In this document: positions 1 to 64,000 of the stretch, piece after piece
Position numbering within the stretch: the first letter of the stretch is position 1
Layout of the letters: the number at the start of each line of letters is the position of its first letter
DNA from: Phoenicibacter congonensis
GTDB lineage: Bacteria; Actinomycetota; Coriobacteriia; Coriobacteriales; Eggerthellaceae
DNA length: 64,000 bases
NCBI RefSeq assembly: GCF_900169485.1
Contig: NZ_LT821227.1
Span: forward strand, 992,001 to 1,056,000
Direction of reading: 5' to 3'
The notes under the pieces: generated by a model
Databases searched by the model: none
What the model saw: the letters and a program-made list of their open reading frames with translations, nothing else
Told to the model about the DNA's origin: nothing
Translations under genes and position numbers: made by a program

Positions 1-303
1 GTAATCAAGATTTGCGCACAGGAAAGCAATGTATGCAATAGAAACAGCCCCAACTGCGGTATAGACGGCGGAAATGGTTTTTCCATTTCTAAACCTTTTT
101 AATAATGGGAAAAGTAGGAATCCAATGGCACTAATCCCCAGCGTATAGTTTTGCGCCAGAACAACTTCGTTTCCTAGTGCGAGTCTTGATAGCACGTCAA
201 CACATAAATATTCGGTTCCCAAAAAAAGGAATGTGAAAATTCCCATTAGGGCAATTGAATATACATATGGCGCAGAATTTTCGTTTAGCAACTTTTTGTT
301 CAT
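1..303 (-). CDS. Integral membrane protein, N-terminal part only (left edge)
   Basis: An ATG at the complement of 301-303 opens a frame that runs off the left edge, giving the first 101 residues. The sequence is hydrophobic, with three probable membrane segments at about residues 11-33, 53-68 and 79-97. A basic patch (KRFRNGK) after the second suggests an inside loop. The spacing resembles the start of an MFS-type transporter or of the multi-TM sensor half of a coriobacterial LuxR regulator, but too little is present to choose. No strong ribosome binding site is visible. The call that this is a real membrane protein rests on hydrophobicity alone. Confidence 0.55.
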   Translation of the reverse strand, partial: MNKKLLNENSAPYVYSIALMGIFTFLFLGTEYLCVDVLSRLALGNEVVLAQNYTLGISAIGFLLFPLLKRFRNGKTISAVYTAVGAVSIAYIAFLCANLDY

Positions 304-436
304 TGATATTTCTGGTTTATTAGTTTTCAATCAGGAAATCTTCAGTTTTCCTTATAGCCACTTTCTATTTATAACGCAGTTAGTAACTCAACTGAAAGAA
401 TCGTTCGTCATTGGATTTTGGCAATTGGCGGTTGCG

Positions 437-632
437 ACACTGGTGCCAGTCATGAATGTGAAGCTTTTACAACGGTGCCAGACATGAATGTATGTTATCA
501 GCACTGGTGCCAGTCATGAATGTCGAATTCAATTGCTCTTTCATTGGTGTTTTTACACTGGTGTCAGACATGAATTTTACACAGATGACAGACATGAATG
601 TGTGTCATCGGCACTGGTGCCAGACATGATTT
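437..632 (+). repeat. Dispersed repeat cluster 1 (CATGAAT subtype, six copies)
   Basis: This is the main content of the 550-bp gap 304-853. Six direct copies of the core GGTGCCAG followed by (A/T)CATGAAT occur near 441, 474, 506, 558, 584 and 616. The better copies are preceded by TTTACA or an ACACT variant, and some are followed by TGTA. In ACTGGTGCCAGT the core itself is a short dyad. No coding potential is seen. The rest of the gap (633-853) is AT-rich leader ahead of the gene at 854. Confidence 0.85.
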
Positions 633-853
633 GTGATTCCGGACTTATTTGAGCAAACATACGTTCAGAAAACGAGAATTAATTAGACACAATTATTATT
701 CATGAAGGAGTACAATTGCAGTTAGATTCTGTGTGACTATTCTGTAGAGCAATTAACTGCCCAATTTATCATGATTATATCAAGAGATTTTTGCGCTTTT
801 TTTGCGCTGTGAATTGTCATGCAAATAGTGTCGTTTTTAAGGAAAGGATTTAA

Positions 854-1888
854 ATGGACACACCAAAAATATCTAGGAGAGGGTTTTTAGGTGGAAGTGC
901 TGCTGCAGTTGCTTCATTGGCATTGGCTGCTTGCTCTTCGAATTCGGGAGAAGAGAAGAAAGAGGGGGAGGAAAAACCATTTACGCCTCAGACTGACTTC
1001 AGCGAGACTACTGGGGATAAATTAAAGATTACGACTCTCTCAGAGAACACTAACACGGGCCATGAGTCGCTTTCTGCTGAGTTCGGTTTCTGCGCATTAA
1101 TCGAACTCGGAGATTCTAAAGTTCTCTTTGATACTGCTAAAAAAGGCGATTTCATCGAGCATGCTCAGGAGTTGCATGCTGATATCGCCAACACAAAGAT
1201 GATTGTATTAAGCCATGCGCACTACGATCACTGTGGTGGTTTGATGAAATACCTGAATATGTTCGATGGCAAGGGCAGGACTCTCTATCTGAAAGATTGC
1301 TTCTTTGATGGTGCAGCAGAGAAGTATTATGACGATATCGCAGGGCAGAAGCTTGATTTTACTGATGGCACGCCTGGCTATTTTAACATCGGTATCAAGT
1401 TCGATCAAAAAGATGTAGAGGCTACTGGTGCTAAGGTTGAATATATGACAGGTGATTCAATGGAGCTTGCACCTGGAATTACGCTTTATGGCAACTTTGT
1501 TCGCAATCCTCTAGATCCAAAAATGCTAATTAAGAATGACAAGGGTGAATATATTATCGATAATTTCGATGAAGAAGTTGCTATTTCAGTTGAGACTAGC
1601 AAAGGAATCATCGTAGTTTCCGGTTGTTCGCACACTGGTATTGAAAACATCGTCAAAGCAATTAAGGACCGCACCGGGAAAGATGTTTATGCTGTAATTG
1701 GTGGGTTCCATTTGCTGGACGCTACTGAGAAGCAAATTCAGAATAGTATTGACACATTTAGCGGTCTTGGTGTTTCGCATATGGGAGTTTCGCATTGTAT
1801 CGGTGAGAAAGCGAAGAAAATGTTCTGTGAACAACTTCCAGATATCGCATTTGTGAACACAACAGGCAGTGTTTTTGAGATGAAATAA
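854..1888 (+). CDS. Tat-exported MBL-fold hydrolase lipoprotein
   Basis: A 344-residue exported metallo-beta-lactamase-fold protein. The N-terminus has a twin-arginine signal (SRRGFLGG, residues 7-14), a hydrophobic stretch and a lipobox ending at Cys27, so it is probably exported folded and lipid-anchored. The metal motif HAHYDH at residues 121-126 is the classic HxHxDH dinuclear site. Later ligand candidates sit in GCSHTG and GGFH. The arrangement resembles the dihydropterin-type subfamily of MBL hydrolases rather than lactamases. The substrate is unknown. The start is supported by AAGGAAAGG upstream. It stands alone, ending at a strong terminator and flanked by repeat clusters. Confidence 0.85.
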   Translation: MDTPKISRRGFLGGSAAAVASLALAACSSNSGEEKKEGEEKPFTPQTDFSETTGDKLKITTLSENTNTGHESLSAEFGFCALIELGDSKVLFDTAKKGDFIEHAQELHADIANTKMIVLSHAHYDHCGGLMKYLNMFDGKGRTLYLKDCFFDGAAEKYYDDIAGQKLDFTDGTPGYFNIGIKFDQKDVEATGAKVEYMTGDSMELAPGITLYGNFVRNPLDPKMLIKNDKGEYIIDNFDEEVAISVETSKGIIVVSGCSHTGIENIVKAIKDRTGKDVYAVIGGFHLLDATEKQIQNSIDTFSGLGVSHMGVSHCIGEKAKKMFCEQLPDIAFVNTTGSVFEMK

Positions 1889-1922
1889 ACTCCCGTTCTC
1901 GTTTTTAAGTTTATATTTTTTT

Positions 1923-1958
1923 AAACTCGCCTCGCTCCTTTGCGGGGCGGGTTTTTTT
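1923..1958 (+). terminator. Rho-independent terminator after the MBL gene
   Basis: A 13-bp stem with some G-T pairs (AAACTCGCCTCGC with GCGGGGCGGGTTT) around a 6-7 nt loop is followed by a run of T. It lies 35 bp after the stop codon at 1888. Confidence 0.9.
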
Positions 1959-1967
1959 ATGTTCGTA

Positions 1968-2190
1968 CAACTGTGCCAGACATGAACAAATGGCTTTTTT
2001 CACTGGTGCCAGTCATAAATGTACATCATTAGCAACAGTGCCAGACATGAATATAACTGAAGTTTTAATTGCTATTCTTTGCCTGCATATCGATGCTTTT
2101 ACACTGGTGCCAGACATGAATTAAAGTTGCTTTTACAACAGCGTCAGTCATGAATTTGATGCATTTACAACGGTGCCAGACATGAATTAT
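1968..2190 (+). repeat. Dispersed repeat cluster 2 (CATGAAT subtype, six copies)
   Basis: Six direct copies with cores near 1972, 2005, 2037, 2106, 2141 and 2172 fill most of the gap 1889-2400. Around the core, longer text is shared with cluster 3. For example, the stretch 'TTAGCAACAGTGCCAGACA' occurs here near 2030 and again near 4476, so the repeats have spread or been duplicated as larger blocks as well as monomers. From 2191 to 2400 there is only AT-rich DNA and the leader of the next gene. Confidence 0.85.
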
Positions 2191-2400
2191 TGGTCGCATG
2201 GCTCATTATTCCGCCAAAAATTTGGCCATGTGTGTCTTCCTCATTTTTGTGATTTCAAATAAAGTCTTCTTAATGGGAAGTCTGAATTTGTTGGTGTCAA
2301 CTCTACGGAGAATTTTTGTTTACAAATTTCCAATTTTTTCTTAAAAAATGTAATGCCAGCAGACTAGACAACCAAAAGTTTAAACGGAAGGAGGACTCAT

Positions 2401-2859
2401 ATGGATTTGAAATTATTGAGGTTCGGGCGTTTTGCAGTTGTTTCGATTTGTGCTTTATTGCTAGCTCTACTTGTTTCACTTTCCGGATGCTCAGGTTCTG
2501 AAAATCAGGATTCCGATAAGCAGGAACAATCAAGCGAGCAAACAGAAAACAAAGGTAGTGAGGATTCGAAAAAAGATGGTGAGAAAGAAGCTGATGAGTC
2601 AGAAAACCATCCTATGGTTCAAACATACGAAAAAATAAGAAAGCTACCAAAGGAAGAAATCACTTCATTGACCTATGACGACATTGTCGCAACTTATTTT
2701 GACGGCGTTGAGGGAACGCTTGCAGGAGAAAAAGATAACGGGGAAGTTGTGTATAAGTGGAAGTCCGATGATGGTAAAGCTTCGATACAGATAACATTCG
2801 AAAACGTTGATGGTGTGCTATATTGCACTCGCTATCACAGTCTTTACCAGTACAAGTAA
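2401..2859 (+). CDS. Small lipoprotein of unknown function
   Basis: A 152-residue lipoprotein. A hydrophobic signal sequence ends in LSGC, with Cys30 as the lipidation site. Residues 32-68 form a low-complexity Ser/Glu/Lys spacer, followed by a compact C-terminal domain of about 85 residues containing YDDIVATYFDGVEG. I do not recognise the domain; its size and the tether resemble small substrate-sensing or adaptor lipoproteins of Coriobacteriia. The start is well supported by GGAAGGAGG eight bases before the ATG. The neighbours are unrelated exported or membrane-associated proteins, and there is no clear operon. Confidence 0.7.
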   Translation: MDLKLLRFGRFAVVSICALLLALLVSLSGCSGSENQDSDKQEQSSEQTENKGSEDSKKDGEKEADESENHPMVQTYEKIRKLPKEEITSLTYDDIVATYFDGVEGTLAGEKDNGEVVYKWKSDDGKASIQITFENVDGVLYCTRYHSLYQYK

Positions 2860-3018
2860 TTAATTTAAGTAAGCTTTGCGAAGATTTTGTCGCATTGGTT
2901 AATCTTTCCTCGACTTCAAATCTTGTTTTTAACTAAAGTAGACATTCATTACTCAGCTTTTAAACGCCAATTTTAAAGTTTAGCTTCATTTATTTGATTT
3001 GTTTAGAAAGGAGAAATT

Positions 3019-3696
3019 ATGAAATACGAAATCGTAGGAGCACCTTTTTCAGTCGTTGTCTGCGAATTGGAAGCGGGAGAGAAAGTAAAAACAGAGATGG
3101 GTTCGATGGCCTGGATGGATCCAGTTTTTCAAATGGAGACATCAGGCGGCGGCATGAAAAAGATGTTTGGCAAAATGATGTCAGGCGAGGGACTTTTTGA
3201 GAACATTTACACTGCTACCAGCGCAGGTAAAATTGCTTTTGGATCAAGTTTTCCTGGTTCAATCATGCCTGTTGACATTTCACCCGGAAATGAAGTGATA
3301 GTACAGAAGAGTTCATTTCTCGCGTCAGATATGGGTGTTGACATTTCAATTTTCTTTAATCGGAAACTTGGGGCAGGCTTTTTTGGCGGTGAAGGTTTCG
3401 TTATGCAAAAGCTTTCAGGTAATGGCAAAGCGTTCCTTGAAATAGACGGCAGCTTCATTGAATATGAGTTAGCAGCGGGTCAACAACTGATAGTCGACAC
3501 AGGCAATGTTATGGGATTCACAGGCGGCGTCACGATGGACATTCAACAAGTAAAGGGCATTAAGAACAAACTTCTCGGTGGCGAGGGTATTTTCAACACG
3601 CGTTTGACTGGCCCTGGCACTGTATGGATCCAAACGATGCCAATGGCTTCATTCGTTGAATCTATCATGCCATTCATTCAACCAGGTAATAAATAG
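3019..3696 (+). CDS. TIGR00266 / AIM24-like family protein
   Basis: A 225-residue protein matching the TIGR00266 (AIM24/DUF124) family over its whole length. It has the expected beginning (YEIVGAPFSVVVCELEAGE), the glycine-rich METSGGGMKKM block, and the later repeats of short beta-strands (ISPGNEVIVQKSSFLASD, GEGFVMQKLSGNGKAFLE). The family folds as a beta-helix-like trimer; its biochemical role is not established. The start is supported by AAAGGAG upstream. It is followed after 21 bp by a DUF5067 lipoprotein, so the two are probably cotranscribed. Confidence 0.85.
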   Translation: MKYEIVGAPFSVVVCELEAGEKVKTEMGSMAWMDPVFQMETSGGGMKKMFGKMMSGEGLFENIYTATSAGKIAFGSSFPGSIMPVDISPGNEVIVQKSSFLASDMGVDISIFFNRKLGAGFFGGEGFVMQKLSGNGKAFLEIDGSFIEYELAAGQQLIVDTGNVMGFTGGVTMDIQQVKGIKNKLLGGEGIFNTRLTGPGTVWIQTMPMASFVESIMPFIQPGNK

Positions 3697-3717
3697 AGTT
3701 AAAGATTGGAGATTACT

Positions 3718-4257
3718 ATGAGTTTAAAAAGGTTTTCAGTTCTCATTAGCGGAACAATTTGTTTGTTGATTGCATGCACGCTTTTTGGATGTTCAGGAGG
3801 GGAGTCCGCTGACAGTGGTTCATCTTCTAACGCAACGACAGAAAATGCCAAAGAGGCCAATAACGTTTTTAATATCGGAGATTATACGGCTGAGTTTACA
3901 AAAGCTGAAATTGGTGAGGATGCTGGTGGCGAACCTGCGCTCCTTGTGCATTATAAATTTACTAACAACAGTAAAGATTCCCAGTCGTTTATCTGGGCGT
4001 TTACCAACAAGGCATTTCAAAACGGAGTTCAGCTTGACACCGCAACTGTTTGGAAGAGCGAGGGTTCTTTTGACACTGTATCAGATTCAACATTCTCAGA
4101 TATTCAACCTGGAATTTCTCTCGATGTTTGTGAAACATATGTTCTTCAAGACACTACAACACCAGTGACAGTTGAAGTAACAGGTCTTTTATCGGATAAG
4201 AAAAAAAGTTTTGAAATTAATCCTGCCGAGCTCGATGAATTTACACCGGGGGCATAA
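3718..4257 (+). CDS. DUF5067-type lipoprotein
   Basis: A 179-residue lipoprotein with a signal peptide and lipobox TLFGC (Cys25), then a Ser/Asn-rich linker and an Ig-like beta domain. The domain has the DUF5067 pattern: a tract near YKFTNNSKDSQSFIWAFTN, then 'GVQLDTA', then a proline-containing closing strand. ATG 3718 is chosen over an in-frame TTG at 3706 because GGAG lies the right distance from the ATG. Such proteins are common surface lipoproteins in gut Gram-positives, and their function is unknown. It ends just before a strong terminator, so it probably closes a two-gene unit with the TIGR00266 gene. Confidence 0.75.
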   Translation: MSLKRFSVLISGTICLLIACTLFGCSGGESADSGSSSNATTENAKEANNVFNIGDYTAEFTKAEIGEDAGGEPALLVHYKFTNNSKDSQSFIWAFTNKAFQNGVQLDTATVWKSEGSFDTVSDSTFSDIQPGISLDVCETYVLQDTTTPVTVEVTGLLSDKKKSFEINPAELDEFTPGA

Positions 4258-4298
4258 GTGAACTCTCAAATTTAAAAAGAATACTAGTATTGCAATTA

Positions 4299-4343
4299 AA
4301 AAAGGTGCCGGAATTATCCCCCTCGGCACCTTTATATTTTTTT
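4299..4343 (+). terminator. Rho-independent terminator
   Basis: AAAGGTGCCG and CGGCACCTTT form a 10-bp stem around an A/T-plus-CCCC loop, followed by T-rich sequence. Half of the stem (AAAGGTGCC) is identical to the core of the dispersed repeat, so a repeat may have been turned into, or derived from, a terminator arm. Confidence 0.85.
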
Positions 4344-4373
4344 CTTAACAAATGATTACAAGTGAAATGCACT

Positions 4374-4702
4374 GTTTACAATGGTGCCAGTCATGAATGT
4401 AAACGAGTCATAATTTTTAATCTCTTGCCTGTATATCGATGCTATTACACTGGTGCCAGTCATGAATGTACATTGTTAGCAACAGTGCCAGACATGAATT
4501 CAAAAGAAACATTAGCATCAAAAATTTGCCTGCCTATCGAGGTTTTACCCTGGTGTCAGTCATGAATGCGAAGCATTTACAACGGTGCCAGACATGAATT
4601 TGAAAGAAACATTAGCATCAGAAATTTGCCTGTATAAAGTTACTATTTACAACGGTGCCAGACATGAATTAAAGTTGCCATTTACATTGGTGCCAGACAT
4701 AT
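4374..4702 (+). repeat. Dispersed repeat cluster 3 (CATGAAT subtype, seven copies)
   Basis: Seven direct copies fill most of the gap 4258-4780. The first is the clearest whole element: GTTTACA at 4374-4380, 17 bp containing GGTGCCAGTCATGAA, then TGTAAAC at 4398-4404, so the arms are perfect 7-bp inverted repeats. Others have cores near 4452, 4485, 4553, 4584, 4652 and 4690. The blocks around 4500 and 4600 share 'AAAGAAACATTAGCATCA', which shows a local duplication of about 110 bp. Confidence 0.88.
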
Positions 4703-4780
4703 TATTGCTTCATGTAATATATAAAGCAGTAAAGTGTAAAAAAGCTATGAAGCCATTTGAAAACGTTGGCAGTTCTGTTT

Positions 4781-5323
4781 ATGAAGCTTAGAGTTAAAAA
4801 CATTAAGTGCATTGCAGGGCAGTGTGCAGAAGTGAAAGAGTTGTTCAACTCTGCTTTTCCGCAGTGTGAGCGCATCCCTTATTGGCTCTTGTGTCTGTTC
4901 ACGCTGCGCAAAAAAGTTCATCTTTTAGCTTTTTATGACGATGAAGCATTCGTAGGGCTAATGCTTACGTATGACCATTGCAGTTATTTTTACATTGCCT
5001 ACCTCGCGGTCAATCCAAAGATTCGCTCTAAGGGTTATGGAGGGGCGATTCTAAATTTCGCTTTTGAAATAGCAGATAGCAAAACTTTGGTGCTTGAAGT
5101 TGAGCTGCCTGAGCCAAATTCCGAGAATCTAGAGCAGCGTAATCGCAGAATTTCTTTCTACAAAAAGCATGGCATTTGCGATTCGGGTTTTAGATATTCC
5201 GACAAAGGCGTCACTTACGCAATATTGACTTCAGATCCAGTCAATTTCAGCGCTACAAAATTCAAGAAGCTTCTGCGTGATTTTTATCTTGGTTGTTTCA
5301 AAAAGAAGCTGGAGAAGTTTTAA
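4781..5323 (+). CDS. GNAT-family N-acetyltransferase
   Basis: A 180-residue protein with the GNAT core. Strand 4 and the acetyl-CoA loop read YLAVNPKIRSKGYGGAIL (about residues 74-91), matching the V-x-x-x-x-R-x-x-G-x-G/A pyrophosphate-binding motif. A C-terminal region with RRISFYKKHG is typical of motif B. The acceptor is unknown. ATG 4781 is preferred to an upstream in-frame TTG at 4757. No strong ribosome binding site is seen, so the start is uncertain. The gene stands alone between repeat clusters. Confidence 0.8.
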   Translation: MKLRVKNIKCIAGQCAEVKELFNSAFPQCERIPYWLLCLFTLRKKVHLLAFYDDEAFVGLMLTYDHCSYFYIAYLAVNPKIRSKGYGGAILNFAFEIADSKTLVLEVELPEPNSENLEQRNRRISFYKKHGICDSGFRYSDKGVTYAILTSDPVNFSATKFKKLLRDFYLGCFKKKLEKF

Positions 5324-5439
5324 AAGCCCAATCTCTCTTTAACATTTGTGCCGAAATGAATGCGAACAGGCCTCAGACATTCGTCACTATTGCGATACAT
5401 GAATGTAGACGAGTAATACATTTAGTTATAAATTAAAGT

Positions 5440-5905
5440 TGTTCTTACATTGGTGTCAGACATGAATACAAATGGAATAATCCTTGCGTATGCACACTTT
5501 TACAAAGGTGCCAGGGCACAATGAAAACGCTATTTACAATGGTGCCAGGCTTCAGGTTTGAGTAATAAATTTGAGATCTTAACGGTTTGGTTTCAATGGT
5601 ATCAGCCCAAATTTTAACAGCGCACGAATTTACGAATAAGCCCTGCGTATGCACACTTTTACAAAGGTGCCAGGGCAAAATGAAAACGCTATTTACAATG
5701 GTGCCAGGCTTCAGGTTTGAGTAATAAATTTAAGATCTTAACGGTTTGGTTTCAATGGTGCCAGCCCAAATTTTAACAGCGCACGAATTTACGAATAAGC
5801 CCTGCGTATGCACACTTTTACAAAGGTGCCAGGGCAAAATGAAAACGCTATTTACAATGGAGCCAGACATAAATTGAAATCCCTTGAACATGGTGTCTGG
5901 CTTAA
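5440..5905 (+). repeat. Repeat cluster 4 with a 159-bp tandem composite unit
   Basis: This is the content of the gap 5324-5963. One CATGAAT-type copy at about 5446-5466 is the last of that subtype; from here on the GGCAAAAT/GGCTT subtype takes over. A 159-bp unit, starting at GCGTATGCACAC (5486, 5645, 5804), is repeated in direct orientation with very few changes. Each full unit holds three different GGTGCCAG cores: one followed by GGCAAAA, one by GCTTCAG and one by CCCAAATTTT. The third unit is cut after its second core. Confidence 0.88.
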
Positions 5906-5963
5906 ATTTGTTTCTCATCTTTCCGCACTTAAACTGTGATAATTAAAAAAAGGAGTTGTTGAG

Positions 5964-6695
5964 GTGGTGGAGTTGCCTATGGCTGACGAGTGTTTGATTT
6001 GCGGTGCGCCTTTGAAATATCTTGAGGCGGACGAAAACATACAGTGTTCGCTGTGTTACAAGTGGGAAACCAGCAAGACGTGCTGCGTGAACGGGCATTA
6101 TGTTTGCAATGAGTGCCACACCAAGGGGATGGGTGCGATAATGAGCATTTGTTTGCGCTCGACCTCGAAGAATCCGATAGAAATTGTGCAGCAAATGATG
6201 GACGAACCATGGTGCCACATGCATGGGCCTGAGCATCATGTGATGGTAGGTGCGGCTCTTTTGGCAGCCTATCGAAATGCTGGCGGCGATATTGACCTTG
6301 AGACGGCGTTGCATGAAATGATGTCAAGAGGCAAAAAAGTGCCTGGCGGCACTTGCGGCTTTTGGGGTGCGTGCGGTGCAGGCATCAGCACAGGCATGTT
6401 CGTAGCGATTGTGACAAAGTCGAACCCTCTCGCGCAAAAACAATGGGCGCTTTCAAATGAGGTGACATCGCAGTCACTCGCATGCATTGCTGAGCATGGC
6501 GGACCGCGGTGCTGTAAGCGAGACTCGTTTCATGCTATTCTTAGCGCGATTGATTTTGTAGCTGAAAACCTTGGCGTGCAGATGGAAAAACCAAACATCA
6601 TCTGCAAATATTTCTCAAAAAACAATCAATGCTTGGGTGAAAACTGCGTGTTCAATCCTAAAGCTGTTAAAGCAAAACAAATAAATTCAAGGTAA
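5964..6695 (+). CDS. DUF5714 cysteine-rich protein
   Basis: A protein of about 243 residues with many cysteines. The N-terminus has zinc-ribbon-like pairs (CLICG, CSLC, CCVNGHYVCNEC), the centre has the CGFWGACGAGISTG signature, and the C-terminus has GPRCCKRDSF and a CKYFSKNNQCLGENC cluster. This is the DUF5714 pattern, found mostly in anaerobes and often near radical-SAM or metal-related genes; its function is unknown. The cysteines suggest zinc or Fe-S binding. The start GTG 5964 is chosen because AGGAG lies eight bases upstream, with an in-frame ATG at 5979 as the alternative. Related 159-bp repeat units sit on both sides of the gene. Confidence 0.75.
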   Translation: MVELPMADECLICGAPLKYLEADENIQCSLCYKWETSKTCCVNGHYVCNECHTKGMGAIMSICLRSTSKNPIEIVQQMMDEPWCHMHGPEHHVMVGAALLAAYRNAGGDIDLETALHEMMSRGKKVPGGTCGFWGACGAGISTGMFVAIVTKSNPLAQKQWALSNEVTSQSLACIAEHGGPRCCKRDSFHAILSAIDFVAENLGVQMEKPNIICKYFSKNNQCLGENCVFNPKAVKAKQINSR

Positions 6696-7126
6696 AAAAA
6701 CAAGACGTTTAAAATTAGCTTTGCTCTGTTGATTTCGCATGTTCATCAATTCGGGCTTTCACGTCTTTGAATGCTTTCAACTGTGAGCATTTGTGAATCC
6801 TTTTTTGTCACCATAACTTCCAAATTGCTTTTACCTGTTTTAACGGGTGAATTTATTTACGCTTAAAAGAGAGTTCAACTCAACATTCTAATAGGAAATA
6901 TTCATTATCCATTTACAATGGTCCCAGGGCAAAATGTAAATGCGATTTACAATGGTGCCAGGCTTCAGTTTTTAGCAATAAATTTGAGATCTCGTCGGTC
7001 TGGCCTTAAAAGTGTCACCCTAATTTCAACAGAGCATGAATTTGCGAAGAACCCCTGTGTATGTACACTTTTACAAGGGTGCCAGGGCAAAATGTAAATG
7101 CGATTTACAATGGTGCCAGCCCTTAG
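6696..7126. repeat. Gap with repeat cluster 5 and a possible gene remnant
   Basis: Between 6911 and 7124 lies a diverged copy of the cluster 4 unit: two doublets of GGTGCCAG cores separated by sequence also found around 5560-5640. The doublet spacer (TGTAAAT-GCG-ATTTACA) is itself a hairpin. Upstream (6715-6830), the minus strand reads ...KDVKARIDEHAKSTEQS and then stops, which looks like the tail of a lost gene but matches nothing I recognise. Confidence 0.7.
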
Positions 7127-8302
7127 TTATACGGGCAATTCAACCGCAATTGTTGTGCCGTTCTCATCACTTTCTTTTACAAAAACACGGCCACCGTGAA
7201 GGCTCACTATCTCCCAGACAAGAGACATCCCCAGACCAACACCACCATTTTCTCGGCTGCGCGATTTATCAACACGAAAGAAGGGCTGAAAGATGCTTCT
7301 CTGAAATTCTTTTGGGATGCCGAATCCGCAGTCTTCAACCTCAATTGTCAATCTCTGATCACTTTTTTTATATTCGCGCATTGAGTCAGTTTTCGCTTTA
7401 AGGGTTTCATCCTCAATTACTCTTACAAAAACTCCTCCATTTGGTCTATTAAACTTGATAGCATTTTCGCAAAGGTTGTAAATCATGCGGTAGATTAGAG
7501 TATCGCTTCCTTTAATTTCTGCATCGCCTTCGAGGCTAAAGGCTATGTCCTTTTTGCTTGCCTCAGGGGATAAATCGGCAAAAATCTCTTCCACTAACGG
7601 GGCAATTTGCACCACATCATTTCGCGCTACGCTCTGCATGCTGCTCATGTCAAGCAAAGTTTTTATCGTTTGCGTCAGTCGTTCAGTTTGTTCTTTGATT
7701 TGTGTTGTAAATTCACGATATTCTTTCGGAATATCTGGATGTTCCGCCTCAAACAACTCAACTTGAGCCTGCATCAGTGCAACTGGCGTGCGAAGCTCAT
7801 GAGCCGCATTTCCCGTAAATTGTTTTTGAGCGGAAAATGCATTATTCAGGCGTTCGAGCATCGCATTGAATGACTGTCCAAGTTGTCGAAATTCAGGAAC
7901 AGTGTTTTCGTTAATTCTAATTTCGGCGATGTTGTGAAGTTGCACAGTTTCAACTTGATTTGTGAATTTGCGAAGTGGACGAAGCGCACGTCCGCTCACG
8001 AACCATGCAAGGATCCCGCTCACAATCGTAACAATTGCGGTAATATACCAGTTAGTCATGCAAAACTCTTCTTGGGCATTGCTAATTACAATTGAAAGGC
8101 CTCTTTTGTCACTAATTGTGTTGGGATTAAAAAAGCCTGGGCTATCACTTGCAATGGGTGCTGAATCAATAACAGAATTGCCAATTGCGTCCATGTAGTG
8201 AATGCCCGAAGAGCATAACAGCACTTTCATCAAGACGCAAGTAATTCCGATTAGCAATGTTGTCATTATCGTTATTCGCCATTGCAGAGAAAGTTTGTTC
8301 AC
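7127..8302 (-). CDS. Sensor histidine kinase (HAMP, two TM)
   Basis: A 391-residue OmpR-type sensor kinase. A first membrane helix follows the start, a short extracytoplasmic loop of about 75 residues lies between the helices, and a second helix (WYITAIVTIVSGILAWFV) leads into a HAMP linker. The H box is AAHELRTPVALM, the N box NLCENAIKFN, and the G boxes include DCGFGIP and GVGLGMSLV, so it should be active. The GTG at 8302, with GAAGGA upstream, is taken as the start; the open frame extends 51 codons further, but only by reading through dispersed repeats. Three inverted repeat copies separate it from the response regulator. The neighbouring redox genes suggest it senses oxidative or thiol stress. 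Confidence 0.9.
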   Translation of the reverse strand: MNKLSLQWRITIMTTLLIGITCVLMKVLLCSSGIHYMDAIGNSVIDSAPIASDSPGFFNPNTISDKRGLSIVISNAQEEFCMTNWYITAIVTIVSGILAWFVSGRALRPLRKFTNQVETVQLHNIAEIRINENTVPEFRQLGQSFNAMLERLNNAFSAQKQFTGNAAHELRTPVALMQAQVELFEAEHPDIPKEYREFTTQIKEQTERLTQTIKTLLDMSSMQSVARNDVVQIAPLVEEIFADLSPEASKKDIAFSLEGDAEIKGSDTLIYRMIYNLCENAIKFNRPNGGVFVRVIEDETLKAKTDSMREYKKSDQRLTIEVEDCGFGIPKEFQRSIFQPFFRVDKSRSRENGGVGLGMSLVWEIVSLHGGRVFVKESDENGTTIAVELPV

Positions 8303-8339
8303 TATTTTCCTTCGCTCCTGTAACCTAGCCGAACTGTAT

Positions 8340-8464
8340 AGATTTTGCCCTGGCACCTTTGTAAATAGTTGTTCTACCAATTTCATATTTGCCCTGGCAC
8401 CTTTGTAAATAGCTGTTCTACCAGGGAACATTTCCATTAAGATTTGCCCTGGCACCTTTGTAAA
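8340..8464 (-). repeat. Repeat cluster 6: three copies in inverted orientation
   Basis: Three GGCAAAAT-type copies at about 8341-8370, 8389-8418 and 8446-8466 read on the minus strand, the opposite of nearly all others. They lie about 50 bp apart between the response regulator and kinase genes, and the last touches the regulator's stop codon. They must be carried in the two-gene transcript. Confidence 0.88.
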
Positions 8465-9139
8465 TCAGAACTTTTCTTCTATAACATAGCCTTCGCCAAT
8501 GCGATTTTTAATCGGGTCATGCTCTAACGTCGCACGCAATTTTTTCCGCAATGCTGAAATGTGCACTCTGATCGAATTACTGAAAGCGTCAACGCTATTG
8601 TCCCAAACATGTTCTATCAGTTCTTCTTGGCTGACGGGACGACCTTGGTGAGCCATGAGATACTCCAAAATCCCTGTCTCTTTTCGCGTGAGTGAAAGCT
8701 CAATTCCATTAGCAATAGCCTTGCGAGTGCGCGTGTCGAATTCAACTTCACCGCAGGTTAACAGCACATCTTTTTGAGTAAATTGACGCAAAGTGAGACT
8801 GCGAATTCTCGCTTCCAGCTCTGCTAGATGGAATGGCTTTGACAAATAGTCATTTGCCCCTGAATCCAAGCCCTCGACTTTGTCAGCGACTTCACTTCTC
8901 GCGGAGAGGATGAGAACTTTTGTTTCTTTGTCAAAACTCCGCAACCTTCGAAGAACACTAATTCCATCGATTTTTGGCAAGTTCAAATCAAGAACAACAA
9001 GATCAAAAGTTTCATTTCGCAGCATATCTAGCGCACGCTCACCATCATGGCAAAAGTCCACACTATAAGCTTTTCTTCGCAGGCTTCGCACAATTGTATC
9101 GCATAACACTCGCTCGTCTTCTACTACTAAAAGGTGCAC
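8465..9139 (-). CDS. OmpR-family response regulator
   Basis: A 224-residue regulator. The receiver domain has the acidic pair in VVEDE, the phospho-acceptor aspartate in VVLDLNLP and the conserved lysine in LSKPF. It is followed by a winged-helix DNA-binding domain (LTRKETGILEYLMAHQGRPVSQEEL). The GTG at 9139 is chosen because AAAGGAG lies just upstream and the protein then begins directly with the first beta-strand. The longer frame to 9205 would add 22 residues translated from a repeat. It is the first gene of the pair with the kinase. Expected targets are the divergently placed redox-repair genes at 9494-13447, which is an inference from position. Confidence 0.9.
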   Translation of the reverse strand: MHLLVVEDERVLCDTIVRSLRRKAYSVDFCHDGERALDMLRNETFDLVVLDLNLPKIDGISVLRRLRSFDKETKVLILSARSEVADKVEGLDSGANDYLSKPFHLAELEARIRSLTLRQFTQKDVLLTCGEVEFDTRTRKAIANGIELSLTRKETGILEYLMAHQGRPVSQEELIEHVWDNSVDAFSNSIRVHISALRKKLRATLEHDPIKNRIGEGYVIEEKF

Positions 9140-9493
9140 ATTTCTCCTTTTCTCACACTTATTTACTACTTTTACAAAGGTGCCAGGGCAAAATGTAAAC
9201 GACATTTACAATGGTGCCAGGGTTCACGTTTTAATCCAAATTCATAAGAGGCTTTTTTAAGCTTCTTTTTATCTTTCTAACAGCAATATTTTCTACCTAA
9301 CACCAGCACTGGTGCCTTTTAACAAAGGTGCCAGGGCAAAATGTAAATGGCATTTACAAAGGTGCCAGGCTTGAATTTTTCTTCTTTAATTATTCCAAAC
9401 AAGCATAAAGTTCGTGTTAATTTTCGGCTCTTAACGGGGACTTTATTCCGCGCTTGATAAAGTGTTCGCAAGACAGCGGAAAGGAGTGTGAGT
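9140..9493 (+). repeat. Repeat cluster 7 between divergent regulator and redox genes
   Basis: This 354-bp divergent intergenic region should contain both promoters. It holds two doublets. In the first, TTTACA (9171-9176), a 17-bp core and TGTAAA (9194-9199) make a complete element, and the next TTTACA (9205-9210) starts the second monomer. The second doublet is at about 9318-9372. No other operator-like dyad stands out. Confidence 0.85.
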
Positions 9494-9640
9494 TTGAGTC
9501 ATAAAGTCAAAACTACCGTACAAGTGTTGATGCTGGCAGCGGCAATCGCCATGCTGCTAGCCGGAAGTTTGCAAGGTGAAGTGCAGGTTGTTTTAAGTAA
9601 AGCCATCAAATTGTGTTTGGAGTGTGTAGGAATTGGATAG
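9494..9640 (+). CDS. CD1871A-like small CXXC membrane protein
   Basis: A 48-residue peptide: a short basic start, one hydrophobic helix (VLMLAAAIAMLLAGSL) and a C-terminal KLCLECVGIG tail with a CXXC motif. Small proteins of this kind, named after Clostridioides CD1871A, occur beside 4Fe-4S membrane proteins and methionine sulfoxide reductases. TTG 9494 fits the AAGGAG at 9481-9486; a GTG at 9488 is too close to it. The gene overlaps the NapH-like gene by 8 bp, implying translational coupling. The CXXC probably relays electrons across or at the membrane surface. This role is inferred. Confidence 0.8.
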   Translation: MSHKVKTTVQVLMLAAAIAMLLAGSLQGEVQVVLSKAIKLCLECVGIG

Positions 9641-10586
9641 TAAAAAAACTACCGTTTCGAAGTTATTAAGCCGAAGGCGCGGGTGGGTTCAAGCAGGGGC
9701 CACTGTTGTGACCAACATCCATTTGCCGAATTTCATCGACGGCAGCCTCTACAAAGGGGCAGGGAAGTCGGTGTGCGTTCCTGGCTTGAACTGCTATTCT
9801 TGCCCCGCTGCAACGGGCGCTTGTCCGATTGGGGCGTTTCAGTCGGTGGTTGGTAATTCCAAATTCAGCTTTTCCTACTACGTTACTGGAACACTTATTC
9901 TGCTTGGTGTGCTACTTGGGCGATTTATCTGCGGTTTCCTTTGTCCTTTCGGGTGGTTTCAAGACCTACTTCATAAAATTCCCTCAAAGAAGATCTCAAC
10001 GACAAAACTGAAACCATTACGTCTCCTAAAATATGCAGTTCTCCTATTCTCGGTTGTATTGCTGCCGGCTCTACTTGTAAACGACGTTGGCTTAGGCGAG
10101 CCTATCTTCTGTAAATACATATGCCCTCAAGGTGTATTGGAAGGTGCCATTCCGCTGTCAATTGTAGATTCGGGAATTCGCGCAACACTTGGTTTGTTGT
10201 TTGAGTGGAAATTTACGATTCTCGTTGTTTTAATTTTGCTTAGTGTTTTTATTTACCGTCCTTTTTGTAAATGGATTTGCCCGCTTGGGGCAATATATGG
10301 GCTCATGAATCGCGTTTCTATGACCCAAATGAATGTAGATAAAAACAAATGCGTTTCTTGCGGAAAATGTGCCAGAGCTTGCAAAATGGACGTTGATGTT
10401 ACCAAGACGCCGAATCATTTTGAGTGCATTAGATGCGGAATGTGCGTGACGGCATGCCCAACTGATGCTGTGAGCATCCGCTTCGGCTTAGGCGACGCAA
10501 AAACACCTTCGACAAAGGTGCCAGGGCAAAAAATAAAACATAAAAACGCTATTGACAATGCTGTCGACAAAGGTGCCAGGGCATAG
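9633..10586 (+). CDS. NapH-like 4Fe-4S membrane polyferredoxin
   Basis: A 317-residue membrane Fe-S protein of the NapH/CcoG-like type. It has an early CVPGLNCYSCP cluster (Cys48, 54 and 57), several membrane helices, two FICGFLCPFG / WICPLGA type CxxxCP motifs, an ICPQG motif, and a C-terminal ferredoxin with CVSCGKCARACK and CIRCGMCVTACP for two 4Fe-4S clusters. It probably moves electrons from the cytoplasm or quinol pool to extracytoplasmic thiol partners. Start TTG 9633 is coupled to the CXXC peptide. Its last 24 or so residues (from STKVPGQK) are translated from dispersed repeats, so the natural C-terminus has been replaced or extended. Confidence 0.88.
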   Translation: MDSKKTTVSKLLSRRRGWVQAGATVVTNIHLPNFIDGSLYKGAGKSVCVPGLNCYSCPAATGACPIGAFQSVVGNSKFSFSYYVTGTLILLGVLLGRFICGFLCPFGWFQDLLHKIPSKKISTTKLKPLRLLKYAVLLFSVVLLPALLVNDVGLGEPIFCKYICPQGVLEGAIPLSIVDSGIRATLGLLFEWKFTILVVLILLSVFIYRPFCKWICPLGAIYGLMNRVSMTQMNVDKNKCVSCGKCARACKMDVDVTKTPNHFECIRCGMCVTACPTDAVSIRFGLGDAKTPSTKVPGQKIKHKNAIDNAVDKGARA

Positions 10587-10826
10587 TAAAAATCGCAGGT
10601 AGAAGGGCTTTTTACAAAGGTGCCAGGCTTTAATTTAGACGTAATGAAACTTCAGTCTTTTTAATCGGTTCTAGACTTGCATAAAAGTTCTTTGCAATGC
10701 TGTCAATTTACAAAGGTGCCAGGGCAAAAAATAAGCAATAAAGAAACGCTGTCGACAAAAGTACCAGGGCATAGTAAAAACCGCAGGAAGAAGACCTCTT
10801 TATAAAGGTGACAGGGCAAAATTTTA
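10505..10826 (+). repeat. Repeat cluster 8 running from gene end to next gene
   Basis: Cores lie near 10515, 10568, 10619, 10716, 10766 and 10806, spaced about 45-100 bp. The first two are inside the coding end of the NapH-like gene. Two blocks (10505-10590 and 10705-10775) are near copies of each other, sharing 'CTGTCGACAAAGGTGCC'-like text, so this is a local duplication. Confidence 0.87.
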
Positions 10827-10846
10827 AATATTTGAAAGGTAAACAA

Positions 10847-11770
10847 ATGAAAATTATGAACAAGCTATCAATCGGACTTGCAGCATTGTTTGCTGCAGTT
10901 CTTCTAATAACTCTTTCCGCGTGTGGAAAGCAGCAGGAGAAAATGGGGGGCTCGTCCATGGATTCCATGAGCTATGAAGAAGCTGCAAAAATGTACGATG
11001 AACTAACTGAAGAAGAGAACCAGATTCTGACCGAAAACAAGGAGCTTTGGGAAAAAGTCTTCATGGCTGGCACCAAAGACATGGCCAAGATTCAGGAGAC
11101 TAAAAATTACGGCGATTTTCTGCTGAACACAATAGAAGCTGCGAAAGATGAATTTAGTGACGATGAATACCAAATGATTACTGGTGAAGCGGAAAAAATT
11201 AAGGAAATTGAGAACAAACTAATCATGCTGACCGAAAAGTTTCCTGAGCTTGCAAAAAGAAAAACGGATGGAGGAACGAGTGTTCCCGCCGAAAATGGTG
11301 AAGTGAAGAAATTCCCAACTTTTGAAGGCAAAGATCTTGATGGAAATCAAGTAAAAAGCGACGAACTTTTTGGTAATAGTAAGGTTTCAGTCATGAATTT
11401 TTGGTTTACCACATGCAACCCTTGTGTGCGTGAACTGCCTGACCTAGAGAGTCTCAATGGTGAACTTAAGTCAAAAGGAGGCCAAGTCGTCGGAGTTAAT
11501 TCATTCACTTTAGATGGAGATCAGCAGGCAATTAACGAAGCTAAGGACGTATTAAACAAGAAGGACGTGACATACAAGAACGTCTATTTTGATAGCAACA
11601 GTGAGGCAGGTAAGTTCACTAACAAGATTAATGGTTTTCCAACAACAATTGTGGTTGACAGGAACGGAAATATTGTTGGAGACCCAATCGTGGGACCAAT
11701 TACGGAACAAAAACAGAAAGACGCGTTAATGAAACTGGTTGATCAAGCTATAGCAAATGACAAAATGTAG
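10847..11770 (+). CDS. TlpA-type thioredoxin-fold lipoprotein
   Basis: A 307-residue lipoprotein. The signal peptide ends in LSAC. An acidic helical region of about 130 residues follows, then a thioredoxin/TlpA domain with FWFTTCNPCVRELPDLESL, whose redox pair is Cys190 and Cys193, and the cis-proline region NGFPTTIVVD. It resembles the Etrx-type extracellular thioredoxins that reduce surface MsrAB in Gram-positives. ATG 10847 is preferred to an upstream frame that begins inside a repeat. Lying between the polyferredoxin and MsrAB genes, it most likely passes electrons to MsrAB; that is inference from context. Confidence 0.87.
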   Translation: MKIMNKLSIGLAALFAAVLLITLSACGKQQEKMGGSSMDSMSYEEAAKMYDELTEEENQILTENKELWEKVFMAGTKDMAKIQETKNYGDFLLNTIEAAKDEFSDDEYQMITGEAEKIKEIENKLIMLTEKFPELAKRKTDGGTSVPAENGEVKKFPTFEGKDLDGNQVKSDELFGNSKVSVMNFWFTTCNPCVRELPDLESLNGELKSKGGQVVGVNSFTLDGDQQAINEAKDVLNKKDVTYKNVYFDSNSEAGKFTNKINGFPTTIVVDRNGNIVGDPIVGPITEQKQKDALMKLVDQAIANDKM

Positions 11771-11785
11771 CTGGATGAATGACTG

Positions 11786-11965
11786 TTTTTAAAGGTGCCA
11801 GGCTTGAGTTTGAATCGAATTTAATATCGATTAACTCCTTACGAAGAAGATATTTACAAAGGTGCCAGGGCAAAATGAAAATGAGAAAAAAGCAGATCAA
11901 ACCTATATTTACAATGGTGCCAGGGCAAAATTACAGTTTTAAATCATTAGATTCCCTGGCGCCTG
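11786..11965 (+). repeat. Repeat cluster 9
   Basis: Three direct cores near 11793, 11858 and 11915 (GGCTT, GGCAAAAT and GGCAAAAT types) and a degenerate inverted match at about 11953 lie between the TlpA gene and the next small gene. Confidence 0.85.
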
Positions 11966-12035
11966 TCCTAACATCGATTTGATAATCGAAAGATTAGTAC
12001 CTACACAAGTTTTAACTAGCGAAAGGAGCAAAACT

Positions 12036-12194
12036 ATGAGTTTGAAAATATTGGCAATTGCATTTGCAGTCTTGCTTCTTCTTTGTACAGTGGCATTTCT
12101 TACTTACGAATTATCTAGTCGCGTATCCTTGGGTGGCGACACTTCTCCTACCATTAAACAGGCTGAAGAGAAAAACCCCCTCCTTGGCTGTTGA
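12036..12194 (+). CDS. Small single-pass membrane protein
   Basis: A 52-residue peptide with a single strongly hydrophobic helix (residues 4-24, LKILAIAFAVLLLLCTVAFL) and a soluble tail ending in ...KNPLLGC. The start ATG 12036 has AAAGGAG seven bases upstream, which is among the better ribosome binding sites of the region and argues that the peptide is made. I recognise no family. It sits inside the presumed redox set, and the final cysteine might be functional, but one cysteine is weak evidence. Confidence 0.6.
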   Translation: MSLKILAIAFAVLLLLCTVAFLTYELSSRVSLGGDTSPTIKQAEEKNPLLGC

Positions 12195-12244
12195 ATTTTA
12201 AAAACTAAAAGAGGATGAGTTCATCCTCGTTAGATTAAATGCAA

Positions 12245-12388
12245 GCGATTTACAATGGTGCCAGGGCAAATTGAAAGGACAAATAGAAAATAAGAAAAAT
12301 TAGTTCAAACCTATATTTACAATGGTGCCAGGGGAAACTAAAGGACAAATAATCGTAGTTACTGCCACATTCCAAATGGTGCCAGGCT
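12245..12388 (+). repeat. Repeat cluster 10
   Basis: Three direct cores near 12258, 12326 and 12378 (two GGCAAA/GGGAAA and one GGCTTCAG) lie in the 278-bp gap before msrAB. The first two are in near-duplicate blocks of about 68 bp. Confidence 0.85.
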
Positions 12389-12472
12389 TCAGTAAATCAG
12401 CTCCAGTAAATCGCATTGTCAGCCTGTCTGGTTAATAGTTAAAAATCTACTAACAGGAAGGAGGAGAGAAAA

Positions 12473-13447
12473 GTGAAACTTAAACACATTCCAATTCTGC
12501 TCTCCTTGGGTTTTCTTTTAGGTGGGTGTTCGTTCGTTCAGTCTAATGATTGTTTGAGTGAAACTTTAGGTGATGCTGATTTTAATAGCAAAACAACAGA
12601 GGAGGCAAGTGAGGAAAAGATGAAGACTCCAGAATCAACGAATGAAATATATTTAGCAGGGGGATGCTTTTGGGGCATGGAGCTTTTGATGGAGTCGATT
12701 CCGGGCGTAGTTGATGCGCAAAGTGGCTACGCGAATGGGAACAGTGCCGAGGCTGCCAACTATAAGTCAGTATGTAGTGGGGATACGGGTTTTCGCGAAA
12801 CAGTGCGAGTAAAATATGATCCAGGTCAGGTGTCTCTTGATGGAATTTTGCTTGCCTATTTTTATGTCATTGACCCAACGGTCGAAAACAGACAAGGAAA
12901 TGATCGTGGTTCGCAATATCAAACTGGCATATACTACGTTGACGATGAGTCGAAGGAAACCGTCGAGCGCATCGCCGAAATCGAACGCTGGCGCCATGAC
13001 AAATTTGTAGTTGAGATTTGCCCATTAAAGAATTACTATCCAGCTGAGGATTATCATCAAGACTATTTAAAGAAAAACCCTCGTGGTTACTGCCACATTC
13101 CACGTAAGGAAATTGAGCTGTTTTCAAAGCTGAAAATTGATCCAGGAGACTATCAAAAACCAGCTGAGGAGTCCATTCGAGAAAAGCTTACGAATGAACA
13201 GTATCGTGTGACGCAAAACGGCGGAACTGAGACAGCATTTAAGAATGCTTTTTGGAACCAGTTTGAGCAAGGGATTTATGTTGATGTGGTGACAGGCGAA
13301 CCCTTATTCTCATCTACAGACAAATTCCACAGCGGTTGCGGATGGCCTGCTTTTTCAAAACCAATTGAGACTCCGGCTGTTGTCGAAAAAGAGGATCTTA
13401 GGAGTTCCCTGTGGCGGTTAGTATACAGTGGTTCGATTATCCCGTAA
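12473..13447 (+). CDS. msrAB: Surface MsrA-MsrB lipoprotein with truncated MsrB half
   Basis: Peptide methionine sulfoxide reductase, exported and lipid-anchored (lipobox LLGGC, Cys19). The MsrA domain spans about residues 59-215, with catalytic Cys65 in GGCFWG. The MsrB domain starts at about residue 232 (NEQYRVTQNGGTETAF) and keeps the GCGWPAF motif. It then departs from the family after about residue 308 (EDLRSSLWRLVY) and stops, so the region with the catalytic RYC-type cysteine is missing. S-form sulfoxide repair by MsrA should survive, but R-form repair by MsrB is predicted lost. Start GTG 12473 follows GGAAGGAGG. The break lies at the edge of an imported element. It belongs with the TlpA and polyferredoxin genes. 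Confidence 0.88.
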   Translation: MKLKHIPILLSLGFLLGGCSFVQSNDCLSETLGDADFNSKTTEEASEEKMKTPESTNEIYLAGGCFWGMELLMESIPGVVDAQSGYANGNSAEAANYKSVCSGDTGFRETVRVKYDPGQVSLDGILLAYFYVIDPTVENRQGNDRGSQYQTGIYYVDDESKETVERIAEIERWRHDKFVVEICPLKNYYPAEDYHQDYLKKNPRGYCHIPRKEIELFSKLKIDPGDYQKPAEESIREKLTNEQYRVTQNGGTETAFKNAFWNQFEQGIYVDVVTGEPLFSSTDKFHSGCGWPAFSKPIETPAVVEKEDLRSSLWRLVYSGSIIP

Positions 13448-13717
13448 GGGACGTTTAACACCCAAAAAAGCAGGAAAAGGGCTTGCACAATGGCTCTGTT
13501 AATAAACTCTAATATTCAGTTATATCCTTTAGAGTGTTAGCAGGCTGTTAGCAAACCAACTACTTTTTCGGGAATTACGGACAATACGTACAACCGTATT
13601 TTAAATATCATTTATCACAAAGAAACAAGATACCCGTTAGGTTAAATTAGTTTACCAAAGGCGTTCAGAAATGAGCGTCTATTTTTTTACCCAAAATCGA
13701 AAGGAGAAAGAGAAAAT

Positions 13718-16700
13718 ATGAATAAGCTAGTAAAGCGATTGCTGACAGGAACTCTTGCTTTTGCAACCATTCTCACGGCATTACCAGTGACGGCGGTTCA
13801 TGCTTCCGGCAATCAATACTGGACAGAATCAGCAGAACGTGTCGGCTACATCGAACACGTTATGAATGATGGTTCTATCAAATCTACATTCAATGAGGGA
13901 CACATGAAAGTTGAGGGCGAAACTGCCTACTGCGTGGACATCAACACCAATTTCAAGAATGGATATAAAACACGCTCTGACGCAAGTACCCGTATGAGTA
14001 GCGATCAGATTGCGGACGTTGCTCTTTCCTTAGAGTACGTCAAGCAATACACCGCTTCTCATACAAACTTGAATTATAAACAAGGTTATCTGTTGGAACA
14101 GTGTGTTGTCTGGCAGAGATTGAGTGAACAACTCGGCTGGCAGTGCGACAACGTCAGAGCTTCCTATAATGAAATCTCACAGGCGGTACAGAATGAAGTG
14201 TACGCTGGTGCGAAAGCATTTGTGAAAGCAAACAAAGGACGCTATGAATGTGGCGGTTACATCTACACTGGCGAAGGACAGGACATCGGACAGTTCTGGG
14301 CGAAGCTAAATGTGGGAAATGCAAAGGTCAAAAAGACTTCTTCCAATCCCACGGTCACAGATGGCAATGCCAACTATTCCTTTGAGGGTGCGACATTTGG
14401 TGTCTATTCTGATAAGAGCTGTAACAGCCAGCTTGCCACACTTACTGCCGATGGAAACGGCGATACCAAAGAAGTTGAGGTAAAAGCCGGAACAGTTTAC
14501 ATCAAAGAGCTTTCTGCTCCAAAGGGCTACAAGCTGGATTCTACTGTCCATGCCTTAAATGTGGAAGTTGGAAAAACAGCGACTTTGACTGTTGCTGACA
14601 CTCCAAAAGTCACAGAAACTTTGATTGATTTATTAAAAATCGACATGGAAACAGGAAAATCCACTCCACAGGGAACTGCTTCTTTAGAGGGTGCAGAGTT
14701 CACATGGAGCTATTATGACGGTTACTACAATACAGACAATCTTCCTGCAAAGGCTACCCGTACATGGACAACCAAAACCGTTGCCGAAAAAGAAAGTGAC
14801 GGAACTATCTATTATGTATCCAGACTTGCTGACAACTACAAAGTATCCGGCGACAGCTTCTATACACAGGACGGTAAAAATGTACTGCCACTTGGTACAC
14901 TCACTGTCACAGAATCCAAAGCACCAAACGGTTACTTATTAGATGGTGCATATATGCAGGCTGACGAAAGTTCCGAACAGATTAAGGGAACATACCTTAC
15001 ACAGATTTCCGAAGATGGCGAACTTGCCGTACTCTCTGGAAGCAACCAGTATTCCGTATCCGACAAGGTTATCCGTGGAGGTGTAAAAATCCAGAAACGT
15101 GACCTTGAAACAAAGGATACCAAAGCACAGGGAAGTGCAACCTTACAGTACACAGAGTTCAATATCATTTCTTTAAATGACAGTCCTGTACTGGTTGAGG
15201 GAAAATTATACAACAAGAATGAAACAGTAAAGAAGATTCAGACAGGAATTAACGGAATCGCTTCTACTTCTGCTGACTTGCTCCCTTACGGAAATTACAG
15301 ATTAGAAGAAAGCAAAGCACCAGAGGGCTACTTAACAGACGGTGCAAAAGCAATCGACTTTTCTATCACGGAAGATGGAAAAATCGTGGACTTGACCGAC
15401 AAATCCCATTCTGTCTACAACCAGATTAAGCGTGGCGATATTGAGGGTGTAAAAATCGGTGCAGGTACACACAAACGTCTTGCAGGTGTTCCATTCAGAA
15501 TCACAAGCAAGACAACGGGAGAATCCCATATTGTAGTTACTGACAACAACGGTCAGTTCTCCACTGCTTCAAGCTGGGCTTCCCACAAGGTCAATACCAA
15601 TGCCGGAAAATCCAGTGAGGACGGTGTATGGTTTGGTACATCTGAACCAGACGACAGCAAAGGTGCATTGCTTTATGATACCTATGTGATTGAGGAATTA
15701 AAGTGTGATTCCAACGCCGGATTCAAGCTGATTCCAGCTTTTGAGGTGGTCGTATCCAGAAATAAAGTGACCGTAGATTTAGGGACACTGACTGATGAAT
15801 ACGAAAAAGAAATCACAATCCATACCACAGCTACCGATAAGAAAACAGGCGAAAAAATGATTGTTGCCGGAAAAGACATCAAGATCGTGGACAAAGTCAC
15901 ACTTGATGGCTTGGAAGTTGGAACAAAATATAAACTTTCCGGCTGGCAGATGTTAAAGGAAGAAAATGCCGAACTTCTGATTGACGGGAAACGTGTAGAC
16001 AGTGATTATACTTTCACTGCTGACAGTGAAAAAATGACGGTTGAGATTACTTACAGTTTTGACGGTTCAGCTCTTGGCGGTCAGAACCTTGTTACCTTTG
16101 AGGAATTGTACGATATGAGCAATCCGAAAGAGCCTGTCAAGGTTGCCGAACATAAAGACATCAACGATGATGGACAGACCGTTCTTATTACAGAACGTAT
16201 CGTCAAAATCCATACGACTGCTACAGACAAGAACGGCAAGAAAGAAATCGAAGCCGGAAAAGATGTAACGATTGTGGATAAAGTCACATTAGATGGTCTG
16301 GAAGTCGGAACAAAATACAAACTTTCTGGCTGGCAGATGTTAAAAGAGGAAAATGCCGAACTTCTGATTGATGGAAAGAAAGTATCCAATGATTATGAGT
16401 TTACAGCCGACAATGAAAAAATGACGGTTGAGATTGCATTTACCTTTGATGGTTCTTCTCTTGGTGGCAAGAGCCTTGTCACATTTGAGGAATTATACGA
16501 TATGACCAATCCAGACGAACCAAAGAAAGTGACAGAACATAAGGACATCACAGACGATGGACAGACTGTGACAATCAAAGAAGTGCCGGAAGTTCCAGAC
16601 ACACCAAAGGATACCGACACGCCGGATACACCATCTACGGTTACTAAGACAAGTGACAGCCCAAAAACAGGCGACAATACCAATATCTATGCTTATCTTG

Positions 16701-16771
16701 CCATGCTCGGTCTTTCCTGCGTAGGGCTTGGCGGTATGCTTTACTTCAAACACCGTAAAAAGAAATCATAA
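13718..16771 (+). CDS. Thioester- and VaFE-repeat surface adhesin (SpaA/Cna-B type)
   Basis: A 1017-residue cell-wall surface protein. It has a signal peptide ending at AVHA, then a Cys-Gln thioester domain (ETAYCVDIN with a later glutamine-rich LLEQCVVWQ helix). Several SpaA/Cna-B-like beta domains follow, with isopeptide-type motifs such as APKGYKLD, APNGYLLD and APEGYLTD. Two near-identical VaFE repeats (about residues 690-940, each with VTFEELYDM) precede a Pro/Thr stem. The C-terminal sorting signal is SPKTGD, a hydrophobic helix and KHRKKK. It should be anchored by a class-B-like sortase recognising a non-canonical LPXTG. Such adhesins head the transfer operon of Tn916-like gut elements. 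AAAGGAG precedes the ATG. Confidence 0.9.
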   Translation: MNKLVKRLLTGTLAFATILTALPVTAVHASGNQYWTESAERVGYIEHVMNDGSIKSTFNEGHMKVEGETAYCVDINTNFKNGYKTRSDASTRMSSDQIADVALSLEYVKQYTASHTNLNYKQGYLLEQCVVWQRLSEQLGWQCDNVRASYNEISQAVQNEVYAGAKAFVKANKGRYECGGYIYTGEGQDIGQFWAKLNVGNAKVKKTSSNPTVTDGNANYSFEGATFGVYSDKSCNSQLATLTADGNGDTKEVEVKAGTVYIKELSAPKGYKLDSTVHALNVEVGKTATLTVADTPKVTETLIDLLKIDMETGKSTPQGTASLEGAEFTWSYYDGYYNTDNLPAKATRTWTTKTVAEKESDGTIYYVSRLADNYKVSGDSFYTQDGKNVLPLGTLTVTESKAPNGYLLDGAYMQADESSEQIKGTYLTQISEDGELAVLSGSNQYSVSDKVIRGGVKIQKRDLETKDTKAQGSATLQYTEFNIISLNDSPVLVEGKLYNKNETVKKIQTGINGIASTSADLLPYGNYRLEESKAPEGYLTDGAKAIDFSITEDGKIVDLTDKSHSVYNQIKRGDIEGVKIGAGTHKRLAGVPFRITSKTTGESHIVVTDNNGQFSTASSWASHKVNTNAGKSSEDGVWFGTSEPDDSKGALLYDTYVIEELKCDSNAGFKLIPAFEVVVSRNKVTVDLGTLTDEYEKEITIHTTATDKKTGEKMIVAGKDIKIVDKVTLDGLEVGTKYKLSGWQMLKEENAELLIDGKRVDSDYTFTADSEKMTVEITYSFDGSALGGQNLVTFEELYDMSNPKEPVKVAEHKDINDDGQTVLITERIVKIHTTATDKNGKKEIEAGKDVTIVDKVTLDGLEVGTKYKLSGWQMLKEENAELLIDGKKVSNDYEFTADNEKMTVEIAFTFDGSSLGGKSLVTFEELYDMTNPDEPKKVTEHKDITDDGQTVTIKEVPEVPDTPKDTDTPDTPSTVTKTSDSPKTGDNTNIYAYLAMLGLSCVGLGGMLYFKHRKKKS

Positions 16772-16821
16772 GGCGGTAATGTAGCGGTTGGTAGAGCGTT
16801 CAAGGTCGCCACCCTTTTTGC

Positions 16822-16866
16822 AACTTCACGCTCCCGTGAAGCTCTGATTTACGGGAGCGTGAAGTT
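16822..16866 (+). terminator. Strong 16-bp stem-loop after the adhesin gene
   Basis: AACTTCACGCTCCCGT (16822-16837) and its exact inverted repeat (16851-16866) flank a 13-base loop. A second hairpin, GTGGGGAG / CTCCCCAC, follows at 16877-16897. No T run follows, so it may be a processing or attenuation structure of the element rather than a simple terminator. Confidence 0.65.
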
Positions 16867-16948
16867 CACTAGGGGCGTGGGGAGTGTAGCTCCCCACAAA
16901 GTACAGCAGGAAAGAAAATAAAACAGAAAGAAAAGAGGTCAATCATTT

Positions 16949-17272
16949 ATGGAATTAAGATTTGTCGTACCAAACATGGAAAAGACATTCGGAAACTTGG
17001 AGTTTGCCGGAGAAAATACTACGGAACAGCAGAGAATCAACGGGCGTATGGCTGTCATTACCAGAAGCTACAACCTGTATTCCGATGTGCAGAGAGCCGA
17101 TGATGTAGTTGTGACACTTCCTGCCAAAGCTGGCGAAAAACATTTCTCGCCGGAGCAGAAAGTAAAACTTATCAACCCACGAATCACTACTGATGGCTAT
17201 AAAATCGGGGAACGTGGATTTGTCAATTACATCTTACTTGCAGACGATATGTTACCAGCAGAAAGTAAATAA
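16949..17272 (+). CDS. DUF961 (YdcP) family protein, first copy
   Basis: A 107-residue DUF961 protein corresponding in position to Orf23 of Tn916-type elements. It begins MELRFVVPNMEKTFGNLEFAG, a typical opening, and contains RSYNLYSDVQRADDVVVTLPA, LINPRITTDG and a C-terminal NYILLADDM. AGAGGT lies upstream of the ATG. DUF961 proteins are short beta-rich proteins always found near the start of such conjugation modules; their molecular role is not established. It is followed after 15 bp by a second DUF961 gene. Confidence 0.9.
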   Translation: MELRFVVPNMEKTFGNLEFAGENTTEQQRINGRMAVITRSYNLYSDVQRADDVVVTLPAKAGEKHFSPEQKVKLINPRITTDGYKIGERGFVNYILLADDMLPAESK

Positions 17273-17287
17273 GGGGGTATTCAGATT

Positions 17288-17671
17288 ATGAGATTAGCAA
17301 ATGGAATCGTCATTGATAAAGAAAAGACTTTCGGAGTGTTGAAGTTCTCCGCATTACGCCGTGAGGTTCATGTGCAGAATGAAGATGGAACGGTCAGTGA
17401 GGAAATCAAGGAACGTACTTACGATTTGAAGTGTAACACACAGGGACGCATGATACAGGTATCCGTTCCGGCTACTGTTCCATTAAAGGACTATGACTAC
17501 AACGCCGAAGTGGAACTTATCAACCCTGTTGCAGATACGGTAGCCAATGCGAATTACCGTGGTGCAGATGTGGACTGGTATGTAAAGGCAGACGATATTG
17601 TTTTGAAGAACAAAGGCTCTCATGCTGGAAATTCACAGAACAATGCTCCACAGCAACCGCCGAAGAAATAA
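17288..17671 (+). CDS. DUF961 (YdcP) family protein, second copy
   Basis: A 127-residue DUF961 protein corresponding to Orf22 of Tn916-type elements: MRLANGIVIDKEKTFGVLKFSALRR..., then RTYDLKCNTQGRMIQVSVPA and VELINPVADT, ending in an N/P/Q-rich tail. AAGGGGG precedes the start. In intact elements the next gene is the FtsK-like coupling protein. Here the sequence jumps within a few bases after the stop to the tail of an Orf15-like gene, marking a large internal deletion. Confidence 0.9.
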   Translation: MRLANGIVIDKEKTFGVLKFSALRREVHVQNEDGTVSEEIKERTYDLKCNTQGRMIQVSVPATVPLKDYDYNAEVELINPVADTVANANYRGADVDWYVKADDIVLKNKGSHAGNSQNNAPQQPPKK

Positions 17672-17679
17672 GTTCATAA

Positions 17680-17985
17680 CTTAGATTTTCTGTTGCCACA
17701 CCTGTTCCAAAACCAGCACAGAACGATACGGTCAAAACGCTGGATATGAAACGTCCTGTTACTTCTCCTGTGATAAAAAATGCAGAAGTCAAGGCTGGAA
17801 AAGAAACTGTCCGAACCAATATCAGACAGGAACAACAGGTCAAATCGGTTGCCAGAAAGAACCAGACAAACGTAGCGGAATCCATCAGCAATCATAAGAA
17901 ATCTATGGTACAGAAAACACAGGTCAATGGGAAATCTGCCCGTAAGACTGTTACGAAACAATCAGAGAAAGGACGGAAGAAATGA
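17680..17985 (+). pseudogene. C-terminal remnant of Orf15-like conjugation membrane protein
   Basis: An open frame without a start, beginning at about 17680 and reading VPKPAQNDTVKTLDMKRP..., ending with a Lys/Gln-rich basic tail (KQSEKGRKK). This is the cytoplasmic tail of the large multi-TM protein (Orf15/TcpE-side region) of Tn916-type elements, whose membrane part is deleted. The join with the preceding DUF961 gene lies within 17672-17692. The internal ATG at 17746 could allow a 79-residue peptide, but there is no reason to think it functions. Confidence 0.75.
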
Positions 17986-18550
17986 GATTAAAACGTATCC
18001 TTATCATAGGTACGATATTTCCTGTCCTTTTCTCTATTGTCCTCTTTTTCGGGATATTGATTTCCGGCGAAGATGACGACAGTTCCAACAGCTATTCGCC
18101 TGTCTACTCTGGCATGAATCTGTCAGCCGATGTCCTCAAACATCAGTCGATGGTAGAAAAATATGCCAGAGAAAACGGTATCTCGGAGTATGTGAACGTC
18201 CTGCTTGCCATCATACAGGTAGAAAGTGGCGGTACGGCTACCGATGTCATGCAGTCCAGTGAAAGTCTGGGACTACCGCCAAACTCATTAAGTACAGAAG
18301 AATCCATTAAGCAGGGGTGTAAATATTTTGCGTCCCTGCTTTCTTCCTGTAAAGCCAAAGGTATGAATGACATTAACGTGGCATTCAATCTTATAACTAT
18401 GGTGGTGGCTATGCAGACTATGTGGCGAAGAACGGGAAAAAGCACAGCTTTAACCTTGCAGAGAATTTCGCAAAGAATAAATCCGGCGGTACAAAAGTGA
18501 CCTATACGAACCCGATAGCAGTCAGTAAAAATATACGGAAAAAGAGGTAA
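17982..18550 (+). pseudogene. Frameshifted, truncated Orf14-like transfer lysozyme
   Basis: The gene starts with a membrane anchor (LIIGTIFPVLFSIVLFFGILIS) and a lysozyme-like domain with YVNVLLAIIQVESGG, as in the bifunctional lysozyme / NlpC-P60 protein of Tn916-type elements. At about 18385-18388 one base appears to be missing. The +0 frame goes to LITMVVAMQT, while shifting one frame restores SYNYGGGYADYVAKNGKKH down to a stop at 18548-18550. The NlpC/P60 half is absent. The stop codon of the preceding Orf15 remnant overlaps its start, as in the intact operon. Confidence 0.8.
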
Positions 18551-18603
18551 AGTGAAATAGACTTCGTTTGTGTTGCTAGAAAGAGTAGATTAGGAGGAAT
18601 TTT

Positions 18604-18822
18604 ATGATGGATAATAATAAGATGATATGTTATTGTGATCAGGTTACAAAAGGAGAGATTATTGAGGCTATGGAAAAGGGAGCCAAAACACTCGCAGATA
18701 TAAAAAGAATGACAGGAGCTTGTTGTAGTTGCAAGTGTGCAGAATTAAATCCAAGCGGGAAGTGTTGTGCACAAGACATTGCACTTGTGATGAAAGAGTA
18801 TTTATCAAATAAAAATAGTTAA
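18604..18822 (+). CDS. BFD-like [2Fe-2S] small protein
   Basis: A 72-residue protein with CYCDQVTKGEI at the N-terminus and TGACCSCKCAEL about 30 residues on, giving the Cys-X-Cys plus Cys-X2-Cys pattern of bacterioferritin-associated-ferredoxin-like domains, plus extra cysteines (KCC) near the C-terminus. It probably binds a [2Fe-2S] cluster; its partner is unknown. AGGAGG precedes two adjacent ATGs (18604 and 18607). It lies between the conjugative remnant and a truncated ldh, and its codon use resembles the element, so it may be imported cargo. Confidence 0.75.
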   Translation: MMDNNKMICYCDQVTKGEIIEAMEKGAKTLADIKRMTGACCSCKCAELNPSGKCCAQDIALVMKEYLSNKNS

Positions 18823-18829
18823 GATATTT

Positions 18830-19165
18830 CTATGGAGATTGGGGTCGTGGGTGATACAGAGAGGTGTGTTGTTTTTGAGCGAGATCAAGACGCGATTCTC
18901 CAGGTTTTTGATTTGCACCAGCTGTGACTACGGCCACAAGGGCATCTGCGGCGTCATCGTAGTTTCCGCTGTAAATACGCACCGGTCGAGCGAAAGGAAT
19001 TCCGTGCGCAATGTCAAGTGCTTCACCTTCTGCTCGTTCTTTATCAACATCAACCATTACTATTTCGTTGAATAATCCGCTCAGCATCAACGTGTATGCG
19101 GCTGTGGAACCAACAAAACCGCAGCCGATGATTGCAACTTTTCGTCCATTAGCAATGTTTCGCAT
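18830..19165 (-). pseudogene. ldh: N-terminal fragment of L-lactate dehydrogenase
   Basis: The first 98 residues match L-lactate dehydrogenase: the Rossmann motif VAIIGCGFVGS, the acidic residue in MVDVDKERAEGEALD, and TAGANQKPGESRLDLAQK. Homology stops at about 18871, and the frame continues into unrelated sequence (QHTSLYHPRP) with an early stop. The catalytic histidine and substrate loop are lost, so it cannot be active. The start ATG 19165 has AGGAGG upstream, so a short peptide may still be made. The break faces the imported segment, and the missing two thirds are not in this window. Confidence 0.88.
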
Positions 19166-19279
19166 AATTTCCTCCTGTTGAATCACTTTTTATTTCCTAG
19201 GACGATTATATTTTTCTCGCTGGCAACCACTCTGAGACTTGAAATTCTTAACACAAATTGAACAATCGCCGGCATTTAT

Positions 19280-19560
19280 GACGGTGCCTATTTTTATTGC
19301 TGCTTTTTACAATGGTGCCAGGGCAAAAATTAATCTGAGAAATTATGCCGACAAAGGTACTGGAAAAGGTGTCAGGGCACATTGAGAGACTTTTATAGAT
19401 ACAACCTCAACAAGACTACGTCGCTGCAAATATGCTTAGAATTCTAAAATAGAGGACATATTAATCTCTTTTTTTCATAGGTGCCAGGGCAAAATTAAGA
19501 GTTAAAAATCAATCAAAGAAAAGCTGTCAAAAATGGTAATGGTGACAGAGCAGATTAGAG
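19280..19560 (+). repeat. Repeat cluster 11
   Basis: This fills most of the gap 19166-19587. Cores are at about 19315 (TTTTACAATGGTGCCAGGGC), 19363, 19480 and 19545, plus degenerate matches near 19290 and 19350. All point to the plus strand although both neighbouring genes are on the minus strand. No other feature is seen. Confidence 0.82.
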
Positions 19561-19587
19561 TGAGTTAATTAAATGCTAAAGAAACCA

Positions 19588-20304
19588 CTATTCCCTCATT
19601 AAATTATCGATGTATTGCAAGAGTGAGTTGAAATCCCCGTTTGGATATTCATTAATGTTTTTAGATTTCCTATTAATTAAATTGTCAGTTAGCAAGAAAA
19701 CTTTCATGCCAGTTTCCTGCGCTATCATATCTTCGTCAACGTTGTTTCCCACCATTAGACACTCGGCGGCCGAGGTCTCCATTCGACTTACAATTTCAAG
19801 GTAGTAATCCAAATTCGGCTTGCAGTATCCAATGTTCTCATAGGTAGTATAGATGCTGAAGTCTTCAGGTGCCAGGCCTGCCCATCTAATTCGACTTTCT
19901 GTTGCAATCGAAGGGAAAATGGGATTGGTCGCCAAAGCAACTTTTAGTCCAAGCTCTTTGGCATGTTTGACAACTTTCGAGGAAAGATCATTGAATCCAC
20001 ACAAGACCTTTGAATCTTGAAAGGCTGTGGCGTAAAACTTATCAAATATAGGCTTATCAACTCGCCCTTTTTCACCATAAATCGTTGCGAATTTGTTCCA
20101 AAAAGCACTCTCATTAGATTGAGAACCATCATTGTTTACCATTTCAGCTGTGGCAGCCCAGACTGCATCTATTAATTCTTTAGATTCATATCCATAAGGT
20201 GCCATAAACTTAGCGAGCAATTTAAAATAACCTTTTGTATATTCATCGTTATCCATTGGCAATAAAGTGCCGTCAAGGTCGAACAATACAGTCGAAATAC
20301 TCAA
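19588..20304 (-). CDS. HAD-superfamily hydrolase
   Basis: A 238-residue haloacid-dehalogenase-type phosphatase. Motif I is FDLDGTLL (residues 8-15), motif II is in VALATNP, motif III is the lysine in YCKPN, and motif IV is MVGNNVDEDM. An alpha-helical cap (about residues 20-100) is of type C1. The substrate is unknown. The start is a TTG at 20304 with AAGGG upstream. It is a single gene between repeat clusters. The GGTGCCAGGC at about 19870 inside it encodes the natural 'LAP' turn and looks coincidental. Confidence 0.85.
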   Translation of the reverse strand: MSISTVLFDLDGTLLPMDNDEYTKGYFKLLAKFMAPYGYESKELIDAVWAATAEMVNNDGSQSNESAFWNKFATIYGEKGRVDKPIFDKFYATAFQDSKVLCGFNDLSSKVVKHAKELGLKVALATNPIFPSIATESRIRWAGLAPEDFSIYTTYENIGYCKPNLDYYLEIVSRMETSAAECLMVGNNVDEDMIAQETGMKVFLLTDNLINRKSKNINEYPNGDFNSLLQYIDNLMRE

Positions 20305-20349
20305 TTTAACCCTTAATTTTCGTTATTTAATATCGCTCTATTTTATATT

Positions 20350-20402
20350 CATTTAAAAAGGTGACAGGGCAAAAGAAAAGCAATTACAATGGTGCCAGGC
20401 AT
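20350..20402 (+). repeat. Repeat cluster 12 upstream of the RAYT gene
   Basis: Two direct copies about 30 bp apart: AAAAAGGTGACAGGGCAAAA at 20357-20376 and TTACAATGGTGCCAGGCATC at 20385-20404. They form the doublet nearest to the transposase gene, 175 bp upstream of its start. Confidence 0.82.
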
Positions 20403-20580
20403 CACTGTTTATATATTTTTTATTCAGTTTTCATTCATCGTTATCTTCAATTTAAGTTCATGTGTTTAATTACACGTTCAACACTGGTTTATTCACTTTT
20501 ATTGGGCAGTTCTTTCTTAGTTTTTTGGAATGTTCAAGCTAGCCTTAAAAGAAACAAATAACTTGATTGAAGGGGTAGCC

Positions 20581-21351
20581 ATGGGGAGAAAACCGCGAGC
20601 TGAATCGCCAATGTTAATTCAAAACATAGGGCAAAAAGGTCACAATAGCCAACTTATTTTTTATGATGACGAAGATCGCGAAAAATATGAACAGTCGCTA
20701 CGAAAGGCTTGTAAAGAAAATGGTATTGTACTGCTGGCTTTAGTCTTGATGGGGAATCACATTCATGCATTATTCTTTGGTTCAATTGGAAAATGTGCAG
20801 GCGTTTTCGAGTCAATTGGAGCAAGTTATGTACGATGGTTTAACCGGAAATATGCAAGGACTGGCTCTTTGTGGAATGATCGATATTATTCAAAGCCTGT
20901 AACTAACAAACAGCAACTTTTGGATACTGCTGCCTATATTTTTAACAATCCTGTTAAAGCAGGAATAGTTAAAAATGCTGCGGATTATGCCTGGTCAAGT
21001 TATTCAGAATTGGAAAATCCTTCTGACAACTCGCTTGTATACGAACTGCTAGATGAACTTGTTTCAATCGATTATCTAAAGAAATACATTAAAGATAAAG
21101 CAAATGCAGAAGTGGCGGATTGCGAACGGAAATGCTGCGAAACCATCCCTGACAATCCGGTGTCTGACCAGCACGTTATTGATGAGGTCATTAAGTTCGT
21201 TAAAAAGAAAAATCTGGGCAGAATTCCTCAACTTTCAGAAAATCTTTTAAAGCGTTTGGTAAAAAAATTACTAAAATTTGGCTCAAACATAAATCAGATT
21301 TCACGTGTTACAGGGCTTAGTCGTTACCGAATAGTAATATTGTGCAACTAA
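20581..21351 (+). CDS. REP-associated tyrosine transposase (RAYT, Y1/HUH)
   Basis: A 256-residue protein of the IS200-like Y1 transposase superfamily in its REP-associated form. The HUH metal motif is GNHIHAL (His60, His62). The candidate nucleophile is Tyr83 in ASYVRWFNRKYARTGSLWNDRYYS, a pattern typical of RAYTs. YIFNNPVKAGIV and YAWSSY follow, as in the family. A C-terminal helical extension with ISRVTGLSRYRI looks like a helix-turn-helix. It has no IS ends and no partner gene, which is usual for RAYTs: they act on short palindromic repeats elsewhere in the genome. Here it sits in a dense field of GGTGCCAG repeats. GAAGGGG precedes ATG 20581. Confidence 0.88.
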   Translation: MGRKPRAESPMLIQNIGQKGHNSQLIFYDDEDREKYEQSLRKACKENGIVLLALVLMGNHIHALFFGSIGKCAGVFESIGASYVRWFNRKYARTGSLWNDRYYSKPVTNKQQLLDTAAYIFNNPVKAGIVKNAADYAWSSYSELENPSDNSLVYELLDELVSIDYLKKYIKDKANAEVADCERKCCETIPDNPVSDQHVIDEVIKFVKKKNLGRIPQLSENLLKRLVKKLLKFGSNINQISRVTGLSRYRIVILCN

Positions 21352-21756
21352 TTTACTCTATTTAATTATTATTAGTTGAATATTGAAACTGAAAAAATGT
21401 TTAAATTCATCTTCAGTTCATTTGTTTAAGAGCTTAATTTCGATAAACCATATAGTGATTTGAACAGTTTGAAGTAACTTCATTGAATAGACACTGAATT
21501 TATAAATATTTTGTGTTTAGCAGGATCACTAAAGTTCAGTATTAGACATCTGGTAATAGATTATTTCTTTTTAAAAGAATACTCTCATAACTTTCCCTTA
21601 GTGAAGAGGCATTTTGTGTTACTTTTTTACAAAAGTGACAGGGCACTATGCTTCATATTTACATTAGTGCCAGGGCACAGTAATAATAAAATATCAGAAT
21701 ATTCCGACTAATATCTTTTCTTATGAGTACCTATCATTCTTTATCATTTATAGGCA
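21352..21756 (+). repeat. Gap with repeat cluster 13
   Basis: AT-rich sequence without coding signal from 21352 to 21625, then two direct copies at 21629-21650 (TTTACAAAAGTGACAGGGCA) and 21657-21676 (TTTACATTAGTGCCAGGGCA). The arms are TTTACA in both; the TGTAAA arm is lost. Confidence 0.8.
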
Positions 21757-22281
21757 GTGCATAAAAATAGAACATACATTACACACCTGAATTTTGAGAA
21801 TTTTGGAATGATCACCCTTGCTAGCGACGGTGAAATTTTGCTTGGTTGCTGGTTTAAAGAATCCAAGCATTATATGTATGGCATAAAAGGCGAAATTACT
21901 GAAAAACCTAATCTTTCTATATTTCTGCTGACTCGCGAGTGGTTAAATGATTATTTCTCTGGGCTAATTCCTCCTAAATACCTCATTCCGTTAGCACCTT
22001 CAGAATCACAATTTCAATCACTCGTGCGTGATAATATGTTGTCAATTCCTTATGGCAAAACGCTATCGTATGGCGAAATTGCGAGGTCAATTGAGGCAAA
22101 CACTGGTAAGCGACAGTCTGCTCAAGCTGTTGGGGGAGCTGTAAGTAGAAATCCGTTTAGCGTTATTGTTCCTTGTCATCGTGTTGTGGGATCTAAAAAC
22201 AAACTTATAGGTTACAACGCAGGAGTAGATTTAAAGCATAAACTTCTCCAGTTAGAGGGCAACACAACTTTCTTTATTTGA
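21757..22281 (+). CDS. ogt: Methylated-DNA--protein-cysteine methyltransferase
   Basis: A 174-residue O6-alkylguanine DNA alkyltransferase. The acceptor cysteine is Cys140 in VIVPCHRVVG. IPYGKTLSYGEIAR (about residues 97-110) is the recognition-helix segment, and VGGAVSRNPFSV precedes the active site. It repairs O6-methylguanine by suicidal transfer to the cysteine. The length and domain order fit the Ogt class without the Ada regulatory part. The start is a GTG at 21757 with a weak TAGG upstream. It is a single gene flanked by repeats. Confidence 0.9.
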   Translation: MHKNRTYITHLNFENFGMITLASDGEILLGCWFKESKHYMYGIKGEITEKPNLSIFLLTREWLNDYFSGLIPPKYLIPLAPSESQFQSLVRDNMLSIPYGKTLSYGEIARSIEANTGKRQSAQAVGGAVSRNPFSVIVPCHRVVGSKNKLIGYNAGVDLKHKLLQLEGNTTFFI

Positions 22282-22339
22282 TTTTATTCAGAACGTCGTA
22301 TGACTGTCACAATTGGCTGGAAATAATGGGTTTCTTCAA

Positions 22340-22735
22340 AGTAACCATTTTACAACGGTGCCGTGTCTACAATGGTGCCAGGGCAAAATTAGAGTTAAGG
22401 GAAATTTATGTAAAGGTGCGGCAAAAGTGCCAGGGCAAATATAAGTTCAGCAAGTTAAAGTGGAGGTAATTTAAATTAGCAATGATAGTTTTGCATAAGG
22501 GCACGGGAAATCAACTAGGCAATTCTTAGCAGACCCAGAATTTTCAATGGTGCCAGGGCAAAATTAAAGTTAAGGGAAATTTATGTAAAGGTGCGACAAA
22601 AGTGCCAGGGCAAATTAAAATGGGGCAAAATAAAGCAAAAGGGAACTCTGTCTAAAGTTACGGCAACGGTGCCAGGCCTGCTTGTGGCCTGCAAGTTACG
22701 ACAACGGTGCCAGGCCTGCTTGTGGCCTGCTTGCG
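22340..22735 (+). repeat. Repeat cluster 14 with a duplicated block
   Basis: This is the main content of the gap 22282-22966. About eight cores occur. A block at 22365-22442 containing two cores is repeated with few changes at 22542-22618, sharing 'TTAAGGGAAATTTATG'. At 22660-22735 a shorter unit, ACAACGGTGCCAGGCCTGC..., occurs twice in tandem, 39 bp apart. This is the last cluster before the housekeeping region. Confidence 0.85.
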
Positions 22736-22849
22736 AAAGTCAGTCTGCGTTGAATGCAGTGTGTGAAAATGTATTATCTAAAAAAGATTTAAAGCCTTTA
22801 TACAGGCAAGATAGATAAAACAGACTTCAAAATAGGGTAGCTATACTAC

Positions 22850-22995
22850 GTTTTGATATTAATGCCTCAAATCTTCTGTTGACCAAGAAGTTAGCTCTGA
22901 TGCGATTTATTATGAACACCAAAAAATATCTGTTGTCCAAGAGGGGAGTTGTGCTTCATGTCGATATTAATACTTCAAATCTTCTGCCGACCAAT
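22850..22995. repeat. Copies of the luxS 3' tail downstream of luxS
   Basis: The last codons of luxS plus a few bases (22958-22995) reappear at about 22850-22890 with several changes. Read on the minus strand, this gives WSTEDLRH and a stop, compared with the gene's WSAEDLKY and stop. A third, shorter match lies at about 22924-22945. The arrangement parallels the dut tail copies at 24031-24814. Confidence 0.75.
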
Positions 22996-23425
22996 TTTCA
23001 ATCACTCTTGCATATTCAAACGCAAGTTTTTTTGCGCCATCTAAATTTTGATCACGGTAATTACCGCACTCACGTTCTGTAGCGCCAGGAATTTCCCCAG
23101 AATAATTGCTAATAAATTTCATTGAATTTTGCACTAACTTTATTAAGTCAGATTCCGATAATTCCTTTACAACTAGATAAAAACCAGTTCTGCATCCCAT
23201 TGGCCCTGCATATATTATATTTTCGCTAAATTCTCCGCTTCTAACGAAGGTAGCTAGCAAATGCTCAAAGGTATGCCCTGTTCCAGTATCGAAATAATCA
23301 CCCGAATTTGGTTTTTTCATTCTAAGGTCGTAGGTTGTGCAATCACCATCAACTCTGCTTAAATAAAGGCCTGGCACCAATTTAGTGTGGTCAACCTGAA
23401 AACTTTTTATTCTCTTCAAATCCAT
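22967..23425 (-). CDS. luxS: S-ribosylhomocysteine lyase (AI-2 synthase)
   Basis: A 152-residue LuxS. Metal ligands are His51 and His55 in HTFEHLLATFVR and Cys120 in RECGNYRD; the catalytic cysteine is Cys78 in GPMGCRTGFY and the base is Glu54. It cleaves S-ribosylhomocysteine to homocysteine and DPD, the precursor of AI-2, in the activated methyl cycle. The length is normal. GAAAGG precedes the ATG. The gene stands alone, and its 3' end has partial copies downstream. Whether it serves signalling or only methyl-cycle recycling cannot be told here. Confidence 0.95.
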   Translation of the reverse strand: MDLKRIKSFQVDHTKLVPGLYLSRVDGDCTTYDLRMKKPNSGDYFDTGTGHTFEHLLATFVRSGEFSENIIYAGPMGCRTGFYLVVKELSESDLIKLVQNSMKFISNYSGEIPGATERECGNYRDQNLDGAKKLAFEYARVIENWSAEDLKY

Positions 23426-23510
23426 TAAATGCCTTTCATTTACTTTGTAGAATTTCGATTACTTAATTTTATAATTCAAGAATAATGTTTATCATTTTTT
23501 AGGAGGTAAA

Positions 23511-23885
23511 ATGTCATTTCACATCGCACATTGGTGTATTCATGTTCTCGATTTAGAGAAGTCTCTAGACTTTTACAAAAAGGCTTTAGGCCTTCATGTT
23601 GATCACGTCATGGGTCCAGAAGACGGTTCATGGTCGAACACCTACCTAAAGAGCGAAGACGGTGATTTTTTGGTTGAATTAACTTGGAACAAGGATCGCA
23701 CAGAGCCATATTTGAACGGCGGAAAAGACACTCACCTTGCCTTCGAAACTGATGATTATGAGGCAGCCAAAAAATTGCATCAGGAAATGGGTTGCATTTG
23801 CTTTGATAATGAACGCATGGGTCTTCATTTTATTCAAGACCCCGATGGTTCATGGTTAGAAGTTGTTCCAGCTGGAAAATATTAA
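23511..23885 (+). CDS. VOC/glyoxalase-family protein
   Basis: A 124-residue vicinal-oxygen-chelate protein with two beta-alpha-beta3 modules. The first begins AHWCIHVLDLEKSLDFYKKALGL with the usual metal histidine (His11). The second holds THLAFETDDYEAA and ends IQDPDGSWLEVV with the C-terminal glutamate ligand. The closest pattern is lactoylglutathione lyase-like, a role in methylglyoxal removal or a related isomerisation. GGAGG lies six bases before the ATG. It is divergent from luxS across 85 bp. Confidence 0.85.
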   Translation: MSFHIAHWCIHVLDLEKSLDFYKKALGLHVDHVMGPEDGSWSNTYLKSEDGDFLVELTWNKDRTEPYLNGGKDTHLAFETDDYEAAKKLHQEMGCICFDNERMGLHFIQDPDGSWLEVVPAGKY

Positions 23886-23908
23886 GAATATATTGGTCGA
23901 TTTAGGTT

Positions 23909-23940
23909 TAAAGAGGCACAAACTGGGCCTCTATTTACTT
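23909..23940 (+). terminator. Probable terminator after the VOC gene
   Basis: AGAGGC and GCCTCT form a 6-bp stem around ACAAACTGG, followed by ATTTACTTAGG with few T. It lies 25 bp after the stop codon and is weak. Confidence 0.5.
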
Positions 23941-24030
23941 AGGTCAAAATTTTAATTTCTTTATATCTAAGATGTTGATAATATATGTTATGTAAAGCAG
24001 TATTCTTCAGCAAATATATTTTTAAACAGT

Positions 24031-24814
24031 GTTGGTTTTTAACGACCGCTTGAGCCAAACCCTTGGGTTCCTCTGTTTGATGAGCTCAGTTCATTTGTCA
24101 CTTCAACTTGGATCTCAGATGTTGATAAGGCTTTTGTAATTAAAAGCTGCACAATACGGTCGTCTTTTTGATTAATTAATTGTTTTTACCTGCCGTTTAG
24201 TACTTTTGTAATTTATAGATTCACTACGTTTATAAAACAGTTTTATAGAGATATTTTTTATTTAGGTGGAAAGCTATTAATAGAACTCGTTTCTCTTAGT
24301 GCCTTGCAAGTCACAAAGAATAAATGTTTATATTGTAATTTTGAGTGACTGTTGGTTTTTAACGACCGCTTGAGCCGGCCTTAGAGTTCCTCTGTTTGAT
24401 GCGCTCAGTTCATTTGTCACTTAATCTTGAGTATCAGATGTTGACAAGGCTCTTGTAATTACAAGCTGCACAATACGGTCGTCTTTTTGAATAATTATTT
24501 GTTTCTACCTGCCGTTTAGTACTTTGTTAATTCTTAAATTCGCTACATTTATAAAGTAGTTTTGTAAAGATATTTTTATTTAGGTGGAAAGCTATTAATA
24601 AACTTCAATTCTCTGCAAGCCTTACATGCCCTAATGGATATTGTTTGTATTCTAATTTTGATTGACTGTTGGTTTTTAACGGCCGCTTGATCCAGCCTTA
24701 GATTTCCTCTATTTGATGCTCTCAGTTCATTTGTCACTTCAACTTGAGTATCGGATGTTGACAAGGCTCTTGTGATCAAAAGTTGCGCAATTCTGTCGCC
24801 TTTTTGATTGATTA
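24031..24814 (-). repeat. Three decayed copies of the dut 3' end in tandem
   Basis: The gap 23886-24821 is mostly made of partial copies of the adjacent dut gene. Copies begin at 24031, 24351 and 24668. Each holds about 145 bp corresponding to the last 44 or so codons of dut plus its stop. Copies 1 and 2 are followed by a shared spacer of about 172 bp (with ACCTGCCGTTTAGTAC), giving a 317-320 bp period. Copy 3 is joined directly to the real gene. Copy 1 still reads the dUTPase C-terminus through GFGSSGR without a stop; copies 2 and 3 are damaged. Confidence 0.92.
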
Positions 24815-24821
24815 TAGGTTT

Positions 24822-25262
24822 TTAACGGCCGCTTGAGCCGAACCCTTGAGTTCCTCTGTTTGATGCGCTCAGTTCATTTGTCACTTCAACTTGGATCTCA
24901 GATGTTGACAAGGCTCTTGTGATTAAAAGTTGCGCAATTCTGTCGCCTTTTTGAATGTTAAATGAGTTTTGCTTGTCGGTGTTGATGAGCCCTATCATTA
25001 TTTCGCCGCGGTAATTCGAATCGATTAACCCTGGAGAATTCATTACTGTTACGCCCTTGTTGATCGCATTCCCACTTCTTGGCAACACCAGCCCGCACCA
25101 CCCGTTACTAATCTCAATCGCTACATCTGTGTGGACTAAAGCCCGTTCGCCAGGCTTAATGACCAATTCTTCAGCGGAAAAAATGTCCATAGCAGCATCT
25201 CCCTCGCGAGAATGCTTTGGAATCATTGCATCAGGATTTAGTTTTTTGAACTTTAGAATCAT
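24822..25262 (-). CDS. dut: dUTP diphosphatase
   Basis: A 146-residue trimeric-type dUTPase that hydrolyses dUTP to dUMP and pyrophosphate. The five motifs are visible: GDAAMDIF, PRSGNAINKG, GLIDSNYRGEI (uracil pocket and the catalytic aspartate), GDRIAQLL, and the C-terminal arm RGTQGFGSSGR. An insert (ALSTSEIQVEVTNELSASN) before the arm is the part duplicated downstream. The ATG directly follows the stop of nrdR, so the two are translationally coupled. Pairing with nrdR puts it in a deoxynucleotide supply unit. Confidence 0.95.
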   Translation of the reverse strand: MILKFKKLNPDAMIPKHSREGDAAMDIFSAEELVIKPGERALVHTDVAIEISNGWCGLVLPRSGNAINKGVTVMNSPGLIDSNYRGEIMIGLINTDKQNSFNIQKGDRIAQLLITRALSTSEIQVEVTNELSASNRGTQGFGSSGR

Positions 25263-25718
25263 TTACTTGTGACGAGAATGAATCTTGTCTAGTGCATCTG
25301 CAAATTCTTGAGCTGACTGAAAATCTTTATATACACTTGCAAAACGGATGTATGCAACGTCGTCAACGTTGGCTAACTGGTCAAGAACCATTTCCCCTAG
25401 CGCAGTTGATTTAATTTGACTTTTGAAATCGCTTCTAATCGAAGACTCAATTTCATCAACTATATTCTCCATCTGCTTTAGAGACACAGGGCGTTTTGTG
25501 CATGCTCTAACAATTCCGTTTAGAAGTTTGTTTCTGTCATAGAGTTCAACCGTTCCATCTCTCTTAACAATGGCAATTGCCTTTTCACTAATGCGCTCAT
25601 AGGTTGTAAAACGGCATTTGCAGTCGTCACACTCTCTTCTTCTTCTGATTGAACCATCGGTGCAAGCCCTAGAGTCAGTGACACGTGTTTTGTCAGATCC
25701 ACATTCGGGACAAATCAT
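25263..25718 (-). CDS. nrdR: Transcriptional repressor NrdR
   Basis: A 151-residue NrdR. A zinc ribbon with Cys3/Cys6 and Cys30/Cys33 (CPEC, CDDC) is followed by an ATP-cone domain from about residue 49 (VKRDGTVELYDRNKLLNGIVRAC). It senses ATP/dATP and represses ribonucleotide reductase genes. No reductase gene and no clear pair of NrdR boxes was found in the window, so its targets lie elsewhere. It is immediately followed by dut. Confidence 0.95.
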   Translation of the reverse strand: MICPECGSDKTRVTDSRACTDGSIRRRRECDDCKCRFTTYERISEKAIAIVKRDGTVELYDRNKLLNGIVRACTKRPVSLKQMENIVDEIESSIRSDFKSQIKSTALGEMVLDQLANVDDVAYIRFASVYKDFQSAQEFADALDKIHSRHK

Positions 25719-25818
25719 TAAATATTCTCCTCTACAACATATTGAGCTACTAATTGTAGCATGATAGCGCTATAAAGCACCTAAAATAACATGCAGCATA
25801 CTAAATAAGGTATCTCAA

Positions 25819-26745
25819 TTATAATGCTTTAATGATTTCTAATGATTGTAGTAATAAAGAATCAAAATCTAGTATGTCAGCATTTAACCAATTGATCCTT
25901 TTTTCAGCACGAAACCATGTTCGTTGCCGCTTTGCATATCTCCTTGAATTGGTTTTTATGTTTATTACCGCCTGGTCAAGAGAGATTTTGCCATCTAGAT
26001 ATTCGATAATTTCTTTGTAGCCTATTGCTTTTGGCGAGCACAGGGCTTCCCTAAAGCCAACATTACACAAGCTTTTGACTTCTTCTACCAATCCAGAAGA
26101 AATCATATTGTCAACTCTGTTCGAGATTCGATTCGCAAGAATTTCTCTGTCAACTTTTAGTCCTATCCAAACAGAATCGATCTTCTCTGGGATGTTTTTA
26201 AGAGAGTCTTTATTTTTTGCATAGGACTCGCCTCTTTTGTAGAGCTCAATAGCTCTAATGACTCTCTTTCTGTCGTTAGGTTCAATTACTGAAGCACTTG
26301 TTGAATCAAGGTCGTTAAGGAGTTCCCACACTGCTTGATTCGAAAAATTGGAGGTTTCGTTTTGAATTTCCTTACGCAGAGGGTTTTCTTCTTGGTTACC
26401 TTCCGAAAAATCATAATCATCAATCACGGCACGAACATAAAAACCAGTTCCACCGCAAAGAATTGGAGTTTTTCCTCTCGATTTAATTTTGTCTATGCTT
26501 CTTCTTGCATATTCTTGATAAAGTGCTGCTGAATAGGATTCACCAGGCTCAATTAGATCAATGCCATAATGCAACACGCGTTGCTCAGAAGCTGTCACTT
26601 TGCCTGTTCCAATGTCAAGACCGCGATATATCTGCATTGAATCGGCGCTTATCACTTCCCCATCAATCTCTTCTGCAATTCTCTGAGCTAACTCGCTTTT
26701 TCCAGATGCAGTTGGGCCAACAATGACGACAACTTTTTCGTTCAT
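25819..26745 (-). CDS. miaA: tRNA dimethylallyltransferase
   Basis: A 308-residue MiaA that adds a dimethylallyl group to A37 of UNN-reading tRNAs. The P-loop is GPTASGKS, followed by SADSMQIYRGLDIGTGK and the later FYVRAVIDDYDF and RRYAKRQRTWFRA motifs. ATG 26745 is preferred to the TTG at 26766 because it places the P-loop at the usual distance. It follows miaB after about 28 bp. MiaB methylthiolates the product of MiaA, so the pair forms one pathway (i6A then ms2i6A). Confidence 0.95.
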   Translation of the reverse strand: MNEKVVVIVGPTASGKSELAQRIAEEIDGEVISADSMQIYRGLDIGTGKVTASEQRVLHYGIDLIEPGESYSAALYQEYARRSIDKIKSRGKTPILCGGTGFYVRAVIDDYDFSEGNQEENPLRKEIQNETSNFSNQAVWELLNDLDSTSASVIEPNDRKRVIRAIELYKRGESYAKNKDSLKNIPEKIDSVWIGLKVDREILANRISNRVDNMISSGLVEEVKSLCNVGFREALCSPKAIGYKEIIEYLDGKISLDQAVINIKTNSRRYAKRQRTWFRAEKRINWLNADILDFDSLLLQSLEIIKAL

Positions 26746-26773
26746 TTCATAAATCGTTTCTTGCAACCATCAG

Positions 26774-28138
26774 CTAGTGATTAATTTCACCCTTTAGATA
26801 CCATGTCTTTGGGTCAGTGATTTTTACATCAATAATTTTCCCAATGTAGTCGTTTACAGTTTTTCCAGTTTCAATTGGCGCGTGAACGACTTGGGAATGA
26901 GCAGAAATACCGCGTAGGATGTTGCTGTCTTTTTTCGATGTCCCCTCAACTAGTGCCTTCACAGTTTTGTTGGCAAATTGTTGATTAAACTCATGCGCCC
27001 ACACTGCGACTTGATCGGTTAGCATTTCGTAACGCTCATGAATTTCTTCTGTTGTAGAGCAAGGAATCATTTTTGCGGCAGGCGTTCCTTTGCGTTTTGA
27101 GTAAATAAACGTAAAGGCAGATGCATATTTCACTTCGTCAACTATTTTGAGCGTTTGTTCAAAGTCTTCCTTTGTTTCGGTGGGAAAACCAACAATAATG
27201 TCGGTTGATATGGCGATGTCAGGTCTAACGGCCTTAAGTTTTTTGATTAGTTCAAGATATTGAGCAGATGTGTATTTTCTGTTCATGTCGTGTAGCACTT
27301 TGTCGCTGCCACATTGAACTGGCAAGTGTAGTGATGGTGCAAGATTTTCGAGCTCACCAAAGAGCTCTATAACTTCATCTTTAAGGTCTTTAGGATGGCT
27401 TGTTAAAAAACGAAGGCGTGGCACTCCAGTTTCAGAAACAGCTCTCAATATGTCGTAAAAACGAGGCTCACCATAGAGATCCCTGCCATAAGAATTCACA
27501 TTTTGTCCAAGTAAAGTGATTTCCTGAACACCTTTTTTAACTAGGTCTTCTGCCTCAGACACAATGTCTTCTATTGGACGCGACTTCTCTCGACCTCGCA
27601 CGTATGGAACAATGCAATATGTGCAAAAGTTGTTGCATCCGCTTGTGATTGGCAACCAAGCAGCCCACGAATGTTCGCGTTTGGAAGGAAGGTCGCTTGC
27701 AAATTCATCGCTTGCTTCTGGGGTTGAATATCCCCTTTTGCCTTCAACAATGCAATCTTCTAAAAGGCTTGTGAGTTTAGATAGAACTTGAGTTCCAATT
27801 ACAACATCGATGAAGTCATATTTCTCAAGCAGACTTTCACCATCTCGTTGAGCAATGCATCCGCCAATAACGAAAATTCGCTTCTTTAATGGCATACCTT
27901 GACGCAAGGGAACGTTTTTCATGGATTCAAGTTGACCAAACATCCTTGAATCAGCTGCTTCCCTGACACAACATGTAAGCAAAACTACTATGTCGCTATC
28001 TTCAATTTTGTTGACTTGAAAACAACCTTTTGAATCAAGCATGCCTGCGACTCTCTCGGAGTCGTGTTTGTTCATTTGGCATCCGAATGCGTGAATGAAA
28101 TATGTTAGCCCCTCAAGTGGTGAATTTGAATTGCTCAT
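26774..28138 (-). CDS. miaB: tRNA-2-methylthio-N6-dimethylallyladenosine synthase
   Basis: A 454-residue methylthiotransferase. It has an N-terminal UPF0004 domain with GCQMNKHDSE and further cluster cysteines, a radical-SAM core with the CxxxCxxC motif in GCNNFCTYCIVPY, and a C-terminal TRAM domain (about residues 385-450). It uses two 4Fe-4S clusters to convert i6A37 to ms2i6A37. Length and order are normal. It begins one base after the spoVS stop codon and is followed by miaA. Confidence 0.96.
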   Translation of the reverse strand: MSNSNSPLEGLTYFIHAFGCQMNKHDSERVAGMLDSKGCFQVNKIEDSDIVVLLTCCVREAADSRMFGQLESMKNVPLRQGMPLKKRIFVIGGCIAQRDGESLLEKYDFIDVVIGTQVLSKLTSLLEDCIVEGKRGYSTPEASDEFASDLPSKREHSWAAWLPITSGCNNFCTYCIVPYVRGREKSRPIEDIVSEAEDLVKKGVQEITLLGQNVNSYGRDLYGEPRFYDILRAVSETGVPRLRFLTSHPKDLKDEVIELFGELENLAPSLHLPVQCGSDKVLHDMNRKYTSAQYLELIKKLKAVRPDIAISTDIIVGFPTETKEDFEQTLKIVDEVKYASAFTFIYSKRKGTPAAKMIPCSTTEEIHERYEMLTDQVAVWAHEFNQQFANKTVKALVEGTSKKDSNILRGISAHSQVVHAPIETGKTVNDYIGKIIDVKITDPKTWYLKGEINH

Positions 28139-28139
28139 T

Positions 28140-28421
28140 TTATCTTTTTTCTACAAGAAATCTGATGGCTGTTCTGTATTCCCCATCGATAACAATGTCA
28201 GAAAATGATGGAATGCACACAACCTCAATTCCAACTGGAGATAAAAAGCCTCGAGAAATTGCAATAGCTTTTACAGCTTGGTTGACAGCTCCCGCTCCAA
28301 CAGATTGAATTTCAACGCGTGTTCCGTCTTTTATCATGCCCGCTATTGCACCTGCAACTGAAGCTGGCGATGATTTAGAGGAAACTTTAAGGCAATCAAT
28401 TGACTGTTTTTCATGTTCCAT
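28140..28421 (-). CDS. spoVS: SpoVS-family protein
   Basis: A 93-residue protein matching stage V sporulation protein S: LKVSSKSSPASVAGAIAGMI, VEIQSVGAGAVNQAVKAIAISRGFL, and a C-terminal IDGEYRTAIRF. The family is a small nucleic-acid-binding (Alba-like) fold. In Bacilli it affects coat assembly and septation, but it is also kept in bacteria that do not sporulate. Here it directly precedes miaB with a one-base gap, in a block of RNA modification and RNA decay genes, which fits an RNA-related role better than sporulation. Confidence 0.93.
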   Translation of the reverse strand: MEHEKQSIDCLKVSSKSSPASVAGAIAGMIKDGTRVEIQSVGAGAVNQAVKAIAISRGFLSPVGIEVVCIPSFSDIVIDGEYRTAIRFLVEKR

Positions 28422-28632
28422 GTTTTATCTCCGATAGTGTTTCGTTTAGAGCCTATGTTCAATTTTAAAATTATATCTAAAATGGCAAAGCGGACGTTTT
28501 TAACTATTCAAATAGCAGTGTCTACCTTGCCATATTTCTACTTTATATTTCTTAAAATTATTTATCTTATTTAGCTTTTTATGTCAATTTACATTGAGTG
28601 TAAGTTTTCCCTAAAGCTTTAACAACAATTCA

Positions 28633-30204
28633 CTACTTTGCTATTCCAGTTGCTCTTGTTTCTCTAATAACAATGACTTTAACTTGTCCTGGATATTGCG
28701 TTTGCTCCTCAATTTCTTTTGCAATATCATTAGCAAGGACTGTTGCATGCGCATCGTCGATGTTGCCCGGGTCAACCATTACACGAACCTCTCGACCAGC
28801 TTGCATTGCATATGTCTTTTCCACACCATCGTGCGAGTTTGCAATCTCTTCTAGCTTTTCAAGACGCTTTGCATAGTTTTCAATAGATTCTTTTCTGGCG
28901 CCAGGTCTGCTTGCAGACACTGCATCTGCTGCTTGTATCAATACGTCAAGCACAGTGTTTGGTTCAATGTCTTCGTGGTGAGCTTGTATTGCATGAACGA
29001 TTTCAGGTTTTTCGCCATATTTTTTAGCAAGCTCTCCACCAATCATTGCGTGGCTGCCTTCTGATTCATGATCAACTGCTTTGCCGATGTCGTGCAAAAG
29101 GCCCGCTCGTTTTGCTTGGTATGGATCAAGTCCGAGCTCAGACGCGAGCATTCCAGCTAAATGTGCAACTTCAACTGAATGCTGCAACACATTTTGACTG
29201 TAGGATGTTCTGTACAGCAGGCGTCCAAGTGTTTGCTGAAGCTCTGGTTTGAGATCATGAATCCCAGTCTCAAATGTTGCTTGTTCGGCAGCGTCTCTCA
29301 TCTTCTCACCAATAGTGCGGCAAGCTTTTTCATAAAGCTCTTCAATCTTAGCCGGATGAATGCGTCCATCGGCAACAAGATTTTCCATAGTCAAAACGCC
29401 AATCGCACGTCTCACAGGATCGTGGCATGAAATCGTAACAATTTCAGGACTGTCGTCAATGCCAAGGCTTGTGCCAGTGACTTGTTCAAACGTGCGAATG
29501 TTTCTTCCCTCGCGTCCAATGATGCGACCTTTAATGTCGTCATTTGGAATTTGAACAGTTGTTACAGTTGCTGTGCTTGTGTGTTCAGATGCAAGTCTTT
29601 GGATTGCGATGCTTAAAATTCTTCTTGCGTTTTTGTCACATTCAGCTCTGCATTTTGTTTCTGAATCGCGAATGATTGCCGCAGCGTCGTTTGTTACATC
29701 GTCTTTTAAGCTAGTGAGAAGATGCTCACGAGCTTCCTCGCAAGTCATTTTAGAAACGGTTTCAAGTTCGTTTTGGAGATTGTCCAAAGCTTCATCTATT
29801 TCGCCTTCGCGCTTGTCTAGTTGAGCAGATTTTGCTGCTAACTTTTGCTCGCGGTTGTCAAGTGAGTTAGATCTTTTGTCAAGCGATTCTTCTCTTTGAT
29901 TGATTCTGTTTTCAGATGCACGCAACTCACGCTGACGTTCTTTGTTTTCGACTTCAACTTCATGACGATATTGCAAAGCTTCATCTTTTGCTTGAAGTTT
30001 TGCTTCTTTTTTGATGTTTTCCGCACTGTTGCGTGCGTTTTCTAGAATTTCGTTTGCTTCTGTTTGAGCAGTCTTTTTGAGCGTGGCAATATCATCCACA
30101 GCACCTTTGCTGATGATGTTAGAAACGACCTTGAACGCTATTGCGCCAAGTATTATTCCAAAAATAGCCACGCCAACAACGACAATTACGTCCATTGATG
30201 GCAC
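28633..30204 (-). CDS. rny: Ribonuclease Y
   Basis: A 523-residue membrane-anchored endoribonuclease. It has an N-terminal helix (IVVVGVAIFGIILGAIAF), a long charged coiled coil (about residues 35-200), a KH domain with IIGREGRNIRTFE, and an HD domain with LLHDIGKAVDHE and HAIQAHHEDIEP. It starts decay of many mRNAs at the membrane. The ATG is followed by a normal family start. It lies alone between spoVS and recA, with a 391-bp region upstream that contains a nested palindrome. Confidence 0.96.
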   Translation of the reverse strand: MPSMDVIVVVGVAIFGIILGAIAFKVVSNIISKGAVDDIATLKKTAQTEANEILENARNSAENIKKEAKLQAKDEALQYRHEVEVENKERQRELRASENRINQREESLDKRSNSLDNREQKLAAKSAQLDKREGEIDEALDNLQNELETVSKMTCEEAREHLLTSLKDDVTNDAAAIIRDSETKCRAECDKNARRILSIAIQRLASEHTSTATVTTVQIPNDDIKGRIIGREGRNIRTFEQVTGTSLGIDDSPEIVTISCHDPVRRAIGVLTMENLVADGRIHPAKIEELYEKACRTIGEKMRDAAEQATFETGIHDLKPELQQTLGRLLYRTSYSQNVLQHSVEVAHLAGMLASELGLDPYQAKRAGLLHDIGKAVDHESEGSHAMIGGELAKKYGEKPEIVHAIQAHHEDIEPNTVLDVLIQAADAVSASRPGARKESIENYAKRLEKLEEIANSHDGVEKTYAMQAGREVRVMVDPGNIDDAHATVLANDIAKEIEEQTQYPGQVKVIVIRETRATGIAK

Positions 30205-30334
30205 CTTCCTATTTCAAAGTTAAAAAATTTGTAATAAATATACAAATGTGAACTTTTAAATTATAGCATCGATGATTTTATTGCCTTACGCGATTAAATG
30301 TTTAGTTAGCTTTGGAAGTAGGCTATATGTTCAG

Positions 30335-30488
30335 AAAAGCCCGAGTTTGAGTTTTTAGATTGTTTAAGCAGTTTAGAGTATAGTGGAAACACCGGCACCT
30401 TTTTTAAGTAGGCGGAAATGGACAAAATATTTTAAAGGTGCGAGTGATTAGTTCGAATTAATAAAAGATAGTCAAAACTCGGGCTTTT
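30335..30488. repeat. Nested palindrome between recA and rny
   Basis: The gap 30205-30595 contains an outer inverted repeat, AAAAGCCCGAGTTTG (30335-30349) and CAAAACTCGGGCTTTT (30473-30488). Inside it is a second pair, GGCACCTTTTTTAA (30395-30408) and TTTTAAAGGTGCG (30430-30442). The inner arms contain GGTGC/GCACC, like the dispersed repeat core. It could be a structured leader or terminator of recA/rny mRNA, or a miniature mobile element. The rest of the gap is AT-rich. Confidence 0.75.
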
Positions 30489-30595
30489 CATTGAACGCTT
30501 TTTAAAATGAAATATTTCGTTTAAAAATTGGACGAACGTAAACCTATTCATGTTAAATTTTTTAGGTTAGTTATTAGTTGCAAGAACAATATCTT

Positions 30596-31669
30596 TTAGG
30601 ATTCAGTCGACTTGCCTGTTGTCTTTGCTGTTTTATCTTTTTCTTTTGGAGTTGAACTTGTCGCACTTTCATCATCTGTTGCTGGAAGATTAAAGGATTT
30701 TCTGATGTTTGACTCAATTTCTCGAAGCATTGTCGGGTTGCTGTTTAAGAAAGCCTTTGATGCTTCTCTTCCCTGTCCAAGTCTTGTGTCGTTGTATGAA
30801 AACCATGCTCCACTTCTGTTTAAAACACCGCAAGTGATGCCGGCGTCTATAACACACGATGCCTTTGACACACCCTCACCGAAAATAATGTCAAATTCAG
30901 CTTTCCTGAACGGAGGCGCAACTTTGTTTTTGACCACTTTAGCTCGAACTTTGTTGCCAATTATCTCATTGTCACTTTTGATTGACTCAACTCGTCGAAT
31001 TTCTATGCGAACGCTGCTGAAAAACTTCAAGGCTCGACCGCCAGTAGTTGTTTCAGGGTTTCCAAACATTACTCCAATTTTTTCTCTTAATTGGTTGATG
31101 AAAATGCAAGTGGTGTTTGATTTAGACAATGATCCTGTTAATTTCCTTAAAGCCTGACTCATTAGTCGTGCTTGCAGGCCAACAGTCGCATCTCCCATTT
31201 CGCCTTCAATTTCAGCTCGTGGAACAAGTGCCGCCACTGAATCAACTACAATGCACTCGACAGCACCGGAGTGAACTAACATGTCGCAAATTTCGAGCGC
31301 TTGTTCGCCTGTGTCAGGTTGAGAAATTAAAACATTGTCAATGTCAACGCCAAGTCTTGCGGCATATATTGGGTCCATTGCGTGTTCTGCATCAATGAAA
31401 GCCACAGTTCCACCTTGAGCTTGAGCTTCAGAAAGAATTTGTAATGCAAGCGTTGTTTTTCCACTTGACTCTGGTCCATAAATCTCAACAATTCTTCCTT
31501 TAGGCACGCCACCGATTCCAAGAGCAATGTCAAGGGGCAAAACACCAGTCGGAATTGCGTCAACATTCAGGTGAACGTTGTCGCCCAATTTCATTATCGA
31601 ACCCTTGCCGAATTTCTTTTCTATTTGCTCTGTTGTGTTTCTTAAAAGTTCTTCTTTGTTTGAATCCAT
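30596..31669 (-). CDS. recA: Recombinase RecA
   Basis: A 357-residue RecA, the strand-exchange ATPase and SOS co-protease. The N-terminal helix leads into the Walker A motif GPESSGKT, followed by [17 protein letters not shown] (Walker B) and the L1/L2 loops ([18 protein letters not shown]). The C-terminus is a low-complexity Ser/Thr/Lys tail. ATG 31669 is chosen over an ATG four codons upstream because GGAG lies six bases before it. No canonical SOS box was found in the 323 bp upstream. Confidence 0.97.
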
Positions 31670-31992
31670 TTGAAACTCCATCTTTCTAGTTCAATTATCG
31701 TTTATTTCTTATGAGCTTCTTTTTTATGAAACTCAAATTTTGTGATTCTGATTATTAAATTGAAAAATGAATAAAAAGGTCATTCAATTGTGAATAAATC
31801 AGTTATTGAAAAGTGAAAACGAAATGTTTGAATTAGTGAATAGTTTGTGAATGAACTGATGATTAATTACTGATAAATGAACTGAAGGTAAGGTGTTTGA
31901 ATAGTGTTGCAGGAAATGAACATAAACTGTTCAAATTGCGTTAAATGAGTGAGGTAATGGGTGTTTGAAATGTTTTGAATAAATGAATGTGG
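31670..31992. other. Gap upstream of recA
   Basis: A 323-bp AT-rich region, presumably carrying the recA promoter. It is rich in short GAATAAATG / GTTTGAA words. GAACATAAACTGTTC at about 31917-31931 has GAAC/GTTC half-sites, but with a 7-bp spacer rather than the 4 bp of Gram-positive LexA sites, so I do not call it an SOS box. No gene is seen. Confidence 0.6.
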
Positions 31993-33141
31993 CTAGTAGA
32001 CATTAACTGCATTTTGAAGATGCTTTATAGCTTCTAAAACAGTTTGTTCTCTCACTTCATTTCTGTTTCCGTCAAAGTGAAGCTCAAATGTCTTAGGGGT
32101 GTCGCATTTATCAGTTGCAATCCCCATGAACACGGTTCCAACGGGTTTACCAGGCTCTTCACCTCCTGGCCCAGCAATTCCTGTAACTGAAACTGAGATG
32201 TTTGCAATTGACAATTTCAGCGCCCCTTTGGCCATTTGTTCCGCTGTTTCTGCGTTGACTGCACCATTTTTTAGGAGACTTTCATAATCAACATTAAGGG
32301 CGTCGCGTTTTAGTTCGTATGCATAGCTGGAAACTCCTCCAACTACAACTTCTGATGAACCAGCAATAGATGTCAAAGCAGCACTAATTAACCCTCCTGT
32401 GAGGCTTTCTGCCGTAATTACTTTTAAGTTTTTCTTCTTTAGTTGCTCAAGCAGCATGTTAGTTTGTTTACTAATTTCGTCTTCAATGAATTGTTCTTCT
32501 GCAGAAGTTTCACTTTTGAGCATTTTTACAAAACCATTAATGTAGTCAAGCATTGAGATGATGGTTAAAACAAGAGCAATAATCATTACTGCCCATGCCA
32601 CAACATAGAGCGGGTCTAACCAAATTTCTTGTGTAGTAGCTGGACTCATTCCTTCTTTTAGCAAGAACAAAATGATTGCAAGAATTTGAAATGTCATTTT
32701 GAATTTTCCATACCAGCTAGCAGCTATAACTGTGCCTTTGCTTGCAGCTAGCATGCGAATTCCAGAAACAATAAACTCACGGGCAATGATTATTATGACG
32801 GGCCATGAAGGCAAGACGTTTAATTCAATTAGGGCAAGAAGTGCTGCTATAACAAGCATTTTGTCAGCGAGTGGGTCCATGAACTTGCCGAAAGTTGTCA
32901 CTTCATTTCTTGAACGAGCAAGATATCCATCAACAAAGTCGGTTAAAGAGATAAGCACAAAAAGAACAGTTGCAATTATTGCTTTTTCATGGTTTCCGAT
33001 AAAGTTGTCAAGTCCAAAAAGCAATGGCCAAGGCGACAATAGCGCAGCCACAAAGACTGGAATTAAACAAACCCTACAAATCGTGATAATGTTTGCAGGT
33101 GTTTTAATTCTGTCTTCTATATTTCTTTTTTCTTGGCTCAT
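31993..33141 (-). CDS. pgsA: PgsA-CinA fusion: phosphatidylglycerophosphate synthase and PncC-type amidase
   Basis: A 382-residue two-domain protein. Residues 10-210 are a CDP-alcohol phosphatidyltransferase with several membrane helices and the catalytic motif DFVDGYLARSRN...GKFMDPLADK, making phosphatidylglycerol phosphate. Residues 228-380 are a CinA C-terminal (nicotinamide mononucleotide deamidase, PncC) domain with AESLTGGLISAALT and VTGIAGPGG. Both domains look complete. The frame is continuous with a charged linker between them. In many bacteria pgsA and cinA are adjacent separate genes before recA. Here they are one protein, keeping the order pgsA-cinA-recA. It starts eight bases after rimO. 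Confidence 0.92.
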   Translation of the reverse strand: MSQEKRNIEDRIKTPANIITICRVCLIPVFVAALLSPWPLLFGLDNFIGNHEKAIIATVLFVLISLTDFVDGYLARSRNEVTTFGKFMDPLADKMLVIAALLALIELNVLPSWPVIIIIAREFIVSGIRMLAASKGTVIAASWYGKFKMTFQILAIILFLLKEGMSPATTQEIWLDPLYVVAWAVMIIALVLTIISMLDYINGFVKMLKSETSAEEQFIEDEISKQTNMLLEQLKKKNLKVITAESLTGGLISAALTSIAGSSEVVVGGVSSYAYELKRDALNVDYESLLKNGAVNAETAEQMAKGALKLSIANISVSVTGIAGPGGEEPGKPVGTVFMGIATDKCDTPKTFELHFDGNRNEVREQTVLEAIKHLQNAVNVY

Positions 33142-33149
33142 GGGTAAAT

Positions 33150-34433
33150 CTATTTCGCTTCCCCTTCAAGGTCATATAGCAAACTGTCAATCATTTCAGC
33201 TTCAACAACTTGACCCGGCATACCTTTGTCTACATAAACGAGTCCGTCAACTTCTGGAGCTTGAAAAAGAGCTCTGCCATAAAGCTGGCCGTCCTCTTCT
33301 TGTCCTTCTATAATCACTTTATAGGTTTGACCCATGCGCTCACGAATTTTTGAAGCAGCAATTGAATCGACTAAATCTGTAATCTCGCCTAGGCGATATG
33401 ATTTTTCTTCTTCATCAACTTGATCTGGATAGTCATGCGATGCAGCATCATCTTCGTTTGAATAGGAAAAAACTCCAACATAATCAAAGATTCCAAGCGA
33501 TGCAAAATCAAGAAGTTCTTGAAAGTCATCATCGGTTTCACCTGGAAAACCGACCATTAAAGTAGTTCTCAGGGTTACGTCAGGAATAATTTCTTTAATT
33601 CTATTGATTCTTGCCATGAAATCTTGAGCTGATCCTGTTCGTTTCATGTCTCGCAAAACGTGTTCACTGACATGTTGAAGAGGAATGTCTAGATAGTTGA
33701 TGATATTGTTGTTTTTTTGAATAGCAAACAATAAATCGTCAGTCACTTCATCAGGCTGAACATACAAAACTCTAAAGTATGTGTCTGGAAATTTTTGTGC
33801 AATGAACTCCAAAAGACCAGCTAGGGTTTGTTTCTCACTAAAATCTCTTCCCCAGTGCCCCGTGTCTTGAGCCACAAAATTAATTTCTTTAGCACCAGCA
33901 TCGACTGCATTTTTAACATCAGATGCAATTTGTTCCATTGTATAGGAATGATATTTTCCTCTAATCAAAGGGATGGTGCAAAATGCACAAGTGCGATCGC
34001 ATCCTTCAGAAATTTTTACATAGGCACTGATAATTCTGTCAACGTCAGACTCCACTAATTCATTTTTTTTGGTAGGAAGTCCAATGAGACTTGAGACTAC
34101 CTCAACAACGTTGTGTTCATCGGCACAAGGCAGAAATGCATCAACTTCCGGCATTTGATCGCTTAGATTAGCAGCATACCTCGATGGCATACAGCCAGAG
34201 ACAACAACAGCGACGTTGCGCTCATTTTTAATGTCGAGAAAATCAAGAACAGTATCAATGCTTTCTGAAGTTGCTGATTCTATGAATGAACAAGTGTTTA
34301 TAATAAATAGGTCTGCTAGTTCATAGTCGTCGGTGATTTGGTAACCAGCTTTTTTTAGCTTGGTTGCCATTTTCTTAGAGTCAACCTCGTTTTTGGCACA
34401 CCCAAGTGTGTTGATATAAATTGTTTTATTCAA
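33150..34433 (-). CDS. rimO: Ribosomal protein S12 methylthiotransferase
   Basis: A 427-residue radical-SAM methylthiotransferase. It has an N-terminal domain with NTLGCAKNEVDSKKM and NTCSFIESA, a radical-SAM motif in SEGCDRTCAFCTIPLIRG, and a C-terminal TRAM domain. The 'GCAKN' opening and the EGCDRxCxFC motif separate RimO from MiaB. It methylthiolates Asp in ribosomal protein S12. It is closely packed with yajQ upstream and the pgsA-cinA fusion downstream, and is likely in one transcript. Confidence 0.96.
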   Translation of the reverse strand: MNKTIYINTLGCAKNEVDSKKMATKLKKAGYQITDDYELADLFIINTCSFIESATSESIDTVLDFLDIKNERNVAVVVSGCMPSRYAANLSDQMPEVDAFLPCADEHNVVEVVSSLIGLPTKKNELVESDVDRIISAYVKISEGCDRTCAFCTIPLIRGKYHSYTMEQIASDVKNAVDAGAKEINFVAQDTGHWGRDFSEKQTLAGLLEFIAQKFPDTYFRVLYVQPDEVTDDLLFAIQKNNNIINYLDIPLQHVSEHVLRDMKRTGSAQDFMARINRIKEIIPDVTLRTTLMVGFPGETDDDFQELLDFASLGIFDYVGVFSYSNEDDAASHDYPDQVDEEEKSYRLGEITDLVDSIAASKIRERMGQTYKVIIEGQEEDGQLYGRALFQAPEVDGLVYVDKGMPGQVVEAEMIDSLLYDLEGEAK

Positions 34434-34448
34434 ATTTAGCGCGCCCTT

Positions 34449-34946
34449 TTATCGATAGTTTACAAACTGCAAAGGCACATCGTAGTCTTGGTTTTTGAGA
34501 AAAACAATAACGTCTTGAAGTGTGTCTTTAGAGGCAGACGATATACGAAGCTTATCACCCTCAATTTGAGTTTTAGCTTTAAATTTTTGTGCTTTTATGT
34601 CTTTATTAATCTGTGTTGCTTTTTCTTTATCTAGTCCATTAACAAAAGTTCCAACGGAAGTTACGTTGCCGCCTGAAGATGCCAATGGTTTTGAAAAATT
34701 GCATGCTTTTAGGTCGATGTTTCGTTTTACCAATTTGCTTGTGAAAATGTCGCGCACTTGACCCAGCACAAAGTCAGAAGGTGCAATTATGGTAACTTTT
34801 CCCGCAGCTTTGTCAAAATCGATTGTTGAACCAGAATCTTTTAAATCATAGCGTTGGGACAATTCTTTTTTGGCTTGCTGATATGCGTTGTCGGCCTCTT
34901 GAATGTCAACTTGACTAACGCAATCAAAACTAAATTCTTTTGCCAT
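34449..34946 (-). CDS. yajQ: YajQ-family nucleotide-binding protein
   Basis: A 165-residue DUF520 protein (SFDCVSQVDIQEADNAYQQA, RYDLKDSGSTI, KKNIDLKACNFSK-like centre, and a C-terminal DVPLQFVNYR). The family binds nucleotides, including cyclic-di-GMP in some species, and has two RRM-like folds. Its cellular role is not settled. AGGAGG precedes the ATG. It lies 15 bp before rimO and 42 bp after the RodZ-like gene. Confidence 0.93.
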   Translation of the reverse strand: MAKEFSFDCVSQVDIQEADNAYQQAKKELSQRYDLKDSGSTIDFDKAAGKVTIIAPSDFVLGQVRDIFTSKLVKRNIDLKACNFSKPLASSGGNVTSVGTFVNGLDKEKATQINKDIKAQKFKAKTQIEGDKLRISSASKDTLQDVIVFLKNQDYDVPLQFVNYR

Positions 34947-34988
34947 AATAGCCTCCTTTTCTTTTATTTAATTATATAAATAGCTTTT

Positions 34989-36170
34989 TTAGGATGTGCT
35001 AGTTTTTGTTGAAGTGTCTGAAGCAGTTGCCGCTGTGGCACCTGATGTGGAGCTTTCTTGCTTTTCAAATGTGTAGCTAAAAGTGTAATAACCAGTAGAG
35101 GTGTCGGCAGTGAGAGTTTGCTCTTTATCGTCTACTGTTAGCTTTATAGGCGATGAATTTGCAGTTTGGAATTCAAAAGAACCTGTTACGTCCCAACTCT
35201 TTGTTTCTCCCCCATCAATAATTCCTGCAAAATCCTGTTTTCCGTCAATTGTGACTATACACCAGCTTTGAGAGCCGCTGTCGACTTTAACTTTAATGGT
35301 GGCATGATCGGCAACTTTAGAGTCTTCTGCTGTTGCTGTTGGATTATCTTTGTTGGAAGTGTCGGTGAGTCCTGAAATTGGCATAGTTGGAACATCTTCA
35401 TCTTGCTTATTATTTTTTCCCAGTAATAGTGTTGCAATTGTAATTACAAGAACTAAAACAAGAATAGAAACTCCGACAATTAGTAGCTTTTGAACATCGA
35501 AACTTGGAAGGCTAACTCCAGGCTTTTTTCCTAAAGAATAGCTAGAAGACATGTCATTTGTTCGAGGATTGTTTCTTCTTGACGCATTCCTGGTTGTTCG
35601 ATTAGTGCTTGCAAAATTTGTGCCTATGCTATTTTTGTTTTCTTGTCTGGATTGTTTTCTTGAAGCACGATTTAATCTAGAAGCATCATTAGCTCTGTCT
35701 TGTCTGGCTAATTTCGTAGCTCTTCGTGTATTATTCACGTTATCAAAAGACGTTTCATTGCCTTCCTGAATGCTTGATTTTTGTAAACGTGACTTTGTTT
35801 CTGAATATCTCCCTGAAGTGTATCTTCTAGATTGGTTCCTTGAGCTTTGGTAACGAGATGAACCACCTCTTCTCGAGGCTCTAGTATCGTACCTCTCACC
35901 TTTTCTTAAATATTCTTCATATTCAGAAAGATATTGTTCAGCAATCTCGTTTTGATTTAGACCAACTGTTCGTGCATAGGAGCGAATCATGTTTTTAGCA
36001 TATCCCGATGCAGGCATCTGCTCGAAATCGCAATTTTCAATTGTTTTTATGATGTCGGCACGAATGTGTAGGCGACGTGAGAGTGTGTTGATATCAAATC
36101 CTGCTTCTTCACGCGCTTTCTTTAATTTTGCACCAAATGATTGCGTGTTATATAGAAGATCTTGGTCCAT
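34989..36170 (-). CDS. rodZ: RodZ-like helix-turn-helix membrane protein
   Basis: A 393-residue protein with an N-terminal Cro-type HTH_25 domain (FGAKLKKAREEAGFDINTLSRRL, then GYAKNMIRSYART), a long Arg/Ser/Asn-rich basic linker (about residues 98-230), one membrane helix (LLIVGVSILVLVLVITIATLLL) and an extracytoplasmic DUF4115-type beta domain ending in a Thr/Ser-rich tail. This is the RodZ layout; RodZ connects cytoskeletal MreB to the envelope. No mreB is visible here. It sits between ftsK and yajQ in a leftward cluster. Confidence 0.85.
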   Translation of the reverse strand: MDQDLLYNTQSFGAKLKKAREEAGFDINTLSRRLHIRADIIKTIENCDFEQMPASGYAKNMIRSYARTVGLNQNEIAEQYLSEYEEYLRKGERYDTRASRRGGSSRYQSSRNQSRRYTSGRYSETKSRLQKSSIQEGNETSFDNVNNTRRATKLARQDRANDASRLNRASRKQSRQENKNSIGTNFASTNRTTRNASRRNNPRTNDMSSSYSLGKKPGVSLPSFDVQKLLIVGVSILVLVLVITIATLLLGKNNKQDEDVPTMPISGLTDTSNKDNPTATAEDSKVADHATIKVKVDSGSQSWCIVTIDGKQDFAGIIDGGETKSWDVTGSFEFQTANSSPIKLTVDDKEQTLTADTSTGYYTFSYTFEKQESSTSGATAATASDTSTKTSTS

Positions 36171-36188
36171 GGTCTCACAACATGCCTT

Positions 36189-38654
36189 CTAATCATTGGT
36201 CTCAAAAGCTTTAATTGTTTCTAATTCTAACGTATCAACCAGGACTTCTCTTGGTTTGGAGCCATTAGCGGGACCCACTATTCCTTTTTCTTCAAGTTGA
36301 TCCATAATTCTTCCCGCTCGCGCATATCCAACCTTTAGTCGGCGTTGGATGTTTGATGTTGATCCAAATCCTGCCGAAACAATCACATCTGCTGCTTCCC
36401 AAAGCAACGGGTCATCATTTTGCCCAGCACCATTAGGCATTGGACTTGAGTCTCCCAAGGTTACAACGTTAGAAGTTAAAATTTCGTTGTTATATTCAGG
36501 TTCACCTTGTTCTTTAATAAATTTCACAACAGCATTGATTTCTTCACTAGACACAAAACAACCTTGAATTCGCATTGGCTTTCCGAGTTCTGGCTTAGAA
36601 AGAAGAAGGTCCCCTAATCCAATTAGATCCTCTGCGCCGTTTGTGTCAAGAATAACTCTAGAGTCTATTGCTGAGGCAACATTAAATGCGATTCTGTTAG
36701 TGATGTTTGACTTGATTAAACCTGTGACAACGTTAGTTGATGGACGCTGGGTTGCAACAATAAGGTGAATTCCTGCTGCACGAGCAAGCTGTGCCAGCCT
36801 GCAGATGGACATCTCAACTTCTTTGCCAACGCTCATCATAAGGTCTGCAAGTTCGTCAATGATGATAACAATGTATGGGAGATGAACGTGCTTGCTCTCA
36901 TCTGATGTGCCGTCGCTTGTTTCTTTTTTAATGTCTTCTAGTGAGCCGTCTTTTACTTTAGCGTTGTATTCTTTGATGTTCCTTGCAGAAACTTCGCTCA
37001 TTAACTTTAGACGACGTTCCATTTCTGCGACAGCCCACGAAAGCGCACTTGCTGCTTCTTTTGGCTCAGTTACTACAGGAACGTAAAGGTGTGGAATTCC
37101 GTTGTAGGGCGTAAATTCGACTCGTTTCGGGTCAATCATAATGAATCTAACATCTTCTGGAGTTGCTCTCATTAAAATCGACATAATCATTGCATTTACA
37201 GAAACAGATTTACCAGAGCCCGTCGTGCCGCCTATCAAAAGGTGCGGCATAGTGGCAAGGTTAGTGACAATTGAGTTTCCTTCAACGTCTTTTCCTATTG
37301 CAATTTGCAGAGGTCCAGGCTTTGCATGCACAAGTGTTTCTGAAAGATAAACTGTTTGCCGATTTTGATTTGGAACTTCAATGCCAACATAATTTGTTCC
37401 AGGAATCGGCGCAAAGATGCGAACTGAGACGGCAGCCAGAGCTAGAGCCAAGTCGGTTCCTAGGTTTTGCACTTTATTAACGCGCACTCCTGCTGGCAAT
37501 TCGATTTTAAATAAAGTAACAGTTGGGCCTGCCACCCAACCAACAACTTTTGCTTGTACTCCAAAATCTTCAAGCGACTGTTGAAGCTCAGCTGCCACTT
37601 CCGCAAGATGAATCTCTGAGTCTTTAGTAGTTTCATTGTCGGATGGCTGCTTTAGCAATGACAATGGAGGAAGCTTAAAATCGCTGTCGGCAATTGAGAG
37701 TTGGACGTTTTCTTCCGCTGATGCTGCGTTTAACTTTTCGATGTCATTAACAGAAGGTTTGTGATTCTTCCTAGGATTGTTTGATATCTTTCTAGTTAAT
37801 TGTCTTGTTTCGGCACTTGAAGGCAAGACGTTTGTTGGACTTTTATCACAACTACTACTCAATCTTGTTTGAGGCTCAGGTCTTTTTCTTGAACTATCAG
37901 AACCATTTATTTTGTCCTTTACACTTGATAAAACGGTTGTTTTGCCACCTTCAAATCCTTTAAAAGAAGAAGGGTCAATGTTTCCGTCTTTATCAAGGGA
38001 GATGTTAGTTTCCTCATACGTTTTGTAAATCGGTTCTTTTTTCTCGTTTTTTCTAAATTTTAAAGATAATTTTTCCTTTAATTTTTTGTAAGAAAAGCCA
38101 GCAACAATCGCACCGATCACCATTATGAGTGTGCAGACAATAGAAGAAATTACTTTTCCAAACAAGGTGATTAAAACCCAACCGAAAGAGTTACCAACAT
38201 ATCCACCATATGAAACAAGATTGATATCAGAAAAAAGCAAATTTGGCTCATCATGCCCTAGCACCGCAATTGGAGCCATCATTGATATGAGAGTAATAAA
38301 ACCAATCGAAAAAATAATAATTCCAACAATGAATTTCGTTCGCTTGAAATTTTCTGTATTTTTAATGAACAGAGAAACTCCACAGGCAATAAACACAAAT
38401 GGAATTATGTATGCAAACATTCCGAAGCAAAGATGACACGCCTTGCTAAGAAATATCGACACGCTTCCTTGCACATTCGGCAAAACTACAAGAACAAAAA
38501 GGATGATTCCAAGAAAAATTAAAGTGACTCCCCCGATTTGGAGAGCTAGTTTGTTGTCTTTTTGCGCAACAGAACTGGCGGCACGAGAATTGCGCCCACC
38601 AGACTGTTTAGAACTTGAATTAATTTTTCTTACTTGTTGCTTTTTTGGTGCCAT
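36189..38654 (-). CDS. ftsK: DNA translocase FtsK/SpoIIIE
   Basis: An 821-residue hexameric DNA pump for chromosome clearance at division. Four membrane helices lie within the first 200 residues, followed by a charged linker (about residues 210-330) and the motor with LIGGTTGSGKSVSVNAM (Walker A) and IVIIIDELADLMM (Walker B). A C-terminal gamma winged-helix (RLKVGYARAGRIMDQLEEKGIVGPANGSKPREVLV) recognises skewed KOPS-type oligomers. The linker is short compared with E. coli FtsK and fits Gram-positive SpoIIIE. It is followed by the RodZ-like gene. Confidence 0.96.
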   Translation of the reverse strand: MAPKKQQVRKINSSSKQSGGRNSRAASSVAQKDNKLALQIGGVTLIFLGIILFVLVVLPNVQGSVSIFLSKACHLCFGMFAYIIPFVFIACGVSLFIKNTENFKRTKFIVGIIIFSIGFITLISMMAPIAVLGHDEPNLLFSDINLVSYGGYVGNSFGWVLITLFGKVISSIVCTLIMVIGAIVAGFSYKKLKEKLSLKFRKNEKKEPIYKTYEETNISLDKDGNIDPSSFKGFEGGKTTVLSSVKDKINGSDSSRKRPEPQTRLSSSCDKSPTNVLPSSAETRQLTRKISNNPRKNHKPSVNDIEKLNAASAEENVQLSIADSDFKLPPLSLLKQPSDNETTKDSEIHLAEVAAELQQSLEDFGVQAKVVGWVAGPTVTLFKIELPAGVRVNKVQNLGTDLALALAAVSVRIFAPIPGTNYVGIEVPNQNRQTVYLSETLVHAKPGPLQIAIGKDVEGNSIVTNLATMPHLLIGGTTGSGKSVSVNAMIMSILMRATPEDVRFIMIDPKRVEFTPYNGIPHLYVPVVTEPKEAASALSWAVAEMERRLKLMSEVSARNIKEYNAKVKDGSLEDIKKETSDGTSDESKHVHLPYIVIIIDELADLMMSVGKEVEMSICRLAQLARAAGIHLIVATQRPSTNVVTGLIKSNITNRIAFNVASAIDSRVILDTNGAEDLIGLGDLLLSKPELGKPMRIQGCFVSSEEINAVVKFIKEQGEPEYNNEILTSNVVTLGDSSPMPNGAGQNDDPLLWEAADVIVSAGFGSTSNIQRRLKVGYARAGRIMDQLEEKGIVGPANGSKPREVLVDTLELETIKAFETND

Positions 38655-38687
38655 TTAAACTACATTTTAATTGAAGAAAAACTGTTT

Positions 38688-40568
38688 TTAGACCTTCAGA
38701 ACGTTGACAACCACCATCGGTTTTTGCTTTGTTTTGTCCCACATAAATTGAGTTATGGAGTCGCGCACAGTTAATTTTATTATTTTTGGTAAAACATCTT
38801 TATCGCGTGCTAGCTTGTCAAGCGAATGTGTGCAATGCAATGCTGCCTCTTTGCAAAGTGCTCTGTCATCCCCGCCTGTAATTCCATGCATTTCAACTAC
38901 TGGTTTTGTTGCAAGCTTGCAAGTTTTTGAATTGATTGCTATCGCAACTGAGACAAAACCTTGTGTTCCAATTTTGCTGCGCTCATCTAAAACATCTTGC
39001 GATGTGTCACCAACAGAAAGTCCATCAACATAAATAATTCCGCTCTCAACGCTTGGACCTCGTTTAACTCCTTTTGAATTCATGAACAGAGAATCACCAT
39101 TGTCGAGAATAAATATGTTTTTGTCGTCAATTCCCATTTGCCTAGCAAGATTGGCATGAGCTTGAAGGTGCATTGCTTCGCCATGTACAGGCATGAAATA
39201 TTTTGGTTTTACAAAAGCGAGCATCAATTTTAGTTCTTCTTGGCTTCCATGTCCCGAAACATGAACGCAGGCCCTACTTTTGTCATACACATCGCATCCA
39301 ATTTTTGAAAGCATGTTAATGACTTTTGTTACTGCTTTTTCATTTCCTGGAACTGGAGTGGCAGAAATAATTACTGTGTCGCCTGGCTCAATTTCAATTG
39401 TTTTATGCTCCCCATTGGCAATCCTTGACAATGCACTCAATGGCTCCCCTTGTGAACCGGTGCACATAATAACCACTTTGTCTGGGCGAGTTTTGTCTAA
39501 ATCATAGGCATCAATTAGATCTTTGTCAGAAATGTGGAGATAGCCAAGCTCTCTTGCAATGTCAGTGTTTTGTATCATCGAGCGACCAGTTACAACAACT
39601 TTTCTTTTTGCTGCGATTGCTGCGTCACAAATTTGTTGGAGGCGGTGAATGTGACTTGCAAATGAAGCTATGATGACTTTTCCAGTTGCTCTAGAAATAA
39701 TCTCACTCAACGTTTTTCCAACTTCTGCCTCAGATTTAGTGAAACCAGGAACTACTGCATTAGTGGAGTCGCTCATTAAAAGGTCAACACCTTGAGTAGC
39801 ATATTTAGTTATAGCTGCAAAATCTGTACGAACACCATCGATTGGGGTTTGGTCGAGCTTGAAGTCACCTGTGTGCATGACATTTCCAGCTGGACTCTGA
39901 ATGTATAAACCAACCGAACCAGGAATTGAGTGGTTTACCGCAAAAAAATCAACTTCAAAGCAACCTATTTTTTGGTGGTCTCCAGCCTTTATTTCGCAAA
40001 GCTTGGCGTTTTTAATTCCGTGCTCTTTTAATTTGCCCTCGATTAAGCCCAAAGTTAGCTTTGTACCATAAATTGGGACTTCGATGCCAAGGTCTTTTAA
40101 CAAATATGGAAGAGAACCCGTGTGGTCTTCGTGGCCATGTGTCACAACGATGCCACGAAGTTTTTCTGCATTCTCGAGAATGTAGGTGTAGTCAGGCAAA
40201 ATGAGATCAATGCCTGGATGGTCGTCTTCCGGAAACATCAAGCCTGCATCATCAAGCAAAATGTCGCCTTTGCACTCAAAAGCCGTCATGTTTTTGCCGA
40301 TAGCATCGAGTCCGCCAAGTGGAATTACCCTCAAACTCGCCTTAGGGTCAATTCTTGGGTTCTTCTGCGCAGACCTTTTCTGACGCCCGTTTTGAGGATT
40401 GCTCCGTTTTGAATTATCAAATTTTCCTCGAGAAAGATGTGGCCTTTCTCGGTCTACTTTTACATGCTTATAATAGCTGGTCTTCTTGCGTTTTCCCTCG
40501 CTTGAAGTAGAGTCTGAAGGATTGGCTGCTCTTTTTTGAGCACCATCCTCGGACTGCTTATATGTCAT
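38688..40568 (-). CDS. rnj: Ribonuclease J
   Basis: A 626-residue RNase J with a 5'-3' exonuclease and endonuclease fold. A basic, low-complexity extension of about 75 residues precedes the metallo-beta-lactamase domain. The metal motif is THGHEDHTG (His144, His146, Asp148, His149). The beta-CASP region includes HVSGHGSQEELKLM and PKYFMPVHGEAMHL. The basic N-terminal extension is typical of actinobacterial RNase J and may bind RNA or partners. It lies directly after pnp, so both are likely expressed together. Confidence 0.95.
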   Translation of the reverse strand: MTYKQSEDGAQKRAANPSDSTSSEGKRKKTSYYKHVKVDRERPHLSRGKFDNSKRSNPQNGRQKRSAQKNPRIDPKASLRVIPLGGLDAIGKNMTAFECKGDILLDDAGLMFPEDDHPGIDLILPDYTYILENAEKLRGIVVTHGHEDHTGSLPYLLKDLGIEVPIYGTKLTLGLIEGKLKEHGIKNAKLCEIKAGDHQKIGCFEVDFFAVNHSIPGSVGLYIQSPAGNVMHTGDFKLDQTPIDGVRTDFAAITKYATQGVDLLMSDSTNAVVPGFTKSEAEVGKTLSEIISRATGKVIIASFASHIHRLQQICDAAIAAKRKVVVTGRSMIQNTDIARELGYLHISDKDLIDAYDLDKTRPDKVVIMCTGSQGEPLSALSRIANGEHKTIEIEPGDTVIISATPVPGNEKAVTKVINMLSKIGCDVYDKSRACVHVSGHGSQEELKLMLAFVKPKYFMPVHGEAMHLQAHANLARQMGIDDKNIFILDNGDSLFMNSKGVKRGPSVESGIIYVDGLSVGDTSQDVLDERSKIGTQGFVSVAIAINSKTCKLATKPVVEMHGITGGDDRALCKEAALHCTHSLDKLARDKDVLPKIIKLTVRDSITQFMWDKTKQKPMVVVNVLKV

Positions 40569-40596
40569 ATTTAACCTCGTTAATTTATTTTTTAAT

Positions 40597-42771
40597 TTAG
40601 CGCTTTCTAAATGGCTTTCTCTCTGATTTTTCTGGACGCTTTAATTGTTTTTTCTCGCTATTTGAGTTGGCGTCTCCGCCGTTTATTGTTGGCTTGTCGA
40701 GGCGGTCAAGCGAGATTTTTCCGCTCTTTGGATCAATGTCGGTTACCTCAACTTTGACAATGTCGCCAACAGACATAATGTCTTCTGGCAAATGTACTCT
40801 GCCATTAGCCATTTTTGATACGTGCAAAAGTCCATCTCTGTTTGGTGTCAGGCGAATGAAAGCGCCGAAATCTTTAAGACCGACCACTTCGCCGTCGTAA
40901 ACCTCTCCTACCTCTGGCTCATGCACGATGTCGTGAATCATTTTTAGAGCAGCATCTGAAGATTCTTTTGAAGTTGCAGCAACGTGAACTGTTCCGTCTT
41001 CTTGAATCTCAATTGTTGCTCCAGTTTCGTCCTGGATGCCACGGATTACTTTTCCGCCTGTTCCAATAACGTCTCTAATTTTTTCTGTGTCAATTACAAG
41101 AGTTTCGATGCGAGGAACTGTTTCGCGCATCTCACTTCTTGGGGCATCAATTGTTTCAAGCATTGCGTTTAGGATGAAGGCTCTTCCCTCTTTTGCCTGC
41201 GCAAGTGCTCTAGCTAAAATGTCGACGCTCAAGCCTTTTGCTTTATTGTCCATTTGAAGTGCCGTGATTCCATTTTTGGTGCCACAAACTTTAAAGTCCA
41301 TGTCGCCAAGGAAATCTTCCAAACCTTGGATGTCAGTCAAAATAACGATGCCATCGTCTTCTTTAATGAGGCCCATTGCAACGCCTGACACTGGTTCTTT
41401 GATTGGAACACCTGCATCCATCAAAGCTAGTGTTGACCCGCATGTTGAAGCCATAGACGAAGATCCGTTTGATTCAAGAACTTCTGAAACAACGCGAATT
41501 GCATATGGGAATTCTTCTTCACTTGGGATTACAGGCAAAAGTGCTTTTTCTGCAAGGTTTCCATGACCAATTTCACGGCGCTTTGGAGCACCCATTCTTC
41601 CGCATTCACCTGTGCAAAAGGGTGGGAAGTTGTAGTGATGCATGTAGCGGCGCTCTGTCTCAGGATCAATAGTGTCGAGTCTCTGTGCTTCATTTAACAT
41701 TCCAAGTGTCGCAATTGAAAGCGCTTGCGTTTGACCACGCTGAAAAAGACCTGAGCCATGAACGCGTGGAAGATATCCAGGAACGATGTGAAGAGGCCTT
41801 ACCTCAGTTGCCTTGCGTCCATCAACGCGCTCGCCTTTTTCTATAATCATGCGACGCATAGCTTTCTTCTCAAGTTTTTTGAGAGCTGCTGCAATGTCGC
41901 CTGCCCACTCTTCGCGCTCTTCTTCAGTAAATCCTTCTTCTGTGATTCTTTGTTTTAACTCTTCAACATTTGCAATTCGTGATGCCTTGTCGTCACCTTT
42001 AATTGCCGCAGACATTTCCTCGTAGTGAGAAGTAACAACTTCATCAATTTTTGGATCTGGGACGTGAGGTGTATATTCAAGTTTTGTTGGATTAACGCGA
42101 TCGATGAATCGCTGTTGAGCTTTGCAGAACTCGGCAATTGCCTCTTGACCAAAGTTCATTGCATCTAACATTTCTTCTTCAGAAATCTCATGAGCTCCTG
42201 CTTCAACCATTGAAATAAAGTCGGCAGTTCCTGCAATTGTTAGTTCAAGGTCACTTTCTTTTTGCTCATCAAAAGTTGGGTTAACAATGAACTCTTTTGT
42301 TTCCTTGTTTCTTCCAATGCGAACGCATGCAGCTGGACCCTCAAACGGTGCTCCACCAACCATCAAGGCCGCAGATGCGGCTCCAATACAAATTACATCA
42401 GGTGCATTGTTGGGATCACAAACAAGCGGTGTTGCGACAATTTGAACTTCTTTTTTGAAGTCCTCTGGAAATCCAGGTCGGATTGGACGGTCAATCATGC
42501 GAGCTGTGAGCGTTCCTTTGTCGGAAGGCTTTGATTCGCGCTTTAAGAAGCCGCCTGGAATGCGTCCAACAGCATACATTTTTTCAATGAAGTCAACAGT
42601 TAATGGAAAGAAATCATAGTTCTTATCGTCTTTTGAGACCACTGCTGTAACAAGGACTGTGGTATCACCACAAGTTGCAAGAACAGCACCTGTTGCCTGC
42701 TTTGCAAGTTCTCCCGTTTCAAAGCGATAGGTTTTTCCATAAAGTTCAAATTCTTCTACAATTTTTTCCAT
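40597..42771 (-). CDS. pnp: Polyribonucleotide nucleotidyltransferase
   Basis: A 724-residue PNPase. It has two RNase PH-like domains (the first with GRIPGGFLKRESKPSD, the second with TCGSTLALMDAGVPI and ILTDIQGLEDFLGDMDFKV), a KH domain (about residues 565-625, DVIGTGGKVIRGIQDETGA) and an S1 domain (EVGEVYDGEVVGLKDFGAFI), ending in a basic tail. It degrades RNA 3'-5' by phosphorolysis. It follows rpsO, an arrangement common to many bacteria, separated from it by a terminator-like hairpin that may set their relative expression. Confidence 0.97.
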   Translation of the reverse strand: MEKIVEEFELYGKTYRFETGELAKQATGAVLATCGDTTVLVTAVVSKDDKNYDFFPLTVDFIEKMYAVGRIPGGFLKRESKPSDKGTLTARMIDRPIRPGFPEDFKKEVQIVATPLVCDPNNAPDVICIGAASAALMVGGAPFEGPAACVRIGRNKETKEFIVNPTFDEQKESDLELTIAGTADFISMVEAGAHEISEEEMLDAMNFGQEAIAEFCKAQQRFIDRVNPTKLEYTPHVPDPKIDEVVTSHYEEMSAAIKGDDKASRIANVEELKQRITEEGFTEEEREEWAGDIAAALKKLEKKAMRRMIIEKGERVDGRKATEVRPLHIVPGYLPRVHGSGLFQRGQTQALSIATLGMLNEAQRLDTIDPETERRYMHHYNFPPFCTGECGRMGAPKRREIGHGNLAEKALLPVIPSEEEFPYAIRVVSEVLESNGSSSMASTCGSTLALMDAGVPIKEPVSGVAMGLIKEDDGIVILTDIQGLEDFLGDMDFKVCGTKNGITALQMDNKAKGLSVDILARALAQAKEGRAFILNAMLETIDAPRSEMRETVPRIETLVIDTEKIRDVIGTGGKVIRGIQDETGATIEIQEDGTVHVAATSKESSDAALKMIHDIVHEPEVGEVYDGEVVGLKDFGAFIRLTPNRDGLLHVSKMANGRVHLPEDIMSVGDIVKVEVTDIDPKSGKISLDRLDKPTINGGDANSNSEKKQLKRPEKSERKPFRKR

Positions 42772-42846
42772 TTCTTCTTTTCTTCTTTTCTCTTCGTCTA
42801 AAACTTCCTACCAAACTAATTCCATTTATAAATTTGTTTGATTTAA

Positions 42847-42875
42847 ATTAAAACCCGCCATTGCAGCGGGTTTAG
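42847..42875 (-). terminator. Terminator-like hairpin between rpsO and pnp
   Basis: AAACCCGC and GCGGGTTT flank CATTGCA in the gap between the rpsO stop codon and pnp; on the minus strand the stem is followed by TTTAATTT. It probably reduces read-through from rpsO into pnp. Confidence 0.75.
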
Positions 42876-42881
42876 TTAAAG

Positions 42882-43169
42882 CTAAATATTGTCGCGAATA
42901 CCAAGCTTTGCTATGAGTTGACGATACTCGTCAATGTTCCTGTTTTTGATGTATTTGAGAAGTCCACGTCGTTTACCAATAAGCTTCATGAGACCGCGAC
43001 GAGTGTGATTGTCTCCCTTGTGAACCTTCAGATGAGCTGTGAGGTTTTTGATTCTCTCGGTGAGTATTGCGACCTGAACCTCTGGAGCACCAGAATCTTT
43101 TTCATTTTTGCCATACTCTTTAATGAGTTCAGCAACTTTTTCGTTTGAAATGCTCAAACGTGTAGCCAT
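42882..43169 (-). CDS. rpsO: 30S ribosomal protein S15
   Basis: A 95-residue S15. It contains the family motifs SGAPEVQVAILTERI, HKGDNHTRRGLM and KRRGLLKYIKN. ATG 43169 is preferred to an upstream in-frame start because AAAGGTGG lies eight bases before it. It binds the 16S rRNA central domain and in several groups represses its own mRNA. An unusually structured leader precedes it (43170-43320). Confidence 0.97.
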   Translation of the reverse strand: MATRLSISNEKVAELIKEYGKNEKDSGAPEVQVAILTERIKNLTAHLKVHKGDNHTRRGLMKLIGKRRGLLKYIKNRNIDEYRQLIAKLGIRDNI

Positions 43170-43326
43170 GTTTGCCACCTTTCTAATTAAACTTCATGTT
43201 GTGATTGTTTAAATTACACAACCCTTTTAATAATCGTTTGCGACCGAGAAAACGTGAACGGTGGAGCTCGCGGTTTCTAAGTCGCAAATTGCATGCGCTG
43301 CAATTTTGCAACGCGTATGAATTATA
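43170..43326 (-). promoter_or_regulatory. rpsO promoter and structured leader
   Basis: On the minus strand a perfect TATAAT -10 box lies at 43326-43321. An imperfect -35 region falls in the last codons of pstB, so transcription should start near 43314. The resulting leader of about 145 nt can form a hairpin at 43284-43309 (GCAAATTGCA with TGCAATTTTGC). Beside it is a second stem with GCGAC (43240-43244) paired to GTCGC (43281-43285) and CGAG paired to CTCG inside. This is a good candidate for S15 autoregulation. The fold is by eye only. Confidence 0.6.
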
Positions 43327-43342
43327 AACCAAATTGGTCGAT

Positions 43343-44098
43343 TTATCCAAAATGACCCGAAACATACTCTTTTGTTTCTTCATGAGTTGGATCGTTAAAT
43401 AGTTGCTGTGTTGGAGCAAATTCTACAAGGTCACCCATGAGAAAAAATGCTGATTGATCAGCAACTCGTTGTGCCTGTTGCATGTTGTGTGTAACCATGA
43501 CAACAGTGTAGTCTTTCCTAAGCTGCCCCACCAATTCTTCAATTTGACCTGTCGAAATTGGGTCTAGGGCTGAAGTTGACTCGTCAAGCAGCAAAACTTC
43601 AGGTTTTACAGCAAGGGCTCGTGCTATGCAAAGTCGCTGTTGTTGACCACCCGATAGTCCAAGTGCGCTTTTCTTTAGACGATCGCTAACTTCGTCCCAA
43701 AGAGCTGCACCTCGGAGTGATTCTTCGACGATTTTATCAAGCTCCTCGCGATTTTTGATTCCGTGAATGCGAGGACCATAGGCAACATTGTCATAGATGC
43801 TCATTGGGAAAGGGTTGGCTTTCTGAAACACCATTCCCACGCGCTTTCTGATCTCTGTAACATCACAGTTGCCTGAATAAATATCCTCGTCATCAAAAGT
43901 AACACTGCCTTGGATTTTAATTCCAGGCACAAGGTCGTTCATTCTGTTTAATGTGCGCAAAAATGTAGACTTGCCGCATCCAGATGGGCCAATTAATGCT
44001 GTCACCTGATGAGTAGGGACTGAAATGTTTACGTCATGCAGCGCATGATTTGACCCATACCAAAGGTTTAGGTTGTCGATAACAAAAGTCTCGTTCAC
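43343..44098 (-). CDS. pstB: Phosphate ABC transporter ATP-binding protein
   Basis: A 251-residue ABC ATPase. Walker A is GPSGCGKST, the signature [17 protein letters not shown], Walker [14 protein letters not shown], and the H-loop [17 protein letters not shown]. The N-terminal [18 protein letters not shown] is typical of PstB. It drives high-affinity phosphate import with PstA and PstC. It starts one base after pstA ends. Its 3' end overlaps the rpsO promoter. Confidence 0.96.
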
Positions 44099-45034
44099 TT
44101 ATTTTTCCTTCTTTTCAAGTTTTGAAGCTGCCAGGTTAGCGCAGAAGTTAAGAATGAGTGTCAATATCATAAGTATTGATGCAACAGCAAATGCTACATT
44201 GAGCTGACCGCGTTCAGTTGCATATACATATAGGGCTACTGTGAGAGTTGCACTTGATGACTGAAGTGCTGTCATAAATCCATTTAGAATGAGACCAAAC
44301 CCTGCTGTATACAAAAGAGCAGCCGATTCTCCAACAATTCTTCCGATTGCAAGAATGCATCCTGTCACGATGCCATCGATTGAGTTTGGCAAAACAACAG
44401 TTCTAATCATGTGCCATTTTCCGCTTCCAAGAGCGAGTGCACCTTCTCGATAGCTTTGAGGGACAGTTTTTAGACTCTCAAGAGTGTTCGAGATGATTGT
44501 AGGTAACACCATCACAACAAGTGTGAGGCCACCTGCGAGAACACCTGCTTGTAGTCCGAGGAGTTGAATGAACACAAGCATTCCAACAAGACCAAAAATA
44601 ACTGAAGGAATTCCCGTTAGAGTTTCTACAGCAAAACTGATGACTTTAACTACTTTTTTGTTGGTTGCATATTCGTTTAGATAAACAGCGGCACAAACAC
44701 CAAGAGGGATTACTATTGCCATTGCAATTAAAACTATGTAAAGAGTGTTTAGGATGTTTGGAAGAATTCCAATTGTGTCTTTTACATAGCTAGATTGTGT
44801 AGTCAAAAGTTGAACTGTAATAAAAGGAATTCCTCGATAGAAGATATATCCAATTATCAAAGCAAGAATGGCGCAAACACAAATTCCGCTACCATAGACA
44901 AGACCTTTTATAATCTTGTCTTTTCTACGGCGCGAAACGATCATCTTTGGCAATTTAGCTTTCATTTTGACTGTGTTGAGTGAAGGCGTTCCTTCAAGAG
45001 CTGGAGTTGTAGCAATAACGCCTGGTTGAGACAT
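44099..45034 (-). CDS. pstA: Phosphate ABC transporter permease PstA
   Basis: A 311-residue permease with a cytoplasmic basic N-terminus and six membrane helices. The PstA-type coupling loop is present (YREGALALGSGKWHMIRTVVLPNSIDGIVTGCI). It overlaps pstC by one base (ATG within the stop), so the two are translationally coupled. It forms the phosphate channel with PstC. Confidence 0.95.
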   Translation of the reverse strand: MSQPGVIATTPALEGTPSLNTVKMKAKLPKMIVSRRRKDKIIKGLVYGSGICVCAILALIIGYIFYRGIPFITVQLLTTQSSYVKDTIGILPNILNTLYIVLIAMAIVIPLGVCAAVYLNEYATNKKVVKVISFAVETLTGIPSVIFGLVGMLVFIQLLGLQAGVLAGGLTLVVMVLPTIISNTLESLKTVPQSYREGALALGSGKWHMIRTVVLPNSIDGIVTGCILAIGRIVGESAALLYTAGFGLILNGFMTALQSSSATLTVALYVYATERGQLNVAFAVASILMILTLILNFCANLAASKLEKKEK

Positions 45035-45900
45035 TATTTTTCCTCCCTTCTTGCAATTAAGTTGAGAACAACATTGACGAGAATAATGAAAACAAAAAGC
45101 ACTAAGCCGATGCTAAATAGTGCTTCACGATGAAGGCTTCCATAGGATGCGTAGCTCATCTCAGAGACGATTGCAGTTGTTAGGAAACGAACTGAACCAA
45201 AAAGACTTGGCATGTTTGCTACGTTTCCTGCAACCATGATGATTGCCATTGCCTCTCCTAAAGCACGTCCAATGCCCTGGATTACCGCTGTTGCTATGCC
45301 ACTTCTTGCAGCATGAATTGAAACTTTAAAATATGTCTCAGTCTCTGTAGCCCCCAGCGCGAGTGAACCTTGCTCATATTCTTTTGGAACAGCATCTAGA
45401 GCTGTTGTTGACACATTTATGATGTATGGAAGAATCATTACAGTTAAAACAAGAATTGCAGCCAGCAATGTTGCGCCTGATGAGAGGCTAAATATATATT
45501 GAATGGCTGGAACTAAAACGATCATTCCAACAAGTCCATAAACAACACTTGGAATGCCTGCAAGAAGTTCAACAGCAGAGCGAATTAAACGCCCCGATTT
45601 TTTTCCTGCATATTTTGACAAAAAAACCGCAGTTAAAATTCCGAGCGGTAGACCCAGAATTACTGCGCCAATTGTGCCATATACACTTGTTAATATAAAT
45701 GGCAAAATGCCAAATTGCCCAGCGCCTGGATTCCAAGTGGTGCCAAAAAGAAAATTAGCAAAACCAATTTTTGTAATGGCAGGCATACCTGAAATAATCA
45801 GGTACACCGAGATGCCAAGTACAAAGGCGACTGAGAGCATTCCGAATGCGAAAAACACTCCGTGAAAAATGTTTTCCCATAAATTTAGTTTTTTCTTCAT
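45034..45900 (-). CDS. pstC: Phosphate ABC transporter permease PstC
   Basis: A 288-residue permease with six membrane helices and the coupling loop EYEQGSLALGATETETYFKVSIHAARSG-like text. FLFGTTWNPGAGQFGILPFI near residue 47 is characteristic of PstC. It follows pstS after 48 bp and is coupled to pstA. Confidence 0.95.
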   Translation of the reverse strand: MKKKLNLWENIFHGVFFAFGMLSVAFVLGISVYLIISGMPAITKIGFANFLFGTTWNPGAGQFGILPFILTSVYGTIGAVILGLPLGILTAVFLSKYAGKKSGRLIRSAVELLAGIPSVVYGLVGMIVLVPAIQYIFSLSSGATLLAAILVLTVMILPYIINVSTTALDAVPKEYEQGSLALGATETETYFKVSIHAARSGIATAVIQGIGRALGEAMAIIMVAGNVANMPSLFGSVRFLTTAIVSEMSYASYGSLHREALFSIGLVLFVFIILVNVVLNLIARREEK

Positions 45901-45948
45901 GTCTCTTACCTAAAGTTGATTACTTCACTACAACAACAAACATAAAAA

Positions 45949-46797
45949 CTATTTGGCAACTGGAATTGCGCCAGCTTTTTTAATCAAATCATTTGCTGAA
46001 GAGCTTGTTGCAAAGTCGAGGAACGCTTGTGCCTGAGGTGAGAGCTCTTGACCTTCTTTTGTGATGATGTTAAATGGACGCTGGATTTTGTAGGTCCCAT
46101 CTAAGACAGTGTCTTCGGTGCTAGCAACTCCATCAACAGTTACAGCTTTAATGCCACTTTGACCTTCTACTGCTGAAAGCGAAGCATAACCAATTGCATT
46201 CTTTGAACTAGAGCAAGCTGTGATTACAGCTCCTGTTGAAGTGAGCTCCTGTGAAAGCTTGCATTTATCTTTTGTCTTAGTGATTGATTCAAATCCATCT
46301 CTCGTGCCAGAGCCTGATTCGCGACCGATGCAAGCGATGTCAAGATCTTCGCCGCCAACTTCTTTCCAGTTCGTAATTTTTCCAGTGAAGATGTCGGTAA
46401 TTTGATCGAGTGTTAGGTTTCTTACTCCACAGTTGGAGTTAACAATGATGGCAATACCGTCTAGAGCAACAGTTGTTGCTTTGAGTCCAGTTTCGGAGTC
46501 TTTTAACTTACGTGAAGAAAGCCCAAGGTCGCAAGAACCGTTCTTTGCGCTTTCAATTCCTGTGCCAGAACCCGTTGCATCATATGTAACAGTCACTCCA
46601 CTGTTTTCCTGCATAAAAGCTTCGCTTAAAGCTCCAATAACTTTTTCCATGGAAGTTGAACCATTTGTTGACACTGCACCAGACAACTTAGTTTGGTCAG
46701 AGCTGTTGTCGCTTGACCCGCATGCGTAAAGACCAAATAGCATGGCAACTGTCACGAACAGAACGGAAGCACTTTTTAGTACCGATTTCGTTTTCAT
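45949..46797 (-). CDS. pstS: Phosphate-binding lipoprotein PstS
   Basis: A 282-residue periplasmic-binding-type lipoprotein. The signal peptide ends at LYACG (lipidated cysteine near residue 26). The mature protein has NGSTSMEKVIGALSEAF, TYDATGSGTGIESA, the DLGLSSRKL motif, and GRESGSGTRDGFE, which line the phosphate site. It is the first gene of pstSCAB. GAAAGGA precedes the ATG. The divergent promoter region is shared with phoP. Confidence 0.95.
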   Translation of the reverse strand: MKTKSVLKSASVLFVTVAMLFGLYACGSSDNSSDQTKLSGAVSTNGSTSMEKVIGALSEAFMQENSGVTVTYDATGSGTGIESAKNGSCDLGLSSRKLKDSETGLKATTVALDGIAIIVNSNCGVRNLTLDQITDIFTGKITNWKEVGGEDLDIACIGRESGSGTRDGFESITKTKDKCKLSQELTSTGAVITACSSSKNAIGYASLSAVEGQSGIKAVTVDGVASTEDTVLDGTYKIQRPFNIITKEGQELSPQAQAFLDFATSSSANDLIKKAGAIPVAK

Positions 46798-46939
46798 TCT
46801 TTTCCTTTCAATTTTTTCTAACGAAATGTCTCTCCCCTTTTTGGGGCCTATCTAATTGAATGACTTACAGGAAAAGAAAATGTGGTTGCTCTGAAATAGT
46901 TTTGCAATTGAATTTCAAAGATTTTGTAAAGTTGAGCAT

Positions 46940-46984
46940 GTGAAAATTGACAAAACATTTTCACAAGGTATGTAAAATGTAGGC
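46940..46984 (+). promoter_or_regulatory. phoP promoter with dyad operator, probably leaderless
   Basis: A perfect 9-bp inverted repeat, TGTGAAAAT (46940-46948) and ATTTTCACA (46958-46966) with a 9-bp spacer, overlaps a consensus -35 TTGACA (46948-46953). A -10-like TGTAAAAT at 46972-46979 is only 5 bp before the ATG of phoP at 46985. The mRNA therefore probably begins at or very near the start codon, and there is no Shine-Dalgarno sequence. The dyad is a candidate autoregulatory PhoP site also serving pstS. Confidence 0.65.
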
Positions 46985-47686
46985 ATGATTTATTACGTAG
47001 AAGATGATGAAAACATTCGTGGACTTGCTTTGTATGCATTAAAGCAAGCTGGCCTCGACGCGCTCGGCTTTGAAGACGGCGAATCTTTTTTTCAGGAAGT
47101 TGACAAGAACAAGTGCGATTTAATCTTGCTTGACATAATGTTGCCTGGAACAGATGGTCTGACTTTATTGAGCGAGATTCGAGCAAACAAGCAAATCTTT
47201 AATACTCCAGTCATGATGCTTTCTGCAAAGGGAACTGAATATGATAAAGTGAGTGCTCTTGATGCAGGGGCTGACGACTATCTTGCAAAGCCTTTTGGGA
47301 TGATGGAACTTGTGAGCAGATGCAAGGCATTACTCAGAAGAAATGGGCAAATTGCAAATAGCGATGATTCAACGTTGAGGTGTGGCCCAATAGAAATTAA
47401 TGCTGCCGCACATGAGGCACTTTCTAATGGGACGCCTCTCGATTTGTCACCAAAAGAGTTTGAGCTTTTGCATGTTTTGGTTGAAAACCAAGGCAGAGTT
47501 CTCACACGCACACAATTGCTCGAAGACATTTGGGGAATTACTTTTGTTGGGGAAACACGAACGGTCGACACTCACATTCAAACGTTGAGAAGAAAACTTA
47601 ATCATGCTTGTGAATTGTCAGGCAATGTAATTCAAACAGTACACGGAGTTGGTTATCGAGCTAAAGCCAGCGGGTTTACTCGATGA
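46985..47686 (+). CDS. phoP: PhoB/PhoP-type response regulator
   Basis: A 233-residue OmpR-family regulator. The receiver has IYYVEDDENIRG, the phospho-acceptor in LILLDIMLPG and the lysine in LAKPFGMMEL. The winged-helix output (DLSPKEFELLHVLVENQGRVLTRTQLLED) ends in TVHGVGYRAKA. It lies divergent from pstSCAB and overlaps the kinase gene by 4 bp, so it is the probable phosphate-starvation regulator. The assignment to phosphate rests on the neighbours. Confidence 0.9.
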   Translation: MIYYVEDDENIRGLALYALKQAGLDALGFEDGESFFQEVDKNKCDLILLDIMLPGTDGLTLLSEIRANKQIFNTPVMMLSAKGTEYDKVSALDAGADDYLAKPFGMMELVSRCKALLRRNGQIANSDDSTLRCGPIEINAAAHEALSNGTPLDLSPKEFELLHVLVENQGRVLTRTQLLEDIWGITFVGETRTVDTHIQTLRRKLNHACELSGNVIQTVHGVGYRAKASGFTR

Positions 47687-48729
47687 AGAAACGCAGGAGT
47701 CTATATTCCCTTTTGTTCATCGCATTATTTTCGTTAGGAATTTTTGTTGCTGTAGCAGTGACAATCGTTGTTACCTATTTAAACTATGCAGCATTAGGTG
47801 ACGAATCAAACATATTTTCTTTTTTACTTTCATCGACAACTCAATTTGCTTCTTTTGCTTTAGTTCTTCTCATTCTGACGCTTGTGATTTCTCGAATTTT
47901 GACAGAAATAATCACTCGCCCTTTTAAAGACATAGATTTAAATCATCCTCTCACCAATGATTCATATGAAGAAGTTCAGCCTTTATTAAAAAGAGTTGAT
48001 GATCAGAGAAAAATGCTTCAAGAACAAAATAAACTTCTTGAAGACACCAACATTATGCGACGCGAATTTACAGGTAACGTTTCACACGAAATGAAAACAC
48101 CACTTCAAGTTATTGGTGGATATGCAGAATTAATGGAAAACGACATGGTTCCCCCTGAAGACATCAAGAAAACTGCAAAGTTGATTCGTCGTGAAGCAGA
48201 AACTATGCGTGATTTAATCGATGATGTGCTAACACTTTCAAAACTTGATGAAAATGCTTCTTTAGATGGAGATTTAATTTTACTTTCTGACACAATTGAG
48301 CGAGTTTCCGGAAGACTCGAGCAAAAAGCGTGTTCGCGAGGTCAGGTCATTAGGTTGAATCTTGATCAAAAACTCACCATAAAAGGCAGTTCCTCCCTAG
48401 CCGAACAAATTGTTTATAACCTGGTAGATAACGCAATTAAATACAACAAAGATGATGGAGTTGTTACTGTTGATTTATTTACAGATGGCAACAGAGCAAA
48501 ACTTGTCGTTTCTGATGAAGGTCCTGGCATACCAATTTCCCAGCGAGAGAGAGTTTTTGAGCGTTTTTATCGCGTTGATAGCAGCCGATCTCGTCAAACT
48601 GGAGGCACGGGCCTTGGCCTTGCAATCGTAAAACACTCTGTTGAAGTCTTGCATGGGCGAATAAAAATTGTCGATAATCCTAATAGTGAAACTGGTTCAA
48701 GTTTCGTTGTCAACTTGCCACTAGCCTAA
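47683..48729 (+). CDS. phoR: PhoR-type sensor histidine kinase
   Basis: A 348-residue kinase. Two membrane helices flank a very short outside loop (about 25 residues, YLNYAALGDESNIFSFLLSS), as in PhoR-like sensors that respond through the transporter rather than a ligand domain. The H box is VSHEMKTPLQVIGGY, the N box NLVDNAIKYN, and the G boxes SDEGPGIP and GTGLGLAIVKHSV. It overlaps phoP by 4 bp. No PAS domain is evident. Confidence 0.9.
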   Translation: MKKRRSLYSLLFIALFSLGIFVAVAVTIVVTYLNYAALGDESNIFSFLLSSTTQFASFALVLLILTLVISRILTEIITRPFKDIDLNHPLTNDSYEEVQPLLKRVDDQRKMLQEQNKLLEDTNIMRREFTGNVSHEMKTPLQVIGGYAELMENDMVPPEDIKKTAKLIRREAETMRDLIDDVLTLSKLDENASLDGDLILLSDTIERVSGRLEQKACSRGQVIRLNLDQKLTIKGSSSLAEQIVYNLVDNAIKYNKDDGVVTVDLFTDGNRAKLVVSDEGPGIPISQRERVFERFYRVDSSRSRQTGGTGLGLAIVKHSVEVLHGRIKIVDNPNSETGSSFVVNLPLA

Positions 48730-48764
48730 ACCAGACGTTTGATTTAAAATTAACGAGTGTGTTT

Positions 48765-48841
<77 letters not shown>

Positions 48842-49108
48842 TTTCTTTCCGCTTTTCTGGCAAAAACAATTTCGATTAGCTGAAAAAAACCCAAAGCGGG
48901 ATTTTATATTGCAAAAGTTCAGACAGTCCCAAAACACTACTTTTAACTTTTCATAAGAATTTGTTCGCTCACTGTCATTTTCACACCGCTTAGGAATCAG
49001 TGATGTCTATATTTCTAATTAAAAAAATGCTTTTTAGTGCCAAGTGGTGTTAAATCTTTTAAATAAGTTATTTTTTGAAAGCATTTTTTCTCGTTTTATT
49101 TAGCTCAA
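48842..49108. other. Gap downstream of tRNA-Pro
   Basis: 267 bp of AT-rich DNA with no gene or clear signal. No repeat of the tRNA 3' end (an expected attachment-site trace) is visible here or up to 50.1 kb, although the next genes look like element debris. Confidence 0.6.
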
Positions 49109-49462
49109 TTATTTGCATAGAGAGCTTCTTTCGGATTCATTTATTCGCCATTTACTACAACCTTTAAACAGATCTCCTAAAGCTTCTTCAATCCTCAGCG
49201 ACCTACTGTGAATGTCATCTCCATCCCAAGTTAAACCATTTATGCAACTGTCTATAATTTCGCCGCTCAGGTCGCGCGTTAATTTTCCATCAATAAAGCC
49301 ATGGGCAATCAAAAGTTCAACATGATAGATGATTTCGTTATTAGTGAATTCGCAGTCTTTAATTTTTCCGCGAGCTTCGAATAAATCGGCAAGTTCGAGA
49401 TAATCCTCGGATTTTTCGACTTTTAAAAGAATACTGCGAACTAAATCTAAATTTCTTTTCAT
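49109..49462 (-). CDS. DUF2513-family protein, shortened
   Basis: A 117-residue protein opening MKRNLDLVRSILLKVEKSED, with the family features EIIYHVELLIAHGFIDG and GLTWDGDDIHSRSL. After the TWDG motif, family members usually continue DFLDAI..., but this one ends in unrelated-looking residues, so the C-terminus may be frameshifted. DUF2513 proteins are mostly carried by phages and integrative elements; their function is unknown. ATG 49462 has TAGGAG seven bases upstream. Confidence 0.7.
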   Translation of the reverse strand: MKRNLDLVRSILLKVEKSEDYLELADLFEARGKIKDCEFTNNEIIYHVELLIAHGFIDGKLTRDLSGEIIDSCINGLTWDGDDIHSRSLRIEEALGDLFKGCSKWRINESERSSLCK

Positions 49463-49527
49463 GTGAAAACTCCTACGTTGAAGGTTGTCAACAACAAACA
49501 CGCCACTTTCTGCTAAGATGTCGCATG

Positions 49528-49566
49528 AGGGGTAAGTCCCGCCGAACTGTCGGGGGGAGTGCCCCT
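49528..49566. other. GC-rich stem-loop
   Basis: A strong imperfect hairpin in an AT-rich context: AGGGG pairs with CCCCT outside, and TCCCGCCGA pairs with TCGGGGGGA inside around ACTG, with one mismatch. It lies four bases after the stop of the toxin remnant (minus strand). With T-rich DNA on its right it could terminate plus-strand transcription. Confidence 0.5.
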
Positions 49567-49570
49567 TAAT

Positions 49571-49995
49571 TTATTTGGAAACTTTTAAGCTCGTACCATC
49601 TTTAGTTATTAATCTAACTTCGTCAAAACTCCACTGCTTCCCCTTATTTTTCCCCGTCCTGATTTTGTGATTCCAGTTAATGAATTTCATTACCTTTTCG
49701 TATGAGTCAACAATATCTAAAGAAGAGTTTGATAAGTCAATAACTAAGTTATTTGATTGCCCTGCGGCTTCTTCAAACTGATGATAAATAGTTTGTCCAC
49801 CTCCGCCAGTAGGGGATTTAAATTCAAGAGTTCTCTTTTTTAAACCATTAGTGACATCATAGACATCACTGGATTTATCTTCGTCTTTATTTTTGTGGGC
49901 TTAAAAATTACTTTATCATGCTCGTCATCCACTAATGACAAATAATAATTAGTGAACTCTTTAGGCTCATAAATTGGATTGGTGCCATCTCACAA
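49571..49995 (-). pseudogene. CdiA-type toxin C-terminal domain remnant
   Basis: On the minus strand, a frame with no start reads ...DVYDVTNGLKKRTLEFKSP, then TGGGGQTIYHQFEEAAGQSN, NLVIDLSNSSLDIVDSYEKV and a final ITKDGTSLKVSK, stopping at 49571. The EFKSPTG...QFEEAAGQS.NLVIDL pattern is that of the CdiA C-terminal tRNase-like domain found in polymorphic toxins and phage structural proteins. Upstream residues (PIYEPKEFTNYYLSLVDDEH) are in another frame, so a frameshift at about 49898 and the loss of the N-terminus make it a remnant. Confidence 0.6.
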
Positions 49996-50087
49996 AAAAC
50001 ATTTCTGGTTTGATAGCTAGGTTTACGACTTGGTTAAAACTCTTAGAGTTTTTAAATCTTTTTTTGAGTAGAGAAAGGAATTAAAAA

Positions 50088-50999
50088 CTACGCAATTGCT
50101 TGTTCTAGCCTTCCTTCTTTTTTAGGGATGTTCGCAAACACCTCTTCTGAAATTTTAATGATGTTGTCTACGAGAGGATTCTCGACATTGATGTTTGAGA
50201 AAATACCATAGCTTGCGCTGTAGTCTCCTTTCCATGGCAAGATCACCCTGTTGACGCCTGGAGATGCAAAAGCTGTTGGAATTAGTGTAAATCCATAGCC
50301 TGCATCCACTAAGGATAGTGCTTCTACGGTCGTTTCACAATATATTGTCTCTGGACCTGAAGCCTCGGGTAATGCTAGACGGAATTTAGCAGCGCGTCTG
50401 CGATATGCCAAAGGGACACACACAATTTGTTGTTGCCCCACGAGATCACTAGCCTGCAAAACATCATAATTCGCAAATTTAGAAGCAACGTTTGTCACAA
50501 AGCAAAGGTTATCCAACAGAATTTCGTTATAAAAAACGCTTTCTGTAACCAGTGAGTCGCCATAGAATCCAAAATATAAATCGAGAAACCCACGATTTAG
50601 ACTTTCACTTGAATCATCGCGTGTTCCAAGTTTTAAAGTGATGCCAACATTCGGATGTTCTTCATGGAAGATTTTCATGACTTTTGATATGTGGTAGAGT
50701 TGCCCGCAATCGTTGTATCCAACGACGAGATGGCCTCCTGTAGCCTTCTTTTTTGCTTTTTCCGAGGCATCTGACATAATCTGTAAAATTTCACGCGCAT
50801 CTGGCAGAAATGCTTCCCCTAGGTCAGTGAGGGACACTGTTCGTGTGCTGCGAGCAAAAAGCGTGCCACCAAGCTCATTTTCAAGTGTGGCAATGTGTTT
50901 TGTAACGCTTGGTTGTGAAAGTTCAAGTTCTTCTGCTGCGCGACGAAAACTTAGGCATTGCGCAACACTGACGAAGCACAAAAGCTGAGTATCATTCAT
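50088..50999 (-). CDS. LysR-family transcriptional regulator
   Basis: A 303-residue LysR protein. The N-terminal winged helix-turn-helix reads FVSVAQCLSFRRAAEELELSQPSVTKHIATLENELG, and the C-terminal effector-binding domain begins at about residue 90. It controls an unknown target. The ABC exporter genes just upstream run in the same direction, with a 97-bp gap holding AT-rich DNA. The gap 49996-50087 contains nothing obvious. Confidence 0.92.
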   Translation of the reverse strand: MNDTQLLCFVSVAQCLSFRRAAEELELSQPSVTKHIATLENELGGTLFARSTRTVSLTDLGEAFLPDAREILQIMSDASEKAKKKATGGHLVVGYNDCGQLYHISKVMKIFHEEHPNVGITLKLGTRDDSSESLNRGFLDLYFGFYGDSLVTESVFYNEILLDNLCFVTNVASKFANYDVLQASDLVGQQQIVCVPLAYRRRAAKFRLALPEASGPETIYCETTVEALSLVDAGYGFTLIPTAFASPGVNRVILPWKGDYSASYGIFSNINVENPLVDNIIKISEEVFANIPKKEGRLEQAIA

Positions 51000-51096
51000 T
51001 ATTTACCTTTTCATTAATTCATTATTTCTATCAATAATAGCCATTTAATAGAAAAAATAATTTTGATTTCGTTAAGTGAAATTTACATGAATCAAC

Positions 51097-52935
51097 TCAT
51101 TCTTCAAATTGTGAGTTATATAACTCAGCATATTTGCCATCTTTCTTCAGCAATTTTTCATGAGTTCCACTCTCTACAATTTCTCCTTGACTCATTACCA
51201 GAATAAGATTTGCATTTTTAATTGTTGAAAGGCGGTGAGCAATTACAAAAGAAGTTCTTCCGCTCATTAATTTATCCATTGCATTTTCAATTAGTTGCTC
51301 AGTGCGTGTGTCAATTGAACTTGTTGCTTCGTCTAGAATAAGCATTGATGCGTTGCGAATCATTGCTCGAGCAATGGTAATTAATTGTTTTTGCCCAGCA
51401 GAAAGTGATTCGGTTCCATTCAAAACCGTGTTGTAACCGTTTGGAAGTGTCGTTATGTAGTGATGCAGACCAACAGCTTTGCAAGCATCGATTACCTGTT
51501 TATCGGTAACATTTTGTTCGCAATATATAATGTTTTCTTTAATCGTCCCGTCGAATATCCAAGTGTCTTGCAAAACCATACAAAACTGATTATGAACTGA
51601 AGCTCTTGTCATTTTAGTTGTCGGAATTCCGTCAATTTTAATGGAACCATCATTTAACTCATAGAATCTCATCAACAAATTCACGAGCGTTGTTTTACCA
51701 GCACCTGTTGGACCCACAATTGCAATTTTTTGTCCTGGTCTTGCTACTGCTGAAAAATCTTTGATAATAATCTTTTCTGGTTTATAACCAAATTTAACAT
51801 GATCAAATTCAACTTCGCCTTTTGCATAGTCGATAGCTACGGAGTTTGAATCGTCGGGCTGTATTTCTTCTTGTTCAAGAAGCTCTGAAATGCGTTCTGT
51901 TGCAGCAGCTGCACTTTGAAGCGATGTTATAGCTTGGGCAATTTGACTTAAAGGCTCAGTAAACTGTCGCACATAAATCATAAATGCGACTACCACACCA
52001 AATGAGATGATGTGATTTAGCGTGAGTACAGCCCCCAGAATGCACACAACGACATAACCAAAATTCCCTACAAAACCCATCAAGGGTTGCATGAGGCCAC
52101 TCAAGAATTGCGACTTCCATGCATTTTCAAATAGACGCTCGTTTGTCTTTACAAACTCTTCTTTTGATACAGATTCAGCATTACAGGCATGGACCACAGT
52201 GTGCCCTGCGTAGGTTTCTTCAATAATTCCATTGAGTTTACCAAGTTCTTCCTGCTGTTCATTGAAATATTTTTGAGAATGAGAAACTATTCCAAAAACG
52301 ATAAAAAAACCAATCAGAGATGAAAGCACAGCTGCAATTGCCATTGTCCAGTTTGTAATGAACATAAAAACCACAGATCCAACAAGTAAAGCAAGCGCGC
52401 TAATTAATGTGCCGAGACTTTGGTTTAGAGTTGTCCCAATTATGTCAGAGTCATTAGCAATTCGAGACATTATGTTCCCAGTTGTTGTTGTGTCAAAATA
52501 GCTGAGAGGAACGTTATTAACTTTTTTGCATAAATTAGATCGAAGTTTTTTTGTAATGTTTTGACTGGCATGAGCCATGAGTAAATTAGATGAGAAGTTA
52601 AAAATCCAGCCTAATATATAAAGAAACAACAGGAAAACTGCAATTCTTAATACTGCTTCTACATCAATCGTTGCGCTCAAGCCCTGGGTCACAATGTCAG
52701 TAATTTTTGAAAGCTGACTTGGGCCGTAGACTCTTGTCATTTGACCACCGATTGATAATATTCCTGCCACAATGATTATTGGCAACCAGGCTTTAGAAAA
52801 ACCGCACAATTTAACTATTGCATCACAAAAGTTTTTTGGCTTTTCTCCCCCTATTATTTTTTGACCTCTTGGCCCAAAACCACCTGGTTTTTGTTGTAGC
52901 CGAGGAGAATTCTGACTGTTATTTTCATCTTGCAT
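51097..52935 (-). CDS. ABC exporter, half-transporter B
   Basis: A 612-residue type IV ABC exporter subunit with a Pro/Gln/Gly-rich N-terminus, six membrane helices and a nucleotide-binding domain. Walker A is GPTGAGKT, the signature is LSAGQKQL and Walker B LILDEATSSID, with the H-loop AHRLSTIKNA. It overlaps the other half-transporter by 11 bp, so the two form a heterodimer as in MdlAB/LmrCD-type multidrug or peptide exporters. The substrate cannot be told. Confidence 0.92.
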   Translation of the reverse strand: MQDENNSQNSPRLQQKPGGFGPRGQKIIGGEKPKNFCDAIVKLCGFSKAWLPIIIVAGILSIGGQMTRVYGPSQLSKITDIVTQGLSATIDVEAVLRIAVFLLFLYILGWIFNFSSNLLMAHASQNITKKLRSNLCKKVNNVPLSYFDTTTTGNIMSRIANDSDIIGTTLNQSLGTLISALALLVGSVVFMFITNWTMAIAAVLSSLIGFFIVFGIVSHSQKYFNEQQEELGKLNGIIEETYAGHTVVHACNAESVSKEEFVKTNERLFENAWKSQFLSGLMQPLMGFVGNFGYVVVCILGAVLTLNHIISFGVVVAFMIYVRQFTEPLSQIAQAITSLQSAAAATERISELLEQEEIQPDDSNSVAIDYAKGEVEFDHVKFGYKPEKIIIKDFSAVARPGQKIAIVGPTGAGKTTLVNLLMRFYELNDGSIKIDGIPTTKMTRASVHNQFCMVLQDTWIFDGTIKENIIYCEQNVTDKQVIDACKAVGLHHYITTLPNGYNTVLNGTESLSAGQKQLITIARAMIRNASMLILDEATSSIDTRTEQLIENAMDKLMSGRTSFVIAHRLSTIKNANLILVMSQGEIVESGTHEKLLKKDGKYAELYNSQFEE

Positions 52936-54685
52936 TTTTCAACTCTTCTTCAGATAACTGGGATTCCGCAATTTCACGGTATACTTTGCAAGTTTTTAAA
53001 AGTTCTGAATGTTTTCCATGTCCAACAACGTGGCCATCGTCAATTACTAGAATTTGATCGGCATCCATAATAGTCCCAATGCGTTGGGCGACTATTATTC
53101 TCGTAGTACCACCTAACTCTTTAGTCAGAGCTTCCCTAACTGCAGAGTCGGTTTTATAGTCAAGTGCACTGAAAGAATCGTCAAATATGATAATTTCAGG
53201 GTTCTTATAAATTGCACGTGCAATTGATATGCGTTGCCGTTGACCACCTGACAAATTAGAACCGCTCTGTGCAACTTCTGAATTTAATCCCAAATCAAGG
53301 CTTTTAACAAAATCGCTTGCCTGAGAAATCATCAATGCTTTTTCAATTCTGGAGTCATCGACCTGGCCGACTTCGCCATAGATGATGTTAGATTTAATTG
53401 TGCCTTTAAATAGAAATGGCTTTTGTGGAATGTAGCCAACTATTTTCCGTAAAAAATGCTCATCTAATTCGCAAACATTATTTCCATCTACAAGAATTTG
53501 TCCAGACGTGCAGTCAAACAATCGAGGGATTAGTTGAACTAGGGACGATTTTCCAGAACCAGTTGAACCAATTATTGCGACTGTCTCGCCTTTTTTTGCG
53601 ACAAAAGAAATGTTTCGCAACACTGCGTGTTCTGCATCAGGATATTTAAAAGTAACGTTTTTGAATTCCACAGTGCCAGCCATTGCGTCGTCGACTTTTG
53701 TTTTCTTGCCTGAGACAATTGCAATGTTTGTATCAAGTACTTCATTTATTCGTCCTGCAGCTACAAAAGCGCGTGGCCCAATGAAAAAAGCAACAGTAAT
53801 CATCATAAATGACATGATTATTTGCATTGCATATGAAGAAAACACAACCATATCGCTAAATAGTGGCAACCTAGCAGGAACTGATGAATCATTTATGATT
53901 AGGACTCCAATTGTGTAAATTGCAAGAGTTAAACCACTCATTATCATTCCTACAGTTGGGAATAGAAACGACATTGAGCGAGTTGTAAACAGCTGAGTTC
54001 TTGTTAGTTCATTGTTGGCTTGTTCAAATTTATTTTGTTGGTACATTTCTGCATTGTAGGCATGTACAACGCGAATGCCTACAATGTTTTCTCTTGAAGT
54101 CTTGTTTAGGTTATCGGTCAGCTTCTGCATGATTTTAAAACGAGGAATTACAAGGCAGCTAATGGTTACCATCACCATGATTAGGATTATCACAGCTACA
54201 ACAGTTGCAGATGTCCATTGCCAACTTTTGCCAGCAATTTTAAATGCAGCCCATGCAGCCATAATTGGTGCGCGTGCAATTGCTTGTAGGCCCATCGCAA
54301 TAAACATTTGAATCTGCATAACATCGTTTGTAGTGCGTGTAATCAAAGAAGCGTTTGAGAATTTAGAAATCTCTTCCTTTCCAAAATCAATTGTTTTGGA
54401 ATAGACTTTATTACGAAGAGTTTTTGCAAAGCCTGCAGCAACATGTGCGACAGTATAGCCAACAACAATTGTTGTTCCTGCGCTTAATAATGAACAAATA
54501 ATCATTTTGCCGCCTGCATTGAGAACATCGCCAAGCTGTGATCCTTGAGTTTGCACTAGCTGAGTGATTTCTCTCATGTAGTCTGGCAATTTAAGGTCTA
54601 ACCAAACACCCAGAATTACAAAGATAAGAGCTATGACAGCAAAACATCTCTCTTTTTTCGTTGTGTACTTGAGCAGTTTAAACAT
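52925..54685 (-). CDS. ABC exporter, half-transporter A
   Basis: A 586-residue subunit with six membrane helices, Walker A GSTGSGKS, signature LSGGQRQRISIARAI and Walker B IIIFDDSFSALD. The residue after Walker B is Asp (FDD), not the usual catalytic Glu. This is normal for the degenerate site of heterodimeric exporters and fits its pairing with the downstream gene. The H-loop position reads AQRIGT, lacking the usual histidine. Confidence 0.92.
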   Translation of the reverse strand: MFKLLKYTTKKERCFAVIALIFVILGVWLDLKLPDYMREITQLVQTQGSQLGDVLNAGGKMIICSLLSAGTTIVVGYTVAHVAAGFAKTLRNKVYSKTIDFGKEEISKFSNASLITRTTNDVMQIQMFIAMGLQAIARAPIMAAWAAFKIAGKSWQWTSATVVAVIILIMVMVTISCLVIPRFKIMQKLTDNLNKTSRENIVGIRVVHAYNAEMYQQNKFEQANNELTRTQLFTTRSMSFLFPTVGMIMSGLTLAIYTIGVLIINDSSVPARLPLFSDMVVFSSYAMQIIMSFMMITVAFFIGPRAFVAAGRINEVLDTNIAIVSGKKTKVDDAMAGTVEFKNVTFKYPDAEHAVLRNISFVAKKGETVAIIGSTGSGKSSLVQLIPRLFDCTSGQILVDGNNVCELDEHFLRKIVGYIPQKPFLFKGTIKSNIIYGEVGQVDDSRIEKALMISQASDFVKSLDLGLNSEVAQSGSNLSGGQRQRISIARAIYKNPEIIIFDDSFSALDYKTDSAVREALTKELGGTTRIIVAQRIGTIMDADQILVIDDGHVVGHGKHSELLKTCKVYREIAESQLSEEELKNAR

Positions 54686-54725
54686 AAAAAATCGTCTACA
54701 TCAACACTTAAAAATAATTAAATTG

Positions 54726-54766
54726 ATAAAAAGCATCTCTAGCCAACAATTTGTTTTGGCTAGAGA
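54726..54766 (-). terminator. Terminator of the opp operon
   Basis: TCTCTAGCC (54736-54744) and GGCTAGAGA (54758-54766) make a 9-bp stem. On the minus strand it is followed by TGCTTTTTATC. It lies between the oppF stop codon and the ABC exporter gene. Confidence 0.88.
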
Positions 54767-54834
54767 TTACGAATTAATAGATAAATTTAAGGAATACTAA
54801 CGCTTAATTACTATTCCCAAAACACTGTTACTTT

Positions 54835-55791
54835 CTATTCACAGAGATGACAAGATGTGTAATGGCCTGGCGAAACTTCTTTGCGCTCGGGCGCACATGT
54901 TCTGCACTTTTCACTCGCATAAGGACACCTGCCAGCAAAGCGACATCCTGCTGGTGGATCGATTGGACTTGGAACCTGTCCCTCAAGAACAATTCTTTTC
55001 CTACTGCTTTCAATAGACGGATCAGGAATAGGAATTGCAGATATTAGAGCTTTAGTGTATGGGTGCTGCGGATTCGCATAGAGCTCCTCAGCGCTGCATT
55101 CTTCAACTACTTGTCCCATGTACATTACTAATATTCGATCAGAAATGTGTTTAACCATAGACAAGTCGTGAGAAATAAACAGATATGTGAGTCCATTTTT
55201 GTCTCTTAAGTCCATGAGCAAGTTAACGATTTGAGCTTGGATTGAAACATCGAGCGCAGAAATTGGCTCATCACAAAGCAATAACTCAGGCTTTACTGCA
55301 AGAGCTCTAGCAATTCCTATGCGCTGACGCATACCTCCTGAAAATTCATATGGATAGCGGTCCATGCTAGAGGGGTTTAATCCAACTTGTTTCATAAGAA
55401 CTGCAACTTGTTCTCGTCGATCTTCTTGGTTCTTCGCAAGTTTTTGAATGTCAATACCTTCAGCAATTAAATCAAGAACTTTGTTTTTTCCGTCAAGTGA
55501 AGCATAGGGGTCTTGAAACACTGTTTGAACTTCACAACAATACTTCTTTCGTTCTGCACCTTTTAGACTGTGCAAATCTTTTCCTTTGTAAAGACACATG
55601 CCATCAGTTTTTTGATAAAGACCAATTGCACATCTTCCACAAGTTGTTTTACCGCAACCTGACTCCCCTACGATTCCTAGTATTTCGCCACGAGCAACTT
55701 GAAAGCTAACATCATCAACGGCTCTTAAATCTTTTTTGCCGACCTTGAAATATTTCTTTAAGTGTTCTACTTTCAAAACAGGATCAGCCAT
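54835..55791 (-). CDS. oppF: Peptide ABC transporter ATP-binding protein OppF/DppF
   Basis: A 318-residue ATPase. Walker A is GESGCGKTT, the signature [17 protein letters not shown] and Walker B LLLCDEPISALDVSIQ. The C-terminal oligopeptide-transporter extension contains the cysteine-rich CRFAGRCPYASEKCRTCAPE cluster seen in this family. Last gene of the oppABCDF series; its start overlaps the oppD stop by one base. Confidence 0.93.
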   Translation of the reverse strand: MADPVLKVEHLKKYFKVGKKDLRAVDDVSFQVARGEILGIVGESGCGKTTCGRCAIGLYQKTDGMCLYKGKDLHSLKGAERKKYCCEVQTVFQDPYASLDGKNKVLDLIAEGIDIQKLAKNQEDRREQVAVLMKQVGLNPSSMDRYPYEFSGGMRQRIGIARALAVKPELLLCDEPISALDVSIQAQIVNLLMDLRDKNGLTYLFISHDLSMVKHISDRILVMYMGQVVEECSAEELYANPQHPYTKALISAIPIPDPSIESSRKRIVLEGQVPSPIDPPAGCRFAGRCPYASEKCRTCAPERKEVSPGHYTSCHLCE

Positions 55792-56768
55792 TATTTAACC
55801 TCCTGCTGGTGATAACAGGCAACTTTGTGCGTGTTTGTTATATTTTCAAGAGCTGGCATTGTTTTTCTGCATTTGTTATCTGCATAGGGGCAACGCTCAG
55901 CAAAAGGACAACCAGGCTTTTGGCCTATTAATTCTGGTGGAGCTCCATTGATTGTATACAAACGACCCTTCCCCATTTGGTCAAGACGAGGTGAAGCCGA
56001 TAGCAAGCCTTGTGTGTAGGGATGCTTTGGATCGTTAAAGATTTCATCCACATTGCCCTTTTCCATAACATGACCAGCATAAAATACAACTACACTTTGT
56101 GCTAGACCTGCAACCACACCCATGTCATGCGTGATGAGCAAAACACTCATTTTGTTTTGTTCTTTTAGGCGAGATATCAAATCGAGTATTTGAGCTTGGA
56201 TAGTAACGTCAAGTGCCGTTGTTGGCTCATCTGCAATGAGAAGTTTTGGATTGCATGCAAGTGCTGATGCAATCATTACTCTCTGGCGCATTCCACCTGA
56301 AAATTCATGAGGATATCTCTTCATTGCATCTTCAGCATCGGGGATACCTACCATTTTTAATAGTTCAATTGACTTCTCATTTGCCTCTTGTTTTGAGAAT
56401 TTCTTGTGAAAGCTAAAGCACTCCGCAATTTGTTTGCCAATGCGCATAGTTGGATTCATTGCGCTCATTGCATCCTGAAAAATCATTGCTGATGCACTTC
56501 CGCGGTAGTTAATCCATTCAGATTCTGTAAAGTCAAGAATGTTTTGTCCTTTGTAAAGAATCTGACTTCCCTCCTCGCAAACTCCGTTTGTTGCTTCGGT
56601 AAGTCCCATGATTGCGCGAGCAGTTACTGATTTTCCACAACCAGACTCTCCCACCAATGCGACACATTCGTTCTCTTCAATCTCGAATGAGGCATCACTA
56701 ACTGCCTCTACTTTTCCTCGAGTGGTTGAGAAGGTAACATGCAGGTTTTTGATTTCAAAAAGGCTCAT
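55791..56768 (-). CDS. oppD: Peptide ABC transporter ATP-binding protein OppD/DppD
   Basis: A 325-residue ATPase. Walker A is GESGCGKS, the signature [17 protein letters not shown] and Walker [17 protein letters not shown], and the C-terminal cluster is [17 protein letters not shown]. It pairs with OppF to power the OppBC channel. It overlaps oppC by one base at the junction. Confidence 0.93.
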
Positions 56769-57589
56769 TAGTTACCTCCAGTGTTTGAACTGAATGAATT
56801 CTTAACACCATTGCTCAAAACATAGAAGCAAAGCACTGCTAAAAGGATGCATAAACCTGGATAAACTGCTAGGTCTGGGTGAGTGAGAATGTATGTTTGA
56901 GCGCCTTGGAGCATGCCACCCCATGATGCATTTGGAATAGTTATGCCAAAACCAAGATAGCTTAGTGAAGACTCTGTCAAAATAGCGTTTGCAATTGCAT
57001 TTGCAGCAGAAACTATAACCAGTGACATAACATTTTTAATAAAGTGTTTAGAAATCAACCATCCTTTGCTTGCGCCAAGGCCTTCAGCGGCTAATATGAA
57101 ATCGCGCTCACGAAGGCTCAAGACTTCAGCTCGAACTATGCGCGCAACTCCCATCCACGAGAAGAAGCCGATCGTTATTACAAGTGTTGAAATTCCTGCG
57201 CTAAGGTAAATGTTTAATGTAATGATTATTAAGAAGCTAGGCACAGACATTAAAATGTCGGCAATTCTCATTAGAAAACCATCCACCATTTTGCTGGAAC
57301 AACCAGCAACAATGCCATAAATCGTGCCAAACACAATCGACACAAGCATTGACAGGAAACCAACAAGCAAAGAAACGCGACCACCATATAACAATCTGGT
57401 GAACACATCTCTGCCAAAATTGTCGGTACCAAGCCAGTGTTCAGGCGATATTGGTAGGAATTTGTGCAAAGGGTCTACCGCATTAGGGTCATATGGCGAC
57501 AGAGGTGCACATATTACACACAAAGTCATCAATATTAAAATTGCGCCACTAATGATAATTGCTTTGCGTGAACTGGAGATTTTTTTCAT
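56768..57589 (-). CDS. oppC: Peptide ABC transporter permease OppC/DppC
   Basis: A 273-residue permease with six helices and the EAA-type loop (VRAEVLSLRERDFILAAEGLGASKGWLISKHFIKNV). The N-terminal LSPYDPNAVDPLHKFLPISPEHWLGTDNFGRDVFTRLLYG-type region is the typical OppC/DppC opening. It overlaps oppB and oppD by one base each, implying tight coupling. Confidence 0.93.
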   Translation of the reverse strand: MKKISSSRKAIIISGAILILMTLCVICAPLSPYDPNAVDPLHKFLPISPEHWLGTDNFGRDVFTRLLYGGRVSLLVGFLSMLVSIVFGTIYGIVAGCSSKMVDGFLMRIADILMSVPSFLIIITLNIYLSAGISTLVITIGFFSWMGVARIVRAEVLSLRERDFILAAEGLGASKGWLISKHFIKNVMSLVIVSAANAIANAILTESSLSYLGFGITIPNASWGGMLQGAQTYILTHPDLAVYPGLCILLAVLCFYVLSNGVKNSFSSNTGGN

Positions 57590-58548
57590 TATTTATCTCC
57601 CTTCATCGCTTTAATGCGTGGGTCTGCAAATGCATAACATACATCAGCAATCAAATTGCCAGCGACGAGAAGCAGACACGAAAGCATTGTAGTTCCCATA
57701 ATCATGTTGTAGTCACGGGCATATATAGCACTCATGCCAGTTGTGCCCAAGCCAGGCCACCCGAAAATTGTCTCAACAATGTAGGCGCCACCAACTAAAC
57801 TTCCTAAACTCATTCCAACAAGTGTAATTAATGGCAAGAGACAGTTTTTCAAAACATGATGACTCAAAATGTATCCCATCTTTGCACCTTTAGAGATGCC
57901 AAACAGAACATATTCTTCGTTCATCTCTCGTATCGTGGCTTCACGAATATATCGTGCATAAATCGAAATTTTTCCTACGCTCAAAACGATTACTGGCAAA
58001 ATTGCGTGTGCACAGAGGTCAAAAAAGTTATCGACACCTGTGGTTCTCATTCCAGAACTCGGAAGAAGCCCGAGTTTAAGCGAGAAAATTACAATAAGCA
58101 TAATTGCAAACCAAAATGACGGTATGGAGATTGCAATATAGTGTATTGCATTCATAACTTTGTCAAATATTGAGCCTCGATATCGACCAGCAAGCAATCC
58201 TAATGGGACAGCCATAAGAACAGAAAAAATAATCGATGCACCCATAAGCCCAACAGTTGCAGGAAGTTTTGCAACAATTAGTGGCCAAACTTCTGTGTGG
58301 CTGCTTGTTGAATCTCCAAAATCACCTTGAGCGACTTTTACTAGCCAACGTCCATACTGGACGATGACTGGATCGTTGTAGCCTAAATCAGTTTTTAGTT
58401 GCTCATATTCTTCGTCTGTCATATCAACAGTTCTATATTGCTGTGCAGGATCACCTGGAGCCATATACACAAGCAAAAAAGAGAATATCGAAACAACAAA
58501 AACTACAGGAATTGCAAATGCAATTCTCTTTAATATGTAGTTCCTCAT
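57589..58548 (-). CDS. oppB: Peptide ABC transporter permease OppB/DppB
   Basis: A 319-residue permease with an N-terminal helix, a periplasmic insert with a YMAPGDPAQQYR-type motif, five further helices, and the EAA loop (YIREATIREMNEEYVLFGISKGAKMGYILSHHVLKN). It starts 95 bp after oppA, with a strong stem-loop in between. It forms the import pore with OppC. Confidence 0.93.
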   Translation of the reverse strand: MRNYILKRIAFAIPVVFVVSIFSFLLVYMAPGDPAQQYRTVDMTDEEYEQLKTDLGYNDPVIVQYGRWLVKVAQGDFGDSTSSHTEVWPLIVAKLPATVGLMGASIIFSVLMAVPLGLLAGRYRGSIFDKVMNAIHYIAISIPSFWFAIMLIVIFSLKLGLLPSSGMRTTGVDNFFDLCAHAILPVIVLSVGKISIYARYIREATIREMNEEYVLFGISKGAKMGYILSHHVLKNCLLPLITLVGMSLGSLVGGAYIVETIFGWPGLGTTGMSAIYARDYNMIMGTTMLSCLLLVAGNLIADVCYAFADPRIKAMKGDK

Positions 58549-58598
58549 AGTTAGGAAAAGGTCCTTCTTTATAGATAAAAAATAAGCAGAAAAGAGGC

Positions 58599-58627
58599 GC
58601 TGGTGGCTTTAATTTGAAGCCACCAGC
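58599..58627 (-). promoter_or_regulatory. Intercistronic stem-loop between oppA and oppB
   Basis: GCTGGTGGCTT and AAGCCACCAGC, a perfect 11-bp inverted repeat with a 7-base loop, follow the oppA stop codon. On the minus strand only a weak pyrimidine stretch follows. Such a structure between a binding protein and its permeases usually stabilises the upstream mRNA or partly ends transcription, giving excess binding protein. Confidence 0.75.
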
Positions 58628-58642
58628 ATTTGAAAAGGGAGG

Positions 58643-60262
58643 TTATTCAGTGAAGTAAACCTTAGTTAGGTCAGAGAGACGATCGCTGTTCTCAAGACCT
58701 GCAAGGTTTTTCTGTGTTGCGCACACATAGTTTGTGTCGCAAACTGGCACACATGACCAGCAATTGTGGAGTTCCTCGATCGCGTCATTTAAAATCTGTT
58801 GACGTTTTGATTGATCCATTTCTTTGTCGAGATCATCCCACATGCTGTTCAATTTTTCAGTTGTGTACATGTTTTTGCCCGACTTAGTGTTGTTAAACAA
58901 TCCAACTGAGCTGCTTGGATCGCCAATCATTTCGTTTGCCATGATTGAAATGTTGAAAGAGTCTGTTGGATAGAAATATGACTTGAAATATGCGGCGGTT
59001 TCCATTGAGTTGATTTGTGCATCAAATCCTACTGCATCAAGCTGACTCTTAATCATTGTGCAAAGTTCTTCTTGTCCAACACGAGCTGAGTTAAAGATGA
59101 TGTTAATCTTGGCCCCTTCAAGATTGTTTTCCTTCATGAGCTTTTTGGCCTCATCAAGGTTCTGAGTGTAGTTCTTAATGTCATCGTTGTAGAACATTGA
59201 ATCTTTTGGACGAATGCTTTTTGCTGAACGTGAGAAAAGCTCGTCACCATATGTTCCATAAACGAGGTCGTCGATGTTCAAAGCGTCAATTACAGCCTTA
59301 CGTTTGTCCATCGAATCGGTGTTAGAAGCATTAGGATTGATCTCCATAAATGTGATGCGACCATCTGGATATGAAACAACGTTATATTTATCGTTGTTTT
59401 TGTAGTTAGCAAGTGTTTCAGAATTGCTGATTGTGAAGAGTGAAAATTCTCCATTTTGGAATGCAATTTCTTGAGTTGAAGCATCGGAAACAACGTTGAC
59501 TTCAAAACCATCAATGTGGCCTTTGTCTCCATAGTAGTTTTCATTTTTGCTGCAAACAAGTTTCTCACCAGTGCTGAATGTGTCAATTTTATATGCGCCA
59601 GAAGTTGCAATTTTGTCATTTGCAGGGCTTGTGTAGACATCTGCTTGATCAACGTCTTTGAAAGTGTGAGCAGGCAGGATGATGAGAGAACCGAGAGCTT
59701 TTCTGAATAGGTTAGAAGAGCGCACAATCGTGAACTCCACTTCTGTGTCACTCGTTTTCTTATATTCACAGAATTTCTTGTCAACTTTGTAGGCTGAGGA
59801 AGTTTGTGGCTTTAGTTGCTCATTTGCAAGCAAATCCATTGTAAAAATAATGTCATCTGAAGTTAATTTTTCTCCGTCACTCCATTTGAGGTCATCACGA
59901 AGAGTGACTGTATATGTTGTTCCGTCGTCGCTGATTTTAATATCTTTGGCTAGTCTGTAGTCTGCAGAACCGTCTACATTAAATTTGCAAAGTGGTGCAA
60001 AAAGGTTTGCAAATACCTGTTTTCCGAGGTCAGTGTCGGAATTGTTGTAGTAGTTTAGAGATGTGATGGGCTCTTCAACAGCATAGACAACTTTGCCACC
60101 TTCTTTGATTTTAGCTTGCACAGCCGCACCAGAACCTGATGTTTTATCGCCAGAGCAACCTGTTGTGATGCCTAGTGCTGCAAGTGCTGCTGCAGCTGCA
60201 CCGATTTTAAAGAAGTCACGACGTGACACTTCTGGACCAACATAATTAAAATTGACTGACAT
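58643..60262 (-). CDS. oppA: Tat-exported peptide-binding lipoprotein OppA
   Basis: A 539-residue family-5 extracellular solute-binding protein. The twin-arginine signal SRRDFFKIG (residues 13-21) leads into an alanine-rich helix and a lipobox ending ITTGC (Cys36). Mature-domain features include VKIKEGGKVVYAVEEPI-like opening text, LRDDLKWSDGEKLTSDDIIFTMD, a typical SBP_bac_5 motif, and NISIMANEMIGDPSS. Tat export of a peptide-binding protein is common in Coriobacteriia. First gene of the oppABCDF set, downstream of the PatB and double-cubane genes. Confidence 0.93.
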   Translation of the reverse strand: MSVNFNYVGPEVSRRDFFKIGAAAAALAALGITTGCSGDKTSGSGAAVQAKIKEGGKVVYAVEEPITSLNYYNNSDTDLGKQVFANLFAPLCKFNVDGSADYRLAKDIKISDDGTTYTVTLRDDLKWSDGEKLTSDDIIFTMDLLANEQLKPQTSSAYKVDKKFCEYKKTSDTEVEFTIVRSSNLFRKALGSLIILPAHTFKDVDQADVYTSPANDKIATSGAYKIDTFSTGEKLVCSKNENYYGDKGHIDGFEVNVVSDASTQEIAFQNGEFSLFTISNSETLANYKNNDKYNVVSYPDGRITFMEINPNASNTDSMDKRKAVIDALNIDDLVYGTYGDELFSRSAKSIRPKDSMFYNDDIKNYTQNLDEAKKLMKENNLEGAKINIIFNSARVGQEELCTMIKSQLDAVGFDAQINSMETAAYFKSYFYPTDSFNISIMANEMIGDPSSSVGLFNNTKSGKNMYTTEKLNSMWDDLDKEMDQSKRQQILNDAIEELHNCWSCVPVCDTNYVCATQKNLAGLENSDRLSDLTKVYFTE

Positions 60263-60425
60263 TTTAATTCCTTTCTAAAGATAGACTTTATGAATCACAA
60301 GCTTTTGCCTGTTAATTCCAATGTTTTGTTATGTTTTATGAGCCCTACAAAAAGTCCCCTCAGACGTTTTAATTAACATCTAAGAAGTAACGAGAACTAA
60401 ACGAGTGCACAAAAAACTTAATGTT

Positions 60426-61625
60426 TTAAATAAAGACGTAATCGCGCAAACGGTTAAAAGCATCGATGACTCGTTCCTTTGGAAGAGCTAAATTCATTCG
60501 CAGGTGGTTTGGACCATAGAATTGGCGACCGTCCTGCCAAACTACTCCGCATTTATAACCTGCAATCTTCACATCTTCAAGTTCACGATGGTGCGAGTTG
60601 CAATATTCTTCACAATCAAGAAACAGCATGTAGGTGCCTTCAGGCTGATGAACGCTAACTCCAGGCAGCTCTTTACGAATGAACTTGCAAGCATATTTCA
60701 CGTTTTCTGTGATGACCTGTCGAAGCTCATCAACCCATTCTGCTCCTTCGTCTGAATATGCACCTATGAGTGCATGCATCGACAGAACGTTCATTGAGTT
60801 GTAATGCGCAAGACTTGCTTGTTTCTTGACTTTTCTGCGAAGAAACTCGTTGTAAATAATGTGATAGGAACCAACTAATCCTGCAAGATTAAAAGTTTTA
60901 GATGGCGCATATAGTCCAACTGTTCTCATTCGAGCATCTTCAGAAATTGACTGAAGTGGAATGTGCTTGTGACCTTTTAAAATGATGTCAGACCAAATTT
61001 CGTCAGAAATAACAGTTAGTTCATATCTGCGGCACATGTCCATGAATTGCTCAAGTTCTTCCCTCTCCCAAACTCGACCTGTTGGATTGTGGGGCGAGCA
61101 GAATACAACGGCTCGTATGTCATTTCTTTTGATTTTGGTTTCCATGTCATAAAAATCCATGCGTGGAATGCCGAGTCGATCTGGTTTCAGTGGGCTAGTT
61201 ACTAACTTGTAACCAGCATTTTTAATTGATCCCGAGAAGCCAATGTATGTTGGAGAGTGAACAAGCACAGCATCTCCCTGGCAACAAACTGCTCCAAGCG
61301 CGCTCATTACACCACCAAGAACACCATTTTCATATCCAATGTGTTCTTTCTCGAGCTCTTGAACGCCATTTCTGTTTTCTTGCCAGTTAATGATTGCATC
61401 AAAATATTCATCGCTTGTTATAAAGTATCCAAATAAAGGATGCTCAAGGCGCTTTTGCATAGCTTCTACAATGGAAGGCGCAGTCGCAAAGTTCATGTCT
61501 GCAACCCACATTGGAATCGAATCAAATCCTTCATCTGGTTGGAATATTGGGAACTTCTCAATGGCGTCAACTGCCATTGCATCTTTTCCAGATCTGTCCC
61601 AAATTGTTGTAAAGTCGTATTTCAT
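60426..61625 (-). CDS. PatB/MalY-type aminotransferase (C-S lyase)
   Basis: A 399-residue fold-type I PLP enzyme of the MalY/PatB cystathionine beta-lyase family. It has the opening FPIFQPDEGFDSIPMWVADMNF, SPHNPTGRVW (about residues 177-186), SDEIW (Asp208) and the PLP lysine Lys243 in YAPSKTFNLAGL. These enzymes cleave the C-S bond of cystathionine or cysteine to pyruvate, ammonia and thiol or sulfide. It lies between the double-cubane reductase and oppA, so it may act on cysteine-containing peptides taken up by Opp. Confidence 0.9.
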   Translation of the reverse strand: MKYDFTTIWDRSGKDAMAVDAIEKFPIFQPDEGFDSIPMWVADMNFATAPSIVEAMQKRLEHPLFGYFITSDEYFDAIINWQENRNGVQELEKEHIGYENGVLGGVMSALGAVCCQGDAVLVHSPTYIGFSGSIKNAGYKLVTSPLKPDRLGIPRMDFYDMETKIKRNDIRAVVFCSPHNPTGRVWEREELEQFMDMCRRYELTVISDEIWSDIILKGHKHIPLQSISEDARMRTVGLYAPSKTFNLAGLVGSYHIIYNEFLRRKVKKQASLAHYNSMNVLSMHALIGAYSDEGAEWVDELRQVITENVKYACKFIRKELPGVSVHQPEGTYMLFLDCEEYCNSHHRELEDVKIAGYKCGVVWQDGRQFYGPNHLRMNLALPKERVIDAFNRLRDYVFI

Positions 61626-61656
61626 TTTTTTCTCTTAAGTGATAAATCTCGAAAAC

Positions 61657-62811
61657 TTAAAGCATCTCAATAAACGCTGCCATGCGGGTGTTGATTTGTT
61701 CAATGTCTGATTGAGAGAAATCTGTTTCAACTACTGTGTATGGAAGACCCTTCTTGTTTTTAATCAAATCTCCAACCAGTGCTGTTTCAACGTTATAGGT
61801 GTGACATGCTTGCAAAATGATGTCAACAACGCCGTCAATTTTGAACTCGTCACAAAGCTGATCAAGCATTTCTAACCTATTTGGATTTGGAGACATGCAT
61901 GAACAACCAATGCCCATGTAGCGACGTGCAAGTGCATCATAAACATCTGGGTTTTCTTCATCGGTGAGACGCATAGATTTCAGACCTGCGCAGTTTTCGA
62001 AGGCAACCACAACAGCTCCATTGTCCTCGATTGCTTTTATTACTTTTTGTGCACCGCCGCCTGATGGAGAGCCTGTAACAAGGATTCTTGGTTTTTTACC
62101 AAAATTTTGCCCCGCAGCATATTCCTCTTCAATTCTGTCTGCAAGTTCATCAATTCGATCTTTAATTGAATCAATGTCCATACTAAAACCAGAGCCATAT
62201 GCGGCATTAACAATGTCTAAACCACTGCAAGGAGCTGGGTCATTCTTCATCAAATATTGCAAGCGCATGAGTGATTTTGTAATCTCATTGCGCTTGTGAA
62301 TTGCTTCGCGAATTTTATCTTCGGTGATTGTTACTCCAAAGGTTTCTTCGAGTTTTTCTTTAAACTTGATAATTTCTTCGCGGTATTTTTTGATGCCTTC
62401 TTCGTTTTGTTTGTGTGGCAACTCCATAACATAGACTGGTTTGTCTTTTGCCAAAATCTCATACATCTTTTTCTTGCCATCACAAGTTGTCTCTCCAACA
62501 ATGAGGTCAGAAAAATAAAAGAATGGGCATTTGTCGGTAATGGCAAAGCCATAACTTGATTTAATGAGCGGACAAAGGTTTCTAGGAAGAACCTTTTCTG
62601 CATCTGGAATTGTTTCATCAGAAAGTGAGCATAGTCCAACAACTGCAGCGCCCATAGCGTCTGCAATCTCTTTCGGCAAGAAAGTGCAAAACACACCCAC
62701 ACAAGGAACACCTTCATCCTTTAATTTTTTAATTGCCAAAAATGAATTCTGACGTTGCTCAGCAAACTCATTAAAGATTTCAGGTAACTCTCTCTTTAAT
62801 TCAACTGTCAT
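61657..62811 (-). CDS. Double-cubane-cluster-type reductase (HgdB/YjiM family)
   Basis: A 384-residue protein of the 2-hydroxyacyl-CoA dehydratase D-subunit superfamily. It is the stand-alone YjiM-like type now described as double-cubane-cluster anaerobic reductases. Candidate cluster cysteines are Cys37, Cys42, Cys80, Cys95 and Cys110 in the first domain, and CSCMS and QACHTYN in the second. Only one HgdB-like subunit is present, arguing against a classical heterodimeric dehydratase. ATG 62811 with GAAAGG upstream is the start. The activase upstream would supply low-potential electrons with ATP. The substrate is unknown. Confidence 0.85.
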   Translation of the reverse strand: MTVELKRELPEIFNEFAEQRQNSFLAIKKLKDEGVPCVGVFCTFLPKEIADAMGAAVVGLCSLSDETIPDAEKVLPRNLCPLIKSSYGFAITDKCPFFYFSDLIVGETTCDGKKKMYEILAKDKPVYVMELPHKQNEEGIKKYREEIIKFKEKLEETFGVTITEDKIREAIHKRNEITKSLMRLQYLMKNDPAPCSGLDIVNAAYGSGFSMDIDSIKDRIDELADRIEEEYAAGQNFGKKPRILVTGSPSGGGAQKVIKAIEDNGAVVVAFENCAGLKSMRLTDEENPDVYDALARRYMGIGCSCMSPNPNRLEMLDQLCDEFKIDGVVDIILQACHTYNVETALVGDLIKNKKGLPYTVVETDFSQSDIEQINTRMAAFIEML

Positions 62812-62890
62812 GTTAATACCTTTCAAATATCCTAGATTTTGCGCAAATTTATAAGCCTGGCGCGCACTCAGGCATAATTAACCTTTAAAT

Positions 62891-63661
62891 TTAGTTGTGT
62901 TGTTTGTTCAGACGTTTTTGCCCTAGCACTGCAGCACCCAAAGCCCCATTAAATTGACACAGTGGGCTTGTGTGAAGTTCTTTAACCCCTAAGAATTTAG
63001 TTAGCACAGCTTGAAAAGTTTTTGACTTCGCAAGTCCACCTGAAAAGAAAATTACAGGATCTTTTGGCATTAGGCGTTGGGCGAAAATTGCAGTTCGCCT
63101 ACAAATGGAATAAATGCAGCCTAAAGCAATATCCCTAGAAGGTGTGTCTTGCGCAAGTAAACCAATAATTTCGCTCTCAGCAAAAACTGCACACATGCTG
63201 TTAATCGTGACGGGTTCAGCACCTTTCACGAAATCATCAATTTCGTCAACGGAACTTCCTACTCGATTCATAACCATTTCAACAAAACGACCAGTGCCAG
63301 CTGCACATTTATCATTCATGAGAAAATCTTTTACATTATGGTTCTCATCCAGTGCAATTACTTTGCTGTCTTGACCACCAACGTCGATAACGAAATTGCA
63401 CTCAGGGCAAAGATAACCTGCACCAGCACCATGGCAAGCTATTTCTGTCATAGACTTGTCGGCTTTGTCCAAAAGTGAGCGACCATATCCAGTTGACATT
63501 ACAAAACCAACTTCTGGAGAATAAAGCTCATCATAAAGGCTTGTTATAACCTTTACTGGTCGAACACCACTTGGCTCTAATCGTTTTGTAATTATGTTTT
63601 CGCCATCAAATAGTATGGCCTTTGTCGTTGTCGACCCTGAATCAATACCCAATGTGAGCAA
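62891..63661 (-). CDS. Acyl-CoA dehydratase activase-type ATPase (HgdC/YjiL family)
   Basis: A 256-residue ASKHA-fold ATPase. The phosphate loops are GIDSGSTTTKA and GGQDSK (residues 95-100). Cys119 in KCAAGTGRF and Cys157 in SMCAVFAESE are the cluster ligands of a dimer-bridging 4Fe-4S cluster. It injects electrons into its partner with ATP hydrolysis. TTG 63661 is preceded by TGGAGG at the right distance. It is 79 bp upstream of the HgdB-like gene, as in E. coli yjiL-yjiM. Confidence 0.92.
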   Translation of the reverse strand: MLTLGIDSGSTTTKAILFDGENIITKRLEPSGVRPVKVITSLYDELYSPEVGFVMSTGYGRSLLDKADKSMTEIACHGAGAGYLCPECNFVIDVGGQDSKVIALDENHNVKDFLMNDKCAAGTGRFVEMVMNRVGSSVDEIDDFVKGAEPVTINSMCAVFAESEIIGLLAQDTPSRDIALGCIYSICRRTAIFAQRLMPKDPVIFFSGGLAKSKTFQAVLTKFLGVKELHTSPLCQFNGALGAAVLGQKRLNKQHN

Positions 63662-64000
63662 GTTAGCCTCCAGCTAATTAAATGCTTAAAAATTACAGGT
63701 TTGTTTAAAGGGCAGTAAAAGACGTTCGCTTTTCATCGAACAGGCAGAAAATACAGCAAATTTAACAATCAATATTTACAGATATTAATCAATTGATTAC
63801 TTTTTTATATCACATAGAAACCTAGAGAAATTAGAAAATTCTTAAAACTTATCGCGATAACATTTAAAATCACTTGAAATGATTAAGTTTTCCCTGCTAG
63901 ACGCCAGATTTACCGTTCACCGAAAACATTTAAAATTTGTTTGACAAATAATGTTTTGTCTTTTTGTCACTTTTACTTGATTTGAATAGTTAAATAAATT
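63662..64000. other. Right-edge intergenic region
   Basis: 339 bp of AT-rich DNA. It should contain the promoter for the activase operon. On the plus strand, TTTGACAAATAATGTTTTGTC at about 63940-63960 has a consensus -35 and an imperfect dyad (GACAAA / TTTGTC), perhaps a promoter for a divergent gene beyond the edge. No gene is seen. Confidence 0.5.

Follow-up and report, generated by a model that had tools for sequence, protein, structure and literature searches.

The dut gene lies on the minus strand of the window (the whole 64-kb stretch of DNA analyzed here), and three partial copies of its own 3′ end follow it in a head-to-tail array. The array is positioned behind the dut stop codon, runs towards lower coordinates on the minus strand like dut itself, and stops some 40 bp short of a predicted dif site. 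We number the copies in the reading order of the gene, such that copy 1 is the nearest to dut. The features are as follows:

24822-25262, minus strand: dut, coding for an intact dUTP diphosphatase of 146 aa (TIGR00576, E 3.8e-47)
24817-24957, minus strand: the repeated dut segment, comprising the last ~44 codons and a few post-stop bases
24808-24823, minus strand: gene/copy 1 junction (from alignment), where post-stop AACC-N5-TCAATCAAAA passes into dut coding sequence AAAAAGGCGACAG, with the microhomology TCAAAA
24669-24813, minus strand: copy 1, which abuts dut with a 147-bp period and is frameshifted before the last motif; its left half is gene-like and its right half copy-2-like
24497-24665, minus strand: spacer between copies 1 and 2, with a weak dif-like sequence at 24547-24568 that is not significant once flanks are tested
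24352-24492, minus strand: copy 2, with a frameshift and stops
24178-24348, minus strand: spacer between copies 2 and 3, ~81% identical to the other spacer
24039-24179, minus strand: copy 3, the farthest from dut, with its frame open through GFGSSGR
23971-23998, plus strand: predicted dif (XerC/XerD chromosome dimer resolution) site, GATGTTGATAA-TATATG-TTATGTAAAGC (family profile, 27.5 bits)
22831-22994, minus strand: 3′ end of luxS, in three decayed 54-bp tandem copies

A BLAST self search of the 64-kb window matched dut to copy 1 at 24656-24810 (89.1% nucleotide identity), to copy 2 at 24339-24492 (86.5%), and to copy 3 at 24034-24171 (91.3%), and chance is excluded by the E-values of the three copies, which range from 1e-45 to 1e-52. 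An earlier note on this DNA had claimed that three partial copies of the last ~44 dut codons lie behind the gene, and these identities of 86-91% confirm it. The array keeps a constant register, with periods of 146-147 bp (gene/copy 1), 317 bp, and 319-320 bp; in the alignment, one codon, at TCAAAAAG, is the starting point of all three copies, each of which extends beyond the stop. A spacer of ~172 bp precedes copies 2 and 3, in agreement with the note's report of the same spacer at two of the copies, and copy 1 adjoins the gene without one. The two spacers are ~81% identical to each other, and a search of the 1,447,956-base genome found them confined to the array.

The copies have decayed to different extents. 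Copies 1 and 2 have a common 1-base deletion before the GFGSSGR motif, and copy 2, the middle one, has stops too; because the frameshift is common to both, we take these two copies to be derived from each other and not to be separate functional ends. Copy 3 differs from the gene by four residues over the shared part (eight silent and four amino-acid-changing bases), and both the Gly and the Ala of its KGDRIAQ motif are altered. The note was thus right that one copy is in frame through GFGSSGR and that the two others have decayed; the intact copy, which it called copy 1 by counting from the low coordinate, is copy 3 here and is the farthest from dut in reading order, not the nearest.

Alignment of the copies and the gene, which the note had proposed as a check, reveals an ordered mosaic. 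At the joint between the gene and copy 1, AACC-N5-TCAATCAAAA is followed by AGGCGACAG; AACC and TCAATCAAAA recur after copy 1, and therefore the breakpoint falls within the TCAAAA common to the post-stop sequence and the gene. There are 14 sites at which the gene and the copies divide two against two; taken in order, six group the gene with copy 1, seven group it with copy 3, and one groups it with copy 1 again. The probability of so few runs is 0.004, or 0.048 with linked (neighbouring) changes merged. The gene carries the base of the sister species at 10 of the 14 sites, and therefore it is the copies that carry most of the change. The mosaic suggests conversion in the gene-to-copy direction, and nothing in the comparison of gene, copies, and sister species shows conversion from copy to gene.

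The predicted dif site (GATGTTGATAATATATGTTATGTAAAGC in full) fits a XerC/XerD site with two 11-bp arms and a 6-bp centre, and its score with the family-site profile is 27.5 bits, the next best match in the 64 kb reaching 12.0. Its core has a single match in this genome and was found in 98 of 138 family genomes with up to three mismatches allowed; a reversed control pattern gave no match among the genomes listed. At other places the genome codes for two candidate XerC/D-like recombinases, full-length matches to the XerD profile that score 297.6 and 285.5 bits, both short of the strict cut-off of 329.6. We predict 23971-23998 to be the dif site, at which XerCD recombination may take place. At ~24 kb the sign of the GC skew flips, and most genes to either side are read in the direction of this point; the array lies between dut and the predicted dif at this turn, and thus at the replication terminus.

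The neighborhood of dut and dif is conserved in the family, which we judge from gene content and genome sizes to be Eggerthellaceae-like. Among the 93 testable genomes (those with dut and dif on one contig), dif is within 5 kb of dut in 85, and it is always downstream, from 25 bp to ~4 kb behind the stop. Relative to dut, the dif pattern is reversed in this genus (G000 and its sister species, G081), where the two are on opposite strands; nearly all others have both on the same strand. In the sister species, dut is followed by 56 bp and then dif, with no tail copies. We read the dut-dif gaps of 60 family genomes, which range from 25 to 4083 bp, many of them with one small ORF. None of the 60 has copies of its own dut tail in the interval and its flank, where there are only chance matches of 12-17 bases, and none has an element in the interval; 16 further loci, several of them cut by contig ends, yielded only chance-length matches of 22 bases or fewer. 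Because the intervals in these relatives are without copies, the array is known from this species alone. Apparent losses of the dut tail in genomes G127, G129, G021, and G031 trace to contig ends or an assembly gap, not to elements.

We conclude that this is probably a non-functional tandem array, in which an illegitimate (microhomology) event duplicated the 3′ end of dut and recombination or conversion reshaped the result. Tandem duplication was one of two origins suggested in the earlier note, and it is favored by the common start of the copies, the microhomology at the junction, periods that stay in register, and the further tail duplications of this genome, to which we add the mosaic and the absence of copies from relatives. 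We infer three parts of this account: the order of events, where the spacer came from, and that the array lacks a function. A microhomology event would have duplicated the dut 3′ end in the non-coding dut-dif gap, unequal exchange of the 317-320-bp unit (tail and spacer) would have enlarged the array, and recombination or gene conversion among the gene and its copies would have reshaped it. Copies 1 and 2 would be the closest kin, with copy 3 the next; duplication of the unit would have come first, with the left half of copy 1 rewritten by the gene later. Because a tandem duplication over the 3′ end leaves the gene itself whole, the extra tails would be free to decay, and the array is most likely without function.

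Comparable tail duplications occur at two other genes. The repeats at the luxS 3′ end are 1 kb away, on the other side of dif from dut, and score 60, where the maximum in 2000 shuffles is 34. In a second stretch of the genome (L147), a radical-SAM-like gene (11796-12785; named by eye from its sequence) has a 44-bp copy of its tail 187 bp further on, at 97.7% identity; the repeat region is at 12747-12977, and the repeat consists of the last 39 bases of the gene plus a few more. Together with luxS, this indicates that tail duplication is a recurrent accident in this genome. Intergenic tandem arrays are also numerous in the 464 kb that we sampled for repeats, made up of the 64-kb window and 400 kb in 20 other stretches. 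The dut array resembles known partial tandem gene duplications, which arise by microhomology or replication slippage, unequal crossing-over, and conversion, in its common start, its head-to-tail order, the short identity at its junction, its mosaic copies, and the decay of redundant ones; it differs from the typical case in that the unit is only the 3′ end of the gene, plus a spacer.

Some observations count against the tandem duplication. Duplication of the tail with its native downstream sequence is insufficient alone, because copy 3 is not followed by the 172-bp spacer, for which no source was found. The fall of the mosaic test to P 0.048 with linked changes merged also counts against it, as does, weakly given so few changes, the silent excess between the gene and copy 3, which is a little more orderly than pure decay. 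We sought a source for the spacer in two places. As a decayed dut tail, it has no similarity above that of shuffled sequences, the one marginal exception being copy 3 against one of the spacers (P 0.044). As a decayed dif region, one spacer compared with the dif region of the sister species gave P 0.004 and 0.006 under two scorings and 0.14 under a third, and flanks without the dif core gave 0.04-0.08 at best; we hence do not claim this similarity. A structured RNA is another rejected candidate, with no Rfam match up to E 1, and no terminator-like sites are present in the array stretch.

The other origin suggested in the earlier note was serial insertion and loss of integrative elements at the dut 3′ end, each bringing a replacement end, in which case the copies would be displaced ends and the spacers remnants of the elements. 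Genomic islands and prophages are known to insert into a gene's 3′ end and make the gene whole again, as prophage e14 does at icd, and they leave a displaced gene 3′ end downstream, as at dut. Unlike these, the dut array has no nearby integrase and no att repeats around an element, its spacer is unique, and none of the 60 relatives has a counterpart. The single start point of all the copies is what an att core would give, direct repeats resembling AATCAAAA flank the spacers, and, as the main though weak points in favor, the farthest copy is intact and most of its differences from the gene are silent. However, no element is present in the dut-dif intervals of the relatives (5 kb or less in 85 of 93 genomes, with 60 read), and of six matches to the Phage_integrase profile in the genome, the nearest to dut, and with it the nearest tyrosine recombinase gene, is ~81 kb away. 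Moreover, the spacer is unique in the genome, the copy that adjoins the gene has none, and copies 1 and 2 have a frameshift in common. Viral contigs lend no support to an origin from elements: the tail, the spacer (searched as an exact 19-base pattern), and dif were not found in them, and a dut query returned nothing related to the array, with the single dut relative there being 45% identical to the dut of the array. A brief literature search found no report of islands that target dut. The suggestion thus finds no support in the relatives, the viral contigs, the position of the nearest recombinase, or the unique spacer, and we regard it as unlikely.

The earlier note also raised the possibility that the copies convert the C-terminal arm of the gene, which would make the array a reservoir of alternative dUTPase arms. 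The mosaic does record sequence exchange between the gene and the copies, although it is best read as running from gene to copy, and the gene keeps the state of the sister species at most of the informative sites. A frameshift ahead of the last motif affects two of the three copies, and the third alters the Gly and Ala of KGDRIAQ. We consider such a reservoir extremely improbable.

Proximity to dif raises a further explanation, in which the array is the product of recombination at dif: exchange of dif with a similar stretch of the dut tail, through Xer or break repair, would duplicate what lies between. The dut tail matches the XerC side of dif at 15 of 17 positions (16 of 17 in copy 3), and shuffled tails reach no more than 14 in 200 trials; the distance from the dif-like stretch of copy 3 to dif is also 147 bp, exactly the gene/copy 1 period. 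However, such an event should place the junction inside the dif-like stretch and dif-flank sequence ahead of copy 1, whereas the actual junction is ~50 bp off and dut coding sequence stands at the start of copy 1. The dif-like stretch has a spacing of 7-8 bp rather than 6 and scores 2 bits compared to 27 for dif, and 1 of the 60 relatives has an equal match by chance. Because copy 1 has its breakpoint outside the dif-like stretch, we take the 147-bp register of dif and tail to be a coincidence, and formation of the array by dif recombination to be very unlikely. A related idea is that the nearby dut tail serves as the partner when breaks or strand exchange occur at dif, such that the terminus keeps making and rewriting tail copies; this would explain the exact 147-bp register of tail, copy, and dif, and we give it a very slim chance. 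The dut array shares its location near a dif site, here a predicted one, with elements that use XerCD to insert at dif (IMEX and dif modules); in contrast to those systems, dif here is single and intact, and it is dut tails that are repeated, not dif sites. The 17-base stretch resembling the XerC side of dif is at 24112-24128 in copy 3 and at 24895-24911 in the gene tail, with its dif counterpart at 23965-23981.

The tandem duplication, which we prefer, would make the array a set of decaying scraps of a gene's own end with no mobile element involved, and such scraps could be misfiled as island remnants. The array is ordinary overall, and of more use is the dut-dif synteny that emerged along the way: in nearly all testable genomes dif closely follows dut, which provides a simple terminus marker for this bacterial family. 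A limited literature search found no report of this synteny, and the main text of a survey of predicted dif sites that covers Actinobacteria (PMC3025954) has no match for dut or Eggerthella.

Other repeats are present in the window and beyond. Dispersed and tandem repeats, several of them interrelated, are at 5475-5866, 6912-7128, 9168-9380, 10512-10815, 11852-12351, 20352-20411, and 22370-22615; they surround a REP-associated tyrosine transposase-like gene (20530-21351), some enter the ends of ORFs, and they are probably REP-type elements. What seems to be a truncated pseudogene, the N-terminal portion of a lactate/malate dehydrogenase-like gene, is at 18830-19186. Large, diverged intergenic tandem arrays lie at 9064-9862, 11431-12048, and 13212-13630 of L153 (genome positions 972-992 kb), where they are partly related among themselves, and at 8468-9119 of another stretch, L158.

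Follow-up and report, generated by a model that had tools for sequence, protein, structure and literature searches.

The window, i.e., the whole 64,000-nucleotide stretch of Phoenicibacter congonensis DNA analysed here, carries an open reading frame that runs from an ATG at 33,141 to a stop ending at 31,993 with zero internal stops, and that joins a phosphatidylglycerophosphate synthase (PgsA) to a PncC domain (Table 1). Its start lies 8 bp from rimO, and the minus-strand order is rimO, fusion, recA, and RNase Y, with every neighbour exceeding its NCBIfam cut-off; the order before recA reported in an earlier note on this DNA is thus correct when read on the minus strand. Beyond RNase Y follow a SpoVS protein and MiaB, and the upstream side holds a YajQ-type protein, a RodZ-like protein, and an FtsK-type translocase. 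The RodZ-like and FtsK-type proteins score under their NCBIfam cut-offs, with HTH and RodZ_C over those of Pfam. We take the region to resemble pgsA-cinA-recA-rny of B. subtilis. Among 140 loci compared, which span only about 2 kb per side, 125 are flanked by both rimO and recA on the strand of the locus itself. By family, this holds for 60/64 loci of the window's own family, Eggerthellaceae (f1; other families are given as codes from f2 onward), 28/30 of f2, 12/12 of f3, and 6/12 of f6, whose contigs are short.

Table 1 Features of the pgsA-pncC locus, in window positions
Feature	Positions	Strand	Basis or remark
pgsA-pncC fusion gene	31993..33141	minus	one 382-aa frame
PgsA domain (CDP-alcohol phosphotransferase), residues 16-195	32557..33096	minus	PF01066, TIGR00560, AlphaFold2, Foldseek 7drj/7drk
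CDP-alcohol phosphotransferase catalytic motif, residues 68-93	32863..32940	minus	conserved, 75/75 fused rows
End of last membrane helix and linker, residues 201-227	32461..32541	minus	linker table, model
PncC (CinA C-terminal, NMN deamidase) domain, residues 228-377	32011..32460	minus	PF02464, TIGR00199, residue mapping
rimO, upstream neighbour	33150..34433	minus	TIGR01125 430 bits, cut-off 357
recA, downstream neighbour	30596..31681	minus	TIGR02012 544 bits, cut-off 325
Gap between fusion and recA, 311 bp	31682..31992	minus	27% GC, TTCA-rich on recA-sense strand

The gap between the fusion and recA contains 17 TTCA on the recA-sense strand vs 2.9 expected from composition, together with a base skew of 63 C vs 22 G, and in a window-wide scan it alone reaches at least 12 TTCA (or TGAA) per 300 bases. 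By eye, the corresponding gap of a relative (L037) is also TTCA-rich. A regulatory array, a Rho-site-like leader, and low-complexity drift are all possible readings of this stretch. Rfam at gathering thresholds returned one tRNA within the window, and promoter and terminator scans of the window yielded about as much as shuffled sequence.

Both halves of the frame cover nearly the whole of their profile models, all above cut-off. Pfam CDP-OH_P_transf (PF01066) scores 151.6 bits (cut-off 22; model positions 4-152 of 152) and Pfam CinA (PF02464) 160.7 bits (cut-off 23.5; positions 6-153 of 155), with NCBIfam adding 153.8 bits for TIGR00560, pgsA (cut-off 109.1; model 4-182 of 183), and 134.4 bits for the PncC domain of TIGR00199 (cut-off 68.9). 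The Pfam search at E 0.01 gave no PF00994 (COG1058/MoCF) match in the protein. The fusion protein has the sequence and structure features of PgsA as well as those of PncC, and it lacks the N-terminal COG1058/MoCF domain by which a two-domain CinA is recognized. The view of the earlier note that a single frame joins a complete CDP-alcohol phosphotransferase to a complete PncC domain is borne out in both respects.

An AlphaFold2 model with 54 fused proteins as input reached a pLDDT of 93.7 against a pTM of 0.76, such that the mutual placement of the halves is not fixed by the model. Long helices are modelled at residues 15-35, 50-77, 83-106, 112-134, 143-165, and 177-209, which we read as six membrane helices; after residue 209, a connecting helix from 214 leads into the PncC alpha/beta fold. 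In Foldseek, the PncC half aligns to 2A9S with a TM-score of 0.91-0.92 on target, and the PgsA half to 7DRJ/7DRK with 0.78-0.82 on target (0.82 for 7DRK). None of the 50 matches listed spans both halves credibly, and a viral fold search likewise returned matches to single halves. The active site of the CDP-alcohol phosphotransferase family faces the cytosol; because six membrane helices place both ends of a chain on the same side, the PncC half is predicted to be cytosolic as well. The earlier note had proposed that the fusion tethers NMN deamidation to the membrane, a proposal that the six helices, the connecting helix, and the PncC fold make well grounded by inference: the PncC domain is probably anchored there.

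Across fusions, linker length varies between 6 and 191 aa, and except for the residues directly following the final membrane helix, the linker sequence is unconserved by eye. The longest linkers are found in L217 (G321; 191 aa), L227 (G273; 124 aa), and L199 (G005; 80 aa). Such a hypervariable linker fits a loose tether better than it fits channelling or tight allostery. A tightly coupled enzyme, in which PgsA responds to NMN on the PncC half or a metabolite is channelled from one half to the other, would accord with the covalent 1:1 link kept across f1; however, the known reactions share no metabolite, and the variation of the linker in length and sequence argues against such coupling, which we consider very unlikely. 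A functional coupling of NAD recycling to phosphatidylglycerol synthesis would thus be hypothetical, and the arrangement would be one of tethering without channelling.

Residue conservation and substitution patterns were used to assess the integrity of the two halves. In the PgsA half, D68, D71, G72, A75, R76, G85, D89, and D93 are invariant in all 75 fused rows; residues 68-93, with their four Asp, constitute the CDP-alcohol phosphotransferase motif. The PncC catalytic dyad, S246 and K278, is invariant in the same 75/75 rows, as are S263 and Y273, with T320 being Thr in 70 and Ser in 5 of the 75, and R360 being Arg in 73/75, Thr in one, and a gap in one. These residues were mapped via the 2A9S alignment, in which the chain numbers count two ahead of those used in PMC5384747. 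According to that paper, alanine mutants of A. tumefaciens CinA S31 and K63, the equivalents of S246 and K278, are inactive, and C32A is active with lower efficiency; the Cys32 position is occupied by Leu in 41 and Cys in 34 fused rows, the window protein having Leu. Some CinA-domain proteins, e.g., E. coli YfaY, are inactive on NMN, as stated in PMC3855486. Across nine chosen pairs, NG86 dN/dS lies below 1 for PgsA in 9/9 (0.05-0.53) and for PncC in 8/9 (0.10-0.38), the window pair being saturated for PncC, and in 9/9 pairs compared, the identity of the PncC half is below that of the PgsA half. Judged from sequence, both halves look like ordinary working enzymes, and both activities are predicted.

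An internal start releasing a separate PncC was considered and rejected. Between the domains, 18/78 fusions have no ATG, GTG, or TTG, and strong ribosome-site-like starts occur there in 18/78 (23%) vs 17% of 549 within-gene stretches; at separate pncC genes they occur in 35/49, above the inter-domain rate in fusions. The signal is therefore unconserved and near the within-gene background, which, together with the fusions devoid of any such start codon, indicates that the fused form is no general cover for two products. Single genomes (L021, L207) have a good internal start candidate, and PncC may be freed by proteolysis in the cell.

In the genome of the window, nadD, nadE, and an NAD-dependent DNA ligase are present above cut-off, so that a route exists from ligase-derived NMN, by way of deamidation, back to NAD. 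A profile search of this genome found no second CinA domain and no COG1058-CinA half; its two PF00994 matches lie elsewhere, apart from its single CinA match. The other CDP-alcohol enzyme of the genome (C1:1103191) was rejected as a second PgsA, scoring 72.6 bits vs the cut-off of 109.1, which the fused copy alone exceeds; it best fits ClsA, with 106.7 bits, under the cut-off of 240. By these profile scores, the fused gene seems to be both the sole canonical PGP synthase and the sole NMN deamidase of the genome.

Outside the window, the same genome carries an ObgE-NadD fusion in one 662-aa frame (G000:C1:1228577-1230562; L243:1465-3453, minus), with both parts above their NCBIfam cut-offs. NadD uses the product of PncC, and two consecutive NAD-recycling enzymes are thus found at the C-termini of unrelated housekeeping proteins. 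Among the matches listed for the 80 genomes searched, only the window genome has this frame unbroken and at full length, and the same-genus G001 gave no usable ObgE-NadD match. A second ObgE-NadD candidate, of 699 aa by genome search in G081, was rejected, being on reading two genes with a stop between them; frame lengths from the genome search can read through stops.

The fusion is a family trait rather than a feature of a single genome. The frame is also unbroken in the nearest relative, at 71-73% identity, and a CinA match occurs in 126/138 f1 genomes, exactly one in each; of the f1 genomes with completeness of 90% or more and contamination of 5% or less, 92/92 have one CinA domain. The frame is at least 351 aa long in 121 of the 126 CinA-bearing genomes, and among the short ones, those of G401, G407, and G363 run to contig ends and that of G406 starts inside the PgsA domain. 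Where domain content was read directly, 59/60 f1 loci with both domains covered are fused, representing 45 genera. This count comprises 132 loci with both domains, hand-picked at about 1-3 per genus and not random. Elsewhere in it, fusions are found in f6 (9/11), f5 (2/2), f7 (2/2), f10 (1/1), and f2, where 2/28 loci are fused, both in genus g54, and the genes are otherwise kept apart; none of 28 loci is fused in f3, f4, f8, f9, and eight more families. Separate pgsA and pncC thus occur in f2 (26/28), f3 (12/12), f4 (3/3), f8 (1/1), f6 (2/11), and others. Pfam places both domains in a single chain for six loci from f1, f2, f5, f6, f7, and f10. The survey of Coriobacteriia proposed in the earlier note therefore places the fusion in f1, four other families, and one genus of f2.

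The 132 loci remained from 141 tree loci after nine were left out: L160, L192, and L197, in which one domain is truncated, although in all three a single frame contains portions of PgsA and of PncC; L193, L195, L196, and L231, f1 pieces with a single domain; and L190 and L191, f2 loci with no PgsA match. Further fused f1 loci (e.g., L013, L015, L020, L025) were omitted as repeats, and L138 and L186, which have a long open frame upstream, were counted as separate. A set of 80 genomes, also hand-picked and not random, includes 77 with a CinA match (all except G289, G351, and G390). When 396 genomes were sampled across the phylum, 38 of them from this class, every full-length unbroken match among those listed belonged to f1, a fusion matched only in pieces being invisible in this sample. 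On the Bacillota side, where the best 80 of 357 relatives were taken and 79 loci (L038-L116, with Bacillota or uncultured bacterium titles) were read, 0/79 show the fusion, many of these loci being cut by contig ends, and 37/79 have a separate PncC frame near pgsA.

A local frameshift, an assembly error, or a chance open frame could be suspected given that other families have separate genes with a stop between them, the very pattern that the earlier note named as a sign of a local mutation. Such relatives do occur, but outside f1; with 59/60 f1 loci fused, the frame is not a local mutation. It is unbroken in the nearest relative, neither half shows decay, and the family survey refutes an artefact. 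An assembly frameshift, for which the earlier note had advised a check, is excluded because the genome is a single contig of 1,447,956 bases with one CinA match and the nearest relative has the same frame. We regard the chance of any such error as practically nil. The one separate f1 locus (L194, G384) has a TAA stop after pgsA, then five bases and an in-frame ATG of pncC, and sits beside the fused sister L198 of the same genus, which looks like a split inside f1. With two separate genes in G384, the family can evidently do without the fusion. If it is not a MAG artefact, L194 is a useful natural control.

The gene order predates the fusion, pgsA being found across relatives beside a full cinA, beside a short pncC, or fused. 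Full-length cinA with N-terminal MoCF/COG1058 neighbours pgsA in five Pfam-tested loci of f9, f12, and f15, and short pncC lacking MoCF/COG1058 does so in two Pfam-tested loci of f2 and f3; the frame table suggests short pncC in the rest of f2, f3, f4, and f8, and also in f11, f13, and f14. In many f2/f3 loci, pgsA and pncC are in the same frame, one stop apart, so that stop loss would be enough for fusion. As a plausible route, cinA would first have shed the COG1058 pyrophosphatase domain at its N-terminus, and the operon neighbours within an old rimO-pgsA-cinA-recA cluster would then have merged, which is the order of steps that we infer. In the joined-domain tree, f1 forms one clade (support 94, not starred), f3, f4, f5, f6, and f7 are starred clades, and g54 falls inside a starred f2+f3 group. 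The full joined-domain gene tree requires nine switches between fused and separate forms, and under parsimony a history of several fusions is indistinguishable from one of fewer fusions followed by later splits. A clade of all fused rows was rejected with p-AU 0.00017 (89/132 rows, f1 thinned) and, with genus g54 removed, 0.00006, both values being confounded by the separate rows nested in f1 and f6. As these rows would break any all-fused clade even after a single ancient fusion with subsequent splits, we limit our claim to the statement that changes between fused and separate forms recur.

The recurrence bears directly on the main rival explanation, i.e., that the fusion is neutral in origin and maintenance. 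Packed operon genes would have merged by stop loss with no benefit of the fusion itself, both halves possibly being active, and the merged form would persist since neither half can be lost and a split would call for a new start site. In most separate loci of the class, the two genes abut or overlap, PncC frames stand near pgsA also in the 37 Bacillota-type loci mentioned above, the linker has no conserved length, and fusion, fission, or both recur in the nine changes on the gene tree; the ObgE-NadD frame, unseen among the matches listed for the 79 other genomes, also suggests easy mergers. However, the retention of the fusion in 59/60 f1 loci across 45 genera and the separation of the genes in 38/40 loci of f2 and f3 are steadier than free switching predicts, although stability by itself is no proof of benefit. 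We give this neutral explanation slightly less than an even chance, and the fusion may or may not bring a functional advantage.

Our preferred reading, which we consider probable, is that of a bifunctional membrane enzyme, derived from the fusion of operon neighbours, in which a PGP synthase domain and a cytosolic NMN deamidase domain work independently. The N-terminal half would be a canonical phosphatidylglycerophosphate synthase embedded in six membrane helices, converting CDP-diacylglycerol and glycerol 3-phosphate into PGP and CMP, and the C-terminal half would be a single-domain, cytosolic NMN deamidase (NMN to NaMN) hung on the linker, thereby feeding NMN that the NAD-dependent DNA ligase releases back to NadD and NadE. 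Most likely, neither reaction depends on the other, and the fusion would fix how much of the genome's only identified NMN deamidase is made, 1:1 with the lipid enzyme, and where it is placed, at the membrane.

As recA adjoins the gene, we also considered that the PncC half serves RecA and not NAD, with a membrane-held CinA domain recruiting RecA as proposed for pneumococcal CinA. A CinA-RecA complex is cited in the literature, and the same-strand rimO and recA flanks are nearly constant in f1, but this gene order holds also where cinA is separate, the deamidase residues are kept, and a 2024 study (PMC11708029) reports no CinA role in pneumococcal transformation or MMS tolerance; we consider a RecA function improbable. 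As an extension of the bifunctional enzyme, ligase-released NMN sensed by PncC could adjust acidic-phospholipid synthesis by PgsA, or NMN recycling could be held at membrane sites of replication or repair, in which case the protein would tie DNA replication to membrane synthesis. We regard this as a long shot, and direct NMN allostery on PgsA in particular is disfavoured because of the variable linker.

PgsA is a dimer and usually essential. For annotation, the PgsA equivalog name would mask the NMN deamidase, and organisms with the fusion could be mis-scored as having none. The architecture joins two well-known enzymes and is maintained across one bacterial family; in it, CinA has swapped its usual N-terminal partner, COG1058, for an operon neighbour, and the natural split and fused forms allow the value of the membrane tether to be tested.

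A literature search of open-licence articles found no paper on a PgsA-PncC fusion, in agreement with the earlier note, whose author did not know the fusion as characterised. PMC3855486 mentions occasional fusions of the CinA domain with other domains, which that study left aside, and a PgsA-PncC fusion may be drawn in its architecture figure. The fusion may also exist in database listings, as any domain search shows it and the CinA fusions mentioned in that paper are of unspecified kind.

Compared with known systems, the fusion shares with PgsA (TIGR00560; 7DRJ/7DRK) the whole fold, the catalytic motif, and an equivalog-level score, and differs from it by the C-terminal soluble enzyme domain. 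With the single-domain CinA of A. tumefaciens (2A9S), described as a dimer in PMC4246079, it has in common the entire fold, the catalytic Ser/Lys, and the ligand residues, the structurally matched part being 43-44% identical, and it differs by having an integral membrane enzyme as its N-terminal partner. In two-domain CinA (COG1058 + PncC; T. thermophilus, 4CT8), PncC is likewise the C-terminal part of a bifunctional protein, and full-length genes of this kind occupy the same place beside pgsA in f9, f12, and f15, but the partner in the fusion is PgsA instead of COG1058. In AF2299 (4O6M) and IPCT-DIPPS (4MND), a CDP-alcohol phosphotransferase of the membrane likewise carries an additional soluble domain, which is cytidylyltransferase-like and attached to other subfamilies, whereas the additional domain of the fusion is an amidase acting in NAD metabolism. 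To judge from sequence, the fusion would work like the two separate enzymes, and its novelty lies in the architecture.
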